A stretch of 64,000 nucleotides of DNA from Actinosynnema sp. ALI-1.44 (lineage in GTDB: Bacteria; Actinomycetota; Actinomycetes; Mycobacteriales; Pseudonocardiaceae), in contig NZ_MTQO01000033.1 in NCBI RefSeq assembly GCF_001984155.1, positions 124,001-188,000 on the forward strand, written 5' to 3'. The first letter of the stretch is position 1; every line of letters begins with the position of its first letter. Below are positions 1 through 64,000 of this stretch, in pieces. Position numbers and translations under genes: made by a program. A model generated the notes under the pieces. That model was given only the letters and a program-made list of their open reading frames with translations. It did no database searches and was not told where the DNA came from.

Positions 1-818
1 CTGTGTGCTGGAACCTGCCCACCACACACGTGTAACCCAACCGCACCTACAGCCACTCGATCCAGATACCGAGGCCGTATGGGGGTATAGCGTGCTGGCA
101 TGTTCGGATGGCTGGCACCCAACCGGAAGGGCTACTGCGCTTAACCGGGCAACGAGTTCCTCTTGTGGGTTCTGAGCTGGGCCGTTACGTCCTTAACATA
201 TGTGTGCGATGTGGGCGTCGAAGCCGTGATCTTCCTTCTGAAGATCACCCGTTCGGACGATCATTCTTCGGGTCAAGGGTGGCTGCTTCGCGGTGGGCAA
301 CTCCCGTTCGTGCACAGCGTGTGATTATGAACTGGCAAATCAACTAGACAAGATTATCTAGCAGTACGCCAGGCGCTGGACCCAGCGCCACCTCGACCTC
401 GTGGCGTTGATGGCTCCAAGAGCCACTCGGCTGCGGTGTCACCAGATGCAACGTCTTCGATGGTCGAAACACGTCGACGCTGGTCACAACTGGCGGGGTG
501 TCGTCCTCGATGGCGTCGTCATTGGCCAGCGCCTCATTTACAACGCGGCCGTCGCGTCTGCATTGAGTCCAATCATACTTCGAACTTGATCACGCGGTGA
601 CTGGGCACGCGACCCGCTATCTCAAGATCACACTGCGCTAATGTTGTATTGAGTAGACCAAATGGATTACCCCGAAGAGCGGTACAGCACTACGGCGGGC
701 GGCGAGACCCTGTATTCGAGACCGTCTCACAGAGGCTGGATATCGAGATCATCTTTGTGGTGTCTCCTGTGTCTAGCGTGAGCCGGATTGGGAAGGTCGG
801 AGAAATTGGAGAACTAGC
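1..818. other. No supported gene; leading intergenic stretch
   Basis: Only short open frames without family resemblance, periodicity or convincing ribosome-binding sites are seen. The last 20 bases hold a GGAG-type ribosome-binding site for the secreted-protein gene that follows. The base composition is less GC-rich than the operons further in, as in many decayed or recently acquired stretches. Confidence 0.5.
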
Positions 819-1358
819 GTGAAACGATGGAAGCATCGCATCTTCGTGGCTGGGTTAGTCGTGCTAATGGCAAGTTCGGGGACAGTGTCCGCACCTACGG
901 TAGCCGCCAGCAACGCGCGTACAACCGCCGCTACGGCAACATCGATATCGACGACGGGAGACGTTTTGCGTCTCGCACGAAAAAAAGAACATCACCCAAT
1001 CGGATCCCAGGGGACGTGGGTCACCGATAAAATAGGCGAGGGTGTTACCAGCTGTCCAATGCATAGATTTTGCGTATGGACAGGCGGTGAATACACTGGG
1101 CACGGATTGTCGATCGGTGGTATCTGGGATCGCTGCGAAGGTTGGAGCTGGCAGGGCACTGTTTGGGAGAACAGTGTTCGTTCTCTAAAGAACAATGCTA
1201 CCGGAGGAGTTTCTGTCTGGAACCGTCGACCTGTCAGCGGGGAGCACTATGAATGGCTCTACGACCTGGTGCCCGGCGCGTACTCTGGAAACTTTCCGCC
1301 GGGCAAATACGCCGACCTGATGGTCTACGATCCGAGCTATACCTGCAACATTCCCTAG
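819..1358 (+). CDS. Secreted small protein, possible peptidase-inhibitor I36-like
   Basis: The 179-residue product starts at a GTG preceded by TTGGAGAA at good spacing. It opens with basic residues and a hydrophobic stretch (about residues 8-30) ending in an Ala-rich segment, which reads as a Sec signal peptide. After a Thr/Ala-rich linker, the mature part (from about residue 65) has paired cysteines and aromatic, Gly-rich strands (CPMHRFCVWTGGEYTGHG and WENSVRSLKNNATGGVSVW). That pattern resembles secreted actinomycete proteins of the peptidase inhibitor I36/beta-gamma-crystallin-like group. The assignment is by pattern only. It stands alone on its strand, facing the end of the Tn554-like module. 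A different small exported beta-rich protein is possible. Confidence 0.55.
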   Translation: MKRWKHRIFVAGLVVLMASSGTVSAPTVAASNARTTAATATSISTTGDVLRLARKKEHHPIGSQGTWVTDKIGEGVTSCPMHRFCVWTGGEYTGHGLSIGGIWDRCEGWSWQGTVWENSVRSLKNNATGGVSVWNRRPVSGEHYEWLYDLVPGAYSGNFPPGKYADLMVYDPSYTCNIP

Positions 1359-1378
1359 GCAAATCGAGCCAGACAACC

Positions 1379-2014
1379 TCATTGACCGTTCGAACGGCTA
1401 ATTTCGCGGCTGGTATCAGCTTCAGCAGCCACCGGTAGCCCGGTTTCCGGGAGAAGTTGGGTCTCCAGGTCAGCGACTCGTTTGTCGAGGAACCGGGTGT
1501 TGTTCCGGGCTCCTTGCAGTCGTTCCTGAAGTCGCCTGTTGTCCTGCGTGAGCTGGCGGAACTTCTGTTTGAGGGTGGTGTTCTCGGTGACGATGCGTTG
1601 GATGCCGTCCTCAGGCAGGTCCTGCTCCAAGTCGCGAATCTTGCCCAAGTGCTGGCCGATAGTGGTGCGTTGCAAGGAGATCTCGTCGTTCGCGCGTCGG
1701 AGGGCGTCCTCGGCGTTGAGCGCCCGTTCCCGCCAGGACGCCGCGATTCCCGCGGCGTGCTCGGCCTGGTCCTGGACGCGTTGCCCTCTGGCTGCGGTGG
1801 CGGCCTCGTCCACAAGTTGGCGGGCAGCGGGATTCTGGTAGAGAAAGGTCCGGGAAACGTCGGCCCCGCGTGCGACGGCGGCGACGGTGATCTTCGCGCG
1901 TTCCTGTTGCATCCGGCGCAGAGTGTCGCGGATGCGGTCGAGCATCTTCTCGACAGCGCTCCGGCGGGCGTCGAGGGCAGCTGCGGTGCGGGTGGTGGCA
2001 GGCGGGGTGCTCAT
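1379..2014 (-). CDS. tnpC: TnpC-like coiled-coil transposition protein (DUF6262-type)
   Basis: The 211-residue product begins with an Ala/Arg-rich helix and a helix-turn-helix-like segment (KITVAAVARGADVSRTFLY, about residues 41-60). A long charged coiled coil follows (residues about 75-190, rich in E, R, Q and L). This is the usual make-up of the third protein of Tn554-type elements, which accompanies two tyrosine recombinases and affects orientation and efficiency of transposition. Its ATG overlaps the stop of the upstream recombinase by 4 nt (ATGA), so the three genes form one translationally coupled unit. Unlike its two partners the frame is intact. Confidence 0.75.
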   Translation of the reverse strand: MSTPPATTRTAAALDARRSAVEKMLDRIRDTLRRMQQERAKITVAAVARGADVSRTFLYQNPAARQLVDEAATAARGQRVQDQAEHAAGIAASWRERALNAEDALRRANDEISLQRTTIGQHLGKIRDLEQDLPEDGIQRIVTENTTLKQKFRQLTQDNRRLQERLQGARNNTRFLDKRVADLETQLLPETGLPVAAEADTSREISRSNGQ

Positions 2015-4632
2015 AGGGTCTGCTCCTCGACAGCAGGGTCATTGTCGCAGTCGTCGGTGGCGATACTGGCCAGGTCGGCGGCGCGGAAGTTGGTGCTCCA
2101 GACCCGGTGGAAGTAGTCCTGCGGACGGCGGAGGTCCATCGCCAGGGCCTCGTCGATAAGGCCGAGCCCGGCCAGCGCCTTCTCCAGCCCGGCGATCGCG
2201 CGGGCGGTGGGTTCGAAGACCTGGTGCAGGTAGTCGGCGGTGGCGTCATCCGGGGCGCGTTCGGCGATGGACCGCCACTGTTCCTGTTTGCGGCGCCAAT
2301 ACAACAGATCCGCGCCGGACAGCACGAACTTGTCGCAGTCACCGCAGTCCAGCTTCCACGGACACGCGCGCCCTGGACCACGGGTTGGAAGGTGCAGAAC
2401 CCGCCGTCGGCCGGTGTGCTGCGCCGGGAGACATCCAAGGCCAGCGCCATGGCTTCCTCGCGGGTGAGCGGGGTGGAGTCGCCGGAGAGCAGTTCGCCGG
2501 GATTGGGGGCGCCGGGGCCGGCGGCCCAGACGGCGTGCAGGACGTCTTCCAGGTCGGAGTGTGCGAGCTTGACGTAGTGCTCGGCCATGCGATCGCTGAT
2601 CTGTCCAAGGTAGCGGCGGATGTGGGCCAGGCTGGCACCGGCGCGGAGCAGGTTGGTCGCGAGCGTGTGACGGGCTTGGTGGGGCACGGCCTTGCCGAGG
2701 TCGAGTGTGTCCACCCAGTCGGTGAAGTTGCTGTAGAAGAACGTGTAGCTGATGGATTTGCGCTCGTTGGAGTTGCGGATATCGGTCGGGAACAAGGCGA
2801 TGGCGGATCGTTCGTCGGGAGTGGGCATCCGGCCGTGGCGGTGCTCGAAGCGAACCAGGGTTTTGCGGCGGCGCTCGTCGAGTCGGCTGTAGAGGGTCTC
2901 GGGGATGCGGATGCCTTCGTTGTAGTTGCCGACCTTGGTCTGGTCGTGCCAGAGCATCGGCAGGCCGCGGTAGCGGCCGATGCAGTCGAGGCGAAGCCGG
3001 AGAACCTCATTGCAGCGACGGCCGGTGAGCACGATGGCTTCCCAGATATCCCGCAGGCCTCGGTCTTTCGGGTCGTAGGTGTCGGCGAACTGGCGGAGGT
3101 TGGCCTCGTCTGCGAGTGCGTGCGCCAGTTCGTCGGGAAAAGGGTTTCGTGAACGCGCGGGCCGTACCGTGCCGAACGGGATCGCGGTGATGAACGCGGG
3201 GTCCAGGCCGATCTGTGCGGCGCGACCGGACTCCAGCGCGGTGTAGAGCAGCTTCCGCGCGTACTGGAAGACGACCCGGAGGGTGCCGTCGGTGACGGTG
3301 CTGGTGGAGCCGTCGCGGTGGGTCACGCCGAGGGAGTTGATGCCGTGTCGCGCTCGGTGTCGCTGGTCGACGACGAAGCGCTGGGCGTGCTCCTCGCGCA
3401 GCAGCGTGGGATCGTGTCCGCCGAGGGGCGCGTCGGTCTCCAGGAAGGCGCTCAGCTCGGTGCAGGCCCGGCGCAGGTACTCCAGCGGGCTGACGCTGCG
3501 TGGACAGTTCTCGGAACTCAGCCGCTCGGCGAGGTTGTCCCAGAGCATGTCGCGCAGCCACCGTTGGGAGACGTTTGGTCAGGTCAAAGTGGCTTTGCCT
3601 GGCGGGAAATCGTCGGCCAAAGTGGTCGGTTTCGATGTAGCCGGCTTCCCTGGTGTCGTGCGGGCTGTAGTAAATACATCGCAGCCCGCAGATGATCTGG
3701 TAGCTGATCGAGCGGCCGTGTGAGTCGATCTGCTTGCGGACGGCGGCGTTGCTGCTGTTGGTGGTGTCCAGTTCGATCAGCGACGTCAGCCGGAGTCGTC
3801 GGACTTGGTTGACCAGTCGTTGCAGGCTTGCCAGGTCCCAGGCTGATCGGCTTGCCATCTGGGCGTGGGCGTGCAGGCCCCACTGGAACTCTGCGCGTAG
3901 CAGCGGAGGCAACGCGACGAGATTCAGCACGCCGAGGCGATAGACCGGATCGGCGTTCACGCGCCAGTGCTGGAACGCGGCCTCGTCGTCACAGACGATG
4001 GGGATAGGCAGGCCGCGCAGGTCCCGGCGCCGTGACCAACGGACTGGCAGTCGCGCCCCGCCAGGACTCCCTTCTCGTCGATACCGGTCTCGGTGCATGT
4101 CACACAGGCGCAGCGGCGAACAGGCCAGGTCACGGCAGACCGTGACGGTGCACGGGCCGAACCCGGCGAGCGGAGTCTGGTCGCTCAGCCAGGAGGTGAA
4201 GTCCGCGACGGCCGGCTTGCTTGTCTTGAGATGCTCCCAGGTGCTCCGGTGATATTCACAGAGTCCGGTGGGGTGGTGGCTCACCGGGCGGTCCGGGCAG
4301 ATCCGACACGTTCCCACGTCAAGTCCGAGCGCGGGAGTCAGCGGTGTGGCTGTGCGGCAGAACTCCGCCATGGTCGTCGCGTTCGTCGCCTTGGCAATCG
4401 TCCACTGCGCGGTGTGGCTCTCGCAGAGCAGAACACCTACTCGCCGGACCCGCGTGCAGCCCGCCACGGTGCAGCCCCAGCCGTACACCGGGTGGTCTCT
4501 CGGGATCTTGATGAGGTCGGCCCGGTAGATCGGGTCGAACCCGGGAGCCTCGATCAGCGCGGCCATCAGTTCCAGCCGGTCACGTTTGATCCGGCTGCCG
4601 CCATCGTTGGGCAGCACCGTCAAGGGGATCAC
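2011..4632 (-). pseudogene. tnpB: TnpB-like tyrosine recombinase of a Tn554-like element, two frameshifts
   Basis: The gene starts at a GTG that overlaps the stop of the upstream recombinase (GTGA). The N-terminal part is rich in Cys/His pairs (CTVAGC, CESH, CRIC, CEYH, CDMH), suggesting zinc ribbons. The reading then jumps frame near 3567-3575, where HFDLTKR should continue into QRWLRDMLWDN. The middle frame carries the recombinase core: GRRCNEVLRLRL for the first Arg, HQARH, and a C-terminal HYVKL Tyr. A second jump near 2360-2371 moves from GFCTFQPVVQGAR into CPWKLDCGDC, and the last 104 residues lie in a third frame. Joined, the product would be about 850 residues. The preserved 4-nt overlaps at both ends argue for recent mutation or indel errors in the assembly rather than old decay. 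Confidence 0.75.
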
Positions 4633-5808
4633 GCCTGCTCACCCCACACCGTGTTCAGGGCCGCGACGAACGCGGGGTCGTGGACGTCGACGTGGCCGTA
4701 GATCACATCGACCGTGGTCGCCGATGCCCAACCACCAGCATCACGCGCCATGACCGTGTTGCCGCCGGAGGCGTCCAGCACGCTGGTTGCGAACCCGTGA
4801 CGCCACTGGTGCGGGTGGATTCTGCCGAGATCCAGCCGAATCCCGGCGCGGCGCAGCATGCCGCGCGCCGCCGCGGTGGCCCACGGTTGGCCGCGGCGCG
4901 GCCCGTGCATCTGGACCAGGAGCATGCCGTGCTCGGCGTCGCGCGGGTACTCGGTGGTCATGTACTCGAAGTAGGTGTGGATCATCGCGGGGCTGACGCG
5001 ACGGACCAAACCGCCGTGCAGCACGCCGTGCTCAATCGTCCATGGGTGTTTCACCTTGGCTCGCGCCCGGTTCGGGTTGAGCTCGCGGTGGCAGAGGTGC
5101 ACGTGCGCCGTCCGGCACTCGCCGCAGGCGGATCCCTCGCGCAGGTGCAGGTCGATCAGGTGCAGTCCGCAGAGTTCGCCGATGCGGAAGCCGCCGTCGC
5201 CCAGCCAGGTCACCACCATCCGGTCCCGGGGCGGTCGGCAACGTGGCCACTAACTGCCCGCGGGCGCCTTCGGGCGGCAACTTCGGATGCCGTCGACGCA
5301 CCGTCCGGGCCGGGGTCAGCGGATTGGACGGCATCCTGGTCAACGTGTGGCCCAGGAACGCGCGGCGGCGGTCGGCTTTCGTGGGCAGCCGGTCTTTCTT
5401 AAACGCCTCCGCCAGGTCCTGGTTGACCTCCCGAGAGCCCTGATAGAGGTAGAACCCCTTCAAGCACGCGGCCGCCGTTTGCAGGCTGCGCTCGCCGTAG
5501 GGGCGCTTGCCCAGTCGCCACGGCCGGCCGAACGGACCGGCGTACTCCGCGCCGACCGCCGCCATGTACCGCTGCACGTCCCGCAACGCCGCCGTGTCCG
5601 CGCTCAGGCCCTCAAACTCCAGCCACCGCAAGTGATCCACCAGCAGATACGCGTACGTCCGGTCCGTCCCGCCCGCGCACGTACGCAAGAACCCGTCCGG
5701 CATCCGGTACAGCGAGCCGTCCGGCCACACGATCGTGTACTCCCGGCGGCCGTTGCCCCGAATGATCTCCTGCACCCGGATATCGCCCACAACCAGCCGC
5801 CCAGCCAC
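4629..5808 (-). pseudogene. tnpA: TnpA-like tyrosine recombinase of a Tn554-like element, frameshifted
   Basis: The N-terminal SAM-like core-binding half (from MAGRLVVGDIRVQE at 5808) and the catalytic half lie in different frames. The switch is at a G/C homopolymer at 5228-5231. Removing one base joins the VATLPTA segment to RDRMVVTWLGDGGFRIGEL and gives a continuous protein of about 390 residues. The catalytic residues are present: Arg in FRIGEL, HQWRH, and Tyr in VIYGH. The family cuts and rejoins DNA through a 3'-phosphotyrosine intermediate. It is the first gene of the tnpA-tnpB-tnpC unit. One extra base in a homopolymer could be an assembly error, so the gene may be functional in the organism. 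Confidence 0.75.
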
Positions 5809-6321
5809 GCGCCCTCCGCCTTGCTACGAACATCCCGCACAGGACGTTCAAGATCGGTTAGGCGGGCAAGCTAACGCACATGCAGACGGCCCACAAACGT
5901 CGCGAACACCGCGGCAGTAGGTCGGTAAACTGCCGCAACTGTGGAGGACTCGGTCGCGTCCCGAATGGCTGCCCTTTCTGCGAAGACCAGGGCATCTTGC
6001 GACGACCGGCCCGCGCCAGTCCAGGGCCAGGTCGACGCCATGAAGCCAGCGGCCCGCGACAGCGGATACAGCGAGTTCCTGCACCGAGCCCTGGCCTGGT
6101 CGGGCTACACACCCGATCAGGATGGCTTCGGCGAGGTGTCGGCTGGTATACCGGCCCGCCGCAGTCGTCATCGATGGGTCGTCCTACGCTCCAGTTCCGC
6201 TGAGCACGCTCTGAGGGACCAAAGCCTCGTGGTGGTGGAGACCGCCATCGAGGGTTTGATCGGGACACAGACGGCCGGAAGTCGGGCAAGCCGCCAGCCG
6301 AGCAGGATCCTGCTGAGAGGT
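5809..6321. other. Intergenic stretch, upstream of the recombinase operon
   Basis: No convincing gene is seen in these 513 bases, which separate the start of the recombinase operon from the end of the anti-sigma gene. Short frames exist on both strands but lack family features. One end of the Tn554-like element should lie here, but I could not identify a junction or attachment core by eye. Confidence 0.4.
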
Positions 6322-7257
6322 TCAGAGGGCGAAACGTACCTGGATAGTGGTGCCGTGCGGGGACGTGTGCATCCGCACCAGATCGGCCAGGAGGTTGACC
6401 ATCAGGACACCCCTGCCACGGAACTGGTCCGGCGCCGCGGGCCGGCGGCCGATGAGGGGGTCGGTGACCTGTCCTTCGTCGAAGACCTGACAGACGAGGT
6501 CGCCGTCGGCGGCCCACAGGTGAACGATCCCAGTGCCAGCACCGTGTTCGACACTGTTGGTGGCCAACTCCATCACGACGAGCACCAGGTCGTCGACACG
6601 GGGACCGGCGAGTCCGAGTCGCTGGGCGTGCTGGACGGCGAATGGCCGCAGCATCGCGAGCGTGGCCACGTCAAAATCCTGGCCGATGCTGTTCGGTGGT
6701 GCCAGGAGCGGCTGGTTGTAGGAGGCCACGATGTGATCAGGGGCGTAGGCGTCGCTGTCTCGTTGGCCGGAGGCGTCGATGAGGACGGGGTGGGTGGCCG
6801 CCGCGTCGGCGATGACTTCGGGTGGGAGCGCATCGCTGTCGTACGGGCACAGGATGGACACTGCCCGGCCGGTGAAGGCGAGGTTGATCAGGGCTTCGTG
6901 TTGGACGCAAGCCGGATACTCGGTGGCCGATCGTCCGTCCCAGATCGGTTCGCCGATGATCCGCACCCGGCTGCCGCTGTGCTGGTCGGCGAAGGCACGG
7001 AGCACGCCAGGGATGATCCGGCCGGGGTTGCGGCCGACGATCGTCATGTCGAGGAAGTCAACCTGCCGGGCGGCATCACCGAGCTCGGCACGCAGCAGGT
7101 CCAGTTGAGGTCCGGGCACGGCCACCGCCACCGGCTCGCCCGCGGCGAGCCCGCCGGTGATGAACGGGATCGTCCCGGCGAGGTACTCGCTGTCATCCCG
7201 GTAGAACAAGGCTGGGTGCGCGAAAGGTTCGGCCACGGGGCGGGTCGCGGTGCTCAT
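6322..7257 (-). CDS. MEDS domain-HATPase anti-sigma/regulatory kinase (RsbA-like)
   Basis: The 311-residue product has two parts. Residues about 10-185 form a MEDS/DcmR-type sensory domain (HPALFYRDDSEYLAGTIPFI at the start, GRSATEYPACVQHEALIN and CPYDSDALPPEV further on). Residues about 190-311 form an RsbW/SpoIIAB-like GHKL ATPase with an N-box (ELATNSVEHGAG) and a G-box (FRGRGVLMVNLLA). Such proteins bind or phosphorylate anti-anti-sigma factors in partner-switching control of alternative sigma factors. The gene overlaps the upstream STAS gene by 4 nt, so the two are made together and probably act as a pair. No sigma factor gene is adjacent. Confidence 0.85.
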   Translation of the reverse strand: MSTATRPVAEPFAHPALFYRDDSEYLAGTIPFITGGLAAGEPVAVAVPGPQLDLLRAELGDAARQVDFLDMTIVGRNPGRIIPGVLRAFADQHSGSRVRIIGEPIWDGRSATEYPACVQHEALINLAFTGRAVSILCPYDSDALPPEVIADAAATHPVLIDASGQRDSDAYAPDHIVASYNQPLLAPPNSIGQDFDVATLAMLRPFAVQHAQRLGLAGPRVDDLVLVVMELATNSVEHGAGTGIVHLWAADGDLVCQVFDEGQVTDPLIGRRPAAPDQFRGRGVLMVNLLADLVRMHTSPHGTTIQVRFAL

Positions 7258-7568
7258 GCGGCAACAACCTTGATAGTGGGGACGTTCGGCCAGAATAGCC
7301 GCAGAACGCGCTGGAAGAGCGGTGATTGGCCGTGTACCACGACATGCCGTCCCGCCGGCAGGCTGCGGGACGCGTGCACGAGTTCGGACACCCCACCGCA
7401 GTCGATGAAGTCCAACTCGGCGACGTCCAGGTGGATGTCACCGTCGATGTCGGTCATCACCCGCAAAGCCTGCCGCCATTCGCCACGAGTGGTCAGGTCG
7501 ACCGCGCCGGAGACTTTCAGACCGGCTGGATCATCGACCGTGATGACGCGCAATGACAGATCGGACAC
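7254..7568 (-). CDS. STAS-domain anti-anti-sigma factor
   Basis: The frame encodes a compact STAS fold of about 104 residues (VSDLSLRVITVDDPAGLKV through PNVPTIKVVAA), with a conserved loop LDFIDCGGVSELV. In SpoIIAA-type proteins this loop carries the phosphorylatable Ser/Thr. Here the position reads D-C-G-G, so phosphorylation on the usual serine is doubtful. I placed the start at GTG 7568 because the upstream in-frame extension to 7796 looks non-coding, but the ribosome-binding site is weak and the start is uncertain. Its stop overlaps the ATG of the HATPase gene, pointing to a partner-switching pair. Confidence 0.7.
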   Translation of the reverse strand: MSDLSLRVITVDDPAGLKVSGAVDLTTRGEWRQALRVMTDIDGDIHLDVAELDFIDCGGVSELVHASRSLPAGRHVVVHGQSPLFQRVLRLFWPNVPTIKVVAA

Positions 7569-7874
7569 GGTCTCATCATAAAGAACCCCCAACCGTTTGC
7601 CGGAGCGGCTCGTGTGGACGCGGCGCGGCGCGCCGTTCGCGAGGGGCGCTGAGGAAGCACCTTCAAACTTCTCATGCCCGACGTTACATAAAATCTGCGA
7701 TGGCTGATGCAAATATTCTGCACGCTTGAGTATGGGCTTCTTCTCGTACCGAGAGGGAGAACTGATGTGCGTTGAACGGTGTCGAACTGCAGTCAACGGC
7801 AGTGAATGGAACCGGTTTGTGCTGGGGTTTCTTGATTTCTGCTGGTAATGGTCCTTTGGGCCACACTGCCGCGC

Positions 7875-9779
7875 TCATCGTGTCGTGGGCTCGAGTTCGC
7901 CCCCTGCGCGTCGTGACTTGGCCCGGTAGTGAAGGCCGATGCCAAGGCCGGTGATCAGCATGGTGAGCCCGAGGCAGATCATGGCGGTGATCGCGGGCCA
8001 CTGGAGATGCTGGGGCAGGTGCAGCGCCAGAAACCAGGATGGCGTGATCTGGCCGGTGGTCAGCATGAGCGCGGGCACGATGCCCTGGGCGGCCAGGGGT
8101 ACCCAGCACAGGACCAGGCTCGCGACGACGTAGACACGCTGGCCGTTCGGAGCCAGGTGGAGGCCGAGTTTCTCCAGGTGCGGTTCAGGCTTCGGCAGGG
8201 AAGACTTTTGCGGTTTCCAGGCCGGGGCCGGTCGCTTTCGTCGGGGCGAGACGCCGGTACGCAGATACTGGAGCAACTCCGGCGCGCTCGATTCGAGCTT
8301 GGCCGCGGCCCACCGTCCCAGTAGCCAGGCCAGCAAAGTGCCGCCGGCCAAGCCCACGACCGGCCCCGCCCAGACCGGCCCCAGCCGTGCCGTGAAATAG
8401 GCGGGGGCGGTGGTCGCCGCGCTGAGGATCAGCACCATCAGGACCTGCGCGAAGTCGGTACCGTTCTCCAGCAGGTTGCCGCCCCGGAGCCGCGGATCGG
8501 TCATGGGTACCGGCCTCAGCACCGACACCAGCACGGTCACGCCCGCACCGCCGCCCAGCAGCGCGGGAAGTACCGTGGCCAGCCAGGGCCAAAGGCCGTA
8601 TTCGCCGGTGAAGACGACCATCGCGATGGTCAGGACGAGTGTCGCCGGCGCGGTGACCAGCAACCAGGCGAGCTGGCGGCCGCGTACATCGTGGCGGGCG
8701 GAACCGGGGATCATCAGTCTGCCCCACAGCTCGGTGCCGTCCTCGCCATAGAGGTTGGCGGAGATCGCCGCGACCCACAGCGCGAACACCAGGCCGGTCC
8801 ACGGCAGGAAGATCGACGCGCCGACGGCCAGCGGCAGCAGGCAGAACACCAGGGCGTAGCACAGGGCGAAAACCAGGTAATGAAAGCGAAGCAGGTCTCG
8901 AGACCAGGTTCGCAGCTCCCGGGCGACGACCGCGGTCACCGGGCCCCTGGCCCAGTCGCCGGAGGACATCCGGACCGGACGTCCGCTCGCGCGACGGGTG
9001 GCCAGCCGTCGCTTCAACAGACCTGCCCAGCCATACCAGCAAAGCAATCCGAGCGCCACCAACCCCGCCAGAACGGCGGCCACGGTCGGCCAATTCCCCT
9101 GCGCGGCGGCGCGCACGGCCAGCAGTCCCCAGCTTGAAGGCAATGCCGTCAACCACGCGGAGAAAGAATCCGGGAAGCCGGTGCGCAGAGCGGACTGTGC
9201 CAGCGGCGAGAGCACCCAGCTCGAATGCAACCCGGCCAAGATCGCGGCGCTGACGAGAGCGGCTAGCGCCGCACCCACCTTGGAGCGCATGACCTGGCCG
9301 AGCACCGCGGTGATCAATCGGGAGGCCAGCACGCACACCGACAGCTGGAGGACGACCGCGAGCACGCCGACCACCGTGGCCGCGGCACCAAGCCCTGTCT
9401 TGACCGACGCAACCACCAGCGCGGAAAAGGCGACGAGCGTGACCAGCGGGCCCACGCCGACGAACGACGACGCCGCCATCCCGGCCGCCAGACGGCGTGG
9501 TGTCAACGGCAACAGCGAGAACTGTTCGGGCCGCAACGTCTCGTCACCGCCGCCGAAAAGCGCCGGGCCCAGCAGCCACCCGGCCGTCCAGAGTGCGAAT
9601 CCTGCTCCCAGCACATCGAAGCGCAGTGACGTGACCGGGTAGTCGCGTCCGGCGAGCAAGATCAGGCCCGCCGCGAGCGTCAGCCCGGCCACGGCGCCCG
9701 TGACCAGCCGGACGGCGCGCTGGCCGTTCATGGAATTCCGCAGCACGGCCAATTTCATCCGGATCAGGAGGACAGCCAC
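7875..9779 (-). CDS. ABC transporter permease, large polytopic
   Basis: The 634-residue product has a dozen or more hydrophobic segments spread over its whole length, for example VRLVTGAVAGLTLAAGLILL near the N-terminus and ITAMICLGLTMLITGLG near the end. Charged loops and a basic stretch (RRKRPAPAWKPQKSSLPKP) lie before the last membrane bundle. This is the pattern of ABC-2-like exporter permeases found in actinomycetes. I chose GTG 9779 because GGGAGAG lies 6 nt upstream. This start overlaps the ATPase gene by 16 nt, as expected for coupled subunits; ATG 9758 is the alternative. The exported substrate is not evident. Confidence 0.8.
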   Translation of the reverse strand: MAVLLIRMKLAVLRNSMNGQRAVRLVTGAVAGLTLAAGLILLAGRDYPVTSLRFDVLGAGFALWTAGWLLGPALFGGGDETLRPEQFSLLPLTPRRLAAGMAASSFVGVGPLVTLVAFSALVVASVKTGLGAAATVVGVLAVVLQLSVCVLASRLITAVLGQVMRSKVGAALAALVSAAILAGLHSSWVLSPLAQSALRTGFPDSFSAWLTALPSSWGLLAVRAAAQGNWPTVAAVLAGLVALGLLCWYGWAGLLKRRLATRRASGRPVRMSSGDWARGPVTAVVARELRTWSRDLLRFHYLVFALCYALVFCLLPLAVGASIFLPWTGLVFALWVAAISANLYGEDGTELWGRLMIPGSARHDVRGRQLAWLLVTAPATLVLTIAMVVFTGEYGLWPWLATVLPALLGGGAGVTVLVSVLRPVPMTDPRLRGGNLLENGTDFAQVLMVLILSAATTAPAYFTARLGPVWAGPVVGLAGGTLLAWLLGRWAAAKLESSAPELLQYLRTGVSPRRKRPAPAWKPQKSSLPKPEPHLEKLGLHLAPNGQRVYVVASLVLCWVPLAAQGIVPALMLTTGQITPSWFLALHLPQHLQWPAITAMICLGLTMLITGLGIGLHYRAKSRRAGGELEPTTR

Positions 9780-10534
9780 GCCAGCTCTCCCATCTCGGGG
9801 GCCTGGCCGCCGACCAGGTCCATGAACCGCTCTTCCAGGCTTCGGCCCGATCGCACAATCTCCAGCGGGCCCGAGGCCACGACCCGGCCGGAGGCGATCA
9901 CCGCCACGTGGTCGCACAACTGCTCGACGACGGCCATCACGTGGCTGGAGAACACCACGGAACCGCCATCCCGGACGAACCGCCGCAAGATGACCTTGAT
10001 GGTGGCGGCCGAGGCGGGATCGACGGCCTCCAGCGGTTCGTCCAGCACCAGCAGCTTCGGCGCGTGCAGCAGTGCGGTGGCCAGGCCGATCTTCTTGCGC
10101 ATGCCCGTCGAGTACTCCATCACCAGGGTGCGCCCGGTATCGGCCAGCTCCAGTATCTCCAGCAGCTCACCCGATCGCCGCTCGACCTCGGGCACCTCCA
10201 TACCGCGCAGCAGACCGGTGAAACGCAGCAGTTCGCGGCCGGTCAGCCGCTCGGGCATGGACAGCCCGTCGGGCAGCACGCCGATGAGTTCCTTGGCCCG
10301 TGCGGGGTCGGCCCAGACGTCGACGCCGAAGATCTGGGAGCGCCCGCTGTCGGGACGCAGCAGTCCCACCGCCATCGACAACGACGTCGTCTTGCCTGCG
10401 CCGTTGGGGCCGATCAGGCCGAAGAAGGACCCCGGGGGCACTTCCAGATCGATATGGTCGACCGCCGGTCTGTCGCCGAAGGTCTTGGTCAGCCCGGCGA
10501 GCCGAAGCGCCGGAGCTGTACCCGATGACTCCAT
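9764..10534 (-). CDS. ABC transporter ATP-binding protein
   Basis: This 256-residue ATPase has Walker A (GPNGAGKTT), a signature-like YSTGMRKKIGLA, Walker B (LLVLDEPLEAVDP) and a switch histidine in VVFSSHVM. The YSTGM signature is the form common in DrrA/CcmA-type drug and ABC-2 exporters. The start at 10534 has a strong GGAGGAA ribosome-binding site. It is the first gene of the operon with the permease. It is divergent from a TetR regulator and separated from it by a region with two palindromes. That suggests repression until a ligand is sensed, so a self-protection or detoxification export role is likely. Confidence 0.9.
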   Translation of the reverse strand: MESSGTAPALRLAGLTKTFGDRPAVDHIDLEVPPGSFFGLIGPNGAGKTTSLSMAVGLLRPDSGRSQIFGVDVWADPARAKELIGVLPDGLSMPERLTGRELLRFTGLLRGMEVPEVERRSGELLEILELADTGRTLVMEYSTGMRKKIGLATALLHAPKLLVLDEPLEAVDPASAATIKVILRRFVRDGGSVVFSSHVMAVVEQLCDHVAVIASGRVVASGPLEIVRSGRSLEERFMDLVGGQAPEMGELAWLSS

Positions 10535-10551
10535 GGGGTTCCTCCAGTTGC

Positions 10552-10571
10552 GGAACGGCACGTGTCGTACC
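10552..10571. promoter_or_regulatory. Candidate TetR operator 1
   Basis: GGAACGGCACGTGTCGTACC is an imperfect 20-bp palindrome centred on GCACGTG. It lies just upstream of the ABC ATPase start (10534) and matches the arms of a second copy 40 bp away. Its position on the ABC side suggests control of that operon. Confidence 0.65.
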
Positions 10572-10610
10572 GCTTCCGGAGTGAGCATGCTGGAGTATTC
10601 GGGCGAAGTC

Positions 10611-10630
10611 AACACGGCACGTGCCGTTCC
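10611..10630. promoter_or_regulatory. Candidate TetR operator 2
   Basis: AACACGGCACGTGCCGTTCC contains a perfect 14-bp palindrome (ACGGCACGTGCCGT) and lies 14 bp before the tetR start codon. Together with operator 1 it gives the consensus arm GGAACGGCAC. It is consistent with autoregulation of tetR and repression of the divergent ABC genes. Confidence 0.7.
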
Positions 10631-10644
10631 GCTATGCTGGTGAA

Positions 10645-11244
10645 ATGGCCGACAAACGCGGTAGCCGTGTCGCCGACCGGACAGATGCCATCATGCGGAC
10701 CACGCTGGAGCTTGGGCAGGAGGTGGGATATGCCAAACTCAGCATCGAGGCGGTCGCGGCACGCGCCGGAGCCGGCAAACACACGATCTATCGCCGATGG
10801 CCGTCCAAGGGCGCTTTGTTCCTCGACTCCCTGCTGTCGCTGAACGAGCCCGAACTGAACTATCCGGACACCGGCGACATCGAAGCCGACCTGCGCGAGC
10901 AGATCCACGCGGCCGTCGATCTGCTGAGCAAACCGCCGCTCGGGCCGCTGTATCAAGCTTTGCTGGTCGAGGCCCAGCAAGATCCTCAAGTCGCGGAGGC
11001 GTTGAACGAACGTTTCATCGGCCCTCAAGAGGAGAAGACGATCGCTCGCTTGCGGAAGGCTCGCGACCAGGGGCAACTGTCCAGCGACTTCGACCTGAGC
11101 CTGGCAATGGCCCTCCTGTCCGGCCCCTTCTATTTCCAGGTGTTGATCGCCCGGCAACCGCTGACGCGAGAGTACGTCGACCGCGTGATCGAGGCAGTCT
11201 TCGCCGGGATCGGGCCGAAGGCCCCGAAGACTGCTGGTGGCTAG
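10645..11244 (+). CDS. TetR/AcrR-family transcriptional regulator
   Basis: The 199-residue product has an N-terminal DNA-binding domain with the recognition region LSIEAVAARAGAGKHTIYRRWPSKGALF (shown in part), typical of TetR proteins. A helical ligand domain resembling TetR_C type families follows, including LYQALLVEAQQDPQVAEAL. It is transcribed away from the ABC exporter pair, and two matching palindromes lie between the genes. It most likely represses the exporter and itself. The ligand is unknown. Confidence 0.9.
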   Translation: MADKRGSRVADRTDAIMRTTLELGQEVGYAKLSIEAVAARAGAGKHTIYRRWPSKGALFLDSLLSLNEPELNYPDTGDIEADLREQIHAAVDLLSKPPLGPLYQALLVEAQQDPQVAEALNERFIGPQEEKTIARLRKARDQGQLSSDFDLSLAMALLSGPFYFQVLIARQPLTREYVDRVIEAVFAGIGPKAPKTAGG

Positions 11245-11682
11245 GACCGCGGCCGTCGTCGCCGGTGACGTTCAACAGTGTCGAGTTGCGTGAAGTTGCC
11301 GCTCGAGGTCGAACCCGTGAGAAACGGCCGCAGTCTCGCAAGGCTGTGACCGGAACGGCGTAGGTCACCGCTGAGCCACCGTGTGTCTCAAGAACTCATC
11401 GCTGCAGTTCAGGCAGCAGCTTCAGCACACCTCGGACCAGTCGCCCGGCTCACACGTGCGGCTGTCGGTCGACCGGGAGAGACCGGGCCGGACAGCGAGC
11501 ACTGGGGCATAAGGGAAGTCCCCGCAAATCACAATAGACGAGGTCGGAAATACCGCCGAAGTTGAGAGGCGTGTACCGCGGAAGTTTACTCGAGGGGTTC
11601 TCGCCACCTACATTCGACTGTCACCTCACGTCTTTTGCGCGTATCACACGAATTGGTCCCGAGAATGCGGTAAAACCGCCAC
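11245..11682. other. Intergenic stretch before the DUF3558-like gene
   Basis: No gene is supported here. The 3' end just before ATG 11683 lacks a clear purine-rich ribosome-binding site; the bases read GCGGTAAAACCGCCAC, an inverted GCGGT/ACCGC repeat immediately before the start. That hairpin could hide or replace the usual binding site. Confidence 0.4.
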
Positions 11683-12405
11683 ATGCAACCTCCCCAGTCG
11701 TATCCCGAACCTGGATACCCCAGGCAGACGTTCGTGCCACCACCGCAACCGCCCCGGCGGCGGGCCGGGCTGGTGGCGACCATCGTGTGCGGTTGTCTGG
11801 TGTTGGTGGGAGCAGCCGTCGCGTTCGTGATCGCGGTCTCGGGTGAGGACTCTGGTGGCGGCACCGCGGCCGGTGGATCCAGTGGTGCGGCACCGGAACC
11901 ACCGGCCGCGAAGCCTGTGCAGGCGCCGCCTCGTGCGTGCGAACTGCTGTCACCTGCCCACCTGGCCGCGATCGTGCCGGGAAAGGTCAAAGAACCGTTC
12001 GGCAATGATCCCGAGCCCAGCGGGCAAGGACAGATCGCCACCCGGTGCAGTTGGGCAAACGTTCCGTCCGTGAACGGTCAGCGGTTCCCAGCGGTGACCG
12101 TGATCGTGACGGCTACCGCGGCCAATACCGAGGACGTCGCCAGGACCGTGTTTCAGAACTCCGTGGAGTGCGACGGCCGTGCGAGCAAACGGATATCGGT
12201 GGAGGGCGCCGACGAAGCATGTCTGCAACACGGGGCATTCGACGCGAACAATGCCCCCGTGGGAAACACCAAGGTGGCCGCGCGGCGCGAGACTGTGGTG
12301 GTCTTGTTCCACTACAGCCACGCTGCGATGCCCATCGAGGCCATCGACAACACAGCCAGCGCCGGCGCCACGTCCGTCCTGGCCGCGATCGGGCAGTCGC
12401 GTTAG
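11683..12405 (+). CDS. Membrane-anchored secreted protein, DUF3558-like
   Basis: The 240-residue product has a Pro-rich cytoplasmic head (residues 1-27) and one membrane segment (about 28-52, AGLVATIVCGCLVLVGAAVA). A Gly/Ser/Ala/Pro linker follows, then an extracellular domain with cysteines (ACELLSPAHLAAIVPG, TRCSW, VECDG, ACLQHG). The CELLSP start of the outer domain is like DUF3558 lipoproteins and anchored proteins of mycolic-acid and related actinomycetes, whose role is unknown. It is monocistronic. The membrane topology is well supported; the family call is by pattern only. Confidence 0.65.
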   Translation: MQPPQSYPEPGYPRQTFVPPPQPPRRRAGLVATIVCGCLVLVGAAVAFVIAVSGEDSGGGTAAGGSSGAAPEPPAAKPVQAPPRACELLSPAHLAAIVPGKVKEPFGNDPEPSGQGQIATRCSWANVPSVNGQRFPAVTVIVTATAANTEDVARTVFQNSVECDGRASKRISVEGADEACLQHGAFDANNAPVGNTKVAARRETVVVLFHYSHAAMPIEAIDNTASAGATSVLAAIGQSR

Positions 12406-12609
12406 CGACTACACGCAGGTGTCGCCGTCATGGGGGAGCCGCCACGCGGGTTGTCGCGCCTGATCCAGGACCGTGGAGACTGGAACGAAGCCGATCTCAT
12501 GTTCCGGCTCGGATACGGCGGGGCGAGCAGTACATGCACGTGCAGCCGGGGCGGATCACTCGACTCGTGTCCACTACAGACCCTGACACGCACGGCGCCC
12601 TGCAGCCAC

Positions 12610-12861
12610 TTACTCCTTGTGCGGCCGCTCGTCCACCAGGATCGCGAACCCGTCGAGGTGCCGGGCGAGGCTGTATTCGACCAGTCCGGCTTCGCGCAGG
12701 CTGGCGAGCACCCTGGTCGCGGTCGCGATCCTCCACCGGTCCGCGATCTGGCGGATGGACGGCAGCCGCTGCCCCGGCTGGAGATCACCGGAGCGGATCC
12801 TGGCTTCGAACTCCCCGGCGATGCGCCGGTAGAGCGGCTCCGGCTGGGCCTCGGACGGCAT
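12610..12861 (-). CDS. Small GntR-type winged-helix regulator
   Basis: The 83-residue protein is little more than a GntR DNA-binding domain (LYRRIAGEFEARIRSGDLQPG, LPSIRQIADRWRI, VLASLREAGLV). It has no effector domain beyond a short tail. ATG 12861 is preferred to the in-frame ATG at 12879 because AGGAGG lies 5 nt upstream of it. Such minimal GntR proteins are common in actinomycetes and often bind without a classical ligand. There is no clear target nearby. Confidence 0.8.
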   Translation of the reverse strand: MPSEAQPEPLYRRIAGEFEARIRSGDLQPGQRLPSIRQIADRWRIATATRVLASLREAGLVEYSLARHLDGFAILVDERPHKE

Positions 12862-13017
12862 GCGTACCTCCTGTTCCACCGGCTCGAGGCCCCTGTGGGA
12901 GCCCGACCGGTCAGTGGGACACGCACGATGCCGTCTGATCTAGGAACCTCTAATGTGGGGCAAGGATCGCAACGACTTGGGCCGACGTGAGAACTGCTTC
13001 GGGGGCAATGATCATTA

Positions 13018-13760
<743 letters not shown>

Positions 13761-14831
13761 ATGCATGGATCTGATGTGGTCACGAAGGTTGATGTCCACG
13801 CATCACCACGCCCTTTTCAATCATCTCACGTGGACGTGGCAGGCGTCGCGACTTGTGCGCGGCTGGCCGCGGTTCCCGCTGCGATCGCGCTGAGCTGTGC
13901 GCCATGGTGGTGGTCGGGCGTGGATGCTTGGCCGCAGGTGGAGCCCCTCGGTGTGTTGGCGCTTGTGCCACTACTCGCTGCCGTGGTGGCTTGGCACGGC
14001 CTTCGGTCTGCCCGTCGGGAACCGCAGATCCACGACCGGCAACTCGATCTCATCATCTGTTTCTTGGCGAGCTCGGCGGCCGTGACGCTGCTTGTGCTCA
14101 CTCCGCAGGACGCTGCCAGCGGGGTGAACACCGCACTGGTGCCGTGCCTGATGGCAGTGGCCATCATCGCGGCCGGCTATGGATCGCGAGCGTTATGGCG
14201 GGTGCGATGGGCTGCTGGGCTGCTGGTTCTGACCTGGCGAGAACCTTGGGCGGTGCTGTCGGATCAGGTGTCACCACACGCGACGGCAATCGGGCTCCAC
14301 CTCAGTGTCCTGCTCATGCCCAGCGCGTCGTTGGGCGCCAGTGATCGCACGGTCCGGGTGCCGCACTCCGGTGACTTCGTGACGCTGGATCCGGCGGCTG
14401 GTGCGGGAATGCCAATGCTTCTGTATGTCGGCATGCTGTGTGGTGTTGGTTGGTCCTTCTGTGTTGTTGGCGCTGTGCGACGGTTAGGCGCCATTGCGGG
14501 TGGTATAGCGATTGGAACCGTTCTCGCCGCTGTGGAGTGGATGTGCACGATGTGGCGTGCTCGATCCGTCGGCGCCCCTGCGGCTGTTGAGTGGTCATCG
14601 GGTGGGGTCCACCGTTTCACCGTGGCGGCCATAGCCGGGATCGTGCTCGTTGCCCTCAGCGTTCGTTTGCTGCGTAGGGTGCGTGACCGGCGACGATCGG
14701 ACAGAAACGGTGGAACAGAGCCAGGATTGGCCCACCGTCTGACGGCCGCAGTGCCAGATGCACGTCTTGGCACGGTAGTCGTCGGTGTTCTTGCGGTTGC
14801 CTTTCTTGTGCTCGGTGTGGTGAACCGATGA
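13761..14831 (+). CDS. Polytopic membrane protein of unknown function
   Basis: The 356-residue product has about eight hydrophobic segments (for example VEPLGVLALVPLLAAVVAWH and ALVPCLMAVAIIAAGYG) and a final single segment at the C-terminus (VVVGVLAVAFLVLGVV). A conserved-looking extracytoplasmic loop, VRVPHSGDFVTLDPAAGAG, sits between membrane segments. This layout vaguely recalls exosortase/archaeosortase-type membrane proteases, but the catalytic cysteine context is not evident, so I do not assign it. The gene is followed after about 150 bp by a very large membrane glycosyltransferase in the same direction. A shared role in assembling or modifying a surface glycan is plausible. Confidence 0.6.
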   Translation: MHGSDVVTKVDVHASPRPFQSSHVDVAGVATCARLAAVPAAIALSCAPWWWSGVDAWPQVEPLGVLALVPLLAAVVAWHGLRSARREPQIHDRQLDLIICFLASSAAVTLLVLTPQDAASGVNTALVPCLMAVAIIAAGYGSRALWRVRWAAGLLVLTWREPWAVLSDQVSPHATAIGLHLSVLLMPSASLGASDRTVRVPHSGDFVTLDPAAGAGMPMLLYVGMLCGVGWSFCVVGAVRRLGAIAGGIAIGTVLAAVEWMCTMWRARSVGAPAAVEWSSGGVHRFTVAAIAGIVLVALSVRLLRRVRDRRRSDRNGGTEPGLAHRLTAAVPDARLGTVVVGVLAVAFLVLGVVNR

Positions 14832-14985
14832 CCTCTGGTTGCGGAGTGCGCATCTGGCAGAGGTCGGCAATGGCCCGCCCCACCCGTGGGCTGATCTTCG
14901 AGACCCTCGCTGGGCGGCGCCCACGTCGACGTTGCCGTCCGCCGTATGGCCATCCCGCCACATCTGCTGATCCGATGATCGCTCC

Positions 14986-17900
14986 ATGAAAGGAGTTTCG
15001 GGCGGCCGCGGCCGAGCCAGCGGCCTGAATGTGCTGAACCGGTATCCGAGGGCAGTATTGGCTGACTCCGGAAACGAAGCGGCACGGCGGCTGCGCGTGG
15101 AACTCGCCGCCGATGCCTTGGCAGAGGCAGCCCCCGAGCTCTCGGCGCGTCGGGGCCGGCGGAGCCGTGACGGCCTCGTGGTGGCCGGATGTGTACTGAC
15201 TGTTGGGACATTGGCCGTCGTACTACAGCCCAGGGCAGTGGCTCTGATCGTCATCGCCATCGTTATCACGCTGTATGCTGCGACTCTGTTGCACCGAGTA
15301 CAGCTGATGCGTCGCGCCTTGACGAACGACAGGACGATTCATGTCTCGGACGAAGAGGCTCGCGCAGTACCCGACGAGGAATTACCGGTCTACACAGTTC
15401 TGGTGCCCGCCTACCGCGAACCGGAGGTGATCGCGGCTGTCGTTGCGTGCATGGCGTCGCTGGAATATCCGGCCAACCGCCTCGAAGTGCTGCTGCTCCT
15501 CGAAGAGGACGATGCGATGACCATCGCCGCAGCGCGCGCGGCGTGTGCCGGAGCACCGGTTGACATCGTCCTGGTTCCTGCCGGGGATCCGCGCACGAAG
15601 CCGAGGGCGTGCAACTACGGTCTCATGTTGTCATCAGGCGAGTTCGTCACCATATATGACGTCGAGGACCGTCCAGAGGCCCTGCAACTGCGCAGAGCGG
15701 TCGTGGCTTTCCGTCGCAGCAGCACGGACGTCGCCTGCCTGCAGGCCCGTCTCTCCTATCACAACGCTGAACAGAACCTCATCACCCGCTGGTTCACCAC
15801 TGAGTACGACACCTGGTTCCAATGGTTGCTGCCAGGGCTGGTGGCCACGGGCGCACCGATTCCGTTGGGCGGCACCTCGAACCACATCCGGCGGGAAGTG
15901 CTATGGGACGTAGGCGGTTGGGACCCCTACAACGTCACCGAGGACGCAGACCTCGGGGTGCGCCTCGCGCGTTACGGCTGGAGCGTGGCCATGCTCAACT
16001 CCACGACGCACGAGGAAGCCAACAGCGACTTCGTCAACTGGATAAAACAAAGATCCCGTTGGTACAAAGGCTACCTGCAGACGGTCCTGGTGCACACGCG
16101 GTCACCGCGCCGGCTGGTCGACGATCTCGGTGCCAAGGGCGTGATGGGGTTTCTCCTGTTCGTCGGCGGTACTCCGTTGCTTGCGATGGTGAATCCACTC
16201 TTCTGGGGTTTGACAGGATTGTGGTGGCTGAGCCAGCCCTCGTTCGTGGCGGAGCTGTTCCCGCCCGCTGTGTACTACCTGGGCATGGTGTGCTGGGTGC
16301 TCGGTGGCTTCAGCCTGGTGTACTTCGGCGTGGCGAATGCCCGTACCAGCGGCAAGCCGCAGTTGGCGCTCAGCGGCCTGATAGTTCCGCTCTACTGGCC
16401 GATGATGTCGTTGGCCGCTATCAAGGCGTTCGTGCAACTCGTAGTACAACCCTCCTACTGGGAGAAAACCACCCACGGCCTTGTCCACGCTGGTTCAGTT
16501 CACAGCGACCGGCCACATCGGCCGGTTGTCGCACCGAAGAGATCACATCCTCACGGCCAAGGAGCCGAGCAGGCCCCGACCGCCGAGACTGTGTCCGGTT
16601 CCGCCGGGCGGTACCAGTCCCGGCTGCGGCGGATTGCGGCAGTGCGATTGCCGGATTCAGTTGAGGCGCGCGCGGGGCTCGGCATCTTCTTCGGGTTCCT
16701 CACCTTGTATCTCGTCGTCGGTTGCTGGCTGGTCTTGGAACAGCACAGTGTCATGGGAGACGCGCTCTCTCGGGTCGCCAATGCCAACTATGTGATCTAC
16801 AGTCGTGAGCCGAAGCTGGCGAACATAGGATTCGTCTGGACACCTCTGCCGTCGCTGTTGTATCTGCCGCTCTTGCCACTCAAGCATTTGTGGCCACCGT
16901 TGGTCGAACAAGGCCTGCTGGCCAACATCGTCTCTGCCGTCGCCATGGCGGGCTCGGTGAAGGTCCTCTATGGACTACTCGGCGATCTGCACGTGTCTCG
17001 GCGGGTTCGGATCTGGCTGACGGTGGCCTTCGGGCTGCAGCCGTTGATCATCTGGTTCGGAGCCAACGGGATGACCGAGGCGCTCCTTATTGTCTTCCTG
17101 CTGCTCGCCATTCGTCGTCTTGTCCGCTGGACCGCTGATACGAACCCGCGACACTTGATGGCGGCGGGCGGGTTCCTCGCGCTGGGTTATCTGGCTCGAT
17201 ACGAAGTTCTGGCGTCGGGTTGCGCTGCTATAGCCTTCGTGGTCGCGCTGTCGTGGTACCGCTCGCCCGGAGGACGTGCCCATCGAAGGCGCGTGGCTCT
17301 GGCGGACGCCCTCCTTGCTGGAGGGCCGCTAGCGGCGGCGTTCTTTCTATGGGCAGTCGCCAGCTGGGTCATCGTCGGTCATCCGTTCGAGCAGTTCAGC
17401 TCCGCCTACGGAAACTCGGCGCTCGTTCAGAAGGGTGGTGGGATCGCGTCCGTTGACCCGTCATTGTTGACGATGCAGTGGCTCGTGCTGGCGCCACTGC
17501 TTGTTCCTGTTCTTGTCTTGACAGCATTTTTTGCTGTGCGAGAACGGAACGTCTCTATGATCGTGCCGGTCGGCCTGTTCTCCGCCATCCTCGCGTTTCA
17601 ATGTGCCGCGTACTTCGCCGGTTCACTGTTCGGGTTTCTGCGTTACCAGATCGTCGTCGTGCCCCTGTTGGTCGTGCTGGTCGGCTACTTGTTCCGAGGG
17701 AGCGGGCTGATCGCCGTTGTTCTCCACAGGCGTCGCAAGGAATGGATCGCCGTGGTGACGGCCGTGGTTTTGATCATCCCGGGAGGCTTCACCTCGGGAT
17801 ACGCGGCCATGACGAAACCTGAATTCGCCACTGAGGAGTGGAGTCACGTGCGCCCGGCGGTGCTGGCCTCGCTGGGTCATGCGCAACCTGTCGTGGGCAG

Positions 17901-18273
17901 CTACAACGGAGCGTTTGAGATCGATCGAGAGGTTGCGGCATACCTGGACGGGCGCCGGCTGCCACCAGGCAGCGTGGTGGTCGACTCCGGCCCCGGCTTC
18001 GCCGTCCTCGTGGCCAGCGCCAACCTACGCCAGTTCGTCATCACGTCGGACCGCGACTTCGAAGGCGCCGTCACCGACCCGATCGGACACGATGTCGAAT
18101 ATCTTCTCGTTAGCCGCGGGCACTCACAACATGACGAAGTCGCGGCCGCGTGGCCCGACCTCACGCAAAGCTCGGCGAGTCCGCCCTGGGCCGAGGTCGA
18201 GGTTGTCTTCCCATCTCGCAACCACCCGAAAACTCATGAATGGACACTTTGGCGTGTACGACCCACGCCCTGA
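14986..18273 (+). CDS. Fused GT2 processive glycosyltransferase and GT-C-like membrane domain
   Basis: The 1,095-residue product joins two enzymes. Residues about 60-500 are a cellulose-synthase-like GT2 domain with membrane helices on both sides and catalytic motifs EEDD (about 173), DVED (about 225), TED (about 318) and QRSRW (about 355). That set is typical of processive, UDP-sugar-dependent beta-glycosyltransferases. After a basic linker (about 500-560), residues about 564-1,000 form a polytopic GT-C/GT39-like domain (SREPKLANIGFVWTPLPSLL, TEALLIVFLLL). It ends with a soluble domain. GT-C enzymes use polyprenyl-phosphate sugars, so the fusion may couple chain synthesis to a lipid-linked donor. 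The upstream ribosome-binding site is weak. The product is not predictable. Confidence 0.8.
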   Translation: MKGVSGGRGRASGLNVLNRYPRAVLADSGNEAARRLRVELAADALAEAAPELSARRGRRSRDGLVVAGCVLTVGTLAVVLQPRAVALIVIAIVITLYAATLLHRVQLMRRALTNDRTIHVSDEEARAVPDEELPVYTVLVPAYREPEVIAAVVACMASLEYPANRLEVLLLLEEDDAMTIAAARAACAGAPVDIVLVPAGDPRTKPRACNYGLMLSSGEFVTIYDVEDRPEALQLRRAVVAFRRSSTDVACLQARLSYHNAEQNLITRWFTTEYDTWFQWLLPGLVATGAPIPLGGTSNHIRREVLWDVGGWDPYNVTEDADLGVRLARYGWSVAMLNSTTHEEANSDFVNWIKQRSRWYKGYLQTVLVHTRSPRRLVDDLGAKGVMGFLLFVGGTPLLAMVNPLFWGLTGLWWLSQPSFVAELFPPAVYYLGMVCWVLGGFSLVYFGVANARTSGKPQLALSGLIVPLYWPMMSLAAIKAFVQLVVQPSYWEKTTHGLVHAGSVHSDRPHRPVVAPKRSHPHGQGAEQAPTAETVSGSAGRYQSRLRRIAAVRLPDSVEARAGLGIFFGFLTLYLVVGCWLVLEQHSVMGDALSRVANANYVIYSREPKLANIGFVWTPLPSLLYLPLLPLKHLWPPLVEQGLLANIVSAVAMAGSVKVLYGLLGDLHVSRRVRIWLTVAFGLQPLIIWFGANGMTEALLIVFLLLAIRRLVRWTADTNPRHLMAAGGFLALGYLARYEVLASGCAAIAFVVALSWYRSPGGRAHRRRVALADALLAGGPLAAAFFLWAVASWVIVGHPFEQFSSAYGNSALVQKGGGIASVDPSLLTMQWLVLAPLLVPVLVLTAFFAVRERNVSMIVPVGLFSAILAFQCAAYFAGSLFGFLRYQIVVVPLLVVLVGYLFRGSGLIAVVLHRRRKEWIAVVTAVVLIIPGGFTSGYAAMTKPEFATEEWSHVRPAVLASLGHAQPVVGSYNGAFEIDREVAAYLDGRRLPPGSVVVDSGPGFAVLVASANLRQFVITSDRDFEGAVTDPIGHDVEYLLVSRGHSQHDEVAAAWPDLTQSSASPPWAEVEVVFPSRNHPKTHEWTLWRVRPTP

Positions 18274-18358
18274 GATAGGGGAGTGTAAGGCGTGTAGGGC
18301 AGGTGAACCCAGCTATCGCCGCGATCATGGTGCTGTCGCGACAGCGGTCAACACCATG

Positions 18359-18814
18359 TTAGGCGTGTTGTTGTTTCGTTGGATGTAGTGCTCGGGCTGT
18401 GGGCGGAGTGGGAGCCCGCAGGAGGAGGTCTCGCCAGTCGGCGGGCCAGTTGGTTAGTGCGAGGATGCCGGTGATGATGAGGTGTGTCGGCGCGGCCCAG
18501 CTTTCGGTCAGCCCGTCGTGGTTGATGATGTGGGTGGTGACCGCGCCGGTGAGCACGAACATCAGTGTGGTGGCGCCCAGGAAGCGTGTTCGTCTGCTGG
18601 GGATCACGAGCAGAATGGCGGCGAGGCCTTCCAGAGTCCCGACCGGGAAGCGCATCCAGGAGGGGTAACCCCATTCGACGAACTGCGTCGAGTATGGCGG
18701 GCCGAAGAACGTTTCGCCCGGCCAGTACTTGGTGATGGCGCCCAACGCGAACTCGAGGGCTAGGAACCAGTACAGGCCGGTCATTGCGTGCCGTGGCCAC
18801 GTTCGGGCGGACAT
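18359..18814 (-). CDS. DoxX-family membrane protein
   Basis: This 151-residue protein has four hydrophobic segments (GLYWFLALEFALGAI, TLEGLAAILLVIPS, FLGATTLMFVLTGAVTTHII, HLIITGILALTNW). The conserved Lys-Trp-Pro after the first helix (ITKYWPGETFFGPP) is typical of DoxX-like proteins. ATG 18814 is chosen for its AAAGGACAG site upstream; an earlier in-frame ATG exists. DoxX proteins sit in the inner membrane and are linked with quinone or oxidative-stress functions in some bacteria. The role here is unknown. It is monocistronic. Confidence 0.75.
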   Translation of the reverse strand: MSARTWPRHAMTGLYWFLALEFALGAITKYWPGETFFGPPYSTQFVEWGYPSWMRFPVGTLEGLAAILLVIPSRRTRFLGATTLMFVLTGAVTTHIINHDGLTESWAAPTHLIITGILALTNWPADWRDLLLRAPTPPTARALHPTKQQHA

Positions 18815-18988
18815 ATCCGTCTGTCCTTTCGCGAATGATGTCGACAGCCGATGTCGATGGGGCAACGCCATGTCTGGCATGGGATGCCTCAGATCGGGCT
18901 GGCAGAGTTGAGTGTTTCGGTGTGCCGTTGATGCTGGGGCAGGTTGCGGTGTCGGTGTCCTCCCCGTCGGCGTGGGACGGTGTAGACC

Positions 18989-19438
18989 TCACCGGGCGGG
19001 ACCTGTGGCCCGCAGGGTTGTGATGGCCTTCTCGATCCGCCGTGTGCGTGTCTCGGGCCTCTTCGCGCTCTCGATGGCGAGCACGTGCTGGCGCTTGTGG
19101 CTGTATGCCAGGTTGTCGTAGGCGGCGCGGGCGATCGGGTCGGCGTCCAGGGCACGGGCGAAGTCCGCGGGCTCGATCACGACACGGGGCTCGGTATCAA
19201 GCTCGACCTCGACCTCGATCTGCTCGCCGGTCACGACACCTGCGGCTTGCCGGTTGGCGTTGCTCAGGCCGAGCAGGTAGCGGCCGCGCATGATCGCGAC
19301 TCTGCTCTTCCACGAATGCCCGTTGATGGTGATGGTCACGCCCGGTCGCTTGCCCGCACCGAGCGCCTCCACGACCTCCGGTGGAACTTCGAGCCCCCTC
19401 ATGGGCTCCGGAGGCTCGACATGGGCGCGAAACTTCAT
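18989..19438 (-). CDS. YdeI/OmpD-associated, DUF1905-containing protein
   Basis: The 149-residue product begins with a small beta-barrel DUF1905 region (MKFRAHVEPPEP, GLEVPPEVVEALG, VTITINGHSWKSRVA, RYLLGLSNANRQAAGV). It ends with the YdeI-type helical tail (AAYDNLAYSHKRQHVLAIES, RRIEKAITTLR). Start 19438 follows GGGAG at 6 nt; ATG 19453 is an alternative. This family is widespread and poorly characterised. It probably acts in the cytoplasm, and some members are linked to resistance to cationic peptides. It is probably not linked to the biosynthetic genes. Confidence 0.8.
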   Translation of the reverse strand: MKFRAHVEPPEPMRGLEVPPEVVEALGAGKRPGVTITINGHSWKSRVAIMRGRYLLGLSNANRQAAGVVTGEQIEVEVELDTEPRVVIEPADFARALDADPIARAAYDNLAYSHKRQHVLAIESAKRPETRTRRIEKAITTLRATGPAR

Positions 19439-19520
19439 GTGTGCTCCCGCCATATTGCCAACTAGCTTGGGGATCCTCGTCGTGTGGGGATTGGCGGACC
19501 CTTGGGTGAGTCTTGTGGGG

Positions 19521-19913
19521 TCAGGAGGCGGAGGTGGTGACTTTCCACAGGTAGCCGTCTGGATCGCTGAAGTAGCCGTAGTAGCCGCCCCACCGGGCGG
19601 CGGCCGCCTCCTTGACCACGCTGCCGCCGGCAGCCACGGCGTTGCGTATGGTCTCGTCCACCAGTTCCCTGGAGTCGGGGTTGATGTGGAACGAGGCGCC
19701 GCGGAAGCCCGATCCCTCCGCGGACACGCCGGCGTCGCGTGCCGCTGCCTCCCATTCGTAGAGAGCCAGCTGCGGGGATCCCTCGCCCAGGCTGAACGAG
19801 ACGAAGTTGCGGGTGTCCTTGTCGATCGTGAAGCCGAGGCCCTCGGCGTAGAACTTCTTGGCGCGGGCCAGGTCCTCGACTCCGAGCATGATGGCGCTCA
19901 CCTGCGGTGACAT
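19521..19913 (-). CDS. VOC (glyoxalase/bleomycin-resistance-like) protein
   Basis: The 130-residue protein has the paired beta-alpha-beta-beta-beta units of the VOC superfamily (VEDLARAKKFYAEGLGFTI, YYGYFSDPDGYLWKV). The start at 19913 follows GGAGAGAA. It is 86 bp downstream of a paralogue on the same strand, and a third VOC gene lies 1.6 kb away on the other strand. Members bind a metal in the dimer cleft and either isomerise small molecules or bind drugs. The exact activity cannot be read from the sequence. Confidence 0.85.
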   Translation of the reverse strand: MSPQVSAIMLGVEDLARAKKFYAEGLGFTIDKDTRNFVSFSLGEGSPQLALYEWEAAARDAGVSAEGSGFRGASFHINPDSRELVDETIRNAVAAGGSVVKEAAAARWGGYYGYFSDPDGYLWKVTTSAS

Positions 19914-19999
19914 GGTTCTCTCCTGCTGGTCTCGGTGTGGTTCGGCGTCGGCACTGAACTCGTGTCGACGCCGAACCTCTCGTCGGTGCCGGGGGGTGG

Positions 20000-20413
20000 T
20001 TATTCCGCGTAGGGCTGGTCGGTTCCCTCGGCGCTGTAGCCGAGGCTCCAGATGTAGCCGTCCGGGTCGGCGAAGGAGCCGCCGTACCCGCCCCACGGCA
20101 GGGCACCGGCGGGCTTGAGAACCGTCGCGCCGGCCTTCTCAGCCTCCGCGATGATCTCGTCGACCCGTGCCTCACTACGGACGACGTAGGTGAGAACCAG
20201 ACCGCTGAAGCCGCTGCCCTCGGCGCTGGTGCCCACCTGCTCGGCCAGGCCGTCACGCCGGTAGAAGCCGACAGGCGAGGCGCCGTCCGCTTCGAAGAAC
20301 ACCGAGACGCCGTAGTCGTTCTTGATCTTCCAGCCGAGCCCCTCTGCGTAGAACTTCTTGGCCCGGTCCATGTCCCCGACGGCGAGGAGGATCGAGCTGA
20401 CGTGCGCTTTCAT
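20000..20413 (-). CDS. VOC-family protein, paralogue
   Basis: This 137-residue VOC protein shares AKKFYAEGLGW, AEGSGFSG and FADPDGYIW with the protein encoded just downstream, so the pair looks like a tandem duplication. Its start faces that of an ECF sigma factor gene (20496) across an 82-bp gap, which probably holds the promoters of both. The link with an ECF41-like sigma gene suggests a stress or small-molecule response. The substrate is unknown. Confidence 0.85.
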   Translation of the reverse strand: MKAHVSSILLAVGDMDRAKKFYAEGLGWKIKNDYGVSVFFEADGASPVGFYRRDGLAEQVGTSAEGSGFSGLVLTYVVRSEARVDEIIAEAEKAGATVLKPAGALPWGGYGGSFADPDGYIWSLGYSAEGTDQPYAE

Positions 20414-20495
20414 GCATTGTCTCCTTTGTACTGTCACATCGGCTTGGCGTCGCCGGTCAATCGGTATGACAGGCCCGGACGGAGGAATGTGACCG

Positions 20496-21404
20496 ATGGT
20501 CGAACACGACTGGCTGAGCGAACGGTTCGCCGAGCACCAGGACCGCTTGCGAGCGCTTGCTTACCGGATGCTCCGCTCACCCAGCGACGCCGAGGACGCG
20601 GTGCAGGAGGCGTGGCTGCGGGTCAGCCGCGCCGACACCGACCAGGTGGAGAACCCGGGCGGGTGGCTGACCACGGTCGTCGCCCGGGTCTGCCTGAACA
20701 TGCTCGAAGCACGCCAAACCCGGCGTGAGGAGCCGGCTGGGGCACTGCCACCGGAACCAGCCGCGCCACACCCGAGCACCCACCCAGCCAGCCCGGTTGA
20801 TCCCGAGGACGACGCGCTGCTGGCCGACTCGGTCGGCGTCGCGCTGATGGTGGTGCTGGACACACTGAACCCCGCCGAGCGGCTCGCGTTCGTCCTGCAC
20901 GACATCTTCGCTGTCTCGTTCGGCGAGATCGGCGCCATCATCGACCGCTCCCCAGCGGCGGCCCGGCAACTCGCCAGCCGGGCCCGGCGGCGAGTGCAAG
21001 GAGCAGCCGACGCGTCCGACGCCGCGAGATCCCGGAAACGAGAGGTCGTCGCCGCTTTCCTGGCAGCCTCCCGGAACGGGGACTTCGCCGCCCTGCTCTC
21101 GCTGCTCGATGCGAACGCCGTGCTCGTGGCCGACCCGGCCGCCGTGCGGATGGGTGCGACCGCCGAGGCCCGCGGCGCCGACGCGGTGGCGGCCGTCTTC
21201 GCCGGACGAGCCGAAGCCGCCCGACTCGCCCTGGTCAACGGCGTTCCGGCCGCGGTCTGGGCACACCGCGGCCAACCGCAGGTCGTCTTCGGTTTCACCA
21301 TCACCGACGAGAAGATCACCGGCATCGACCTGCAAGCCGACCCGGACCAGCTCCGTGACCTCGACATCGTCTACCTCGGCACCAGCGACAAGGAGCCGTC
21401 ATGA
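20496..21404 (+). CDS. ECF41-like RNA polymerase sigma factor with SnoaL-like tail
   Basis: The 302-residue product has sigma region 2 (FAEHQDRLRALAYRMLRSPSDAEDAVQEAWLR in part) and region 4 (LNPAERLAFVLHDIFAVSFGEIG, SPAAARQLASRARRR). A C-terminal SnoaL/NTF2-like domain of about 110 residues follows (EVVAAFLAASRNGDFAALLSLL to the end). This is the ECF41/SigJ type, in which the tail replaces a separate anti-sigma factor and tunes activity. ECF41 genes usually sit next to small oxidoreductase, decarboxylase or VOC-type genes, as here with VOC genes on both sides. The likely targets are those neighbours. Confidence 0.9.
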   Translation: MVEHDWLSERFAEHQDRLRALAYRMLRSPSDAEDAVQEAWLRVSRADTDQVENPGGWLTTVVARVCLNMLEARQTRREEPAGALPPEPAAPHPSTHPASPVDPEDDALLADSVGVALMVVLDTLNPAERLAFVLHDIFAVSFGEIGAIIDRSPAAARQLASRARRRVQGAADASDAARSRKREVVAAFLAASRNGDFAALLSLLDANAVLVADPAAVRMGATAEARGADAVAAVFAGRAEAARLALVNGVPAAVWAHRGQPQVVFGFTITDEKITGIDLQADPDQLRDLDIVYLGTSDKEPS

Positions 21405-21475
21405 TCCCGGGGCAGGACGAGATTCTGGGCCGGGCACAGCCCACTCGACCCCATGTGAGAACGGAGCGTGACCGC

Positions 21476-21949
21476 ATGAATTTCAAGCTCTCGTGCTGCA
21501 CGCTCGCCGTCCACGACCTGGACGAGGCCCTCGGCTTCTACCGTGACGTACTCGGCTTCACGGTACGCGAGCACGCCGGATTCGCGGAGACGCGGTGGGT
21601 GAGCATCAGCCCACCGTCCCAGCCGGACATGCAGATCGTCCTCGCACCACCCGACATGCACCACGGAGCCTCACCAGCAGACCGACATGCGATCGAAGAC
21701 CTCATAGCCAAAGGACTGCTGGGCAGACTCGTCTTCGAGACCGACAACTGCGACGCCACCTTCGAGCGCATCGAGGCCACCGGCGCCGAGGTGATGCAAG
21801 AACCCATCAACCACCCCGACGGCGTCCGCGACTGCGCCTTCCTCGACCCCTCCGGAAACGTGCTGCGCTTCACCAACCCCACAACCAACAGACCCGACAC
21901 CCGCCTCACGGCAAGCACACCCCGCCAGACACCACCAAGCACTGAATGA
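21476..21949 (+). CDS. VOC-family protein
   Basis: The 157-residue product carries a VOC fold (LAVHDLDEALGFYRDVLGFTV, AFLDPSGNVLRF) and a polar Thr/Pro-rich C-terminal tail. It starts at ATG 21476, 71 bp after the ECF41-like gene on the same strand, so it is probably in the same operon and under the same control. It is not closely similar to the two VOC paralogues on the other strand. Confidence 0.85.
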   Translation: MNFKLSCCTLAVHDLDEALGFYRDVLGFTVREHAGFAETRWVSISPPSQPDMQIVLAPPDMHHGASPADRHAIEDLIAKGLLGRLVFETDNCDATFERIEATGAEVMQEPINHPDGVRDCAFLDPSGNVLRFTNPTTNRPDTRLTASTPRQTPPSTE

Positions 21950-22073
21950 CGGCCAAGCCGCCGCGCTGCCACACCGAGCAACAACCGGCCACCGCAACCG
22001 TGCATCGACCGCGGCGAGACAAGCCAGCCAGCCGGATCACCGACCACGGCGTGGATCTGGTGCCTGGTTGCGC

Positions 22074-23408
22074 TCAGCCTCGATCGACGAGTGCCTTCTC
22101 GACCTTCGTGGCCATCTCGGTGATTTCCGCGGGAGTGATGACCAGTGGTGGCAGCAGGCGCAGTACGGCGCTGTGGCGACCGCCGCTCTCGATCAGGAGC
22201 CCGTGGTCGAGGCAACGGCGTTTGATGGCCCTGGCCCGGTTTCCGTCGGCGGGCCGGGAACCAAGGGCGTCGGCCGGGCCGTCGGGGTCGACGATCTCCA
22301 TGCCCCACATCAGTCCCCGGCCGCGGATGTCGCCGATCTCCGGGTGCTCGCCTGCGAGCGAGGTCAGTGCCTCCTCGATCAGACGTCCCTTGGCTTCGGC
22401 TTGGTCGGCCAGGCCCTCCGCGGTGATCACGTCCATCGTCGCGGCACCGGCGACCATCGCCACCTGGTTGCCGCGGAACGTGCCCGCGTGCGCGCCGGGC
22501 GTCCACGTGTCGTAGCGGGAGTGGTAGACGAGTACTGCCAGCGGATAGCCACCACCGACCGCTTTGGACAGGAGCACAGCGTCTGGTTCGATGCCCGCGG
22601 CCTCGAACGCGAACATCGTTCCGGTGCGGCCGAGCCCGGTCTGTATCTCGTCGCACACCAGCGGGATATCCAGTGCGGACGTGATTTCCCGCAGGCCACG
22701 CAACCACTCCGGCGGCGCCGGGACGACACCGCCTTCGCCCTGCACCGGCTCCACGATGATCGCGGCCGGTGTGCTGATGCCGCTTTCGGGGTCGGTGAGA
22801 ACCCGTTCGATGTAGCGCAGGCCCACGCGTGCGCCCTCATCGCCACCAATACCGAACGCGCAGCGGTAGCTGTACGGATAGGGCAGGAAGTGCACGTCCG
22901 GCATGAGCGACGCGACGCGGTGCTTGGCGGCCAGGTTGCCGGTGAGACTTAGCGCACCCGATGTCATGCCGTGGTAGGCACCGTGGAACGCCAGCACGGT
23001 ACGCCGGCCTGTCGCCGTCTTGAACAGTTTCACCGCCGCTTCGACGGCGTCCGCTCCGGTCGGTCCGCAGAAGTGCGTTTTCGCGTGTGCCGCGAAGTCC
23101 GGCGGCAACACGCCGTAGAGCGACCGCAGGAACTCGTACTTGGCTGGTGTGGTGAGGTCCAGCGCCTGCTGCACTTGTCCGGAGTCGAGGAATTCCCGCA
23201 CCCGCGCCGCCACGGCGGCATGGTTGTGACCAAGGGCAAGCGTTCCCGCGGCGGACAGGCAGTCCAGGTACTGGCGGCCCTCCGTGTCGGTCAGCCTGGC
23301 CGCGTCGCCTGCCGTGAACACTCGGTCGATCACAGCGGCGTACGTGCGCGCGTTGGATTCCTTGTCCCGTACGAAGGTGTAGACGTCGTCCACAATGGTC
23401 GTGTTCAT
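22074..23408 (-). CDS. Class III aminotransferase, diaminobutyrate-2-oxoglutarate type
   Basis: This 444-residue PLP enzyme has the substrate and cofactor signature of L-2,4-diaminobutyrate (Dab) aminotransferases: FCGPTGADAVEAAVKLFKTA, FHGAYHGMTSGALS, EPVQGEGGVV, CDEIQTGLGRTG and the PLP lysine in LLSKAVGGGYPL. The family makes Dab from aspartate semialdehyde and glutamate, as EctB does in ectoine synthesis. No ectA or ectC is nearby, so Dab is more likely a building block or cyanation/carbamoylation substrate here. Its ATG overlaps the hypF stop by 4 nt, making it the last gene of a four-gene coupled operon. The NRPS A2 code has acidic residues that would suit a diamino acid such as Dab. 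Confidence 0.85.
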   Translation of the reverse strand: MNTTIVDDVYTFVRDKESNARTYAAVIDRVFTAGDAARLTDTEGRQYLDCLSAAGTLALGHNHAAVAARVREFLDSGQVQQALDLTTPAKYEFLRSLYGVLPPDFAAHAKTHFCGPTGADAVEAAVKLFKTATGRRTVLAFHGAYHGMTSGALSLTGNLAAKHRVASLMPDVHFLPYPYSYRCAFGIGGDEGARVGLRYIERVLTDPESGISTPAAIIVEPVQGEGGVVPAPPEWLRGLREITSALDIPLVCDEIQTGLGRTGTMFAFEAAGIEPDAVLLSKAVGGGYPLAVLVYHSRYDTWTPGAHAGTFRGNQVAMVAGAATMDVITAEGLADQAEAKGRLIEEALTSLAGEHPEIGDIRGRGLMWGMEIVDPDGPADALGSRPADGNRARAIKRRCLDHGLLIESGGRHSAVLRLLPPLVITPAEITEMATKVEKALVDRG

Positions 23409-25705
23409 CGGTGGTCCTCACGTGCGAGGCGGGTGTCGGCGACCACGATCTGGCCGAGCGCGATCCCTCCGTCGTTGGCGGGCACCTGGCGGTGGCAGTA
23501 GGCGTCGATCCCGTCCACTGCCAGGCCGGTCAAGCAGTTGATCAGCAGGAACTCGTTCAGGAACACACCGCCGGACAACACGACCTGGCGTACGCCGGTC
23601 GTCTCGGCGATGTGACGGCAGCGGTCGCGGACCATCGTGACGACGGCCGTGTGGAACCGCCTGCTGATCGCCGGCACGGCGACGCCCGTTGCCAGGTCAC
23701 GGGCGATGGCCCTGACCACCGGCCGGGGATCGACTTCGCCATCGGCGAACTCGAACGCGTAACCGGGTTCCAGTGCGAGGTCACGGGCCAGCAGGCCTTC
23801 CAGTTCGATCGGGCCCTGTGCCTCGTATTCGGCTCGCCCGCACAAGCCCACCAGCGCCGCGACACCGTCGAACAGCCTGCCCATGCTGGCCACGGAGGGC
23901 GAGTTCAGTCCGCGTAGTGCCATTGTGGTGAACACGTGCCGTTCATCCGGGGTCAGGGTGGCCAGCGCGGGGAAGGCGTCGACCGCGGCGTCGCCCATGG
24001 CGTCCAGAGCAAGCGCCAGTCCGGTGCGGATCGGCTCCCGCACCGCCTTGTCGCCGCCGATCAGTGGCACGTAACGCAAGTGGGCGACCCGGTCGGCGTC
24101 GGCGTAGTCGCCGAGGAGGAACTCGCCACCCCAGATGGTGTCGTCCGTGCCGTATCCGGCACCGTCGAACACCACGCCGAGTGTCCGGCCGTGCAACTGG
24201 TTCTCCGCCATACAGGCGGCCATATGTGCGTGATGGTGTTGCACGTGCACGATTCGACCGTTCCCGGCTGCACGGACGGAACGGAACTGCGGGTGCAGGT
24301 CGTAGGCGCCGACCTCGGGTGACAGGTCGTACAGCCCGGCGATGTGCTCGGCGGCCTTGCGGTGTGATTCGAAGGTGTCGTCGTTCTTCAGGTCGCCGAT
24401 GTGCTGGCTCAGGTGCACTCTGGTGCCGGACGACAGCGCGACTGTGGTTTTCAGCTCGGCGCCGTAGGCGACCAACGGCGCGATCGGGCGGCCCAGCTCG
24501 ACCGGGTAGGGCGCGTAACCGCGGGCGCGCCGGAAGAAGGTGAGCAGTGGCGACGGCAGTTCCGGGTGCGTCGAGCACCTGACCACCGAGTCGTCGACGC
24601 GGATCTCGATGTCGCGGTCGTGGTAGAGGATCACGTCAGCGATCTCGAACAGTTGCGATAGCGCCTCATCGTTGCGATACGCGATCGGGTAGCCGGAGAT
24701 GTTGCCACTGGTCATGACAAGCGTGTCCAAGCCCGGCTCGTCCAGCAGCAGGTGGTGGTGCGGCGCCGACGGCAGCATCACGCCGAGATTGGGGTTGCGC
24801 GGCGCGATGTTCTCCGGCAGCGAGCCGGGCTGCTTGCGCGCCAACAGGATCGGGCGAGCGGGTGACGCGAGCAGGTCCGCCTCGGCATCGGACAGCACGA
24901 CGAGCCTGTGCGCGGTCGTCATGTCCGCTGCCATCACCGCGAACGGCTTCCAGTCTCGCCTCTTGCGTTTGCGCAGCAACGCAACCGAGTCGGCGTTTGT
25001 GGCGTCCACCGCCAGGTGGAAGCCGCCGACGCTCTTGATCGCCGCGATCTGCCCGGCTGCCAACGCCGAGGCACAGCGGCTCAGCGCGTCGTCGCCCTCG
25101 GCCGTTGCTCCCTCGGCGTCGGCCAGCAGCAACCGCGGCCCGCAATCCGGGCACGCGTTGGGCTGCGCGTGATAACGCCGGTCGGCGGGGTCCACGTACT
25201 CACTGGCGCACTGGTCGCACATCACGAAGCCGGACATCGTGGTGTGCGACCGGTCGTAGGGCAGCGCCTGCACGATGGAGTACCGGGGACCGCAGTTGGT
25301 GCAGTTGATGAACGGATACCGGTGACGCCGGTCGGCCGGATCGCGCAATTCGGCCAGACAGTCCGCGCACACGTGCGTGTCGGTCGGCACCAGGGCGGTC
25401 CGTTCACCACCCTGGTCACTGTGAACGATCGAGAACCCGGCACCGACGTCACCCGGCGGCATCCTGGTCGCCGTGACCTCGTGCACGCGGGCCAGCTCCG
25501 GGGCCTCGCTCGCCAACTCGGCGGCGAACCGTTCCAGCACGGCCAGGGGCCCGCTCGCCTCGATCAACACTCCACCCGGATCGTTGCGAACCCAGCCGGA
25601 CAGGCCGTACCGGCGCGCGTGCCGGTACACGAACGGCCGGTAGCCCACGCCTTGCACGACACCGGTGACCCTGATCTGCCAACGCTGCGTTGCCGTGTCG
25701 TCCAC
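23405..25705 (-). CDS. hypF: HypF-like carbamoyltransferase, full length, outside a hydrogenase locus
   Basis: The 766-residue product has the complete HypF order. An acylphosphatase domain comes first (VTGVVQGVGYRPFVYRHARR). Two zinc-finger blocks follow (CADC, CTNCG, CDQC, CPDCG). A YrdC-like domain comes next (KRKRRDWKPFAVM), then a Kae1-like carbamoyltransferase domain with metal-binding HHHAHMAACMAEN and FDGAGYGTDDTIWGGEF. HypF takes the carbamoyl group of carbamoyl phosphate through carbamoyl-AMP and loads it onto the C-terminal Cys of HypE. GTG 25705 begins 2 nt after the hypE stop, and the stop overlaps the aminotransferase start. No hydrogenase subunit and no hypA, B, C or D lies in the window, so a role in metabolite cyanation or carbamoylation is possible. 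Confidence 0.9.
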   Translation of the reverse strand: MDDTATQRWQIRVTGVVQGVGYRPFVYRHARRYGLSGWVRNDPGGVLIEASGPLAVLERFAAELASEAPELARVHEVTATRMPPGDVGAGFSIVHSDQGGERTALVPTDTHVCADCLAELRDPADRRHRYPFINCTNCGPRYSIVQALPYDRSHTTMSGFVMCDQCASEYVDPADRRYHAQPNACPDCGPRLLLADAEGATAEGDDALSRCASALAAGQIAAIKSVGGFHLAVDATNADSVALLRKRKRRDWKPFAVMAADMTTAHRLVVLSDAEADLLASPARPILLARKQPGSLPENIAPRNPNLGVMLPSAPHHHLLLDEPGLDTLVMTSGNISGYPIAYRNDEALSQLFEIADVILYHDRDIEIRVDDSVVRCSTHPELPSPLLTFFRRARGYAPYPVELGRPIAPLVAYGAELKTTVALSSGTRVHLSQHIGDLKNDDTFESHRKAAEHIAGLYDLSPEVGAYDLHPQFRSVRAAGNGRIVHVQHHHAHMAACMAENQLHGRTLGVVFDGAGYGTDDTIWGGEFLLGDYADADRVAHLRYVPLIGGDKAVREPIRTGLALALDAMGDAAVDAFPALATLTPDERHVFTTMALRGLNSPSVASMGRLFDGVAALVGLCGRAEYEAQGPIELEGLLARDLALEPGYAFEFADGEVDPRPVVRAIARDLATGVAVPAISRRFHTAVVTMVRDRCRHIAETTGVRQVVLSGGVFLNEFLLINCLTGLAVDGIDAYCHRQVPANDGGIALGQIVVADTRLAREDHR

Positions 25706-25707
25706 GG

Positions 25708-26742
25708 TCAGCACAGCCTGGGCAGTTCGGCGCCGACCAGTTCCTCCAGTACCGACTCCCGCCCGTCCCCGTCCCGCAGGAGGACGTCGGTGCCGGGACG
25801 GTCGGTGACAGTGCCGATCACCGCGGCGTTCACGCCGTAGGGATGGTTCCGCAGCGCCGTCAGGACATCGGCCTCCGCGGCCGGGGAGACGAACAGTGCG
25901 AGACACCCTTCGTTGGCGCAGTGGAGCGGGTTGATCCCGAGCATGTCCGCCGCCATCGCGGTCTCCGTCTGGATGGGCAATGCGGGCAGGTCGACGGTGA
26001 CGACACGGCACAGCCGGGTCGCGTACTCGTGCAGCACGGCTGACAGGCCGCCTCGGGTCACGTCCCGCATCGAGCGGACCGATCCCGCGGGCGCCTTGGC
26101 GAAGACGTCGTCGATCAGGCCGTTCAACGGCGCGCAGTCGCTGAGGACGCGCTGTTCGAAGCCGAGACCTTCCCGGATGGACAACAGGTGCACGGTGTGG
26201 TTTCCGATGTGGCCGGACAGGATGACGCTGTCGCCGGGCTGGACGGCGTCCATCCGCAGCGGGTCGCGGCGGAACGCCCCGATACCGGCCGTGTTGACGT
26301 AAAGACCGTCGGCCTCACCGGCGCGCACGACCTTGGTGTCGCCGCCGACGATCAGCACACCGGCCTCGATCGCGGTGTCCCGGATCGACTCCAGCGCCCG
26401 CACCAGCCACTTGATCGGCAGCCCGGTTTCCAGGATCAGGCCCAGTGTCAGGTACATCGGCGTCGCGCCGGACACGGCGAGGTCGTTGACGGTACCGCAG
26501 ACCGCGATCTTGCCGATGTCGCCGTTGCCGAAGAACGGCGGGTCGACGACGAAGCTGTCGGTCGTCATCGCGATCCGGTTGCCCGGCACGGTCAAGGTCG
26601 CGCTGTCCTCCATCTCACCGACATACGCCTCGCCGAGGGTGTCCGCGATGAGCCGCACCAGTTCCTGGCTGAGCGCGGCGCCAGTGCCGTGATCGAGCAG
26701 GACGCGTCCGTCGAGGTCGGTTGCTTTCGCCACGGTGGTCAC
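25708..26742 (-). CDS. hypE: HypE-like carbamoyl dehydratase with C-terminal Cys
   Basis: The 344-residue protein has the HypE/PurM-like ATP-binding core (DSFVVDPPFFGNGDIGKIAV, GTVNDLAVSGATP, GGDTKVV, MRDVTRGG). It ends in LPRLC, close to the canonical PRIC tail whose cysteine is carbamoylated by HypF and then dehydrated by ATP to a thiocyanate. Keeping this terminal Cys argues that the cyanide-forming chemistry is intact. GTG 26742 overlaps the hydrolase stop by 4 nt and hypF follows after 2 nt. In hydrogenase maturation the cyano group passes to HypCD; neither partner is here. Either distant HypCD genes exist elsewhere in the genome or the acceptor is different. Confidence 0.9.
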   Translation of the reverse strand: MTTVAKATDLDGRVLLDHGTGAALSQELVRLIADTLGEAYVGEMEDSATLTVPGNRIAMTTDSFVVDPPFFGNGDIGKIAVCGTVNDLAVSGATPMYLTLGLILETGLPIKWLVRALESIRDTAIEAGVLIVGGDTKVVRAGEADGLYVNTAGIGAFRRDPLRMDAVQPGDSVILSGHIGNHTVHLLSIREGLGFEQRVLSDCAPLNGLIDDVFAKAPAGSVRSMRDVTRGGLSAVLHEYATRLCRVVTVDLPALPIQTETAMAADMLGINPLHCANEGCLALFVSPAAEADVLTALRNHPYGVNAAVIGTVTDRPGTDVLLRDGDGRESVLEELVGAELPRLC

Positions 26743-27341
26743 GGTGTCTTGATCTCGCGACGCGGCAGGACGCCCTGGCTGTCCAGGACGCTCAGGATCT
26801 CCGTCGAGTCGGCCACGGTGGCGCAGTAACCGGCCAGCCACTCCAGCGCTCGGTCGCGATCCTCGGTCCGGGCCGACACCACGCAGTCACGCGGCACCCA
26901 GACGTTGTAGCCACGGAAGAACGCGTCGGCCGCCGTGGTCTGCACGCAGATCTGAGTCTGCATGCCGGTGATCACGACGGTCTCCACGCCGCGTTCCTGC
27001 AACCGCGTGTGCAGGTCCGTCTCGTAGAAGCCGCTGTCCTTGTTCTTCTCCAGCACGACATCCCGCGGATCGAGGAACGCCTCGATGATCTCGGCCCCGC
27101 GCGTTCCCCGCTCGACCGGCAGGTGTCCGTCGTAGCGCTCGGCGTTCGGATCGTCGGGCAGGTTCACCAGTTGGAGGTGCACGACGGAGTGCCCACGACG
27201 GCGCATTTCGGCGAGGAACCGGGTGAAATGCGGTGTCGCCGCGTCGACGGCGGCGATCCGTTCCGGATTCTTCTGCACGAGGTCGTACTGGAGGTCGTTC
27301 GTAAGTACCGCGACTGTGGACACAGGTTGCTCCCCGGTCAT
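26739..27341 (-). CDS. Isochorismatase-like cysteine hydrolase
   Basis: The 200-residue product has the isochorismatase/nicotinamidase fold and its catalytic triad: Asp in TNDLQYD near the N-terminus, Lys in LEKNKDSGFYETDL, and Cys in GMQTQICVQTTA. Members hydrolyse amides, N-carbamoyl groups (as in N-carbamoylsarcosine amidase) or vinyl ethers. It is the promoter-proximal gene of the hydrolase-hypE-hypF-aminotransferase operon, and its stop overlaps the hypE start (GTGA). It could trim or release a carbamoylated product or recycle a by-product. The substrate is not predictable. Confidence 0.85.
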   Translation of the reverse strand: MTGEQPVSTVAVLTNDLQYDLVQKNPERIAAVDAATPHFTRFLAEMRRRGHSVVHLQLVNLPDDPNAERYDGHLPVERGTRGAEIIEAFLDPRDVVLEKNKDSGFYETDLHTRLQERGVETVVITGMQTQICVQTTAADAFFRGYNVWVPRDCVVSARTEDRDRALEWLAGYCATVADSTEILSVLDSQGVLPRREIKTP

Positions 27342-27560
27342 TTCCCCTGGAATTCCAACAGTCGGATGCTAGCCGCCGAAGGTATCTGTCAAACAACTCC
27401 CGACCTGCGGGATGACATGATCACGCCATGTTTCATCCGCTCGGCACGGAAATCTTCCCTCCCCGGCAACGATGTTGCAGGCAATTCCATCGGCGAACTC
27501 CCGGCCAGCTGATATTTTCGCTTTCAAAGGTGTTTCTGCTCAATGGAGGAAATGTACTTC

Positions 27561-28187
27561 ATGGCCGTCGTGCACCAGGTTTCCCTCAAACCGGGCAAAC
27601 TGGAACTGCTCACCGCGTGGCTCCCCTCCCGGCCGTGGTACCGGGGTGGTGAACCGAAGTTGGCCAGGGCGGGCGGCTTCCGGCTCGACGACCCGCGGGG
27701 CGAGGTCGGGATCGAGTTCATGGTGGTCGCCGACACATCCGGCGACAGCGTGACCGTCTACCTGCTGCCGCTCACCTACCGAGGCGCTGCGCTCGATGGA
27801 GCGGACCACGCACTGGTGGGCACGACGGACCACGAGACACTCGGGCGTCGCTGGGTCTACGACGGTTGCCACGACCCGGTTCTGGTGGCCCAGTTGCTCG
27901 CCCTGATCCAGGGCGAGGCGCAGGCTCAGGACCAGGACGTCAGCGACACCCCCGACCGCGAGGTCGTCTGCTCGCACACCGGCGGCCGCATATCCACAGA
28001 CCTCGCCGCCACCGACAACCAAGAGGGCACCGAGCTACGCGCAGCGGATGGCACGCTTCTCCAGGTGTGCCGAGTCCTGCGGCCCACCCTGGATTCGCAG
28101 GGAGCCACCGGGCACGTCTCCACCTCATGGCAACTGCCGAACGGCACCCGCGTTTGGGGACTGCTCGCAGTGCTGCGCGCGCCGTGA
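27561..28187 (+). CDS. Maltokinase N-terminal cap-like protein, stand-alone
   Basis: This 208-residue product matches the N-terminal cap domain of actinobacterial maltokinases (LKPGKLELLTAWLPSRPWYRGG, GFRLDDPRGEVGIEFMVV, LTYRGAALDGADHALVGTT, RRWVYDGCHDP). It lacks the kinase catalytic part. ATG 27561 has GGAGGAAA about 9 nt upstream. Stand-alone cap-like proteins occur in actinomycetes, are often mis-annotated as glucan enzymes, and have no known activity. It is divergent from the HypEF operon, sharing a 219-bp promoter region, which may mean shared control. Confidence 0.75.
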   Translation: MAVVHQVSLKPGKLELLTAWLPSRPWYRGGEPKLARAGGFRLDDPRGEVGIEFMVVADTSGDSVTVYLLPLTYRGAALDGADHALVGTTDHETLGRRWVYDGCHDPVLVAQLLALIQGEAQAQDQDVSDTPDREVVCSHTGGRISTDLAATDNQEGTELRAADGTLLQVCRVLRPTLDSQGATGHVSTSWQLPNGTRVWGLLAVLRAP

Positions 28188-28688
28188 CCAGCAGCCATCG
28201 GTAGTGGCCTGGTGTCCGCACTTTTGATCACTCGCTCGCTTATGTGGGTCGGCGGCGAGGATCGCGCGGCGTTCCGGCCCGAAAATCCGGTCGGCACAGA
28301 ACCGGGCTCGCCGACGCCGGAACCGACCCGCCCAAGCGTCGCAGATGCCGCGCTACTCGACTGGTTGCTCACACTCGCCGGGAACCCGCCAATGCGCCAA
28401 AACCGTTACTAAGAGGGTATTGATCTTGACCTGTCCGTTTTTCTTGGAACTGATACACACCCAGTTCGTGATCGGCGGTGCGGTACGCGCGGGCAAGATC
28501 CGCCCGGCAGCCCGCAGCCGGTCCAGTTGGCGCGCGGAAGCCAACCGCTCGGTCGCGGTCACGACTGAGGAAAAACCGGCCGAGGAACCCGAGAAATCCC
28601 AACGGGTCACGGCTGCGACGTGTATGAGATCCACGGCGAAGAAGACCACGCGCCCGCAGGCTCAGCGCGCCGGCCGGAGCAGCTGACC
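28188..28688. other. Intergenic stretch, no supported gene
   Basis: These 500 bases hold no gene with family features. A GGAGCA motif 8 nt before ATG 28689 is the likely ribosome-binding site of the deacetylase gene. Confidence 0.4.
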
Positions 28689-29405
28689 ATGGCGGACTTG
28701 GAGCCGATGCCCACCGACTGGGAACGCGGCCTCGCGGTCGTGGCACACCCGGACGACCTGGAATACGGCGCCTCGGCGGCGATCGCCCAGTGGGTGGACG
28801 AGGGCAAGACGTTTTCCTACGTCCTCGCCAGCCGGGGTGAGGCCGGGATCGACGGAATATCCCCGCAGGACTGCGGTCCGTTGCGGGAGCGCGAGCAGAT
28901 CGAGGCGGCGCGGATCGTCGGTGTGTCCGAAGTGGAGTTCCTGGACCACAGGGACGGCGTGATCGAGTACGGCATCCCGCTGCGCAGGGACCTGGCGGCG
29001 GCGATCCGCAGACACCGGCCGGACCTGGTGGTCACCCTGCACTACGGCCCGTCGTGGTCGGGCGGCGCCCGCAACTCCCCGGACCACCGCAACGTCGGCG
29101 AAGCCCTGCTCGACGCGGTCGGCGACGCGGGCAACCGCTGGATCTTCCCCGAGCTGGGCCTGGAACCGTGGAACGGCGTCCGCTGGGTGGCGGTGGCCGA
29201 GACACCGGACGCGACACACGCGGTGAACGTGGAGTCCAGCTTGGACAGAGGAGTCGCTTCCCTTGAGGCGCACCGCGCCTACCTCCATGGCCTGGGCGAG
29301 GGTCCGATGTCCGATGCGGACACCTTCCTGAGGCAGGCGGCGACGCAGGCGGGTGAGCGGTTCGGCGGAAAGCTGGCAGTCCCGTTCGACCTGCGCCCGG
29401 CGTAA
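28689..29405 (+). CDS. PIG-L/LmbE-family zinc deacetylase-like hydrolase
   Basis: The 238-residue product carries the zinc-binding AHPDDLEYG motif near the N-terminus (about residue 17) and the downstream His in SPDHRNVG of the PIG-L family. Family members deacetylate N-acetylglucosaminyl conjugates (MshB, Mca/Bca) or act in lincosamide, aminoglycoside and other natural-product pathways. The start follows GGAGCA. It is 0.5 kb from the neighbouring genes and is closed by a strong intrinsic terminator, so it is transcribed alone. It could remove a protecting acyl group in the pathway or act in thiol metabolism; the sequence cannot decide. Confidence 0.8.
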   Translation: MADLEPMPTDWERGLAVVAHPDDLEYGASAAIAQWVDEGKTFSYVLASRGEAGIDGISPQDCGPLREREQIEAARIVGVSEVEFLDHRDGVIEYGIPLRRDLAAAIRRHRPDLVVTLHYGPSWSGGARNSPDHRNVGEALLDAVGDAGNRWIFPELGLEPWNGVRWVAVAETPDATHAVNVESSLDRGVASLEAHRAYLHGLGEGPMSDADTFLRQAATQAGERFGGKLAVPFDLRPA

Positions 29406-29410
29406 GCAGA

Positions 29411-29440
29411 AAGCCGCCCCGGCCGAGGTCGGGGCGGCTT
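29411..29440 (+). terminator. Intrinsic terminator-like hairpin after the PIG-L gene
   Basis: AAGCCGCCCCG and CGGGGCGGCTT form a perfect 11-bp stem with an 8-nt loop, beginning 6 bp after the stop codon. There is no clear T-run, as is common in high-GC actinomycetes. Confidence 0.85.
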
Positions 29441-29734
29441 GGGGTTGAGCTACCGTAGCGTGCACATTTCAGCCGTGTGATCCGCACGGTCGAGTCATGA
29501 CAGCGTGTGGGTACTCGTGGCGCGGAGATGCTGATGCCCTCGGTCGCGAGGTCCAGCACGATCCGGCGGGCCGGGGTGCTTGTCCTGGCGCCGGAGTTGC
29601 TCGATCCGGTTGACACGGCGTACTGACTTCCCCGTGTCCCTCGTTCAGACACCCCGTGTTGTGCGTTCCGGCACCGCGAGTTGTGCCTGCTTTCCAGCGT
29701 GGTTACGCGTGTCCACCATCATCACCGGAGACGT
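29441..29734. other. Intergenic stretch
   Basis: Nothing is supported here. It separates the terminator of the deacetylase gene from the end of the convergent small helical-protein gene. Confidence 0.4.
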
Positions 29735-30034
29735 TCAGTCCTCGGCCAGGGCGTAGGTCGCGCAGAGCACCGCCGCCCTGGCCGCGGCCGCCGCCTCGGC
29801 GAACATCGGCCACATCTTCTCCTCCGGGGTGCCGCGGCGAATCTGCTCGACGGCTCCCGCGGTGAGCGTCACGCACTCGGCAAGGCACAACATGGTCTCG
29901 TCGACCGGATCGGAACGGTCGGCCGTCGCGCGCAGCATCGCCAGTTCCCTGGCCAGCCGGAGGGCCAGCAGCGCCGACTCGTTCTCGACCACCGTGCCGA
30001 CGGTCGTCGCGGGTAATTCACGCAAATCTGACAT
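29735..30034 (-). CDS. Small helical protein, paralogue of the 73-residue protein at 35.0 kb
   Basis: The 99-residue product is predicted all-helical, with a core of alternating Ala/Leu and charged residues (ESALLALRLARELAMLRA, CLAECVTLTAGAVEQIRRG, AAAAARAAVLCATYALAED). The start at 30034 has GGGAGG 5 nt upstream. The second half aligns with the small protein encoded at 35027-35248: both have L..C....AGA..Q.R.G.PE followed by AARAAV/AARGAAV.C and a short Ala/Leu tail. No family was recognised. It is divergent from the carbamoyltransferase gene, with possible operators between. Confidence 0.65.
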   Translation of the reverse strand: MSDLRELPATTVGTVVENESALLALRLARELAMLRATADRSDPVDETMLCLAECVTLTAGAVEQIRRGTPEEKMWPMFAEAAAAARAAVLCATYALAED

Positions 30035-30172
30035 GAGGCCTCCCAAAACCGGTGCGCGACGTCGCCGGGCGAAAATCCGTGCCGAATTCCGCCGGAACAT
30101 CGGAACAATCCTTGCCGGAGCGGGCGGACGGGCACCCTTCATGCTAGGTGCGGCCACGGCGGCAGGCCACCT

Positions 30173-30206
30173 TGTCCTAGGACATTCGTTCAGGCGTGAA
30201 ACACGC
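30173..30206. promoter_or_regulatory. Candidate operators upstream of the carbamoyltransferase
   Basis: A perfect 12-bp palindrome TGTCCTAGGACA (30173-30184) is followed 9 bp later by the inverted repeat GCGTG-AAA-CACGC (30194-30206). Both lie between the divergent small helical-protein and carbamoyltransferase genes. No regulator can be matched to them from the sequence. Confidence 0.4.
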
Positions 30207-30333
30207 TTTCGGGTACGCATCGCAGGCACTAACTTCGGGCCACGGGCGGCAGACGGGCCAGCGAACGCCGCGGCGGGATCGGTATTCGCGGCGACGCTTG
30301 TCGCCGACTCGGCGAACGGACAAGGAGTACCCG

Positions 30334-31269
30334 ATGACCGCGACAGCCAGGCGGTACCACCTGATCTCCCTGGACGATCTCGGTCCCGGTGAGCTGGACC
30401 GCGTGGTGCGGCTCGGCGTGGACTTCGCCGAGCGCCGCACGCACGGCGAGCCGCTCAGCGGCACCGTGGTCGGCGTCTACTTCCGCAAGACCTCCACCCG
30501 GACACGGACCTCCTTCTCCGCCGCCGCTCTGCGGCTGGGCGCCCGGATCATCAGCTTCGGCCCCGACGACCTGCAGGAGAAGACGGGGGAGAGTTCGGCC
30601 GACACCGGCCGGGTCCTGGCCCGGATGCTCGACGCCCTGGTCGCCCGCACCGCCGGCAGCACTGAAGAGTTACGTGCCTGGGCGCGACAGGAGTCGATGT
30701 CCGTCATCAACGCGATGAGCGCGGCCGAGCACCCGACGCAGGCGGTGACGGACCTGATCACCCTGCACCGCCGGTTCGGCGGGGTGACCGGCCGCCGTGT
30801 GCTGTACCTCGGCGAGGGCAACAACACCGCCGCCGCGCTGGCCCTCGGCCTGGCCCGGTTTCCGGGCACGGAGTTGCACCTGCGCACTCCCCAGGGTTAC
30901 GGCCTGGACGGCGACGTACTGGCCAGGAGCCGGGAGTACGCGGCCGAGACCGGTGCGTTCGTCGAGGAGCGGCACGATCTGGACCATCTGCCCGACGGGA
31001 TCGACGCGGTCTACACCACCCGCTGGCAGACGACGGGCACCACGAAACCCGATCCGCACTGGCGGTCGGCGTTCGTGCCTTTTCGCGTGCACTCCGCACT
31101 GTTCGACCGGTACCCGGAGGCTGCTTTCATGCACGACCTTCCCGCGCATCGCGGCGACGAGGTCACCGCCGATGTGCTCGACGGTCCCCGCTCGATCGCG
31201 TTCGACCAGGCGGAGAACAAGGTCTACGCCGCCATGGCGGTGCTGGAGTGGTGCCTGCGGGACGGATAG
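30334..31269 (+). CDS. Ornithine-carbamoyltransferase homologue with altered acceptor loops
   Basis: The 311-residue enzyme keeps the carbamoyl-phosphate site of the OTC family: STRTR (residues 54-58), EKTGESSADT and EHPTQ (His about 133). The acceptor side differs from arginine-pathway OTCs: the HCLP motif reads HDLP (in MHDLPAHRGDEV), and the SMG loop reads WQTTG. The amino acceptor is therefore probably not ornithine. In tuberactinomycin pathways an OTC-like enzyme carbamoylates a 2,3-diaminopropionate residue. With the SbnA/SbnB-like pair encoded downstream, beta-ureidoalanine formation is a reasonable inference. ATG 30334 follows AAGGAG at 7 nt. It is single-gene and divergent from the small helical-protein gene. 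Confidence 0.8.
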   Translation: MTATARRYHLISLDDLGPGELDRVVRLGVDFAERRTHGEPLSGTVVGVYFRKTSTRTRTSFSAAALRLGARIISFGPDDLQEKTGESSADTGRVLARMLDALVARTAGSTEELRAWARQESMSVINAMSAAEHPTQAVTDLITLHRRFGGVTGRRVLYLGEGNNTAAALALGLARFPGTELHLRTPQGYGLDGDVLARSREYAAETGAFVEERHDLDHLPDGIDAVYTTRWQTTGTTKPDPHWRSAFVPFRVHSALFDRYPEAAFMHDLPAHRGDEVTADVLDGPRSIAFDQAENKVYAAMAVLEWCLRDG

Positions 31270-31647
31270 TCATTCGCGCGGACTGTTGCCCATGTGCCGC
31301 TTTCAGGGCAATACCTACCGGCCCGATTTGGGTTATGCTCCGTCAACGCGCGAGCGCGGGCGGGGTGCTTCGGCGGTCCGGCCGTGTGCTGGTGGGAATG
31401 GCGGGTGATCCTTTGCCGAAGGCTGGTGTGATGCGATTCGGTACGGGCGGTTGCAGTATGCTTCCGTATCCGGCGACAATTCCTGCCCGATTCGCGCTCT
31501 GCGTTTACCGACCCGTCGGCGGCGTGGCGGAAACTGAAGTGGCGGTAGGGCTACCTTCACCCCGCTTCCGGCAGTTCGCCGCATTATCTTCAATGGGTGC
31601 AGCCGTCACTGTTGACACGATGGCAGACGAAAAGAAATGGAGCTGTC
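31270..31647. other. Intergenic stretch upstream of the ABC exporter
   Basis: No gene is supported in these 378 bases. They should contain the promoter of the exporter operon. A GGAG site lies just before GTG 31648. Confidence 0.4.
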
Positions 31648-32433
31648 GTGACACGTGTGAGCACATTCCAAGCGGCTGCGGTGACGGATTACGCCATCCT
31701 GCTCAAATCGGTGAGCAGGGTCTACGGCAAGGGCCAGAGCGCTGTGACCGCACTGCGGGACGTGACCGTCGGATGCCCCCGGGGCAGCTTCACCGCGGTC
31801 ATGGGACCTTCCGGTTCCGGCAAGAGCACCTTCCTGCACTGCGCGGCCGGTCTGGACCGGCCGACCCGTGGCTCGGTGGTGCTCGGCGGGGTCGAACTGT
31901 CCGGGCTGAAGGAGGCCGAGCTGACCAAGCTTCGCCGGGAACGGGCCGGGTTCGTGTTCCAGGCGTTCAACCTCGTGCCCGCTCTGGACGTGGCCGAGAA
32001 CATCGCGTTGCCGCTGCGCCTGGCGGGCAAGCGCGTGGACCCGGCGTGGATCCGGCAGGTCGCAGCCCAGGTCGGCCTGCAGGACCGGATGCGGCACCGC
32101 CCGCCGGAGCTCTCCGGCGGCCAGCAGCAACGGGTCGCGATCGCGCGGGCCCTGGTCATGAAGCCGGACGTGGTGTTCGGTGACGAGCCGACCGGCGCGC
32201 TGGACACCACCAGTGGCCGTCAGGTGCTGACGCTGCTGCGAGACGCCGCCAGGTCGGGACACACCGTGGTGATGGTGACCCACGACCCGTCGGCCGCGGC
32301 CATGGCCGACCGGGTCGTGTTCCTGGCCGACGGCAGGTTGGTCGGGGAGTTGGAGCAGCCGACGCTCCGCACGGTGGCCAGCCGGATGGCCGGGCTCGGC
32401 GCCTGGGTCGAGGGCATCGAGGTCATGCCGTGA
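31648..32433 (+). CDS. MacB-type ABC exporter ATP-binding protein
   Basis: The 261-residue ATPase has Walker A (GPSGSGKST), the Q-loop (VFQAFNLVP), the signature [15 protein letters not shown], Walker B ([12 protein letters not shown]) and the switch His (MVTHD). This LolD/MacB-like set pairs with FtsX-type permeases. GTG 31648 has GGAG 5 nt upstream. Its stop overlaps the permease start (GTGA). Its place between the carbamoyltransferase and the pathway regulators suggests export of, or immunity to, the cluster product. Confidence 0.9.
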
Positions 32434-35030
32434 CCCGCCTGCTGTCCGGCCCCATGATCGGTACCGTCTGGCGCACGCGGCGCAGCCGCCGCAGTGGCTT
32501 CGTCGGAGCCTTCATCGCCCTGTTCTTCGCGGCCGCCACGGCCACCTCGGCGGGCATCCTGCTGGAATCGGGGGCGCGGGCCGAGTCACCGCCAGAGCGG
32601 TACGCCGGCGCCGCCGTGGTCGTCGGCGGCAAGCAGAGCTACGACCCCCCTGCCGACGTCGGGAATCCCGACGCGGGCACGGGCGAGTCGGTGGTGCTGC
32701 CCGAGCGGGTCCGGCTGGACCGCGGCATGGTCGACCGGATCGCCCGGATCGATGGCGTGCTCGAGGCCGTGCCCGACCTGTCGTTCCCGGCGAACCTGCT
32801 GGTCAAGGGCCAGCCGTTGACCGGGCCGAACGGTACGAGGTCCTGGGGTCACGGCTGGGACTCCGCCCGGCTGATGCCGTTCACCGTGTCGGCGGGCCGC
32901 CCGCCGCGGGCCGGCGGCGAGGTTCTGGTCGACGCCCAGCTTGCCGCGCGGGCCAGGGTGGCCGTCGGGCAGGACGTGCAGATCTCGATCCACGGAAGGC
33001 CGGAGACCTTTCGCCTGGTCGGCACGGCAGCAGGCGGCAGCCCGCTGACCAAGCAGGCGGCGCTGTTCTTCGCCCCCGACGAGGCTGCCCGGCTGTCCGG
33101 CAACCCCACCGGCAAGATCGACACCATCGGCGTGCTGGCCGCGCCCGGTACCGGCGTCGACGAACTCGCCGCCCGGATCACCGGCACGATCGGCGAGGAC
33201 CAGATCACGGCGCTCACCGGCGGCCAACGCGGCTACACCGAGTTCCTCGACCTTGGCAACAGCGCCTCCAACCTGGTCGCGTTGTCGGGTTCGTTCGGCG
33301 GTGTCGGCTTGGCGATCGTGCTGTTCGTCGTGGCGGCCACGTTCGCCTTGTCGGTTCACCAGCGTCGTCGGGAGATCGCCCTGCTGCGGGCGGTGGGTGC
33401 GACCCCTGGCCAGATCCGGCGGATGGTGGCGGCCGAGGCGCTGATGATCTCGGTACCGGCCGCGCTGGCCGGTGCGGTGCTGGGCATCCCGCTGGCGACG
33501 TGGCTGCGGAAGATGCTGGTCGCCGGGGACATGATCCCCGACACCCTCGCCCTGCACATCGGCGTGCTGCCCGCCGTGGTCGGCGTCGGTTCGACCGTGC
33601 TGGTCGCGCTCGCCGCCACGTACGTCGCTGGTCGGCAGGCGTCCAAGGCGTCACCCACCGAGGCGCTCGGCGAGGCCGCCGCACCCCGGCGGCTGATCGG
33701 AGGCTTCCGGCTGTCACTCGGGCTGCTGCTGCTGGCCGGCAGCATCACCCTGGTCACGGTTTCCCGGTCGGCCACCGGTGACGGTGCGCCCGCGGTGTCG
33801 CTCGGCCTGTTGTTCGCCCTGATCCTGACCGTGGTTGTGCTGTCCCCGCTGCTGGTTCGCGTCGCCGCGGCCGTGCTGGGCATGGTGATCAGCCGGTTCT
33901 CGCCCGGCTCCGGCTACCTGGCCGCGGCCAACAGCCGGGCCAACGCCCGCAGGCTGGCTCCGGCCGTGAGCACGATGGTGCTGGCCGTCGGGTTCGCGTG
34001 CACCGAGATCTTCCTGCAGACAACGTTGTTGTACGCGGCCGCCACGCAGGCTGCCGGGGGCAGCGTCGCGGACCACGTCGTGGTCGGTGGGGACACCCGG
34101 TTGTCGCCTGAGGTCGTGGCGGCGGTCCGGCAGGTCGACGGGGTCGACGCGGCCACCGGGATCACCTACACCAAGGTGCTCACCGGCACCTTCGACGACC
34201 TGGACATGTCGGCTGTCCCCGCGCAGGCCGTCGACACGGACGATCTGGCCGCGGCGGTCGACCTGGACGTGCGGTCCGGCGACCTCGGTGCGCTGCGGGG
34301 TGAGTCGGTCGCGTTGTCCCAGTCCGAGGCGACCGTGCTCGGGCTGGCGGTGGGTGACCTGATGCCTGTCCGGCTCGGCGACGGCACCCTGCTCAAGGTC
34401 AAGATCGTCGCGACGTACGGCCGTGGCCTGGGTTACGGCGACGTCACCCTGCCTGCGGCACTGGTCGCCGGTCACACCACGGACGGGCTGACCCAGCAGG
34501 TGCTGGTTCGCGCGCAACCGGGTGCGGACCAGCAGCGGGTTCGCACCGAGCTCGCTGGCCTGGCCGCCCGGTTCCCCGGTCTGACCGTGACCGAACCGCA
34601 CGAGGCGCTGGCCGCGCGTGACGAGGACCAGCGAGCCAACCAGTGGGGCGCGTTCCTGGTCACCGGCGTGATCGTGGTCTACACGGCGATCGCGGTGATC
34701 AACACACTGGCCATGACCACGAGCGCGCGGACCCGGGAGTTCGCGCTGCTGCAGCTGATCGGGGCGACGCGGCAGCAGGTTCTGCGGATGGCCCGGTGGG
34801 AGTCGGTGATGCTGATCGTCACGGCGATCGTGTTCGGTTCGGTCGTCGCCGTCACCACGCTGGTGCCGTTCAGCCTCGGCCGGGCACAGCTCGGGTTCCC
34901 GTACACGCCGCCCTTGGTCTATCTCGGCATCCTCGGGGGTATCGCGGTGATCGGCCTGTTCTCGGTGATGCTGCCCGCTCACCGAGTGCTGCGCCAACGC
35001 CCGGTGGAAGTCGCCGGGGTGCACGAATGA
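32430..35030 (+). CDS. FtsX-like ABC permease, two-repeat type
   Basis: The 866-residue protein has an N-terminal membrane anchor (GAFIALFFAAATATSAGILL), a large extracytoplasmic MacB_PCD-like domain (about 50-280) and an FtsX bundle (about 285-400, LALSVHQRRREIALLRAVGATP in part). A central pair of helices and a second extracytoplasmic domain follow, then a second FtsX bundle (TSARTREFALLQLIGATRQQ). This is the usual full-length permease that acts with the MacB-like ATPase. It is coupled at both ends: GTGA overlap with the ATPase gene and ATGA overlap with the next small gene. Confidence 0.9.
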   Translation: MTRLLSGPMIGTVWRTRRSRRSGFVGAFIALFFAAATATSAGILLESGARAESPPERYAGAAVVVGGKQSYDPPADVGNPDAGTGESVVLPERVRLDRGMVDRIARIDGVLEAVPDLSFPANLLVKGQPLTGPNGTRSWGHGWDSARLMPFTVSAGRPPRAGGEVLVDAQLAARARVAVGQDVQISIHGRPETFRLVGTAAGGSPLTKQAALFFAPDEAARLSGNPTGKIDTIGVLAAPGTGVDELAARITGTIGEDQITALTGGQRGYTEFLDLGNSASNLVALSGSFGGVGLAIVLFVVAATFALSVHQRRREIALLRAVGATPGQIRRMVAAEALMISVPAALAGAVLGIPLATWLRKMLVAGDMIPDTLALHIGVLPAVVGVGSTVLVALAATYVAGRQASKASPTEALGEAAAPRRLIGGFRLSLGLLLLAGSITLVTVSRSATGDGAPAVSLGLLFALILTVVVLSPLLVRVAAAVLGMVISRFSPGSGYLAAANSRANARRLAPAVSTMVLAVGFACTEIFLQTTLLYAAATQAAGGSVADHVVVGGDTRLSPEVVAAVRQVDGVDAATGITYTKVLTGTFDDLDMSAVPAQAVDTDDLAAAVDLDVRSGDLGALRGESVALSQSEATVLGLAVGDLMPVRLGDGTLLKVKIVATYGRGLGYGDVTLPAALVAGHTTDGLTQQVLVRAQPGADQQRVRTELAGLAARFPGLTVTEPHEALAARDEDQRANQWGAFLVTGVIVVYTAIAVINTLAMTTSARTREFALLQLIGATRQQVLRMARWESVMLIVTAIVFGSVVAVTTLVPFSLGRAQLGFPYTPPLVYLGILGGIAVIGLFSVMLPAHRVLRQRPVEVAGVHE

Positions 35031-35248
35031 CATCGACGCGACCGAGCACAGGGAGGGCCGTGGCCATGACCGGGAGGACCGAGCAGGCGAACCAGCGCCT
35101 GGACGAGATGCTGGGGCGGGTGCTGGCCTGTGTGGATCAGGCGGCCGGAGCCATCGACCAGGCCAGGGAGGGCAGTCCGGAAGCGCTACGACAGATGCTG
35201 CTCGCCGCGCGCGGTGCGGCTGTCTGCGTCGCCGGTCTGCTGGCGTGA
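35027..35248 (+). CDS. Small helical protein coupled to the ABC permease
   Basis: The ATG lies within the permease stop (ATGA), and the frame gives 73 residues. After a basic, Thr/Arg-rich start, the part from about residue 18 is helical and Ala-rich (LDEMLGRVLACVDQAAGAID, RQMLLAARGAAVCVAGLLA). That part resembles the second half of the 99-residue protein encoded at 29735-30034. An internal ATG could give a 60-residue form. No family was recognised. Coupling to the exporter suggests a role with it or a conserved small partner of the pathway. Confidence 0.6.
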   Translation: MTSTRPSTGRAVAMTGRTEQANQRLDEMLGRVLACVDQAAGAIDQAREGSPEALRQMLLAARGAAVCVAGLLA

Positions 35249-35277
35249 GACGAACCCGGGCAGGTGCGATGGCTTGC

Positions 35278-37353
35278 TCACGGCCGCGCCGCGGTGGAGC
35301 CGGAAGAGTCCGCCGCCATCGCGGCATCCAGCAGGTCCTGGTGATCGGCCAGCCACCTGCCCGGGTCGGCCAGCAGGTCGGCGGCCGTGGCCGGATCGAG
35401 CGGCGCAAGGGCGTCCTCGTCCATGTCGGACCGCGCCCGTCGCGTGTCCTGGAGGAACCCGCAGAGGTCGGTCAGCCGGACGCATGTGGCCCGGACCCGC
35501 TCCAGCGCGGCCTCCCGTTCGGCCTCCGGGTCCTCGGCCACAGCCCGCTCCCTGGCGTAAAGCCGGACCAGACAGGGAAAGGAGTACCTGATCTCCTTGC
35601 TGCGGTCGTGCACGGCCACGGTCAGCAACCGGTCGTCCAGCAGGCTCTCCACCAGGTCTTCGGCCTCATCCTCGGATTCGGCCAGCAGCACCACCGGGAA
35701 CCAGATCGGGAAGTACGGCGTGGCCAGCAGGCCCAGCAGGCGGAAGGCCCGGCGCAGCCGGGGCGACAACGCGGTGTAGCTGGAATCCAGCACGTCCCGC
35801 AGGTCGAGGTCGGCGTGCTGCAGCTCGTCCAGGCGGGTGCGCTCGTCGGCCAGCCGTCTCGCCAGCCTGCTGACCGGCCAGTGCGGCTTCGCCTGTAATC
35901 GGGACGCGGCGATGCGCAGCGCGAACGGCAGCCCGTCGCAGTAGACGGCGATCCGTTCGGCCGCCGGGATGTCCTGGCCGACGCGTTCCTGGCCGGCGAT
36001 CTCGGCGAGCATCTCCACGGCGGTGTTGGTCGCCAGCACGTCGACCTCCTTGAGCCGGGCGCCTTCGAGGGCGGTCAGCCTGCGGCGGCTGGTGATCAGC
36101 ACCGCACACCGGGGATCGCGCGGAAGCAGGGACCGCACCAGGCGTTCGTCGTCGACGTCGTCGAAGATCAGCAAGGCCCGGCAGGAACCGGTCCGCTGGA
36201 TGTAGAGCGACAGCCGGTCCTGCGGGCCGGCAGGCAGGTCCTCCGGCCGTGTCCCCAGCTGCCTGAGCAGCTGCACGACGCAGTCCTGCGCCGACACCGG
36301 GCGCCCGGTGGACCTGGCGACATCCACGAACAGCGTCCCGTCGGGAAAGGCGTGCCGCTGCCAGTGCGCGACGCGGACCGCGAGTGCCGTCTTGCCCACC
36401 CCGGCCAACCCCGTCAGTACGACCACCGACGCGGCCTTGGCCCTGGGTGCGAGCAGCAGCTCGGAGATCTCGTCGATCTCTTCGACCCGTCCGGTGAAGA
36501 CCGTCGAGTCCGGGGGCAGCCAGAACGAGACGTCGGTGGGCTGGTCGGTCATGTCGTCGACCAGGTTCGTGAGGACGGCCTGGTGCCGTTCGGCCGTGAC
36601 CGGCTGGACCGGTTTGGCCGGCTGGTCCAGTGACGGGTCGCGAGCCAGGATCCGGCGCTCCAGCGACTGCAGCTCCGGGCCGGGCTCAAGGCCGAGCTCC
36701 TGTCGCATCATCCGCTGCAGCCCGCGGTAGGCCTGCAGCGCGTCGGCCTGTCGCGAGGACCGGTAGAGCACCAGCATCAGCTGGGCGTGGAACCTTTCCT
36801 GCAGCGGGTGCTCACGTACGAGCGCGGACAACTCGCCGACGAGGTGGACGTGGCGGCCGTGCTGGATCTCGGCGTCGATCAGGTCACCGGTGGCCACCAG
36901 CCGCGACTCGTCCAGCCAGGTGGCCTCGGCGGCCAGACCGGGCAGCCCGTCGAGTGCCGGCCCTCGCCAGAGAGCCAGCGCTGTGCGCAACGCCTCGACC
37001 GCCTCGCTGCTGTACCAGCCGCTGCTGCTGGTGGCGGCACGTGCCTCGGAAACGAGCGTCTCGAACCGCACGGCGTCGATGTCGTCGGGATCGACCGCCA
37101 GCAGATAGCCGGTGTGGGTGGATTCGATCGGCAGGCCGAGTCTGCGCAGCGCGGAGACACAGATCTGGATCTGTGCCCGCACGGTCGCGGGCGGGCGGTC
37201 GCCCCAGACCGCGCTGGTCAGCTTGTCGATGCCGACTACGCGGCCCGCATCCAGCAGCAGTGCGGCGAGCACCGCCCGTTGCCTTGTTCCTCCCAACGGA
37301 AGGAGGCGCTGCTCGTGCTCCGCCTGCACGGGGCCGAGGATGCGGAACTCCAT
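35278..37353 (-). CDS. SARP-type regulator with NB-ARC domain (AfsR/DnrI-like)
   Basis: The 691-residue product begins with an OmpR-like winged helix (FRILGPVQAEHEQRLLPLGG, RQRAVLAALLLDAGRVV, VSALRRLG), then a BTAD helical domain (residues about 95-245, ALWRGPALDGLPGLAAE, LMLVLYRSSRQADALQAY). An NB-ARC ATPase follows (Walker A GLAGVGKTALAV about residue 345; Walker B LLIFDDVDD; TSRRRLTAL). It ends with a helical region without clear TPR repeats. SARP proteins activate antibiotic operons by binding direct repeats near promoters. The start MEFRILG at 37353 follows a GGGGGA stretch; ATG 37374 is an alternative. It is the best candidate for pathway-specific activator of the NRPS operon. Confidence 0.9.
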   Translation of the reverse strand: MEFRILGPVQAEHEQRLLPLGGTRQRAVLAALLLDAGRVVGIDKLTSAVWGDRPPATVRAQIQICVSALRRLGLPIESTHTGYLLAVDPDDIDAVRFETLVSEARAATSSSGWYSSEAVEALRTALALWRGPALDGLPGLAAEATWLDESRLVATGDLIDAEIQHGRHVHLVGELSALVREHPLQERFHAQLMLVLYRSSRQADALQAYRGLQRMMRQELGLEPGPELQSLERRILARDPSLDQPAKPVQPVTAERHQAVLTNLVDDMTDQPTDVSFWLPPDSTVFTGRVEEIDEISELLLAPRAKAASVVVLTGLAGVGKTALAVRVAHWQRHAFPDGTLFVDVARSTGRPVSAQDCVVQLLRQLGTRPEDLPAGPQDRLSLYIQRTGSCRALLIFDDVDDERLVRSLLPRDPRCAVLITSRRRLTALEGARLKEVDVLATNTAVEMLAEIAGQERVGQDIPAAERIAVYCDGLPFALRIAASRLQAKPHWPVSRLARRLADERTRLDELQHADLDLRDVLDSSYTALSPRLRRAFRLLGLLATPYFPIWFPVVLLAESEDEAEDLVESLLDDRLLTVAVHDRSKEIRYSFPCLVRLYARERAVAEDPEAEREAALERVRATCVRLTDLCGFLQDTRRARSDMDEDALAPLDPATAADLLADPGRWLADHQDLLDAAMAADSSGSTAARP

Positions 37354-38323
37354 GAATCCCCCAGCGTGTGTCATCCGCGATTCGCGGGCGTGACACTTCA
37401 ACAGAAGGCAGTCCCCAACTACTCCCTTCCCCCCATGCCCCCAGCAGGTCACGCAAAGTTCGTAACCACATTACACGATTTGCTGCCGCAATTGTACAGT
37501 CGCTTCGTGAACCGTCATCCGCCGGAGGGGAACGGATCTTTCGCGGTCGGTGTGATTCGGGCGAATCAGTTGTCCATGCAGAAGATCCAACGCTCGCTAT
37601 TCGCCTGTGGCACGGCTTGCTGCCTGCGACGACTCAGTGGGGTGATCTCACCAAGATCGCGGCTCGTATGGTGAGCCTGGGGACGGCTCGCATGAACGCG
37701 CGCCTGTGTGCCGCAGAGTGGTGAGGACTGGGGGAAGGTGGGCCGGAGGGCCCCTTGGGAGAACTGGGATTCGCGCGGAATACAGTCATATGACAACCGT
37801 AATCAGTACCTCCGGGACCTATCCCGGAGTCACTGGGTAATCTCCCCGAATTTCACATGAGTCGGCCGTTTCGCGAATTGGCTGAGACCGGGCGCTGAAA
37901 CGGTCGGATCCGTCGCGCTCGCGGACCCGCACCAGCACGAACAACGCCTGCTTTCCGCAGCTCAACACCCTGCCGTCACGGCGTGTCGGGCCCGCACCCG
38001 GTGTTCCGCGAAGATCGGCTTGGTGAGATCACCTTATTGTCGAGCAGGCGCGCTGGGTGACGATAGCAATTCGATGGCGACTCGATCGACCACGCGATGG
38101 GCACACGATGTTCCGCGAATACGGCCGCCGATAGCGCGTCTTGACATGGTCATGGCGAGGGATCAGTCAGCGTCACGCAACGCGCCGGACCGGTGTGCCG
38201 GGGAGCCGGAAGCAGCAGGAACCTGCCGCCGCCGGGGGAGCACACCGATCACCGGCCGTTGCGCGAGATCGTGCCTGACCCAGTTCTTCTTGTCTGGGAA
38301 ACGTCACGGAGGCGGAGCCAAAG
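37354..38323. promoter_or_regulatory. Long intergenic region between two divergent regulators
   Basis: About 970 bases with no supported gene lie between the SARP gene and the winged-helix regulator gene. The region is comparatively AT-richer in places and holds a palindrome GTCATATGAC (37785-37794) and a CTCCGGG-6 nt-CCCGGAG inverted repeat (37810-37829). These may be binding sites or a hairpin. GGAGGCGGAG before 38324 is the ribosome-binding site of the next gene. Confidence 0.45.
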
Positions 38324-39247
38324 ATGTTGCGGATCCATTTCACGGCACGGGACATCGCCGAGGTCAGGTTGGGCGGGACGTTGGGCCCGGTCGCGGAGAC
38401 GCTGTTCGCACTGGACATGCTGCACAGGCCCGATGACGTGCTCTTCCGCGAGTGGCGCCGCCAGGTGCGGGGCAGGCTGGGCGGGCACGCGAACACGGTC
38501 CTGCGCCTGATCCGCTCGGTGCGCCCGGTCCCGGACCTGCTGTGGATGCTGCGGGACGAAACCAGGGCGGACGACACGAACGCGGCTCTGCTCCGCCGCC
38601 AGATCAGCTCGACTGTGCGGCGGTTCCACCAGATTGCGATCGCACCGTACTGGGGGCGGATCCACCACTACCTGACGACCGTGCACGCGGCGAACGGGCA
38701 GCTCATGATCTCGGGCGGGGTCGATCGGCTGCTGCGCGGCTTCACCGAGGACGTCAGCTGGGCGGAGGGCGTGCTGGAGATCCCCGCCAAGCAGTCCGGT
38801 GAGGTGCGGCTCGACGGCCGCGGTCTGCTGATCTGCCCGTCGTTGTTCCTGACGGACCGTCAGGTCGCGCTGATCGACGCCGGGTGTGGCGACGGCATCC
38901 CCACGCTGGTCTTCGCGGCGTCACCGGACAGGCCGACCGCGGCCGACCTGTGGGACGTGCACAAGTCGAACGGCCAGGCGCTCGCGGCTCTTGTCGGGCG
39001 CACCCGGGCGGCGGTGCTGCAGTCGCTCGTCGATGGCTGCTCCACGGGGGAGATGGCGCGGCGTCTGCGGATCTCGTCGGCCGGCGCGAGCCAGCACGCG
39101 GCGGTGCTGCGCGGCGCCGGGCTGATCACCAGCCATCGCCGCTGCAACACCGTGCTGCACACGCTCACCCCGTTGGGCGTGGCGCTGCTCGGTGAACAAC
39201 GGTACGGCGCCGAGCCCGTCGCGCGGCCGGTGTCACTGGCCGGTTGA
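38324..39247 (+). CDS. ArsR-like winged-helix regulator (DUF5937-type)
   Basis: The 307-residue product has an N-terminal all-helical domain (RIHFTARDIAEVRLGGTLGP, TLFALDMLHRPDDVLF) typical of DUF5937-type regulators. A central region (SGEVRLDGRGLLICPSLFL) follows, then a C-terminal winged helix (CSTGEMARRLRISSAGASQH, VLRGAGLITSHR). Such proteins are common near actinomycete natural-product clusters. It lies directly upstream of the NRPS operon in the same direction, with a 281-bp gap, so it may regulate that operon together with the SARP. Confidence 0.85.
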   Translation: MLRIHFTARDIAEVRLGGTLGPVAETLFALDMLHRPDDVLFREWRRQVRGRLGGHANTVLRLIRSVRPVPDLLWMLRDETRADDTNAALLRRQISSTVRRFHQIAIAPYWGRIHHYLTTVHAANGQLMISGGVDRLLRGFTEDVSWAEGVLEIPAKQSGEVRLDGRGLLICPSLFLTDRQVALIDAGCGDGIPTLVFAASPDRPTAADLWDVHKSNGQALAALVGRTRAAVLQSLVDGCSTGEMARRLRISSAGASQHAAVLRGAGLITSHRRCNTVLHTLTPLGVALLGEQRYGAEPVARPVSLAG

Positions 39248-39528
39248 GGCCGCTTTCTTCACGGATATCTTTCACCGATCTCATGGCCTTCGCCGGTCAT
39301 GCCTCGTTCTGTCATTTCAGCAAGAACATCCCTTTCTCAAGGGAACGTGGAAACGTCTGGCGTGCCACCACTGCCGCGGGTAAAGCCTGGTATCAGGCAG
39401 GGTGGCGGCGACAACGCCAAGGCATTGCTTATTGGGGTTACTCACTGGACGGCACGCGGTCGTCGGCACTTCGACACGGCTGCGGACGGAAGACCAGTGT
39501 CGAAAGTCTGGAGAAGGGCACACTTGTC
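39248..39528 (+). promoter_or_regulatory. Probable promoter region of the NRPS operon
   Basis: A non-coding 281-bp leader precedes nine co-directional biosynthetic genes. Two similar 9-mers, TTCACGGAT and TTCACCGAT, occur 13 bp apart near its start. This spacing does not match the 11- or 22-bp period usual for SARP sites, so the binding claim is weak. GGAGAAGG lies before ATG 39529. Confidence 0.4.
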
Positions 39529-40713
39529 ATGTCATCAGAACCGAACTTAGCGCGGCGCGTCATATCCATTTACGACACCACACTCCGGGACGGGGAGCAG
39601 GCGCCGGGCAACTCGATGCAGCCGGAGCAGAAACTGGAGCTCGCACTGAATCTCGAGGCGCTCGGCGCCGACGTCATCGAGACCGGTTTCCCCAGCTCGT
39701 CGTCGAGTGACTTCAAGGCGACGCGGCTGATCGCCGAGGCCGTCACCACGGCACGGATCTCCACTCTCAGCCGGGCCGACCGCAATGACATCCGGGTCGC
39801 GGTCGAGGCAGGCGGCGTGCACAACCACCAGGTGGAGATCATGGCCACCGGCAGCGAGGTGCACCTGGAGCACAAACGGGGGATCAGCCGTGCCGAAGGC
39901 GTGCGGGAACTGGTGGACGCCGTGGAGTTCACCGCGTCGCTGGGGGTCGATGACATCTCCGTCGGCATCGAGGACGCCAGCCGGGGCAGCCACGGCTATC
40001 TGCGTGAGCTGATCGAGGCGAGCATGGCGGCCGGGGCGACCACGTTCGCCGTCGCGGACACGACCGGCTGCATGGTTCCCGAGGAGTACGGCCGTCTGAT
40101 CGCCGCGGTGCGGGAATGGGTGCCCGCCGGAATGGTGGTGTCCACGCACTGCCACGAGGATCTCGGGCTCGGTCTGGCGAACACCCTGGCCGGTGTGCGC
40201 AACGGCGCCGACGAGGTCCAGGTGACCCTCGGCGGGATCGGCGAGCGCGCCGGGAACACCTCGCTGGAGGAGTTCGTGGCTGTGCTCGCGTACAAGAGCG
40301 AGGAGATCGGGGCGTCCACCAGGATCCGCAGTGAGGGCCTTTACGAGGCGTACCAGCTGCTGGCATCGATCATCTCGGTCACCCCGCCGCGCAACAAGGC
40401 CATCTTCGGCATCAACGCCTTCGCCACCGAGGCGGGCATCCACCAGGCGGGCATGCTGCGCAACCCGTTGACGTACGAGTACATCGAGCCTGCCAGGTTC
40501 GGCCGGGAACGCTCGCTGGTCGTGGGCAGGCACTCCGGGCGCAACATCCTGCGCTTCCTGATGCGGAAGATGAACCTGCCGAGTGACTCCGACCTGGTCG
40601 AGGAACTCTACGAGCGGTACATCGCCAACCGTGCCGAGAGCCGGTCCATCGAACTGGCCGAACTCCGGTCGATCCTCGACGCCAGGGTGGCGCTCGCCGA
40701 GGCAGCCGTCTGA
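39529..40713 (+). CDS. 2-Isopropylmalate/homocitrate-synthase-like enzyme lacking a regulatory domain
   Basis: This 394-residue DRE-TIM metallolyase has the [12 protein letters not shown] motif, [13 protein letters not shown] (metal-binding HxH) and [14 protein letters not shown]. It condenses acetyl-CoA with a 2-oxo acid. The protein stops after the LeuA subdomain ([11 protein letters not shown]), so the C-terminal leucine-sensing domain of true LeuA is missing. The N of the usual NGIGERAGN is G here. Loss of feedback control suits a dedicated pathway. It starts at ATG 39529 (GGAGAAGG upstream), and its stop overlaps the next start (TGATG). With the LeuC/LeuD, LeuB and aminotransferase genes it would lengthen a 2-oxo acid by one carbon; the starting acid is unknown. 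Confidence 0.85.
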
Positions 40714-42140
40714 TGGCCACCGGGTACACACTGGCCGAGAAGGTGTGGCAGTCCCACGTGGTGCACGAGGCCGAGAACGAGCCCGATCTGCTCTACGTGG
40801 ACCTGCACCTGGTGCACGAGGCGAGTTCGCCGCAGGCGTTCGACGGCCTGCGGTCCGCCGGGCGCCGGGTCCGCCGACCGGAGCTGACCCTGGCGGTGGA
40901 GGACCACAACGTCCCGACCGACACCACCGTGATCACCGATCTGATGGGCCGCCACCAGGTCGAGACGCTGCGCCGCAACTGCGCGGAGCAGGGCATCGAG
41001 ATCTTCCCGCTCGGCGACAGCAGGCAGGGCATCGTGCACGTGGTCGGCCCGGAGCGCGGTTTCGTCCAGCCAGGGATGACAGTGATCTGCGGGGACAGCC
41101 ACACCTCGACGCACGGCGCGTTCGGCGCGCTGGCGTTCGGAGTCGGCACCAGCGACGTCGAGCACGTGCTGGCCACTCAGACACTGGCGCTGGCCAGGCC
41201 GAAGACGATGGCCGTCGAGTTCACCGGCGAGCCGTCGCCGGACGTCACCGCCAAGGATCTGATCCTGGCACTGATCGCGCACATCGGGGCGAACGGCGCG
41301 CACGGCCACGTGATCGAGTACCGCGGCCCGGCCGTGCGGCGGCTGTCCATGGAGGGCCGCATGACGATGTGCAACATGAGCGTCGAGGCCGGCGCGCGGG
41401 CGGGGATGATCGCCCCGGACGACACCACCTTCGCCTACCTGGCCGACCGGCCCCACTCGCCGCGAGGTGCCGACTGGGACACGGCGGTCGAGTTCTGGCG
41501 GTCGATGTGCACCGATCCCGGCGCGGTGTTCGACCGGATCGTGACGATCGACGTCTCCGCGCTCACCCCGTTCGTCACCTGGGGGACCAACCCCGGCCAG
41601 GCTGTGCCGTTGACCGGTGCCGTGCCGGATCCTTCGTCTGTTTCGGACGGTGCGGAGCGGGCGTCAGCGGAGCGTGCCCTGTCGTACATGGATCTCGTGC
41701 CAGGCACATCGATGCGGGACATCGCCGTCGACACGGTCTTCATCGGCTCCTGCACCAACGGCCGGTTGGAAGATCTGCGGGAGGCCGCGGCGGTGCTCGC
41801 CGGCCGACGGGTGGCACCGAATGTCCGGATGCTCGTCGTGCCCGGCTCGATGGAGGTCAGGCGTGCGGCCGAGGAACAGGGCCTGCACCGGGTCTTCCTC
41901 GCGGCGGGCGCGCAATGGCGGCTGTCGGGCTGCTCGATGTGCATGGGCATGAACGCCGACCGGCTGCCGGGCAGCGAACGTGTCGCGTCCACGTCCAACC
42001 GCAACTACGAGGGCCGCCAGGGTCCACAGGCCCGTACGCACCTGGTGTCGCCCGCTGTCGCCGCGGCCACCGCGGTCGCCGGTCATCTCGCCGCGCCCGC
42101 CGACCTGCCCGGGAGGGAATCCGATGCAGCCGATCACTGA
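40713..42140 (+). CDS. LeuC-like isomerase large subunit (aconitase family)
   Basis: The 475-residue subunit has the aconitase-type features: [32 protein letters not shown], and the Fe-S pair in [14 protein letters not shown]. It would isomerise the 2-alkylmalate made by the upstream enzyme to the 3-alkyl form through a [4Fe-4S] cluster, together with the LeuD-like small subunit. Full length compared with LeuC. It overlaps its neighbours by 1 and 17 nt, so the subunits are made in balance. Sequence style is closer to IPM isomerase than to homoaconitase, but by eye the two cannot be separated safely. Confidence 0.9.
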
Positions 42141-42740
42141 GCACACCGGCCGGTGCGTCGCGTTGCGCCGCAGCGACGTGGACACCGACCAGATCATCCC
42201 CGCCGAGTTCTGCAAGCGGCTGACCAAGACCGGTTACGAGGACACACTGTTCGCGGGCTGGCGCAAGGATCCGGGATTCGTGCTCAACGACCCGGCGCAC
42301 GCCGGAGCCACGGTGCTGGTCGCCGGGCACAACTTCGGCACCGGCAGCTCCCGCGAGCACGCGGTATGGGCGTTGCGGGACTGGGGTTTCCGGGCGGTGA
42401 TCGCTTCCAGTTTCGGCGACATCTTCCTGCGCAACGCGTGGAAGAACGGGCTGCTCGCGGTCCGGCTGCCCGAGGACGTGGTCGCGGACCTCGCCGACCG
42501 CGCGGACGCCGCGTCCGGGCCGAGCTCACCGTCGACGTGGTCGCCCGCGAGGTGCGTGGAGACGGCCTGCGGCAGGCCTTTCCGGTCGACGACCGCGCCA
42601 GGTGGTTGCTGCTCAACGGTCTGGACGACATCGGCGTGACGATGGAGAAGGACGACTTGATCTCGCTGTACGAAAAGACCAGGCATCCCTGGCTTCCGGT
42701 GGTCAGGATGACCGTGGACACGGCTGGATCCGGACGGTGA
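42124..42740 (+). pseudogene. LeuD-like isomerase small subunit with an apparent frameshift
   Basis: From ATG 42124 the frame gives a normal small subunit: [34 protein letters not shown] and [17 protein letters not shown]. After [10 protein letters not shown] (near 42505-42521) the frame turns into a Ser/Pro/Arg-rich tail that ends at 42639. The expected C-terminus ([18 protein letters not shown] through HPWLPVVRMTV) continues in another frame to a TGA at 42738-42740. That stop overlaps the aminotransferase GTG by 4 nt. One base is therefore missing in a G/C-rich run, or the ribosome shifts by -1. The coupled downstream start argues that the full-length protein of about 205 residues is the native one. 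An assembly indel is the simplest explanation. Confidence 0.75.
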
Positions 42741-43900
42741 CCGGGACACTCGCCGACCGGGGGATGTTCTCGGCGAGGGCGGCGGGGCTGACCGGTGGCA
42801 AGCTGGCCGGGCTGCTGCGCCTCGGATTCGCCGAGAAGGCTGTCGACCTCGCGGTGGGCACACCCGGTTTCCCGGACACACCAGTGTCGATGGTGGACCA
42901 GGCGTGCAACGCGATGCGTATGGGCCGCAACCAGTATCTGGATCCCTCCGGCGATCTGGTGATGCGGACCCGGATCGCGCGGTCACTGCCCGCGGCCGCC
43001 GACCCGGAATCGGAGATCACCATCACCGTGGGTGGCACCGAGGCGCTGTGCGTCGCACTGTTGTCCCTTGTGGACCCCGGCGACGAGGTCGTCGTGTTCG
43101 AGCCGTTCTTCGAGAACTTCCTCGGCGCCATCACGATGGCAGGCGGCATCCCGAAGTTCGTCCGGCTGCGGCCACCCGGCTGGAGCTACGACTCCGCGGA
43201 GTTGCGCGCAGCCTTCGGCCCGCGCACGAGGGTGGTCCTGACCAACACCCCGAGCAACCCGACCGGCAAGATGCTGCAGGCGCGGGAGTGGGCCGAGATC
43301 GCCGAGCTCTGCCAGCGGTGGGACGTCACCGTGGTGTCCGACGAGGTCTACTCGTCGTTCGCCTTCGACGGCAGGCCACACGTCTCGGCTGCGGACGTGC
43401 CGGGGTTGCGCGACCGCAACGTCGTGATCGGGTCGCTGTCCAAGAGCCACGCGGTCAGCGGCTGGCGCCTGGGCTACCTGCGTGCCGACGCGACCCGTAC
43501 CCAGGTGTTCCGGCGGGTGCACGAGATCACCACCAACGGAACCGCCGCACCGTTGCAGATCGCGGCGGCACAGGCCGGGTTGTTCACCGGCAACCGGTGG
43601 AATCCAGCCGGGACGCTCGCCGCGCGGCGGGACGCGGTCCAGTCCATCTTCACTCGCCTGGGACTGGACTGCGTGCCCGCCCAGGGCGGCTGCTTCTTCC
43701 TGGCCGGCATCAGCGCCGTGACGCGGGACGACTGCGAGACCTACGTCCATCGGCTGCTACGCGAGTCGGGTGTGCTGCTCGTGCCCGGGTGCTCGTTCTT
43801 CGCCGACGAGGCCGACGGACGGCAGTTCGTGCGGATCGCCTTCAACCGTTCACTCGAGACCGTCCAAGCAGCCGAGCGCAAGCTGCTCGGTTCGTCCTGA
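42737..43900 (+). CDS. Class I/II PLP aminotransferase
   Basis: The 387-residue enzyme has the fold-type I pattern: LAVGTPGFPDTP, a tyrosine-containing MGRNQYLDPSGD, GGTEALCVALL, TNTPSNPTGKM, SDEVYSSFAFDG, and the PLP lysine in GSLSKSHAVSGWRLGYL. It probably aminates the 2-oxo acid made by the LeuACDB-like set, giving the amino acid used by the NRPS. GTG 42737 overlaps the stop of the preceding gene (GTGA). The side-chain preference cannot be read from the sequence. Confidence 0.9.
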   Translation: MTGTLADRGMFSARAAGLTGGKLAGLLRLGFAEKAVDLAVGTPGFPDTPVSMVDQACNAMRMGRNQYLDPSGDLVMRTRIARSLPAAADPESEITITVGGTEALCVALLSLVDPGDEVVVFEPFFENFLGAITMAGGIPKFVRLRPPGWSYDSAELRAAFGPRTRVVLTNTPSNPTGKMLQAREWAEIAELCQRWDVTVVSDEVYSSFAFDGRPHVSAADVPGLRDRNVVIGSLSKSHAVSGWRLGYLRADATRTQVFRRVHEITTNGTAAPLQIAAAQAGLFTGNRWNPAGTLAARRDAVQSIFTRLGLDCVPAQGGCFFLAGISAVTRDDCETYVHRLLRESGVLLVPGCSFFADEADGRQFVRIAFNRSLETVQAAERKLLGSS

Positions 43901-43913
43901 CAAGGAGCCCGCA

Positions 43914-44942
43914 TTGCCACCGATCAGTGTGATCCCCGGAGACGGGATCGGGCCCGAGGTCATCGGCGAGGCGTTGACCACAGTGGACGAACTGGGCATC
44001 GGCCTTGAGTTCGACGTGCTGGACCACGTGAACGCGGACCGGTTCCTGCGTACCGGTGTAGCGCTGTCCGATGAAGACTTCCAGCGGGTGGGCGCCAGTT
44101 GTGCCGCCCTGCTGGGCGCGGTCGGCGACCCACGGGTGCGTTCGTCCGAGTACGCCCGGGGTGTGTTGCTGCGCCTGCGTTTCGACCTCGATCTGTACGT
44201 CAACTACCGGCCGGTGAAGCTGCTGCACGACCGGCTCAGCCCGCTGCGCGACGCCACCCGTCGCGCCGTCGATCTGGTGATCGTCCGGGAGAACACCGAA
44301 GGCCTGTACACAGGCGTAGGTGGCACACTTCGCCCGCACTCGCCCCATGAGGTGGCGATCGACGCCGAGGTCAACACGCACCTCGGCGTCTCCCGGGTGA
44401 TCGACTTCGCGTTCTCGGCGGCCCGTACAGGTGTGTGCATGGTGGACAAGTCCAACGCCGTGCGCTCCGGCGGGCAGCTGTGGCAGCGGTGCTGGCGTTC
44501 GGCAGTGGCCGAGCACCCGGACGTCGCCACCTCACACCTGTACGTGGACGCCGCGGCGATGAAGCTGATCTCGGATCCCACGGCGTTCGACGTCATCGTG
44601 ACCAACAACTCCTACGGCGACATCCTCAGCGACCTCACCGCGGAGCTGGCCGGGGGACTGGGCACGGCCGCGTCGGCGAACATCAACGACACCACCGGAT
44701 TCGGGCTGTACGAGCCGGTGCACGGCAGCGCTCCGGACATCGCGGGCAAGGGGATCGCCAACCCGATCGGCGCGATTCTGACCAGTGCGTTGCTCATCGA
44801 GCGCCTCGGCCACCACCGCGAGGCCGCCGCCGTGCGGGACGCCGTGTCGGCGGCGGTCGCGGCAGGCCGGTGCACGCCGGACGTGGGCGGAGAACTCACC
44901 ACCAAGGACAGCGGCGCCGCGATCCGCGCCGAACTGGTATAG
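43914..44942 (+). CDS. LeuB-like isopropylmalate/homoisocitrate dehydrogenase
   Basis: This 342-residue beta-decarboxylating dehydrogenase has SVIPGDGIGPEV at the N-terminus, VRENTEGLYTGVGG, YVDAAAMKLISDP, TNNSYGDILSDL and HGSAPDIAGKGIANPIGA. It would oxidise and decarboxylate the 3-alkylmalate to the extended 2-oxo acid with NAD+. The start is TTG 43914 with AAGGAG 7 nt upstream; no ATG or GTG fits as well. It lies 13 nt after the aminotransferase gene. The active-site substrate loop was not resolved enough to choose between isopropylmalate, homoisocitrate or another substrate. Confidence 0.85.
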   Translation: MPPISVIPGDGIGPEVIGEALTTVDELGIGLEFDVLDHVNADRFLRTGVALSDEDFQRVGASCAALLGAVGDPRVRSSEYARGVLLRLRFDLDLYVNYRPVKLLHDRLSPLRDATRRAVDLVIVRENTEGLYTGVGGTLRPHSPHEVAIDAEVNTHLGVSRVIDFAFSAARTGVCMVDKSNAVRSGGQLWQRCWRSAVAEHPDVATSHLYVDAAAMKLISDPTAFDVIVTNNSYGDILSDLTAELAGGLGTAASANINDTTGFGLYEPVHGSAPDIAGKGIANPIGAILTSALLIERLGHHREAAAVRDAVSAAVAAGRCTPDVGGELTTKDSGAAIRAELV

Positions 44943-44981
44943 CACCGCGGCGATCCCGTGGGCTCACGGAAGGAACCTGGA

Positions 44982-45998
44982 GTGGTCATCAGAAAGGAAG
45001 TACCAGCCAACGGGGTGGTGGACGTCATCGGCTCCACCCCGCTGGTCGCGTTACGCAACCTCGTGCCGGACGCCCAGTTCTCGGTGTACGGCAAGCTGGA
45101 GGCGCTCAACCCGGGCGGGAGCATCAAGGACCGGGTGGCCCGCGAGATGCTGTCCGGACTCGTCGACAGCGGCGAGCTGGTGCCCGGCGTGTCGGTCGTG
45201 GTCGAGTCCAGCTCCGGCAACCTGGGTATCGGCCTGGCCCAGCTGTGCCGGTACTTCCGGCTCTCGTTCGTCTGCGTCGTGGACGCCCGGACCACCCCGC
45301 AGAACCTGGCGGTGCTGCGGGCGTACGGGGCCGAGGTGCACGTGGTGACCGAGCTCGACCCGGCCACCGGCGAGTACCTGCCAGCCCGGCTGCGCAAGGT
45401 GCGGCAGTTGGCTGAGGAGATCCCACACGCCTACTGGCCCAACCAGTACGGCAATCCGCTCAACGCGTTGGCGCACGAGCGAACCATGCGCGAGATCATG
45501 ACGCAGCTCGACCAGGGGGTCGGCTATCTGTTCTGCGCCACCAGCTCCTGCGGGACGCTGCGCGGCTGCGCGCAGTACGTCGAAGCCAACGGCCTGTCCA
45601 CCCGGATCGTCGCGGTGGACGCGGAAGGCAGCGCGATCTTCGGCCGCAGGCCCGCCGCACGGCTGATCCCCGGGCATGGTGCCTCGGTTCGGCCGAAGCT
45701 CTACCGGGACGGCCTGGCGGACGAAGTCGTGCACGTGACGGACTTCGACTGCGTCCGCGGCTGCCGGCTGCTGGTGCAGCGTGAGGCCGTCCTCGCCGGG
45801 GGGTCGTCCGGCGCGATCGTGTCGGCCTTGCTGGGGATGGCCGAACGGATCCCGGCCGGGGCGACCTGCGTGCTGGTGCTGCCCGATCGGGGCGACCGGT
45901 ACCTGGACACCGTCTACTCCGACGACTGGGTGTCGTACCAGTTCGGTGTGGACGCCGCGGTGGGCGTGACCGACTGGGCGGAGGCTGTGCCGTGCTGA
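44982..45998 (+). CDS. SbnA-like PLP enzyme for 2,3-diaminopropionate synthesis
   Basis: The 338-residue fold-type II enzyme resembles SbnA rather than housekeeping cysteine synthase: NPGGSIKDRVA (PLP Lys), SSSGNLGIGLAQL, TSSCGTLRGCAQYV and LAGGSSGAIV. SbnA joins O-phospho-L-serine and L-glutamate to N-(1-amino-1-carboxyl-2-ethyl)glutamate. GTG 44982 follows AAGGAA at 7 nt; GTG 44958 is a possible earlier start. Its stop lies inside the start of the SbnB-like gene (7-nt overlap). The pair is diagnostic for L-Dap as an NRPS building block, as in staphyloferrin B, viomycin and capreomycin pathways. Confidence 0.9.
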   Translation: MVIRKEVPANGVVDVIGSTPLVALRNLVPDAQFSVYGKLEALNPGGSIKDRVAREMLSGLVDSGELVPGVSVVVESSSGNLGIGLAQLCRYFRLSFVCVVDARTTPQNLAVLRAYGAEVHVVTELDPATGEYLPARLRKVRQLAEEIPHAYWPNQYGNPLNALAHERTMREIMTQLDQGVGYLFCATSSCGTLRGCAQYVEANGLSTRIVAVDAEGSAIFGRRPAARLIPGHGASVRPKLYRDGLADEVVHVTDFDCVRGCRLLVQREAVLAGGSSGAIVSALLGMAERIPAGATCVLVLPDRGDRYLDTVYSDDWVSYQFGVDAAVGVTDWAEAVPC

Positions 45999-46975
45999 TC
46001 CTGACCGAGAAGCAAGTTCGGTCCCTTCTGGATGACGACGACTCCGTCGTCCTCGATGTCGTGCGGCAGACCTATGTCCGGCACGCCGCGGGCAAGACCG
46101 TGGTGCCGCACTCGGTGTTCCTGCGGTTCGGCGACGACGACCGCAACCGGATCATCGGCCTGCCCGCGTGGGTCGGCGGCGAGGAGCAGGCCGCCGGGTT
46201 CAAGTGGGTGGCGTCGTTCCCCGGCAACCTGGCGAGGAACATGCCACGAGCGTCCGCGGTGATGACGCTCAACTCGACGCGGACCGGCCAGCCGGAGGCC
46301 TTCCTGGCGGCGAGCGCGATCTCGGCACGGCGGACCGGGGCGAGCGCCGCGCTGGCCGCCGGGGTACTGGCGCCCGACGGCGTCGACCGGGTACTGCTCG
46401 TCGGCTGCGGTGTGATCAACTTCGAGGTGCTGCGGTACCTCACCAGCACGTGCCCGGACCTGCGCCAGGTGGCGCTGTACGACCAGGACCCCGGCCGTGC
46501 CGAGGTGTTCGGCGTTCGGGTGGAGCAGGCGTGGCCCCGGCTGCGTTGCCGTACCGAAGACGACCTCGGCGCCGCGATGGGCCGGCACGACCTGGTGTCG
46601 CTGGCCACGACCGCGACCCGTCCGCACATGGACGCCAGTGCCTGCCGGCCCGGCAGCGTGGTGCTGCACGTATCACTGCGCGACCTCACTGCGAACTCGA
46701 TCCTCGGCAGCCGCAACGTGGTCGACGACGCCGACCACGTGTGCCGGGCCGGCACGTCGATCCACCTGGCCGAGCAGCAGGTGGACAACCGCGACTTCAT
46801 CGGCCCGAGCATCGGCGAGCTGCTGGCAGACGGTGCCCGGCACGCGGACCCGGCCGCGGTGACCGTTGTCTCGCCGTTCGGGCTGGGCGCGCTGGACGTG
46901 GCGCTGGCCGCCGAGGTCTGCGCACAGGCCCGCGCGAAGGGCCTTGGCACGTGGATCGACGGATTCCTGTCCTGA
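45992..46975 (+). CDS. SbnB-like ornithine-cyclodeaminase-family dehydrogenase
   Basis: The 327-residue protein belongs to the ornithine cyclodeaminase/mu-crystallin family ([50 protein letters not shown]) with a Rossmann segment ([17 protein letters not shown]). The GVINFE form is typical of SbnB, which oxidatively hydrolyses the SbnA product with NAD+ to L-Dap and 2-oxoglutarate. GTG 45992 overlaps the SbnA-like gene by 7 nt. It is followed by mbtH after 20 nt. Confidence 0.9.
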
Positions 46976-46995
46976 CAGACAAGAGGGGTACCCCA

Positions 46996-47208
46996 ATGGA
47001 CATCAGCCAAGTGGTCGGCGACACAGAGCAGTTCCGGGTCGTGGTCAACCACGAGGAACAGTATTCGATCTGGCCGGTCGGCCGGGCGTTACCCGTGGGC
47101 TGGCGCGAGGAGGGCACCGTCGCGAGCCGCGAGGAATGCCTTGAGCACATCGAGGTCGTGTGGACGGACATGCGGCCGCTGAGCCTACGGGCAGCGGGGC
47201 GGGACTGA
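46996..47208 (+). CDS. MbtH-like protein
   Basis: The 70-residue protein shows the MbtH pattern: [19 protein letters not shown], and [14 protein letters not shown] with the conserved Trp residues. MbtH proteins bind and stabilise A domains and are needed for adenylation by many NRPSs. It lies 2 nt before the first NRPS gene and 20 nt after the SbnB-like gene. Confidence 0.95.
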
Positions 47209-47210
47209 CG

Positions 47211-50200
47211 ATGAGCGTCGACAGCATCGACACAGTCACGGATGATCCCGCCGGCTCACCCGCGGACTGGCCGGGCACCGGCCCGACCGGCGAGGTGGGC
47301 ACCACGGTGCGGCCGAAAGTGGCAGGCGGCCTGGCCGCGCTGGCGGCGCGCCAGGACACCACGGTGTCGGAGGTCCTGCTGACGGTGCTGGAGGTACTGG
47401 TCAACCGCCACACCGGGCAGTCCGCTGTCGTGGTGGGCACGGTGCGGTCCGGCGCGGTCGCGATCACCACCCGCGAGGTCGGCCCCGATATGCCCTTCAC
47501 CGAACTCATGGGCGGCCTGCGGGTCGCGCACGAGTCACCGGTGGATGTGCTGTTCGGTCACGAGAGCGACCGTGTCGCCGACGAGATCTACCCAGCGGCA
47601 GGCCTGACGGTCTGGGTTGCTGACCGGGCCGACCGCGGGATCGATGTCCGGTTGACGTACGCCACGGCGTTGTTCCGGTCGTCCACGCCACAGCGGATGG
47701 CTGATCACTTCCAGCGACTGCTCGCCTCCGCGGTGCGCAAGCCGAGCACCCCGGTAGGACGGCTGCCGATCCTCCCCGCCTGTGAGCAGCGCTGGCTGCT
47801 TGAGGCGGCCGACGGCGAACGACGGCCGCGTACCGCCGCCTGCTTGCACGATCTCGTCACCGCGCAAGCGGTTCGCCGGCCCGCTGCGGTGGCTGTGATC
47901 GACCGCGCGGGCAGGCATACCTACCGAGAGCTGGACGACCGGTCCAGCAGACTCGCGCATCACCTGCGTGCCCACGGGATCAGGCCGGAGTCGGTGGTCG
48001 CGGTCTGCCAGGACCGTGGTTTCGACCTGGTGGTCAGCCTGCTCGCGGTGCTCAAGGCCGGTGGCGCCTACCTGCCGCTGGACCCCGAGCACCCGGTCGA
48101 CCGGCTCGAGTGGATGATCGCGGACTGCGCGCCCGCGGCCGTGCTCACCTCGTCGGACGTGCTGGGGGAGTGCGGCGCACCAGTGATCCGGGTGGACCGG
48201 ACGGACCTGACCGGCCGGTCTCGCATCGCGCCGGTCAGCGGGGTGGGTCCGGCCAACTTGGCTTACGTGGTCTACACCTCCGGGTCGACTGGCAGGCCGA
48301 AGGGCGTCGCGGCAACGCACGCCGGGATCCGCAACCGGGTGCTGTGGGCGGTGGACGAACTCGGCCTCGGCGAGACCGACCGGGTGCTGCAGAAGACCAC
48401 GATCTCGTTCGACGCCGCAGGCTGGGAGATACTGGCGCCGCTGGTGGCCGGTGGCACCGTGGTGGCGGCACCGCCTGGGGCGCAACGGGATCCGGTCGAA
48501 CTGGTCCGGCTCACCGCCCACCACCGGATCACCGTCGCGCAGTACGTGCCGTCGGTGCTGGCCCAGGTGGTGGCGGAACCCGGCCTGACCGAGTGCACGG
48601 CACTGCGGATGGTGTTCTCCGCGGGAGAGGCATTGCCGGCCTCGCTGGCCGACCAACTGCTGCGCCGGACCGGCGCGCTGCTGTACAACACCTACGGGCC
48701 GACCGAGTGCTCCATCGACGCCACCGCGAAACGCTGCGGCATCGGCGAGCCCGGCCCGGTCGTCTCGATCGGGGCACCGCTGAGCAACACCCGCGTGCTC
48801 GTGCTCGACCAGTACGGCAACCTCGTGCCAGTCGGGGTGCCAGGGGAGTTGCACATCGGTGGCGTGGGGGTGGCGCGTGGGTACGTCGGGCGCCCAGCGC
48901 TCACCGCGGAACGTTTCGTCCCTGATCCGTACGCGGCCGACGAGGGTTCACGGTTGTACCGCACGGGCGACCTGGTCCGCTGGCGCGCCGACGGCATGCT
49001 GGAGTTCCTTGGCCGGCTCGACCGGCAGGTCAAGATCAACGGTGTTCGGGTGGAACCCGGCGAGATCGAGGGCTTGCTGCGGGAACATCCCGAGGTGCGG
49101 GCCGCGGCGGTGAAGCCGTGGGACACCGGTGACGGCCTCACTCTCGTCGGATACGTCGCCGCGACGCCTGCCACGGACATGGCCGCGATCCGTGCCTTCG
49201 CCGATTCCCGGCTGCCGAAGGCCATGGTTCCCGCGGTGTACGTCCGGCTGGACGAGTTTCCCCAGACAGCCAACGGAAAGCTCGACTACGCCCAACTTCC
49301 CGCACCCTCGCGCCGCACATCGGGCGCCGAGCGGGTGGCCCCGCGTGACGCCACCGAACTGGTGGTCGCCCGGATCTGGTCGGAGGTGCTGGGACCGGCC
49401 GCCGGTGATTTCGGCGTGCACGACGACTTCCTCAGCCTCGGCGGTCACTCACTGCTGGTGGCCAAGGTCGCCGCCCGGCTGCGACAGGCCGTGGGCGTGG
49501 ACATCCCGTTCGCACGCGTGTTCAACGCACCGACGATCGCCGAGCTGGCCCGCGTCGTGGCCACGGCACCGCAGGCGGCAAGCGAAGCGCCCGTACCGGT
49601 CGACCGCAGCGGTCGTCTGCCACTGTCGCCTGCCCAGCAACAGCTGTGGTTGCTCGACCGGCTCAACCCAGCCGGACGCGAATACCTGCTCCCGGTGGCC
49701 CTCCGGCTGACGGGCGTCCCCGACGTGCCAGCCCTGCGTCAGGCCTTCACCGGGCTCGTGCGCAGGCACGAGATTCTGCGTACCCGCTACGAGGTTCACG
49801 GTACCGACGTGATTCAGGTGGTGGACGCCCCTGGCGCGTTCCCGTTGCGGACCATCGATCTCTCCGGGATGACCGAAGACTCGGCGCTCGCGGCGCTGCG
49901 GTCCCACGCCGAGCAGGGATTCGACCTCGAACGGGAGCACCCGGTCCGGGCCGTGCTCGCCAAACTGGCCGAGACGGATCACGTGTTGCTGATCGTGGTG
50001 CACCACATCGCGGGCGACGGCTGGTCGATGGACCCGATGGCCCGTGACCTGGCCCAGTCGTACCAAGCCGCTGTCGAAGGACGCGATCCATCGCCGGCGC
50101 CGTTGCCGGTGCAGTACAGCGACTTCACCGTGTGGCAGCGGAAGCGGTCAACCGCGACTTCCGTGGCGTATTGGCGTGACGCTCTTGCCGATGTACAACC

Positions 50201-52820
50201 ACTGTTGCTGCCAACCGATCGTCCCCGCCCGGCGGTCCAGGACACCACGGGCGAGCGGCATGGGTTCACCATCCCGGCAGCCCTGGCCGCCGTGCTGGCC
50301 GAGCTCGGCCAAACCAGGCAGGCCACCCCGTTCATGACCCTGCTCGCGGTGTTCAAGGTCCTGCTCGCCCGGTACAGCGGGCAGTTCGACGTCGCCGTCG
50401 GAGTGCCGGTGGCCCGCCGGGATCTGGTCGTGGTCGAACAGCTGATCGGCCACTTCGTCAACACGATCGTCCTGCGCAGCAGGCTCGACGCGCGAGGCAC
50501 GTTCGAGTCAGCGCTGGAACTGGTGCGGGACAACGCACTCACTGCCTACGGCCACCAGGACCACCCCTTCGAGCAGTTGGTCGCCGAGCTGGCCCCGGAC
50601 CGGGACCTGTCCCGCAACCCGCTGTTCCAGGTGATGTTCCAGGTGCACGACGAGACCCGGACGCCGTTCAGCCTGACCGGTCTGGACGTCCGCCCGTGCA
50701 CGGTGGCGCCACCGGCCGCGATCGTGGACCTGGCGTTGGCGCTGGAGCGCCGCCCGGACGGCGCCTGGTACGGCGAGTTCGAATACGCCACCGCGCTGTT
50801 CGACGCTTCGACCGTGCAACGGATGGCGGAGAACTTCGTCCGGCTCATCACCGAGATCACGGCGCAGGACGGCACGCCCATCAGTGATCTGGATCTGCTC
50901 GGTGCGGGCGAGCGCACGTTGTTGGCGGCACAGTTCGACGACAAGCGGCCGCGAGCCGCGGAATGCCTGCACCGCTTGGTCAGCCGTCAGGCCGCCGAGA
51001 CGCCGGACGCGCCCGCAGTCCGTTGCGGTGCGGGCAACCTGACCTACAGCGAACTGGAGCAACGGGCCAACCAGTTGGCCGGCCACCTGATCGCGGCCGG
51101 TGCGCGGATCGGTGATGTGGTCGCCGTGGCCATGGACCGGGACGGCGGGCTCGTGGTCGCGTTGCTCGCGGTGCTCAAGGTCGGCGGCGTGTACCTGCCC
51201 ATCGATCCACAGGACCCGCCCGAGCGGCTGACGTCGTTGACGACTCGGACCGATGTCCGGTTCATCCTCACACGGCACCAGCACGCGGCCAGGCTGCGAC
51301 CGCTCGGCGCGCCGGTGGTCGATGTCGACGCCGAGCGGGAGCGGATCGCGGCTCGACCGGCTGTGCCGCCGGACGTGCCGGTGCGGCTGGGCGACCTGGC
51401 ATACGTGATCCACACATCGGGTTCCACCGGCCGTCCCAAGGCGGTGATGGTCGAGCACCGGTCCTTCGTGGAGCACTGCGCGGTGATGGCCGGGGTGTAC
51501 CGGATGCGGCCGGGAACCCGGGTCGCGCTGATGGCCTCGACCACGTTCGACGCGTCCATGGACCAGATCGCCGCGCCGCTGATCTCCGGCGCCGCGGTGG
51601 TGATGGTCGACCTGAGGGCGTCGTTGCCCGACGAGATGCTCGACCGGTTGACCGCTGAACACGTGAACGTCATCGACGTGACCCCGGTGTACTACCGGGA
51701 GTTGCTCGACCACCTCAAGCCCGGCGACGGTCGGCTGGCCGAACTGGAACTGATGAGCGTTGGCGGGGATGTCGTGACCTTCGCCGACGCCGCCCGATGG
51801 GCTGCGACCGGGCTGCCCGCCGGGTTCGCCTGCACGTACGGCCCGACCGAGGCCACGATCGCGTCCACGTACCACCTGGTGACCGCGCAAGAGCTGGCCG
51901 GCTGCGCGGCAGGTCGGTTCGTCCCGCTGGGCCGCGGGCTGATCGGCACGCCGCTGTACGTTCTGGACGAACGGATGAACCCGGTGCCCACCGGTGTGGC
52001 CGGCGAGCTGTACATCGGTGGCAGCCGGGTGGCCCGTGGCTACTTCGGGCAGCCGGGGATGACCGCCGATCGTTTCCCGCCGGACCCGTTCTCGGCCGAG
52101 CCAGGGGCGCGGATGTACCGCACCGGGGACCGCGTCCGCAGCCGCGCCGACGGAGTGGTCGAGTTCTTCGGCCGGGTGGACCGGCAGGTGAAGATCCGCG
52201 GCTTCCGGATCGAGCCCGGCGAGGTGGAGGCGACGCTGGCCGGCCACCCCGACGTGGGCCGCGCGGCCGTGGTGGCCAAACAGTCACGTTCGGGTGACCA
52301 CGTGCTTGTCGGGTACGTGGTGCCACGCGATCCCGCTGCGGCACCGGACATCGAACTGGTGCGGGAGTTCCTGGGCAGCAGGTTGCCCGCCCACCTGGTG
52401 CCCTCGTACCTGGTGATGCTGACGCGACTGCCGGTGACGCAGAACGGGAAGGTGGACCGCGACGCGCTGCCGGAGCCGGACGTCGGCGCCACCGGTGACC
52501 GGCCGAAGTACGAGCCGCCACGGGACGAGATCGAACGACGTGTCGCTGAGATCTGGCAGGAGCTGATGGGAATCGCCGAGATCGGGGTGCACGACGACTT
52601 CTTCCGGCTCGGCGGGCACTCCCTGCTGGCGACCAGGGTCTGCCTGCTGCTGCGGCGCGACTTCGGCGTCTCGGTCGGGCTGCGGGCGTTCATGCGGGCC
52701 GCGACCGTGGCCGGAGTGGCCGGTGTCGTGCGGGACGAGATGGACGAGGTGATCTCCGCCCTGTCGGAGGAGGAGGTCGACGCCCTGCTGGGTGCTGACG
52801 AGAGGGACGGACATGAGTGA
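47211..52820 (+). CDS. NRPS 1: partial C - A1 - PCP - C - A2 - PCP
   Basis: The 1,869-residue product starts at ATG 47211. Residues 20-195 look like the C-terminal half of a condensation domain, without HHxxxDG. A1 follows (about 211-700; A3 motif YTSGSTGRPKG about 354; invariant Lys in ANGKLD), then PCP1 (LGGHSLL, Ser about 745). A full C domain (about 806-1160) has HHIAGDGWS near 931. A2 (about 1252-1750; HTSGSTGRPKA about 1401) and PCP2 (LGGHSLL about 1802) end the protein. The ten-residue codes, aligned by eye to GrsA, are A1 DAWQFATIDK (8 of 10 like a known Gln code) and A2 DADDMVTIAK (acidic, no known match; basic side chain suggested). Its stop overlaps the next NRPS start by 8 nt. Confidence 0.9.
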   Translation: MSVDSIDTVTDDPAGSPADWPGTGPTGEVGTTVRPKVAGGLAALAARQDTTVSEVLLTVLEVLVNRHTGQSAVVVGTVRSGAVAITTREVGPDMPFTELMGGLRVAHESPVDVLFGHESDRVADEIYPAAGLTVWVADRADRGIDVRLTYATALFRSSTPQRMADHFQRLLASAVRKPSTPVGRLPILPACEQRWLLEAADGERRPRTAACLHDLVTAQAVRRPAAVAVIDRAGRHTYRELDDRSSRLAHHLRAHGIRPESVVAVCQDRGFDLVVSLLAVLKAGGAYLPLDPEHPVDRLEWMIADCAPAAVLTSSDVLGECGAPVIRVDRTDLTGRSRIAPVSGVGPANLAYVVYTSGSTGRPKGVAATHAGIRNRVLWAVDELGLGETDRVLQKTTISFDAAGWEILAPLVAGGTVVAAPPGAQRDPVELVRLTAHHRITVAQYVPSVLAQVVAEPGLTECTALRMVFSAGEALPASLADQLLRRTGALLYNTYGPTECSIDATAKRCGIGEPGPVVSIGAPLSNTRVLVLDQYGNLVPVGVPGELHIGGVGVARGYVGRPALTAERFVPDPYAADEGSRLYRTGDLVRWRADGMLEFLGRLDRQVKINGVRVEPGEIEGLLREHPEVRAAAVKPWDTGDGLTLVGYVAATPATDMAAIRAFADSRLPKAMVPAVYVRLDEFPQTANGKLDYAQLPAPSRRTSGAERVAPRDATELVVARIWSEVLGPAAGDFGVHDDFLSLGGHSLLVAKVAARLRQAVGVDIPFARVFNAPTIAELARVVATAPQAASEAPVPVDRSGRLPLSPAQQQLWLLDRLNPAGREYLLPVALRLTGVPDVPALRQAFTGLVRRHEILRTRYEVHGTDVIQVVDAPGAFPLRTIDLSGMTEDSALAALRSHAEQGFDLEREHPVRAVLAKLAETDHVLLIVVHHIAGDGWSMDPMARDLAQSYQAAVEGRDPSPAPLPVQYSDFTVWQRKRSTATSVAYWRDALADVQPLLLPTDRPRPAVQDTTGERHGFTIPAALAAVLAELGQTRQATPFMTLLAVFKVLLARYSGQFDVAVGVPVARRDLVVVEQLIGHFVNTIVLRSRLDARGTFESALELVRDNALTAYGHQDHPFEQLVAELAPDRDLSRNPLFQVMFQVHDETRTPFSLTGLDVRPCTVAPPAAIVDLALALERRPDGAWYGEFEYATALFDASTVQRMAENFVRLITEITAQDGTPISDLDLLGAGERTLLAAQFDDKRPRAAECLHRLVSRQAAETPDAPAVRCGAGNLTYSELEQRANQLAGHLIAAGARIGDVVAVAMDRDGGLVVALLAVLKVGGVYLPIDPQDPPERLTSLTTRTDVRFILTRHQHAARLRPLGAPVVDVDAERERIAARPAVPPDVPVRLGDLAYVIHTSGSTGRPKAVMVEHRSFVEHCAVMAGVYRMRPGTRVALMASTTFDASMDQIAAPLISGAAVVMVDLRASLPDEMLDRLTAEHVNVIDVTPVYYRELLDHLKPGDGRLAELELMSVGGDVVTFADAARWAATGLPAGFACTYGPTEATIASTYHLVTAQELAGCAAGRFVPLGRGLIGTPLYVLDERMNPVPTGVAGELYIGGSRVARGYFGQPGMTADRFPPDPFSAEPGARMYRTGDRVRSRADGVVEFFGRVDRQVKIRGFRIEPGEVEATLAGHPDVGRAAVVAKQSRSGDHVLVGYVVPRDPAAAPDIELVREFLGSRLPAHLVPSYLVMLTRLPVTQNGKVDRDALPEPDVGATGDRPKYEPPRDEIERRVAEIWQELMGIAEIGVHDDFFRLGGHSLLATRVCLLLRRDFGVSVGLRAFMRAATVAGVAGVVRDEMDEVISALSEEEVDALLGADERDGHE

Positions 52821-55800
52821 GGACAAGGCAGTCCGGGCCGCCCGGTTGCGTACCCGGCTGCTTGAGCGTCGGCTGGCCGCTCAGCGCATCACGCGTGCGG
52901 ACCGGACCAAGCCGTTGCCGCTGTCGTTCGCGCAGCAACGGTTGTGGTTGCTCGAACAGTTACGGCCGGGCGGGCTGGAGTACCTGATCCCAGTGGCGTT
53001 GCGGATCGAGGGCGTGCTCGACGTGGCCGCACTGCGGCACGCGCTGGACCGGGTGGTGGCGCGGCACGAGGTGCTGCGCACCAGGTACGTCAGCGTGGAC
53101 AACGTGCCGATGCAGGTGATCGACGAACACGCCGAGATCCGCGTCGACGAAGTCGATCTCCGTGAGCTGAAAGCCGGAGAGCGCGAGCGCCGCCTGACCG
53201 AACTGCTTGCCGCCGAAGGCAGGCGACCGTTCAGCCTGCAGGCCGAACTGCCGTTCCGAACGACCCTGTACCGGCTGACCGACACCGAGTCCGTCCTGCT
53301 CGTGACCGTGCACCACATCGCGTTCGACGGCTGGTCGGCCGACATCCTGCGGTCCGAACTGGTCACCGGGTACCAGGCGTGCCAAGCCGGAAGTCCCGAT
53401 TCCGCACCGCCGCTGCCCGTGCAGTACGCGGACTTCGCCGCCTGGCAACGTGAACAGAACACGAGCACCTCGCTCGGCTACTGGCGCGAGCAGTTGGCCG
53501 GACTCGGCGCGTTGCCCCTGCTGACCGACCGGCCGTACCCGCCGGAGTGGGATCCGTCGGGCGCGGCGGTGCGGTTCGAGATCCCGGCCGAGCTGGCCGA
53601 CGCGGCGACCGAGCTCGGGCGCGCACACGGCTGCACCCCGTTCATGGTCCTGCTTGCCGCGGTGCAGGCGTTGCTGGCCAGGCACACCGCACAGAGCGAC
53701 GTGGCCGTGGGCACCCCGATGGCAGGCCGGACCGAGGCGGACGTCGCGGACCTGATCGGTTTCTTCACCAACACCCTTGTGCTGCGTGTGGACGTCAGCG
53801 AAGACATGTCGTTCGGCGACCTGCTCGCCAAGGTCGAACAGGCCACTCTGGAAGCGTTCGACCACCAGGACGTGCCGTTCGAGCAACTGGTGAACGAACT
53901 CCGGCCGACCAGGGACCTGGCTCGCAACCCGTTGTTCCAGGTGGCTTTCGTCTACGAGGTGGACGCGGGCGGCTCGGGACTGTCGCGGGCCGCGCGGATC
54001 AGCGAGATCCCGGTGGAGTGGACACCGGCGAAGTTCGAGCTGACCTTCGCCGTCCGGCAGCGCCAGGACGGTGTGCTCGCCGCGCACATCGAATACGCCA
54101 CCGCCCTGTTCGATCGATCCACAGCGAACTCGTTGGCGGAATGCCTTGTCGCGCTGCTGCGGGCGGTCACGGCCGATCCCGGGACCCTGATCGGCGAGAT
54201 CGACCTGGGCGCCGGAAACTCCGCGCCGCGGCCGTCCTTGTCCGTGCCCGCACCGGCTTGCCTGCACACGCTGGTGGAGCGACGCGCGCAGGAGCGGCCA
54301 GGCTCGGTCGCCATATCACACGGATCGACGAACGTGACCTATGCGCAGCTCAACCGGCGAGCCAACAGGCTGGCGCACCACCTCATCGCACTGGGCGCCG
54401 GTCCGGGCTCACTCGTCGGTGTGCGGATGAACCGCGGCGAGTGCCTGGTCATCGCCCTGCTGGCGATTCTCAAGACAGGCGCGGGGTACCTGCCGCTCGA
54501 CCCGGCGCAGCCCGCTGGCCGGACCGGCTTCATGGTCGACGACTCGGCGGTCACCACCGTGCTGACCGAGCAGAGCCTGGCCAGTGACCTGGCCGGCACG
54601 GTGGACCACCTCGTGGTGCTCGACGACATGGGCCTGCGCTCGCGGCTGGCCGATCTGCCCGACGTGAACCCGGCACCACGGGCGAGCCTGGACGATCTGG
54701 CGTACGTGATCTACACGTCCGGCTCGACCGGACAGCCGAAGGGCGTCATGGTGAGCCACCGAAACGTCGTCCGGCTGTTCGCCGCGGCCCAGCCGCGGTT
54801 CCACTTCGGACACGAGGACGTGTGGACGCTGTTCCACTCGTACGCCTTCGACTTCTCGGTGTGGGAGATCTGGGGCGCGCTGACGTACGGCGGCAGGCTT
54901 GTGGTCGTGCCGTTCGAGGTCTCCCGTTCGCCGGAGGACTTCGCGGCACTGCTGTCGGCCGAGGCGGTCACGGTGCTCAACCAGACGCCGTCCGCGTTCG
55001 CCAACCTGCTGGGCGTGCCCGCGGACCAGGTGGGACCGCTGGCGGTGCGGGCAGTGGTGTTCGGTGGCGAGGCGCTGGACGTCTCAGCGCTGGCGCCGTG
55101 GTTCGCCCGGTACGGCGACAAGGCGCAGATGATCAACATGTACGGCATTACCGAGACCACCGTACACGTCACGTATCGCGAGGTGGTCATCGCGGACACG
55201 GTCCGCCACGGCGGCGCCGGGCGCAGCCCGATCGGCGCACCGCTGGCCGACCTCGAACTGCACGTGCTTGACGCGGCCATGCGGCCGGTTCCGCCTGGGA
55301 TACCGGGAGAGTTGTACGTGGGTGGCGCCGGACTGGCCCGTGGCTACCTGAACCGGCCGCGGCTGACGGGCGAGCGGTTCGTGCCGGACGCGTACTCCGG
55401 GCGTCCCGGCGCGCGGCTGTACCGCACGGGTGACCGGGCCAGGCTGATGCCGGACGGCGAGATCGAATTCCTCGGCCGGGTCGACGACCAGGTCAAGATC
55501 CACGGTTTCCGGATCGAGACGGGTGAGGTGGAGAGCGCGATCACCCAGTACGGCCCGGTGGAGGCCGCGGTCGTCGTGGCACAGGGCGACGGCGCGGACC
55601 GGCAGCTCGTGGGTTACGTGGTACCGCGGCGAGAAGCGGAGTTCGACGGGGGAGCGCTGCGCGCGTATCTGACCAGCAGGCTGCCCCGTTACATGATCCC
55701 GGCCCGGTTCGTGCGGCTCGATGTTTTGCCGTTGACCGCCAACGGAAAGGTGAACCGGCGTGCTCTGCCCGAGCCCGCTCGGGTCGCGGTGGAAGCCGGT

Positions 55801-58800
55801 CGCGACCACGTACCGCCCGTCACCCCGGTCGAGCACGCCATGGCCGAGGTGTGGGCGGACGTGCTGCATGCCGAGCGGATCGGCACGACGGACAACTTCT
55901 TCGAGCTCGGCGGCGACTCGATCCGTGCGGTCCGTGTGGTCGGCCGCTTGCGGGCGGACGGCATCCCGGTCACCGTGCAGGATCTGTTCCGCCACCAGAC
56001 GATCACCGCGCTTGCCGCCTCGACGCCCGCCGGACGGCACCCCGTCGCCGAGGACCGCCGGGTCCTGCCGATGGAACTGATCAGCGCGGCCGACCGGGCC
56101 GCACTGCCTGCCGGTGTGGTCGACGCCTACCCCTTGAGCGACGGCCAAGCCGGCATGGTCTACGAGATGATGGCCGACCCGGATCTGCGGCCGTACCACA
56201 ACGCCGCCTGCTTCCTGGTCCGCGACAACGGGCCGTTCTCGCTTGACGCGTTGCGGCTGGCTGTCCAGGCGATGACCGAACGGCACGAGGTGCTGCGTAC
56301 CTCCATCGAGCTCACCGGTTACAGCACCGCCTTGCAGCTCGTGTACGGCAAAGTGGATGTGGCTGTGGATCATGTGGACCTGCGCGAGGTGGACCCGGCC
56401 GCGCACGAGCGGTTCGTCGACGAGGCGTTGGGCGCCCAGCGACGGGATCTGTTCGACCTCACTCGACCTGGGCTCTGGCGGCTCGCGGTGTACCAGGAGG
56501 CCGACGACCGCTGGCGGTTCGCGCTGGTCGAGTGTCACGCCATCCTGGACGGCTGGAGCCATCACGCGCTGATCACCGAGATGCTGGCCTGGTACCGGGC
56601 GTTCAGGGACGGTACCGCCCCCGATGTGGCCGCGGCGCCCGTCACGCGGTACGCGGACTTCGTGCGGATGGAGCAGACCGCGGTCGAGTCAGGTGACCGG
56701 GAGTTCTGGGCCGGTCGGTTCGACTTGGCGGAGAAGCTGGTGCTGCCGGTCGTGTGGGCGGATCCGGAGCCGGGCCCCGATCCGGTCTACGACATCCACG
56801 TGCCCTACAGCCACCTCGAACCCGCGCTGCGGCAACTGGCGGCCGCGGCGGGTGCCTCGATGAAGAGCGTGTTGCTCACCGCTCATCTCAAGGTGATGAG
56901 CATGCTCACCGATCAACCCCGGTTCGTCACGGGGCTGGTCAGCAACGGGCGGCTGGAAACGGTCGACGGCGACCGGACGTTCGGCATGCACCTCAACGTC
57001 GTGCCGTTCGTGTCCCCGGAGTTCACCGGTAGCTGGTGCGACGTGGTGCGGGCGGTGTTCGCCGAAGAGGTCGCGTTGTGGCCGCACCGCCGTTACCCGA
57101 TGGGCGCGATGCGGCGCGACCAAGGACGCGGTGACGCACTGGTCGACGTCGGCTTCAACTACCTGGACTTCCACGTGCTGGACCGGGAAAGCGTGGACGT
57201 GTCGGCCACTGTGGACCGCAGTCCCAACGAGGTCCATTGGGGAGTGTCGACCGAGTGGGGCCGGCTCGTGCTCGTCGGCAACGCCCAGTCCGTGGCCAAG
57301 GAGTACGGCATGATGCTCGGCCGGCTTTACAGCGCCGTGCTCACCGCGATGGCCACGGACGGATCCGCTTCCGCGGCAGGGAGCCTGCTTCCGGCCGTCG
57401 ACCGGCGGCACCTGCTGGATCAGCCGGCGACAGTCACGGAAGTCGTTCCGCGCACGCTCTACGACATCGTGGCGCACTGGGCGGAGCGGACGCCCGGCGC
57501 CGAAGCGCTCGTGTACGGCGGAACCAAGCTGACCTACGCACGGCTGATCGCTGAAGCCGACCGGCTCGCTGTGCGGCTGCACACGGCAGGCGTCGGCCGG
57601 GGAAGTGTGGTCGGCTTGTGCCTGCCCAGGGGCGTGCACCTGATCGTGGCCGAGCTGGCCGTGTCCAGGGCAGGCGGCGCGTTCCTGCCGCTGGACCCGG
57701 GGCAGCCGGTGGCCAGGATCGAGTTCATGCTCACCGACGCGGGCGTGCGGCACCTGGTCCAGACCGAGGCGGTCGCGGCGGACCTGGGTGACCTGGGCCG
57801 CGAGGTGATCCTGGTGGACAGCCACGAGCCGCCTCCCACCGCGGTGGATCTGCCGGCAGTGGACACCGAGGACATCGCGTACGTGATCTACACGTCCGGT
57901 TCGACCGGACGGCCGAAAGGGGTCGCTGTGCCCCATCGGGGATTGGCCCACATGGTCGCCACGCACGCCGAGCACGTCGGCATCGAGCCCGGCGAACGCG
58001 TGCTGCAGCTGGCCTCGCCGATCTTCGACATCTCGATCTTCGAGATCCTGCTCGCGCTCGGCCAGGGCGCGACCCTGGTGACCGCTGCGCCGGAGCGGCT
58101 GGTGCCCGGTGAGCCGCTCGCCGAGCTCATCTGTGCCGAACGCGTCACCCATCTGGCGATCGTGCCGTCCGCGCTGGCGTTGCTGCCCACCGACGGCTAC
58201 ACGCCCCGCGTGGTGGTCGTCGGCGGCGAGGAGTGCCCGCCTGCCCTGGCGGAACGGTGGTCATCGATCGCCAGGTTCGTCAACGGATACGGCCCGACCG
58301 AAACCACCGTGTGGGCCACTGTGGACACCTGTGTGCCCGGTACCGGGCGGCTGACCATCGGCCGGGCGATCAACGGGGCGCGTGCCTACGTGGTGGATCC
58401 GGACCTGCGGCCGCGACTCACCGGGGTGCCCGGCGAACTGGTCGTCGGCGGCATGGGCGTGGCCACCGGCTACCTCGGACGGCCCGGCCTGACCGCGGAG
58501 AGGTTCGTGCCGGACCCGTTCGGCGACCAGCCCGGTGGCCGGCTCTACCGCACGGGAGATCGGGTACGGCGGCTGGCCGACGGCCGGATCGACTTCCTGG
58601 GACGGCTGGACAGCCAGGTCAAGATCCGCGGGCACCGGGTCGAACTCGGCGAGATCGAGGCGTACCTGCACGAGCACCCGTCGGTCCGCCAGGCCGTGGT
58701 CACCACGTTCCGTTCACCGGGCGGTGACCTGCAGGTGGCCGGCTACTACACCACGGCGGGCCAGGACGTGCCGTCCGCCGACGTGGCGGCGTTCCTCGGC

Positions 58801-60048
58801 ACCGGCCTGCCGGGCTACATGGTCCCCAGCGCGTTGATCCAGGTGCCGGAGTTCCCCAGGACCCCCACCGGGAAGCTGGACCGCAACGCGCTGCCGTCGC
58901 CGGCGACAGGCGACGTGTCGAACCGTCACGAGTACGTCGTGCCGAGGACCGCGACCGAACAGGTCGTGGCGTCGACGTGGGAGGAGATCTTCGGTGCCGG
59001 GCGAGTGGGTGCCTACGACGACTTCTTCATGCTAGGTGGGCACTCGCTGCTGGCGATGCGGTGCGTGTCGCTGTTGGCACAGCGCCTCGGCAGGCCGGTC
59101 GTGGTCGGTGATCTGCTGACGCACCGGACCGTGGCGGGTCTGGCCGCTTTCCTGGACGATCCCACGGGAGCCAGCCGGGACGACCGGGCGCTTGTGTGGC
59201 TGCGCAGGGAAGGCGATCAGGCGCCGGCGTTCTGCGTGCACCCCGGTGGTGGCAGCGTCCACTGGTACCGCGACCTGGCTTCGCTGCTGCCACCGGGCGT
59301 TCCGGTGGCCGCGTTGCAGCACCCGGCTGTGGTCGATCCGCGGATGGCGGGCTTGGACATCACCGAGCTGGCCGGGCTCTATCTGCGCGAGGTGTTGCCG
59401 GCCCAGCCCAGTGGGCCGTACCGGCTGTTCGGCTGGTGCGGCGGCGGCCCGGTGACCTGGGAGCTGGCCAGGCTGCTGCGCGAGCGTGGCGACGAGGTGT
59501 CCCTGCTGCTGCTGGATCCCACGGTGGACATCACCGGCGGTGGCGAGCAGCCCGAGGTGCTGCGGATGCTGCGGGAGGCCGAGGTCCTGCTCGGCGAGCT
59601 GGTCACGACCGAGGACCAGGCGCGGGCAGCCGAGATCAGGGCGGAGGTCGCGCCGACGTTGCGGCGTGCGGTCGACGACGACGGCGGCGTGGAGATCACG
59701 CCGGACTCGGTCGGGCCGGAGTGGCTGGACCGGATCCGGACCTGGTGCGGCCTGCACGACGCCGCACTCGCCTACCGCTATCCCAAGATCGACCTGCACC
59801 TGCGGCTGGTTCTCGGCGACGAGTTGCTCGACGAGGCGCACGAGTCGATCGACGGCCTGGCACTGGACGACTACCTGGACCGCTGGCACGAGGTGGCCAG
59901 CGGCGGGGTCACGGTGTGCCCGGTGCCCGGCAACCACCTCGGAGTGCTGGCCCAGCCGCACGTGTCCGGGCTGGCCGATCTGATCGGCGCGGCCTGGGAC
60001 ACCGACGAGCGGCGACTGCTCGCTGCCGCGGCCGTGGGTGACGAGTGA
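52813..60048 (+). CDS. NRPS 2: C - A3(Thr) - PCP - C - A4 - PCP - TE with Cys nucleophile
   Basis: The 2,411-residue product has a C domain (HHIAFDGWS about 167), A3 (about 482-980, code DFWNVGMVHK, one change from a Thr code) and PCP3 with FFELGGDSI (about 1030). A second C domain reads CHAILDGWS (about 1241): the first His of HHxxxDG is Cys, the catalytic second His and Asp are kept. A4 (about 1547-2010) has code DIFAVGGVWK, not recognised. PCP4 (LGGHSLL about 2074) and a type I TE follow. The TE reads GWCGGG with Cys (about 2209) where Ser is usual; LLLLDPTV and GNHLG supply the likely Asp and His. No epimerase or methyltransferase domain is seen. Cys-type TEs are known from obafluorin (beta-lactone) and sulfazecin (beta-lactam) pathways, so cyclising release is possible. 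Confidence 0.9.
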   Translation: MSEDKAVRAARLRTRLLERRLAAQRITRADRTKPLPLSFAQQRLWLLEQLRPGGLEYLIPVALRIEGVLDVAALRHALDRVVARHEVLRTRYVSVDNVPMQVIDEHAEIRVDEVDLRELKAGERERRLTELLAAEGRRPFSLQAELPFRTTLYRLTDTESVLLVTVHHIAFDGWSADILRSELVTGYQACQAGSPDSAPPLPVQYADFAAWQREQNTSTSLGYWREQLAGLGALPLLTDRPYPPEWDPSGAAVRFEIPAELADAATELGRAHGCTPFMVLLAAVQALLARHTAQSDVAVGTPMAGRTEADVADLIGFFTNTLVLRVDVSEDMSFGDLLAKVEQATLEAFDHQDVPFEQLVNELRPTRDLARNPLFQVAFVYEVDAGGSGLSRAARISEIPVEWTPAKFELTFAVRQRQDGVLAAHIEYATALFDRSTANSLAECLVALLRAVTADPGTLIGEIDLGAGNSAPRPSLSVPAPACLHTLVERRAQERPGSVAISHGSTNVTYAQLNRRANRLAHHLIALGAGPGSLVGVRMNRGECLVIALLAILKTGAGYLPLDPAQPAGRTGFMVDDSAVTTVLTEQSLASDLAGTVDHLVVLDDMGLRSRLADLPDVNPAPRASLDDLAYVIYTSGSTGQPKGVMVSHRNVVRLFAAAQPRFHFGHEDVWTLFHSYAFDFSVWEIWGALTYGGRLVVVPFEVSRSPEDFAALLSAEAVTVLNQTPSAFANLLGVPADQVGPLAVRAVVFGGEALDVSALAPWFARYGDKAQMINMYGITETTVHVTYREVVIADTVRHGGAGRSPIGAPLADLELHVLDAAMRPVPPGIPGELYVGGAGLARGYLNRPRLTGERFVPDAYSGRPGARLYRTGDRARLMPDGEIEFLGRVDDQVKIHGFRIETGEVESAITQYGPVEAAVVVAQGDGADRQLVGYVVPRREAEFDGGALRAYLTSRLPRYMIPARFVRLDVLPLTANGKVNRRALPEPARVAVEAGRDHVPPVTPVEHAMAEVWADVLHAERIGTTDNFFELGGDSIRAVRVVGRLRADGIPVTVQDLFRHQTITALAASTPAGRHPVAEDRRVLPMELISAADRAALPAGVVDAYPLSDGQAGMVYEMMADPDLRPYHNAACFLVRDNGPFSLDALRLAVQAMTERHEVLRTSIELTGYSTALQLVYGKVDVAVDHVDLREVDPAAHERFVDEALGAQRRDLFDLTRPGLWRLAVYQEADDRWRFALVECHAILDGWSHHALITEMLAWYRAFRDGTAPDVAAAPVTRYADFVRMEQTAVESGDREFWAGRFDLAEKLVLPVVWADPEPGPDPVYDIHVPYSHLEPALRQLAAAAGASMKSVLLTAHLKVMSMLTDQPRFVTGLVSNGRLETVDGDRTFGMHLNVVPFVSPEFTGSWCDVVRAVFAEEVALWPHRRYPMGAMRRDQGRGDALVDVGFNYLDFHVLDRESVDVSATVDRSPNEVHWGVSTEWGRLVLVGNAQSVAKEYGMMLGRLYSAVLTAMATDGSASAAGSLLPAVDRRHLLDQPATVTEVVPRTLYDIVAHWAERTPGAEALVYGGTKLTYARLIAEADRLAVRLHTAGVGRGSVVGLCLPRGVHLIVAELAVSRAGGAFLPLDPGQPVARIEFMLTDAGVRHLVQTEAVAADLGDLGREVILVDSHEPPPTAVDLPAVDTEDIAYVIYTSGSTGRPKGVAVPHRGLAHMVATHAEHVGIEPGERVLQLASPIFDISIFEILLALGQGATLVTAAPERLVPGEPLAELICAERVTHLAIVPSALALLPTDGYTPRVVVVGGEECPPALAERWSSIARFVNGYGPTETTVWATVDTCVPGTGRLTIGRAINGARAYVVDPDLRPRLTGVPGELVVGGMGVATGYLGRPGLTAERFVPDPFGDQPGGRLYRTGDRVRRLADGRIDFLGRLDSQVKIRGHRVELGEIEAYLHEHPSVRQAVVTTFRSPGGDLQVAGYYTTAGQDVPSADVAAFLGTGLPGYMVPSALIQVPEFPRTPTGKLDRNALPSPATGDVSNRHEYVVPRTATEQVVASTWEEIFGAGRVGAYDDFFMLGGHSLLAMRCVSLLAQRLGRPVVVGDLLTHRTVAGLAAFLDDPTGASRDDRALVWLRREGDQAPAFCVHPGGGSVHWYRDLASLLPPGVPVAALQHPAVVDPRMAGLDITELAGLYLREVLPAQPSGPYRLFGWCGGGPVTWELARLLRERGDEVSLLLLDPTVDITGGGEQPEVLRMLREAEVLLGELVTTEDQARAAEIRAEVAPTLRRAVDDDGGVEITPDSVGPEWLDRIRTWCGLHDAALAYRYPKIDLHLRLVLGDELLDEAHESIDGLALDDYLDRWHEVASGGVTVCPVPGNHLGVLAQPHVSGLADLIGAAWDTDERRLLAAAAVGDE

Positions 60049-60058
60049 ACGAGCCCTC

Positions 60059-60092
60059 GCCTGCCGGAGCCGGGCGACCGGCTCCGGCAGGC
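60059..60092 (+). terminator. Perfect hairpin with GCGA loop after the NRPS operon
   Basis: A 15-bp perfect stem (GCCTGCCGGAGCCGG and its complement) encloses the tetraloop GCGA, of the stable GNRA type. It starts 11 bp after the NRPS stop and lies before ATG 60135. It may terminate or attenuate transcription between NRPS and exporter, or stabilise the long operon mRNA. Confidence 0.75.
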
Positions 60093-60134
60093 GGACCACC
60101 ACGCCCGGCCGCTCTGGGCAGAGACGAGGCGACA

Positions 60135-61400
60135 ATGACCGCGACCACGCCGGTGACCGAAGAGTCGCGCGGCACCCGGACGCCCGCCCCGCCGCTTCGG
60201 CGCAACCGGGCGTTCACCCTGCTGTGGACGGGATCGGCGATCTCGGCGCTCGGCTCGAGCGTCTCGGCGTTCGCGTATCCGCTGCTGGTTCTGATGATGA
60301 CCGGATCGGCGTCCGCCGCCGGGCTGGTGACATTCCTGGCCACGCTGCCCAATATCCTGTTGCAGCTACCCGCGGGGGTACTGGTCGACCGGTTCGACCG
60401 CAAGCGGATCATGGTGGTCTGCGACATCGGACGGGCACTGGGGTTGGGCAGCATCGCGGTCGCGTTGCTCCTCGGGGAGTTCTCGTTGCCGCACATCGCG
60501 GTCGTCGCCTTCGTCGAGGGCGCGCTCTCCGTGCCGCACCGGTTGTGCTCGAGTGCCGCGATCCCCAATGTGGTCGAGGAGGAGCATCTGACCACAGCCT
60601 TCGCACGCAACGAGACCAGGGACCGTGCGGCGCATCTGCTGGGCAACCCGATCGGCGGCGCGCTGATGGGTATCGGCCGGGGTATCCCGTTCCTGTTCGA
60701 CGCGCTGAGCTATGTGGTGTCCGTGGTGTCGTTGTTGTTCATCCGCAAGCCGTTCCAACGCGGCCGGTCGGCGGAGAGCGAGCGGCCCGAGCCGCGCGGC
60801 GGCATGTTCGACGACGTGAAGCAGGGTGTCGCGTGGCTGTTCAAGCAGCCGTTCATCAGGACCACGACACTGCTCGTGGGCGGCAGCAACTTCCTCTTCC
60901 AGGCACTGAGCCTGGCCGTCGTGGCCAAGCTCGCGGGCTCGGGCACGAGTCCGGCGGTCATCGGCTGGGTGCTGTCGGCCGCCGGGATCGGCGGCACGGC
61001 CGGGGCGCTGCTCGCGCCGCGGTTCAACCGGCTGCTTACCCTGCGCGCCTTGGTGATCGCGGCGAACTGGGGGTGGGCGGCGCTGATTCCCGTTGTGGCG
61101 CTCGTGGACGATCCCGTCGCGCTGGGCGCGGTGTTGGCGCTGATCGTGTTCATCGGCCCGGTCTGGAACGTCGGTGTCGACGTGTACCGGCTGTCGGTCA
61201 CGCCGGACGAGTTGCAAGGCCGGGTGTCGGCGGCGGCCGTCCTGGTGGAGTTCGGCACGATCCCGCTGGGGGCGCTGCTGGGCGGCTACCTGATCGACCA
61301 GCTGTCCAGCGACACGACTGTGCTGGTCCTGGGTGGCTGCATGGTGGTGTTGGCCGGGCTGGCCGCGGTGAGCAGGTCGTTGCGGCGTACGACCAGTTGA
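60135..61400 (+). CDS. MFS exporter (EntS-like)
   Basis: The 421-residue form from ATG 60135 has about 12 membrane segments and the MFS_3/EntS-type start (FTLLWTGSAISALGSSVSAF, PAGVLVDRFDRKRIMVVCDI). GTG 60045, which overlaps the NRPS stop, opens the same frame 30 residues earlier, but that leader is Pro/Ala-rich and covers the strong hairpin, so I prefer 60135. EntS-like exporters often secrete siderophores and NRPS products, and this gene directly follows the NRPS genes. It may act alongside the MacB-like ABC exporter. Confidence 0.85.
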   Translation: MTATTPVTEESRGTRTPAPPLRRNRAFTLLWTGSAISALGSSVSAFAYPLLVLMMTGSASAAGLVTFLATLPNILLQLPAGVLVDRFDRKRIMVVCDIGRALGLGSIAVALLLGEFSLPHIAVVAFVEGALSVPHRLCSSAAIPNVVEEEHLTTAFARNETRDRAAHLLGNPIGGALMGIGRGIPFLFDALSYVVSVVSLLFIRKPFQRGRSAESERPEPRGGMFDDVKQGVAWLFKQPFIRTTTLLVGGSNFLFQALSLAVVAKLAGSGTSPAVIGWVLSAAGIGGTAGALLAPRFNRLLTLRALVIAANWGWAALIPVVALVDDPVALGAVLALIVFIGPVWNVGVDVYRLSVTPDELQGRVSAAAVLVEFGTIPLGALLGGYLIDQLSSDTTVLVLGGCMVVLAGLAAVSRSLRRTTS

Positions 61401-62098
61401 GCGTACCCGTTGTGCGTCTCCACGCTGGGTGTGTCCAATTCTTGCTGAACAGCTTGCCAAGATCAACAGTGTGTCGGTAGCGGGATCCGCCAGTGTTGGT
61501 CGCATTCGGCTGCGCGGGTGATGGCGTGTCGTCTCCTACAGTGCGCAGGGTGTCAGCCGGGGTCCGTTCGGTTTGTCCTGTCATGATGGCAGGCCGTTCA
61601 CCACCGATCCAGGCCTGTTCGCCTGGCGAGTTCATGCCTGGTAGAAGTCACGACGAATTGAGATCATGATCCGGTGATCGTGTCGCTGCTGCGCCAACAA
61701 CTTGTGCTCCGGCACCAGAACGCTCTCCTCCGTCGGCGCATCACCGGTCGGATCCGCTACGAGCATGGTTCTCTTGCAGACCAACGACTACCGCTCAGCG
61801 CTGGACCTCGGCGCCCGAACACACCACGCCCAGCACCAGCTGATCAGCCACTTCGGCAGGTACTGCGGCAACACCTGCCACGACCGGCAATTTGATCAAC
61901 ACACAAACACCCTAGCGGCGTTGTGTTCGATCGCTGTGTTGTGTGCTGGATTCAGCAGACACCACACCGAACTTTCGCGCGCGGTCACCGGCGTCGCTCA
62001 GTCGGCGGATCGCGCGCGAGGTGTCCTTGTCGGACCCCTTAAGGCGGCGCGGAACTCGTGAGAGCATTCCCGCCGATTCGAATCCTGAGGAGAACGAA
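61401..62098. other. Intergenic stretch with an IS remnant
   Basis: About 700 bases without an intact gene. The plus-strand segment from 61674 reads LLRQQLVLRHQNALLRRRI followed by GRIRYE. This resembles the N-terminus of the same IS3/IS481-type transposases whose rve fragment lies at 13.0 kb. The remainder is non-coding up to GAGGAGA before GTG 62099. Confidence 0.4.
61674..61800 (+). pseudogene. Possible transposase N-terminal remnant
   Basis: The reading IVSLLRQQLVLRHQNALLRR and GRIRYE is like the leucine/arginine-rich N-terminal helix of actinobacterial IS transposases (usual form LRHQLAVLRRQVARPRYE). It is not followed by the expected integrase core, so it is at most a remnant. Confidence is low because the match is short. 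Confidence 0.35.
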
Positions 62099-63556
62099 GT
62101 GTTTCAGTTCCTGGCAGCCGCGCTGACCGGCGCACTGCTCGCCGCGGGCACGCCCGCCGTGGCCCAGACGGCGGCCGAACAGACGCCACCGACGCTGAGG
62201 TGGAGCGACTGCGACGGCGGTTACCAGTGCGCGACCGCCGAGGTGCCGCTCGACCACCGCCACCCCGGCGGCGAGAAGATCACGCTCGGGCTGACCCGCA
62301 AGCCCGCCACCGACCCGGCGCGGCGGATCGGCTCCCTGTTCATCAACCCCGGCGGCCCCGGCGGCGATACCGACGGCATGATCCGGTTCGTCGGTGAGAA
62401 AGGCCCGGCGGAGCTGCGGGCGCGATTCGACCTCGTCGGGTTCGATCCGCGGGGTGTGGGGCGCAGCCAGCCGCTCGCCTGCCAGACGCAGGACGAGTAT
62501 CGCGAAGCATGGTCACAAGCCACCAGCAGGTCCGGCCCGGAGTCGTTCGACCGTGCGCTGCGGCAGGGCAAGGCCTTCGCGGACGCCTGCCAGCGGGCGA
62601 GCGCGCGCCTGCTGCCGTTCGTCGGCACCGAGTACGTCGCTCGCGACATGGACCTGCTGCGCCGGGCAGTCGGTGACGCGAAGCTGAACTACCTCGGCTT
62701 CTCCTACGGCACGTACATCGGCACGGTGTACGCGAACCTGTTCGCCCGCAACATTCGGGTACTGGCGGTGGACGGCGCGTACAACCCCCACACCTATGCG
62801 AACCGGCCGTACGAGTACGACCTCGGACAGTACAAGGCCATCGAGGCCACACTCGGCCGATTCTTCGACTGGTGTGCAAACACGAAGTGTGAGTTCGGCG
62901 AGGGTGACCCACGAGGCGCGTTCGTGAAGGTGCAGAACGCGCTCGACGCGGACCCGGTCCGGGCCGATGGCGTGTTCGCCGGCAACGGCGCCACCCTGAC
63001 GTTCAACGTGATGATGAAGCTGGGCGGCGGCAAGCCCGCGTGGCCGGGCATCGCGAAGGGGCTCAAGGACGCCCAGCAGCGCACGGGTCACCTGCTCGCG
63101 GTGCCGAACGCGCGGTACCTCTCGGCCAACACCTCGGTCGAATGCGCGGACCGGGCGTTCCCGCAGAGCTTGGCCCTACTGCGGGACCGGCTGGCATTCG
63201 CATCAACCGTGGCGCCGCTGACAGGTCCCGCGCTGGCGTACGCGGTGCCGAGCTATGACCACGCGCACGCCACCGCGTGTACCCAGTGGCCGGTGCGGTC
63301 CAAGTCTCGGTTCTCCGGCCCGTTCAACGCCGCTGGCGCGCCACCGATCCTCGTCGTGGGCAACACCGGCGACCCGGACACCCCGTACGAGGACTCGGTC
63401 TCACTGGCGTCGACGTTGCGGAGCGGGCACCTGCTGACCTACCGGGGCGAGGGTCACACCGGCTTCTTCCAGAGCGAAAAGTGCGTTGCCGACAAGATTA
63501 CGGCCTATCTCACAGACGGCACTCTACCCACACAAGGCGCCGTCTGCGACGACTGA
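62099..63556 (+). CDS. Secreted alpha/beta-hydrolase, tripeptidyl aminopeptidase-like (SlpD/E type)
   Basis: The 485-residue product starts at GTG 62099 with GAGGAGA upstream. A short signal peptide (FLAAALTGALLAAGTPAVA) precedes a mature enzyme with the family pattern: CATAEVPLDHRHPGG, INPGGPGG (oxyanion region), the nucleophile elbow GFSYGTYIG, Asp in GNTGDPDTP and His in GEGHTGF. Paired cysteines near the C-terminus match the TAP-like C-terminal domain. These extracytoplasmic enzymes remove N-terminal tripeptides or hydrolyse small esters. It is not in the NRPS operon. A maturation role for the peptide product cannot be excluded, but general peptide scavenging is simpler. Confidence 0.85.
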   Translation: MFQFLAAALTGALLAAGTPAVAQTAAEQTPPTLRWSDCDGGYQCATAEVPLDHRHPGGEKITLGLTRKPATDPARRIGSLFINPGGPGGDTDGMIRFVGEKGPAELRARFDLVGFDPRGVGRSQPLACQTQDEYREAWSQATSRSGPESFDRALRQGKAFADACQRASARLLPFVGTEYVARDMDLLRRAVGDAKLNYLGFSYGTYIGTVYANLFARNIRVLAVDGAYNPHTYANRPYEYDLGQYKAIEATLGRFFDWCANTKCEFGEGDPRGAFVKVQNALDADPVRADGVFAGNGATLTFNVMMKLGGGKPAWPGIAKGLKDAQQRTGHLLAVPNARYLSANTSVECADRAFPQSLALLRDRLAFASTVAPLTGPALAYAVPSYDHAHATACTQWPVRSKSRFSGPFNAAGAPPILVVGNTGDPDTPYEDSVSLASTLRSGHLLTYRGEGHTGFFQSEKCVADKITAYLTDGTLPTQGAVCDD

Positions 63557-63645
63557 TCAGCACCAAGCGCGGCGATCCCAATGTCCACCGGGGTTCCAGC
63601 GCCGCTGGTTCGTCCCATTTGGATTGATCGGGTGTTGTGAACAGA

Positions 63646-63714
63646 AAGATGCTCTGGAACTCGCACGGATTATGACGTCCTGGAGGTCATGTCCGTGCGA
63701 GTCCAGAGCATCTT
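63646..63714. repeat. Long near-perfect inverted repeat (23-bp arms)
   Basis: The left arm at 63646-63669 (AAGATGCTCTGG then ACTCGCACGGA) and the right arm at 63692-63714 (TCCGTGCGAGT then CCAGAGCATCTT) are complementary over 23 bp, with one extra A in the left arm. The 22-nt centre has its own short ATGAC/GTCAT repeat. It could be a terminator for the peptidase gene, a MITE-like or IS-end remnant, or a regulatory cruciform near the GntR gene. Confidence 0.8.
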
Positions 63715-63824
63715 CAGCGCTGATCGGTGGCGCGTCGCCATCCCAGCGCGATGGGACCCGGCAGCAGCACGATGTGCATCTCGCGGCTGGTCTGCGGCGG
63801 ACTTGACCGCACTAATGGATATTT

Positions 63825-63840
63825 ATTTGTACGATCAAAT
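63825..63840. promoter_or_regulatory. Candidate GntR operator
   Basis: ATTTG-6 nt-CAAAT is a dyad within an AT-rich patch immediately before GTG 63842. The position suits autoregulation by the GntR protein encoded next. Confidence 0.45.
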
Positions 63841-63841
63841 C

Positions 63842-64000
63842 GTGTCGCCGCCGATGTATCGCGTTATCCGGACCGAGTTGGAGGGACGGATCCACTCCGG
63901 CGAGCTGGTACCCGGAGATCGGTTGCCGACCGAGCAACAGCTGCGCGAGCAGTACGAGGTCAGCCGTGCCACCGCCCAGCGTGTGTTGAATGACCTCGCA
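63842..64000 (+). CDS. GntR-family regulator, truncated by the window end
   Basis: The 53 residues present form most of a GntR winged helix (YRVIRTELEGRIHSGELVPG, LPTEQQLREQYEVSRATAQR). The PTEQQLREQYEVSR wording is the usual GntR recognition region. The C-terminal effector domain, and so the subfamily, lies beyond the window. GTG 63842 is the probable start; the codons run without a break to the last base. Confidence 0.8.
   Translation, partial: MSPPMYRVIRTELEGRIHSGELVPGDRLPTEQQLREQYEVSRATAQRVLNDLA

Follow-up and report, generated by a model that had tools for sequence, protein, structure and literature searches.

The locus described here raises the question of what an intact HypE–HypF pair does in an operon with a cysteine hydrolase and an aminotransferase, in a genome where no hydrogenase was found. 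The window, i.e., the whole 64,000-nucleotide stretch of Actinosynnema sp. ALI-1.44 DNA that was analyzed, carries the genes in the order cysteine hydrolase, HypE, HypF and diaminobutyrate-type aminotransferase, tightly packed (Table 1). Judged from the gene ends, the hydrolase stop and the HypE start overlap by 4 nt, HypE and HypF are separated by 2 nt, and the HypF stop overlaps the aminotransferase start by 4 nt. Between the window and Nocardia alni, dN/dS (NG86) was 0.11–0.20 across the four genes, at dS values of 1.0–1.4 that are near saturation, and closer pairs from other loci gave 0.03–0.34, which indicates purifying selection.

Table 1. Genes of the operon, in operon order, with their positions in the window.
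Product	Length (aa)	Position	Strand	Remarks
Isochorismatase-fold cysteine hydrolase	200	26739..27341	(-)	Operon gene 1; PF00857 123.8 bits; Asp16-Lys99-Cys132 triad
HypE, carbamoyl dehydratase family	344	25708..26742	(-)	TIGR02124 399.9 bits, cut-off 251.6; C-terminus LPRLC
HypF, carbamoyltransferase	766	23405..25705	(-)	TIGR00143 706.9 bits, cut-off 466.1; acylphosphatase, zinc-finger, YrdC, Kae1-like domains
Class III aminotransferase, diaminobutyrate--2-oxoglutarate type	444	22074..23408	(-)	Operon's final gene; PF00202; TIGR00709 515.6 bits, cut-off 401.6

The first-pass annotation had described the pair as intact, with four HypF domains, zinc cysteines and an HHxAH site, and a terminal cysteine on HypE, and all of this was borne out. 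Both proteins score far above the curated family cut-offs, and HypF contains an acylphosphatase domain, two zinc-finger stretches, a YrdC domain and both Kae1-like subdomains, in HypF order. When 11 related proteins each for HypE and HypF, all from loci with the hydrolase, HypE and HypF (hereafter the trio), were aligned, the eight zinc-finger cysteines of HypF and its HHxAH site, here HHHAH, were invariant, as was the PRLC tail of HypE with its terminal cysteine. The GDTK and NEG motifs of HypE, which we take to be catalytic, were likewise kept in 11 of 11. The PurM-type ATP motif DX4GAXP, as given in PMC4506123, was also preserved, with D87, G92, A93 and P95 invariant in all 11. The tail departs from the rule stated in passages of PMC12130793 and PMC4506123, where PRIC, or PR(I/V)C, is the C-terminal motif common to all HypE. 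In HypF, the YrdC domain (residues 212–378) lies ahead of the Kae1-like region (408–750), unlike in the natural-product O-carbamoyltransferases TobZ and CmcH, where the Kae1-like domain comes before the YrdC-like one; in the sections of the literature on TobZ, CmcH and NovN that we consulted, the TobZ order is given as reversed and no HypE partner is described.

The genome (11.7 Mb in 54 contigs; completeness 100, contamination 4) was then searched for hydrogenase machinery. No match to HypD, HypA or the NiFe-hydrogenase large subunit (PF00374) was found anywhere in it, with models that do detect these proteins in control genomes. The sole HypC match (G000:C46:120843-121007) scored 27.7 bits, under the cut-off of 28.5, and by eye it reads as the OB domain of an RsgA-type GTPase; it was rejected. 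For the NiFe-hydrogenase large subunit, hypA, hypC and hypD, the absence noted earlier for the window thus extends to the whole genome as searched, and the arrangement that the first-pass annotation had named as pointing to a displaced pair, a NiFe hydrogenase with other hyp genes lacking its own hypEF, was not found there. HypE and HypF are not unique in this genome: a second hydrolase–HypE–HypF cassette lies at about 532–536 kb on contig G000:C48, where it is part of an enediyne-like cluster that also has aminosugar genes.

The comparison with other genomes showed that the constant unit is the trio, and that the aminotransferase is one among several variable partners. The three genes were contiguous in 44 of 49 loci found via the hydrolase and in 9 of 10 trio-type loci found via HypE or HypF, the window excluded. 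The hydrolase lay within 2 kb of HypE in 57 of 60 trio-type loci and in none of 31 hydrogenase-type loci, an association that is partly ascertainment, since the majority of the trio loci had been located by way of the hydrolase. In 20 of the 60 loci the aminotransferase lay on the HypE strand at a distance of no more than 3 kb; it was rejected as a defining partner. The operon partnership proposed from the first reading therefore stands for the hydrolase; the quartet is indeed conserved in further genomes, but what a survey recovers as the conserved unit is the trio. At other loci, the trio is accompanied by NRPS genes, aminosugar genes, ATP-grasp proteins or a HAD phosphatase.

Members of Actinomycetota, Pseudomonadota and Bacillota carry the trio, set among NRPS, ATP-grasp or aminosugar genes or, in E. 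coli and Citrobacter, as a minimal operon. Within the family of the window it is rare (10 of 390 genomes), and none of seven other genomes of the same genus has it. Amine-forming or amine-using enzymes recur nearby, including the diaminobutyrate-type aminotransferase, DegT aminotransferases and a diaminobutyrate-decarboxylase-like protein. HypE–HypF with the small cysteine hydrolase thus appear to have been reused in several kinds of metabolite cluster, which suggests that natural products may be built in part from a carbamoyl or cyano group carried on an enzyme.

Trio proteins share their families (over the curated cut-offs), motifs and terminal cysteine with the HypE and HypF of [NiFe]-hydrogenase maturation, from which they differ in several respects. 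The HypE tail was PRLC in all 59 readable trio proteins, whereas it was PRIC in all 31 hydrogenase-type proteins sampled. HypD lay within 2 kb of HypE in 31 of 31 hydrogenase-type loci and in 0 of 60 trio loci, and HypC was within 3 kb of none of the 60; a cysteine hydrolase is the partner instead. The two types formed separate clades in the HypE tree (52 versus 24 rows, support 97/92) and in a quick HypF tree (59 versus 20 rows, SH-aLRT 100). Of 52 distinct genomes behind the trio loci, 33 yielded no HypD, which is weak evidence in several because they are drafts or metagenome bins. Among the 19 HypD-positive genomes, 17 carry the trio-type HypE in addition to a separate hydrogenase-type HypE, whose coordinates place it no more than about 250 bp from a HypD; identities to the query HypE in these 17 genomes were 59–77% for the trio type and 39–49% for the hydrogenase type.

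The predicted structure of the hydrolase (pLDDT 92) gave Foldseek matches that support an isochorismatase fold. Its best solved matches include hydrolases related to biuret hydrolase, triuret hydrolase and N-carbamoylsarcosine amidase, whose substrates are carbamoyl-nitrogen compounds, a point in favor of the donor reading given below. The matches also include maleamate amidases, nicotinamidases and uncharacterized members. With biuret hydrolase, triuret hydrolase, RutB and N-carbamoylsarcosine amidase it has the fold and the Asp–Lys–Cys triad in common, but it is only 22–30% identical to the biuret, triuret and N-carbamoylsarcosine-amidase chains, scores 58 with the biuret hydrolase model and 51 with that of RutB, far under the curated cut-offs of 370 and 378, and, unlike the known amidohydrolases of this fold, has HypE–HypF as genomic partners. 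Cys132 was present in 45 of 45 aligned trio hydrolases, and Asp16 and Lys99 in 44. The exception (locus L091) keeps Cys132 and has lost the other two residues; perhaps plain hydrolysis is not the role of the protein, or this copy is decaying. The nearest solved chains to the window aminotransferase are diaminobutyrate transaminases, and it meets the corresponding subfamily cut-off while missing that of the ectoine EctB equivalog (366.8 versus 552.2 bits).

Because the genes are intact and tightly packed, neither HypD nor a hydrogenase was found, the biosynthetic contexts recur, and the proteins have their own clades and the PRLC tail, we interpret the operon, from sequence comparisons, as a probable donor module (a probability of roughly 0.6) that is dedicated to small-molecule biosynthesis rather than to hydrogenase. 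The donor would derive from carbamoyl phosphate, probably as HypE-S-C≡N, with the hydrolase replacing HypC and HypD. By its conserved chemistry, HypF would convert carbamoyl phosphate to carbamoyl-AMP and pass the carbamoyl group to the C-terminal cysteine of HypE; given its conserved motifs, HypE would then use ATP to dehydrate it to an enzyme-bound thiocyanate. In the least certain step, Cys132 of the hydrolase, standing in for HypC and HypD, may accept the group carried on the PRLC tail and hand it on to a metabolite amine; in the window this amine is probably L-2,4-diaminobutyrate supplied by the aminotransferase. The product would be an N-cyano compound, or a guanidine-type one after ring closure or attack by an amine. 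Alternatively, the hydrolase could act later in the pathway or as a proofreader, in keeping with the maleamate amidases, nicotinamidases and uncharacterized members among its matches. N-Cyano-diaminobutyrate, cyclic guanidines, aminooxazoline sugars and ureido compounds were considered as candidate products; no computed result decides among them. The idea in the first-pass annotation of a donor recruited for small-molecule synthesis is thus supported by the biosynthetic settings of the relatives and by the failure to find a hydrogenase to serve, but its fixed aminotransferase partner has to be given up.

Whether the same holds wherever the trio occurs is an even call. The trio would then be a general metabolite cyanation machine in which HypE bears a cyano electrophile, derived from carbamoyl phosphate, that its hydrolase-fold partner delivers to amines, giving cyanamides, guanidines, cyclic isoureas or nitriles in settings as different as enediynes, nonribosomal peptides and the E. 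coli operon. We know of no bacterial guanidine or nitrile route that runs via HypE–HypF. If correct, an enzyme-bound carbamoyl or cyano donor derived from carbamoyl phosphate would add a carbon–nitrogen building block to natural-product chemistry, the hydrogenase maturation pathway would have been split and reused, and the PRLC tail together with the hydrolase would provide a sequence handle for mining such compounds.

A second reading stops at the carbamoyl level: HypF would load HypE, and the hydrolase-type protein would transfer the carbamoyl group to an amine, yielding a ureido compound, with dehydration by HypE vestigial or regulatory. The hydrolase matches to enzymes acting on N-carbamoyl compounds fit this scheme, HypF chemistry itself ends at the carbamoyl thioester, and no dehydratase is needed for transfer. 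However, direct transfer from carbamoyl phosphate takes a single protein, as established for other carbamoyltransferases, so that keeping HypE would be costly, and DX4GAXP, GDTK and NEG are all retained in the aligned trio HypEs. We consider this reading unlikely, though worth weighing.

Delivery of cyanide to the metal center of some enzyme that is not a NiFe hydrogenase is a good deal less plausible. In the portions of the literature consulted, the HypE thiocyanate serves in iron cyanation, but neither HypD nor HypC adjoins any of the 60 trio HypEs, the constant partner has an amidohydrolase fold, and the surroundings are metabolite pathways. Equally hard to credit is release of a tiny product (cyanide, cyanate or thiocyanate), for instance as a toxin or nitrogen sink: the hydrolase could free the group, and in E. 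coli, Citrobacter and Salmonella the small operons amount to hardly more than the trio, a HAD phosphatase and an MFS transporter, but the aminotransferases and the varied, recurrent biosynthetic partners would be left unexplained.

A RiPP tailoring module is exceedingly improbable. In the part of PMC7794033 (2020) consulted, hypE and hypF, the only hyp genes there, lie beside an ATP-grasp ligase in a candidate RiPP cluster, for which the authors inferred a novel function, and two cluster families combine the trio with ATP-grasp-type proteins. The other contexts contain NRPS genes, aminosugar genes or almost nothing else, and in the window no gene call of at least 60 aa falls between the hydrolase and the divergent gene at 27543. 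That account covers one cluster in a few sentences, which name neither the trio, the PRLC tail nor a wider spread among clusters, and the main text of PMC7794033 has no mention of isochorismatase. In the CC-licensed PMC papers (no preprints) that the searches listed, we came across no description of the trio, and prior work may exist. Finally, that this is the displaced maturation pair of a NiFe hydrogenase encoded at another genomic site is scarcely credible even for genuine family members, since HypD, HypA, a genuine HypC and the NiFe large subunit were not found genome-wide, both trees set the trio proteins apart, and in 17 of 19 genomes a separate hydrogenase-type HypE sits beside HypD.

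The NRPS genes of the window (38–62 kb) were considered as module members and found unsupported, as the quartet forms its own operon and other genes intervene. The operon stands without the further genes that surround the quartet in Streptomyces. Completion of that Streptomyces-type cluster at a second site in the genome was considered and set aside. A search with the Nocardia alni GNAT-like protein gave no match, but it had no positive control and so carries no weight; the 221-aa unknown protein of the cluster had a partial 65% match on contig C47, amid unrelated genes. Although HypD was not found in those 33 of the 52 genomes searched, the annotated records consulted give the trio genes hydrogenase-type labels, 'hydrogenase expression/formation protein' and 'carbamoyltransferase HypF'.

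Four minus-strand genes of the window (27341–22074) were read as a single operon encoding an isochorismatase-fold cysteine hydrolase, HypE and HypF (together, the trio) and a diaminobutyrate-type class III aminotransferase (completing the quartet). The hydrolase and HypE genes overlap by 4 nt, as do the HypF and aminotransferase genes, and 2 nt separate HypE from HypF. The first-pass annotation had described an intact HypE–HypF pair outside any hydrogenase locus; the tight packing, the scores above both family cut-offs and the complete HypF domains bear this out. In alignments of 11 trio proteins each, the C-terminal PRLC of HypE and the zinc cysteines and HHHAH of HypF were invariant.

Coordinates of the window operon and of the other loci discussed
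Feature	Location	Strand	Remarks
Isochorismatase-fold cysteine hydrolase	window 27341-26739	-	
HypE	window 26742-25708	-	399.9 bits, cut-off 251.6
HypF	window 25705-23405	-	706.9 bits, cut-off 466.1; full domain set
Class III aminotransferase	window 23408-22074	-	
Ornithine/aspartate-carbamoyltransferase family gene	window 30334-31269	+	3 kb upstream of hydrolase
Separate NRPS cluster	window 38324-61400	+	two NRPS genes, MFS exporter; homocitrate-synthase-like, aconitase, isopropylmalate-dehydrogenase-like, aminotransferase
Second trio cluster, window genome (L003, L140, L141)	G000:C48 503-561 kb		putatively enediyne-like
Hydrolase lacking Asp16 and Lys99	L091:10001-10585		
E. coli Z0117EC0005 chromosomal operon	L148:7896-14904		LysR, cysteine hydrolase, HypE, HypF, HAD hydrolase, MFS
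Paraburkholderia phymatum pBPHY02	L143:1-18059		
Quartet cluster	L063:6564-20596		
S. clavuligerus plasmid	L144:11649-20261		

The separation from hydrogenase genes held for the whole genome (G000; 11.7 Mb in 54 contigs, completeness 100, contamination 4), in which HypD, HypA and the NiFe large subunit gave zero matches with models that did score in control genomes, and HypC had no genuine match. The sole HypC signal, at 27.7 bits under the 28.5 cut-off, was rejected because it lay inside a 363-aa protein that looked, on inspection by eye, like an RsgA-type GTPase.

HypF is present twice in this genome. The second copy, on contig C48, is likewise arranged hydrolase–HypE–HypF, with identities to the window proteins of 50, 57 and 46%, respectively. 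Around it are DegT aminotransferases, NAD-dependent and dTDP-sugar epimerases, a C-methyltransferase, an aldo/keto reductase, a glycosyltransferase-like gene, an iterative-type PKS (KS-AT-KR-DH) and an UnbV/ASPIC protein. UnbV is associated with enediyne clusters, and from gene content we called this cluster, with its aminosugar genes, putatively enediyne-like. One genome thus holds two trio modules in different settings.

A survey of 390 genomes of the window's family (threshold E 1e-30) gave a HypE match in 180. Among the matches listed, 11 HypE copies in 10 genomes, two from the window genome, were at least 54% identical and the remaining copies at most 50%; trio-type HypE is rare in the family. 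None was found in seven other genomes of the genus, three having no match and four a single match in the hydrogenase range by E-value. Together with the rarity, this suggests gain by transfer, and the window operon may have been acquired in this way. The ten non-window trio-type copies were examined with about 20 kb each. Hydrolase, HypE and HypF were contiguous in nine; in the tenth (L041), HypE–HypF had the hydrolase about 10 kb distant on the same contig (L085).

When the hydrolase alignment was scanned against one genome per GTDB species, 120 stretches matched and 49 encoded a relative. The three genes lay mutually within 2 kb in 44 of these 49 loci, in frameshifted pieces in L061. The HypF end was about 10 kb from the hydrolase in L085 and 3.8 kb in L096; L098 had HypF with no HypE seen, L100 HypE with no HypF seen, and L099, on a contig of just 4.5 kb, neither. 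Four of the 49 loci (L072, L082, L084, L086) repeat genomes of the HypE survey, and L085 is from the genome of L041. Among the hosts are Streptomyces, Nocardia, Amycolatopsis, Saccharothrix, Nonomuraea, Paraburkholderia, Photobacterium, Psychromonas, Solirubrobacterales and Cohnella.

We then compared 63 trio loci (four duplicates dropped and seven annotated records, of plasmids or E. coli, included) with 31 loci of hydrogenase-type HypE, 30 hand-picked from the same-family match list plus E. coli K-12. HypE was matched in 60 trio loci; its tail was PRLC in 59 and unreadable in L061, whereas all 31 hydrogenase-type proteins ended in PRIC. HypD lay within 2 kb of 0/60 trio and 31/31 hydrogenase-type HypEs, and the loci had not been selected by either tail or HypD. 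HypC was within 3 kb in 0/60 and 30/31, and HypF within 2 kb in 59/60 and 17/31. The hydrolase was within 2 kb of 57 of the 60 trio HypEs, a count biased because the set was mostly collected via the hydrolase, and beside none of the 31. According to PMC12130793, all HypE proteins share PRIC and cannot deliver cyanide to HypCD without it, and PMC4506123 gives the motif as PR(I/V)C; the trio tail differs from both. With L061 and L100 left out, only three HypE columns separated the two groups at our thresholds, the tail column without exception (51 versus 24 rows). One branch of the HypE tree split 52 trio from 24 hydrogenase-type rows (support 97/92; 72 of 76 rows different) and a quick HypF tree gave the same split (59 versus 20 rows, SH-aLRT 100), in trees with long branches flagged by the programs (L100, E. 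coli, L119, others) and hydrogenase-type rows from few lineages. The window HypE grouped with Nocardia alni and Nocardia sp. CNY236.

The search for HypD covered 57 genome entries, or 52 distinct genomes after removal of five duplicates (L067 was outside the set), most without completeness figures and some metagenome bins. HypD was present in 19 and not found in 33, bins included. A NiFe large subunit scored above cut-off in 20, namely the 19 and G045, whose best match spans 67 positions only; 12 further genomes had sub-cut-off matches. In 17 of the 19, a trio-type HypE (59–77% identity to the query) coexisted with a hydrogenase-type HypE (39–49%), the latter within about 250 bp of HypD. G435 had two copies, one of 48% next to HypD and another of 37%; G433 had one 39% copy alone.

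We put the probability that the trio is a biosynthetic, non-hydrogenase module at about 93%. According to PMC6022934, PMC6594144 and PMC4506123, HypF converts carbamoyl phosphate to carbamoyl-AMP and then loads the HypE cysteine, and HypE dehydrates the carbamoyl group to thiocyanate or isothiocyanate. The retention of HypE suggests that the nitrile oxidation level is needed, and operation at the cyano level is somewhat favoured. The hydrolase-type protein would be a new acceptor or transferase, with amines as the final acceptors. PMC7794033 reports a candidate RiPP cluster in which homologues of hypE and hypF, with no further hyp genes, neighbour an ATP-grasp ligase; its authors inferred a novel function. 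Among the open-access papers listed by our literature searches, which covered neither subscription papers nor preprints, none described the trio.

Among 45 aligned trio hydrolases, Cys132 was present in all and Asp16 and Lys99 in 44. The exception, in L091, retains Cys132, and full-length HypE and HypF lie alongside. The AlphaFold2 model of the window hydrolase (mean pLDDT 92) had biuret hydrolase as its top Foldseek match (E 8.7e-15, TM 0.80), followed by triuret hydrolase, an uncharacterised isochorismatase-like protein, N-carbamoylsarcosine amidase and maleamate amidases. A profile search placed an N-carbamoylsarcosine-amidase-related chain first and also returned RutB, nicotinamidases, maleamate amidases and several uncharacterised chains. 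These matches are consistent with a possible target at a carbamoyl or cyano carbon, although maleamate amidases are among the structural neighbours as well.

Clustering of neighbouring genes gave at least four recurring context families. Context A, of aminosugar type, has an epimerase, DegT aminotransferase, Nudix protein, inositol-phosphatase-family protein, sugar transporter and carbamoyl-phosphate-synthase-large-chain-like protein. The quartet type, context B, combines haem-oxygenase-like (match under cut-off) and GNAT-like proteins, the trio, the diaminobutyrate-type aminotransferase, an unknown protein, MFS, an M20 peptidase, one ATP-grasp protein and one protein with weak ATP-grasp matches only. 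Context C shares these two ATP-grasp-type proteins, with the trio, MFS and a diaminobutyrate-decarboxylase-like protein; context D has NRPS genes, a fluorothreonine-transaldolase-like protein and a gamma-glutamyl-GABA-hydrolase-family protein. The diaminobutyrate-type aminotransferase was no more than 3 kb from HypE, and on its strand, in 20 of 60 loci, a few of these frameshifted. The quartet cluster of L063, with sequences read by eye, includes an aspartokinase, which would supply diaminobutyrate, glutamate-mutase subunits and a luciferase-like monooxygenase.

On P. phymatum pBPHY02, a diaminobutyrate aminotransferase, GNAT and the trio adjoin a hydrogenase locus that has, in the stretch examined, large and small subunits, hypA, hypB, a hypC-family gene and its own hypF. 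Citrobacter and Salmonella plasmids carry small operons of LysR, trio, HAD and MFS. In E. coli, 14 of 5426 genomes have the trio, and in the one inspected its operon adjoins integrase remnants and tRNA-Asn. On the S. clavuligerus plasmid, HypE, HypF and a DUF3865 protein share one strand; the divergent side has the hydrolase, an ATP-grasp protein, MFS and an arginase-family protein, which may point to a guanidino intermediate.

In the window itself, the carbamoyltransferase-family gene scores under the ornithine carbamoyltransferase cut-offs. The NRPS cluster also has a PALP and ornithine-cyclodeaminase-type pair, which resembles diaminopropionate synthesis.
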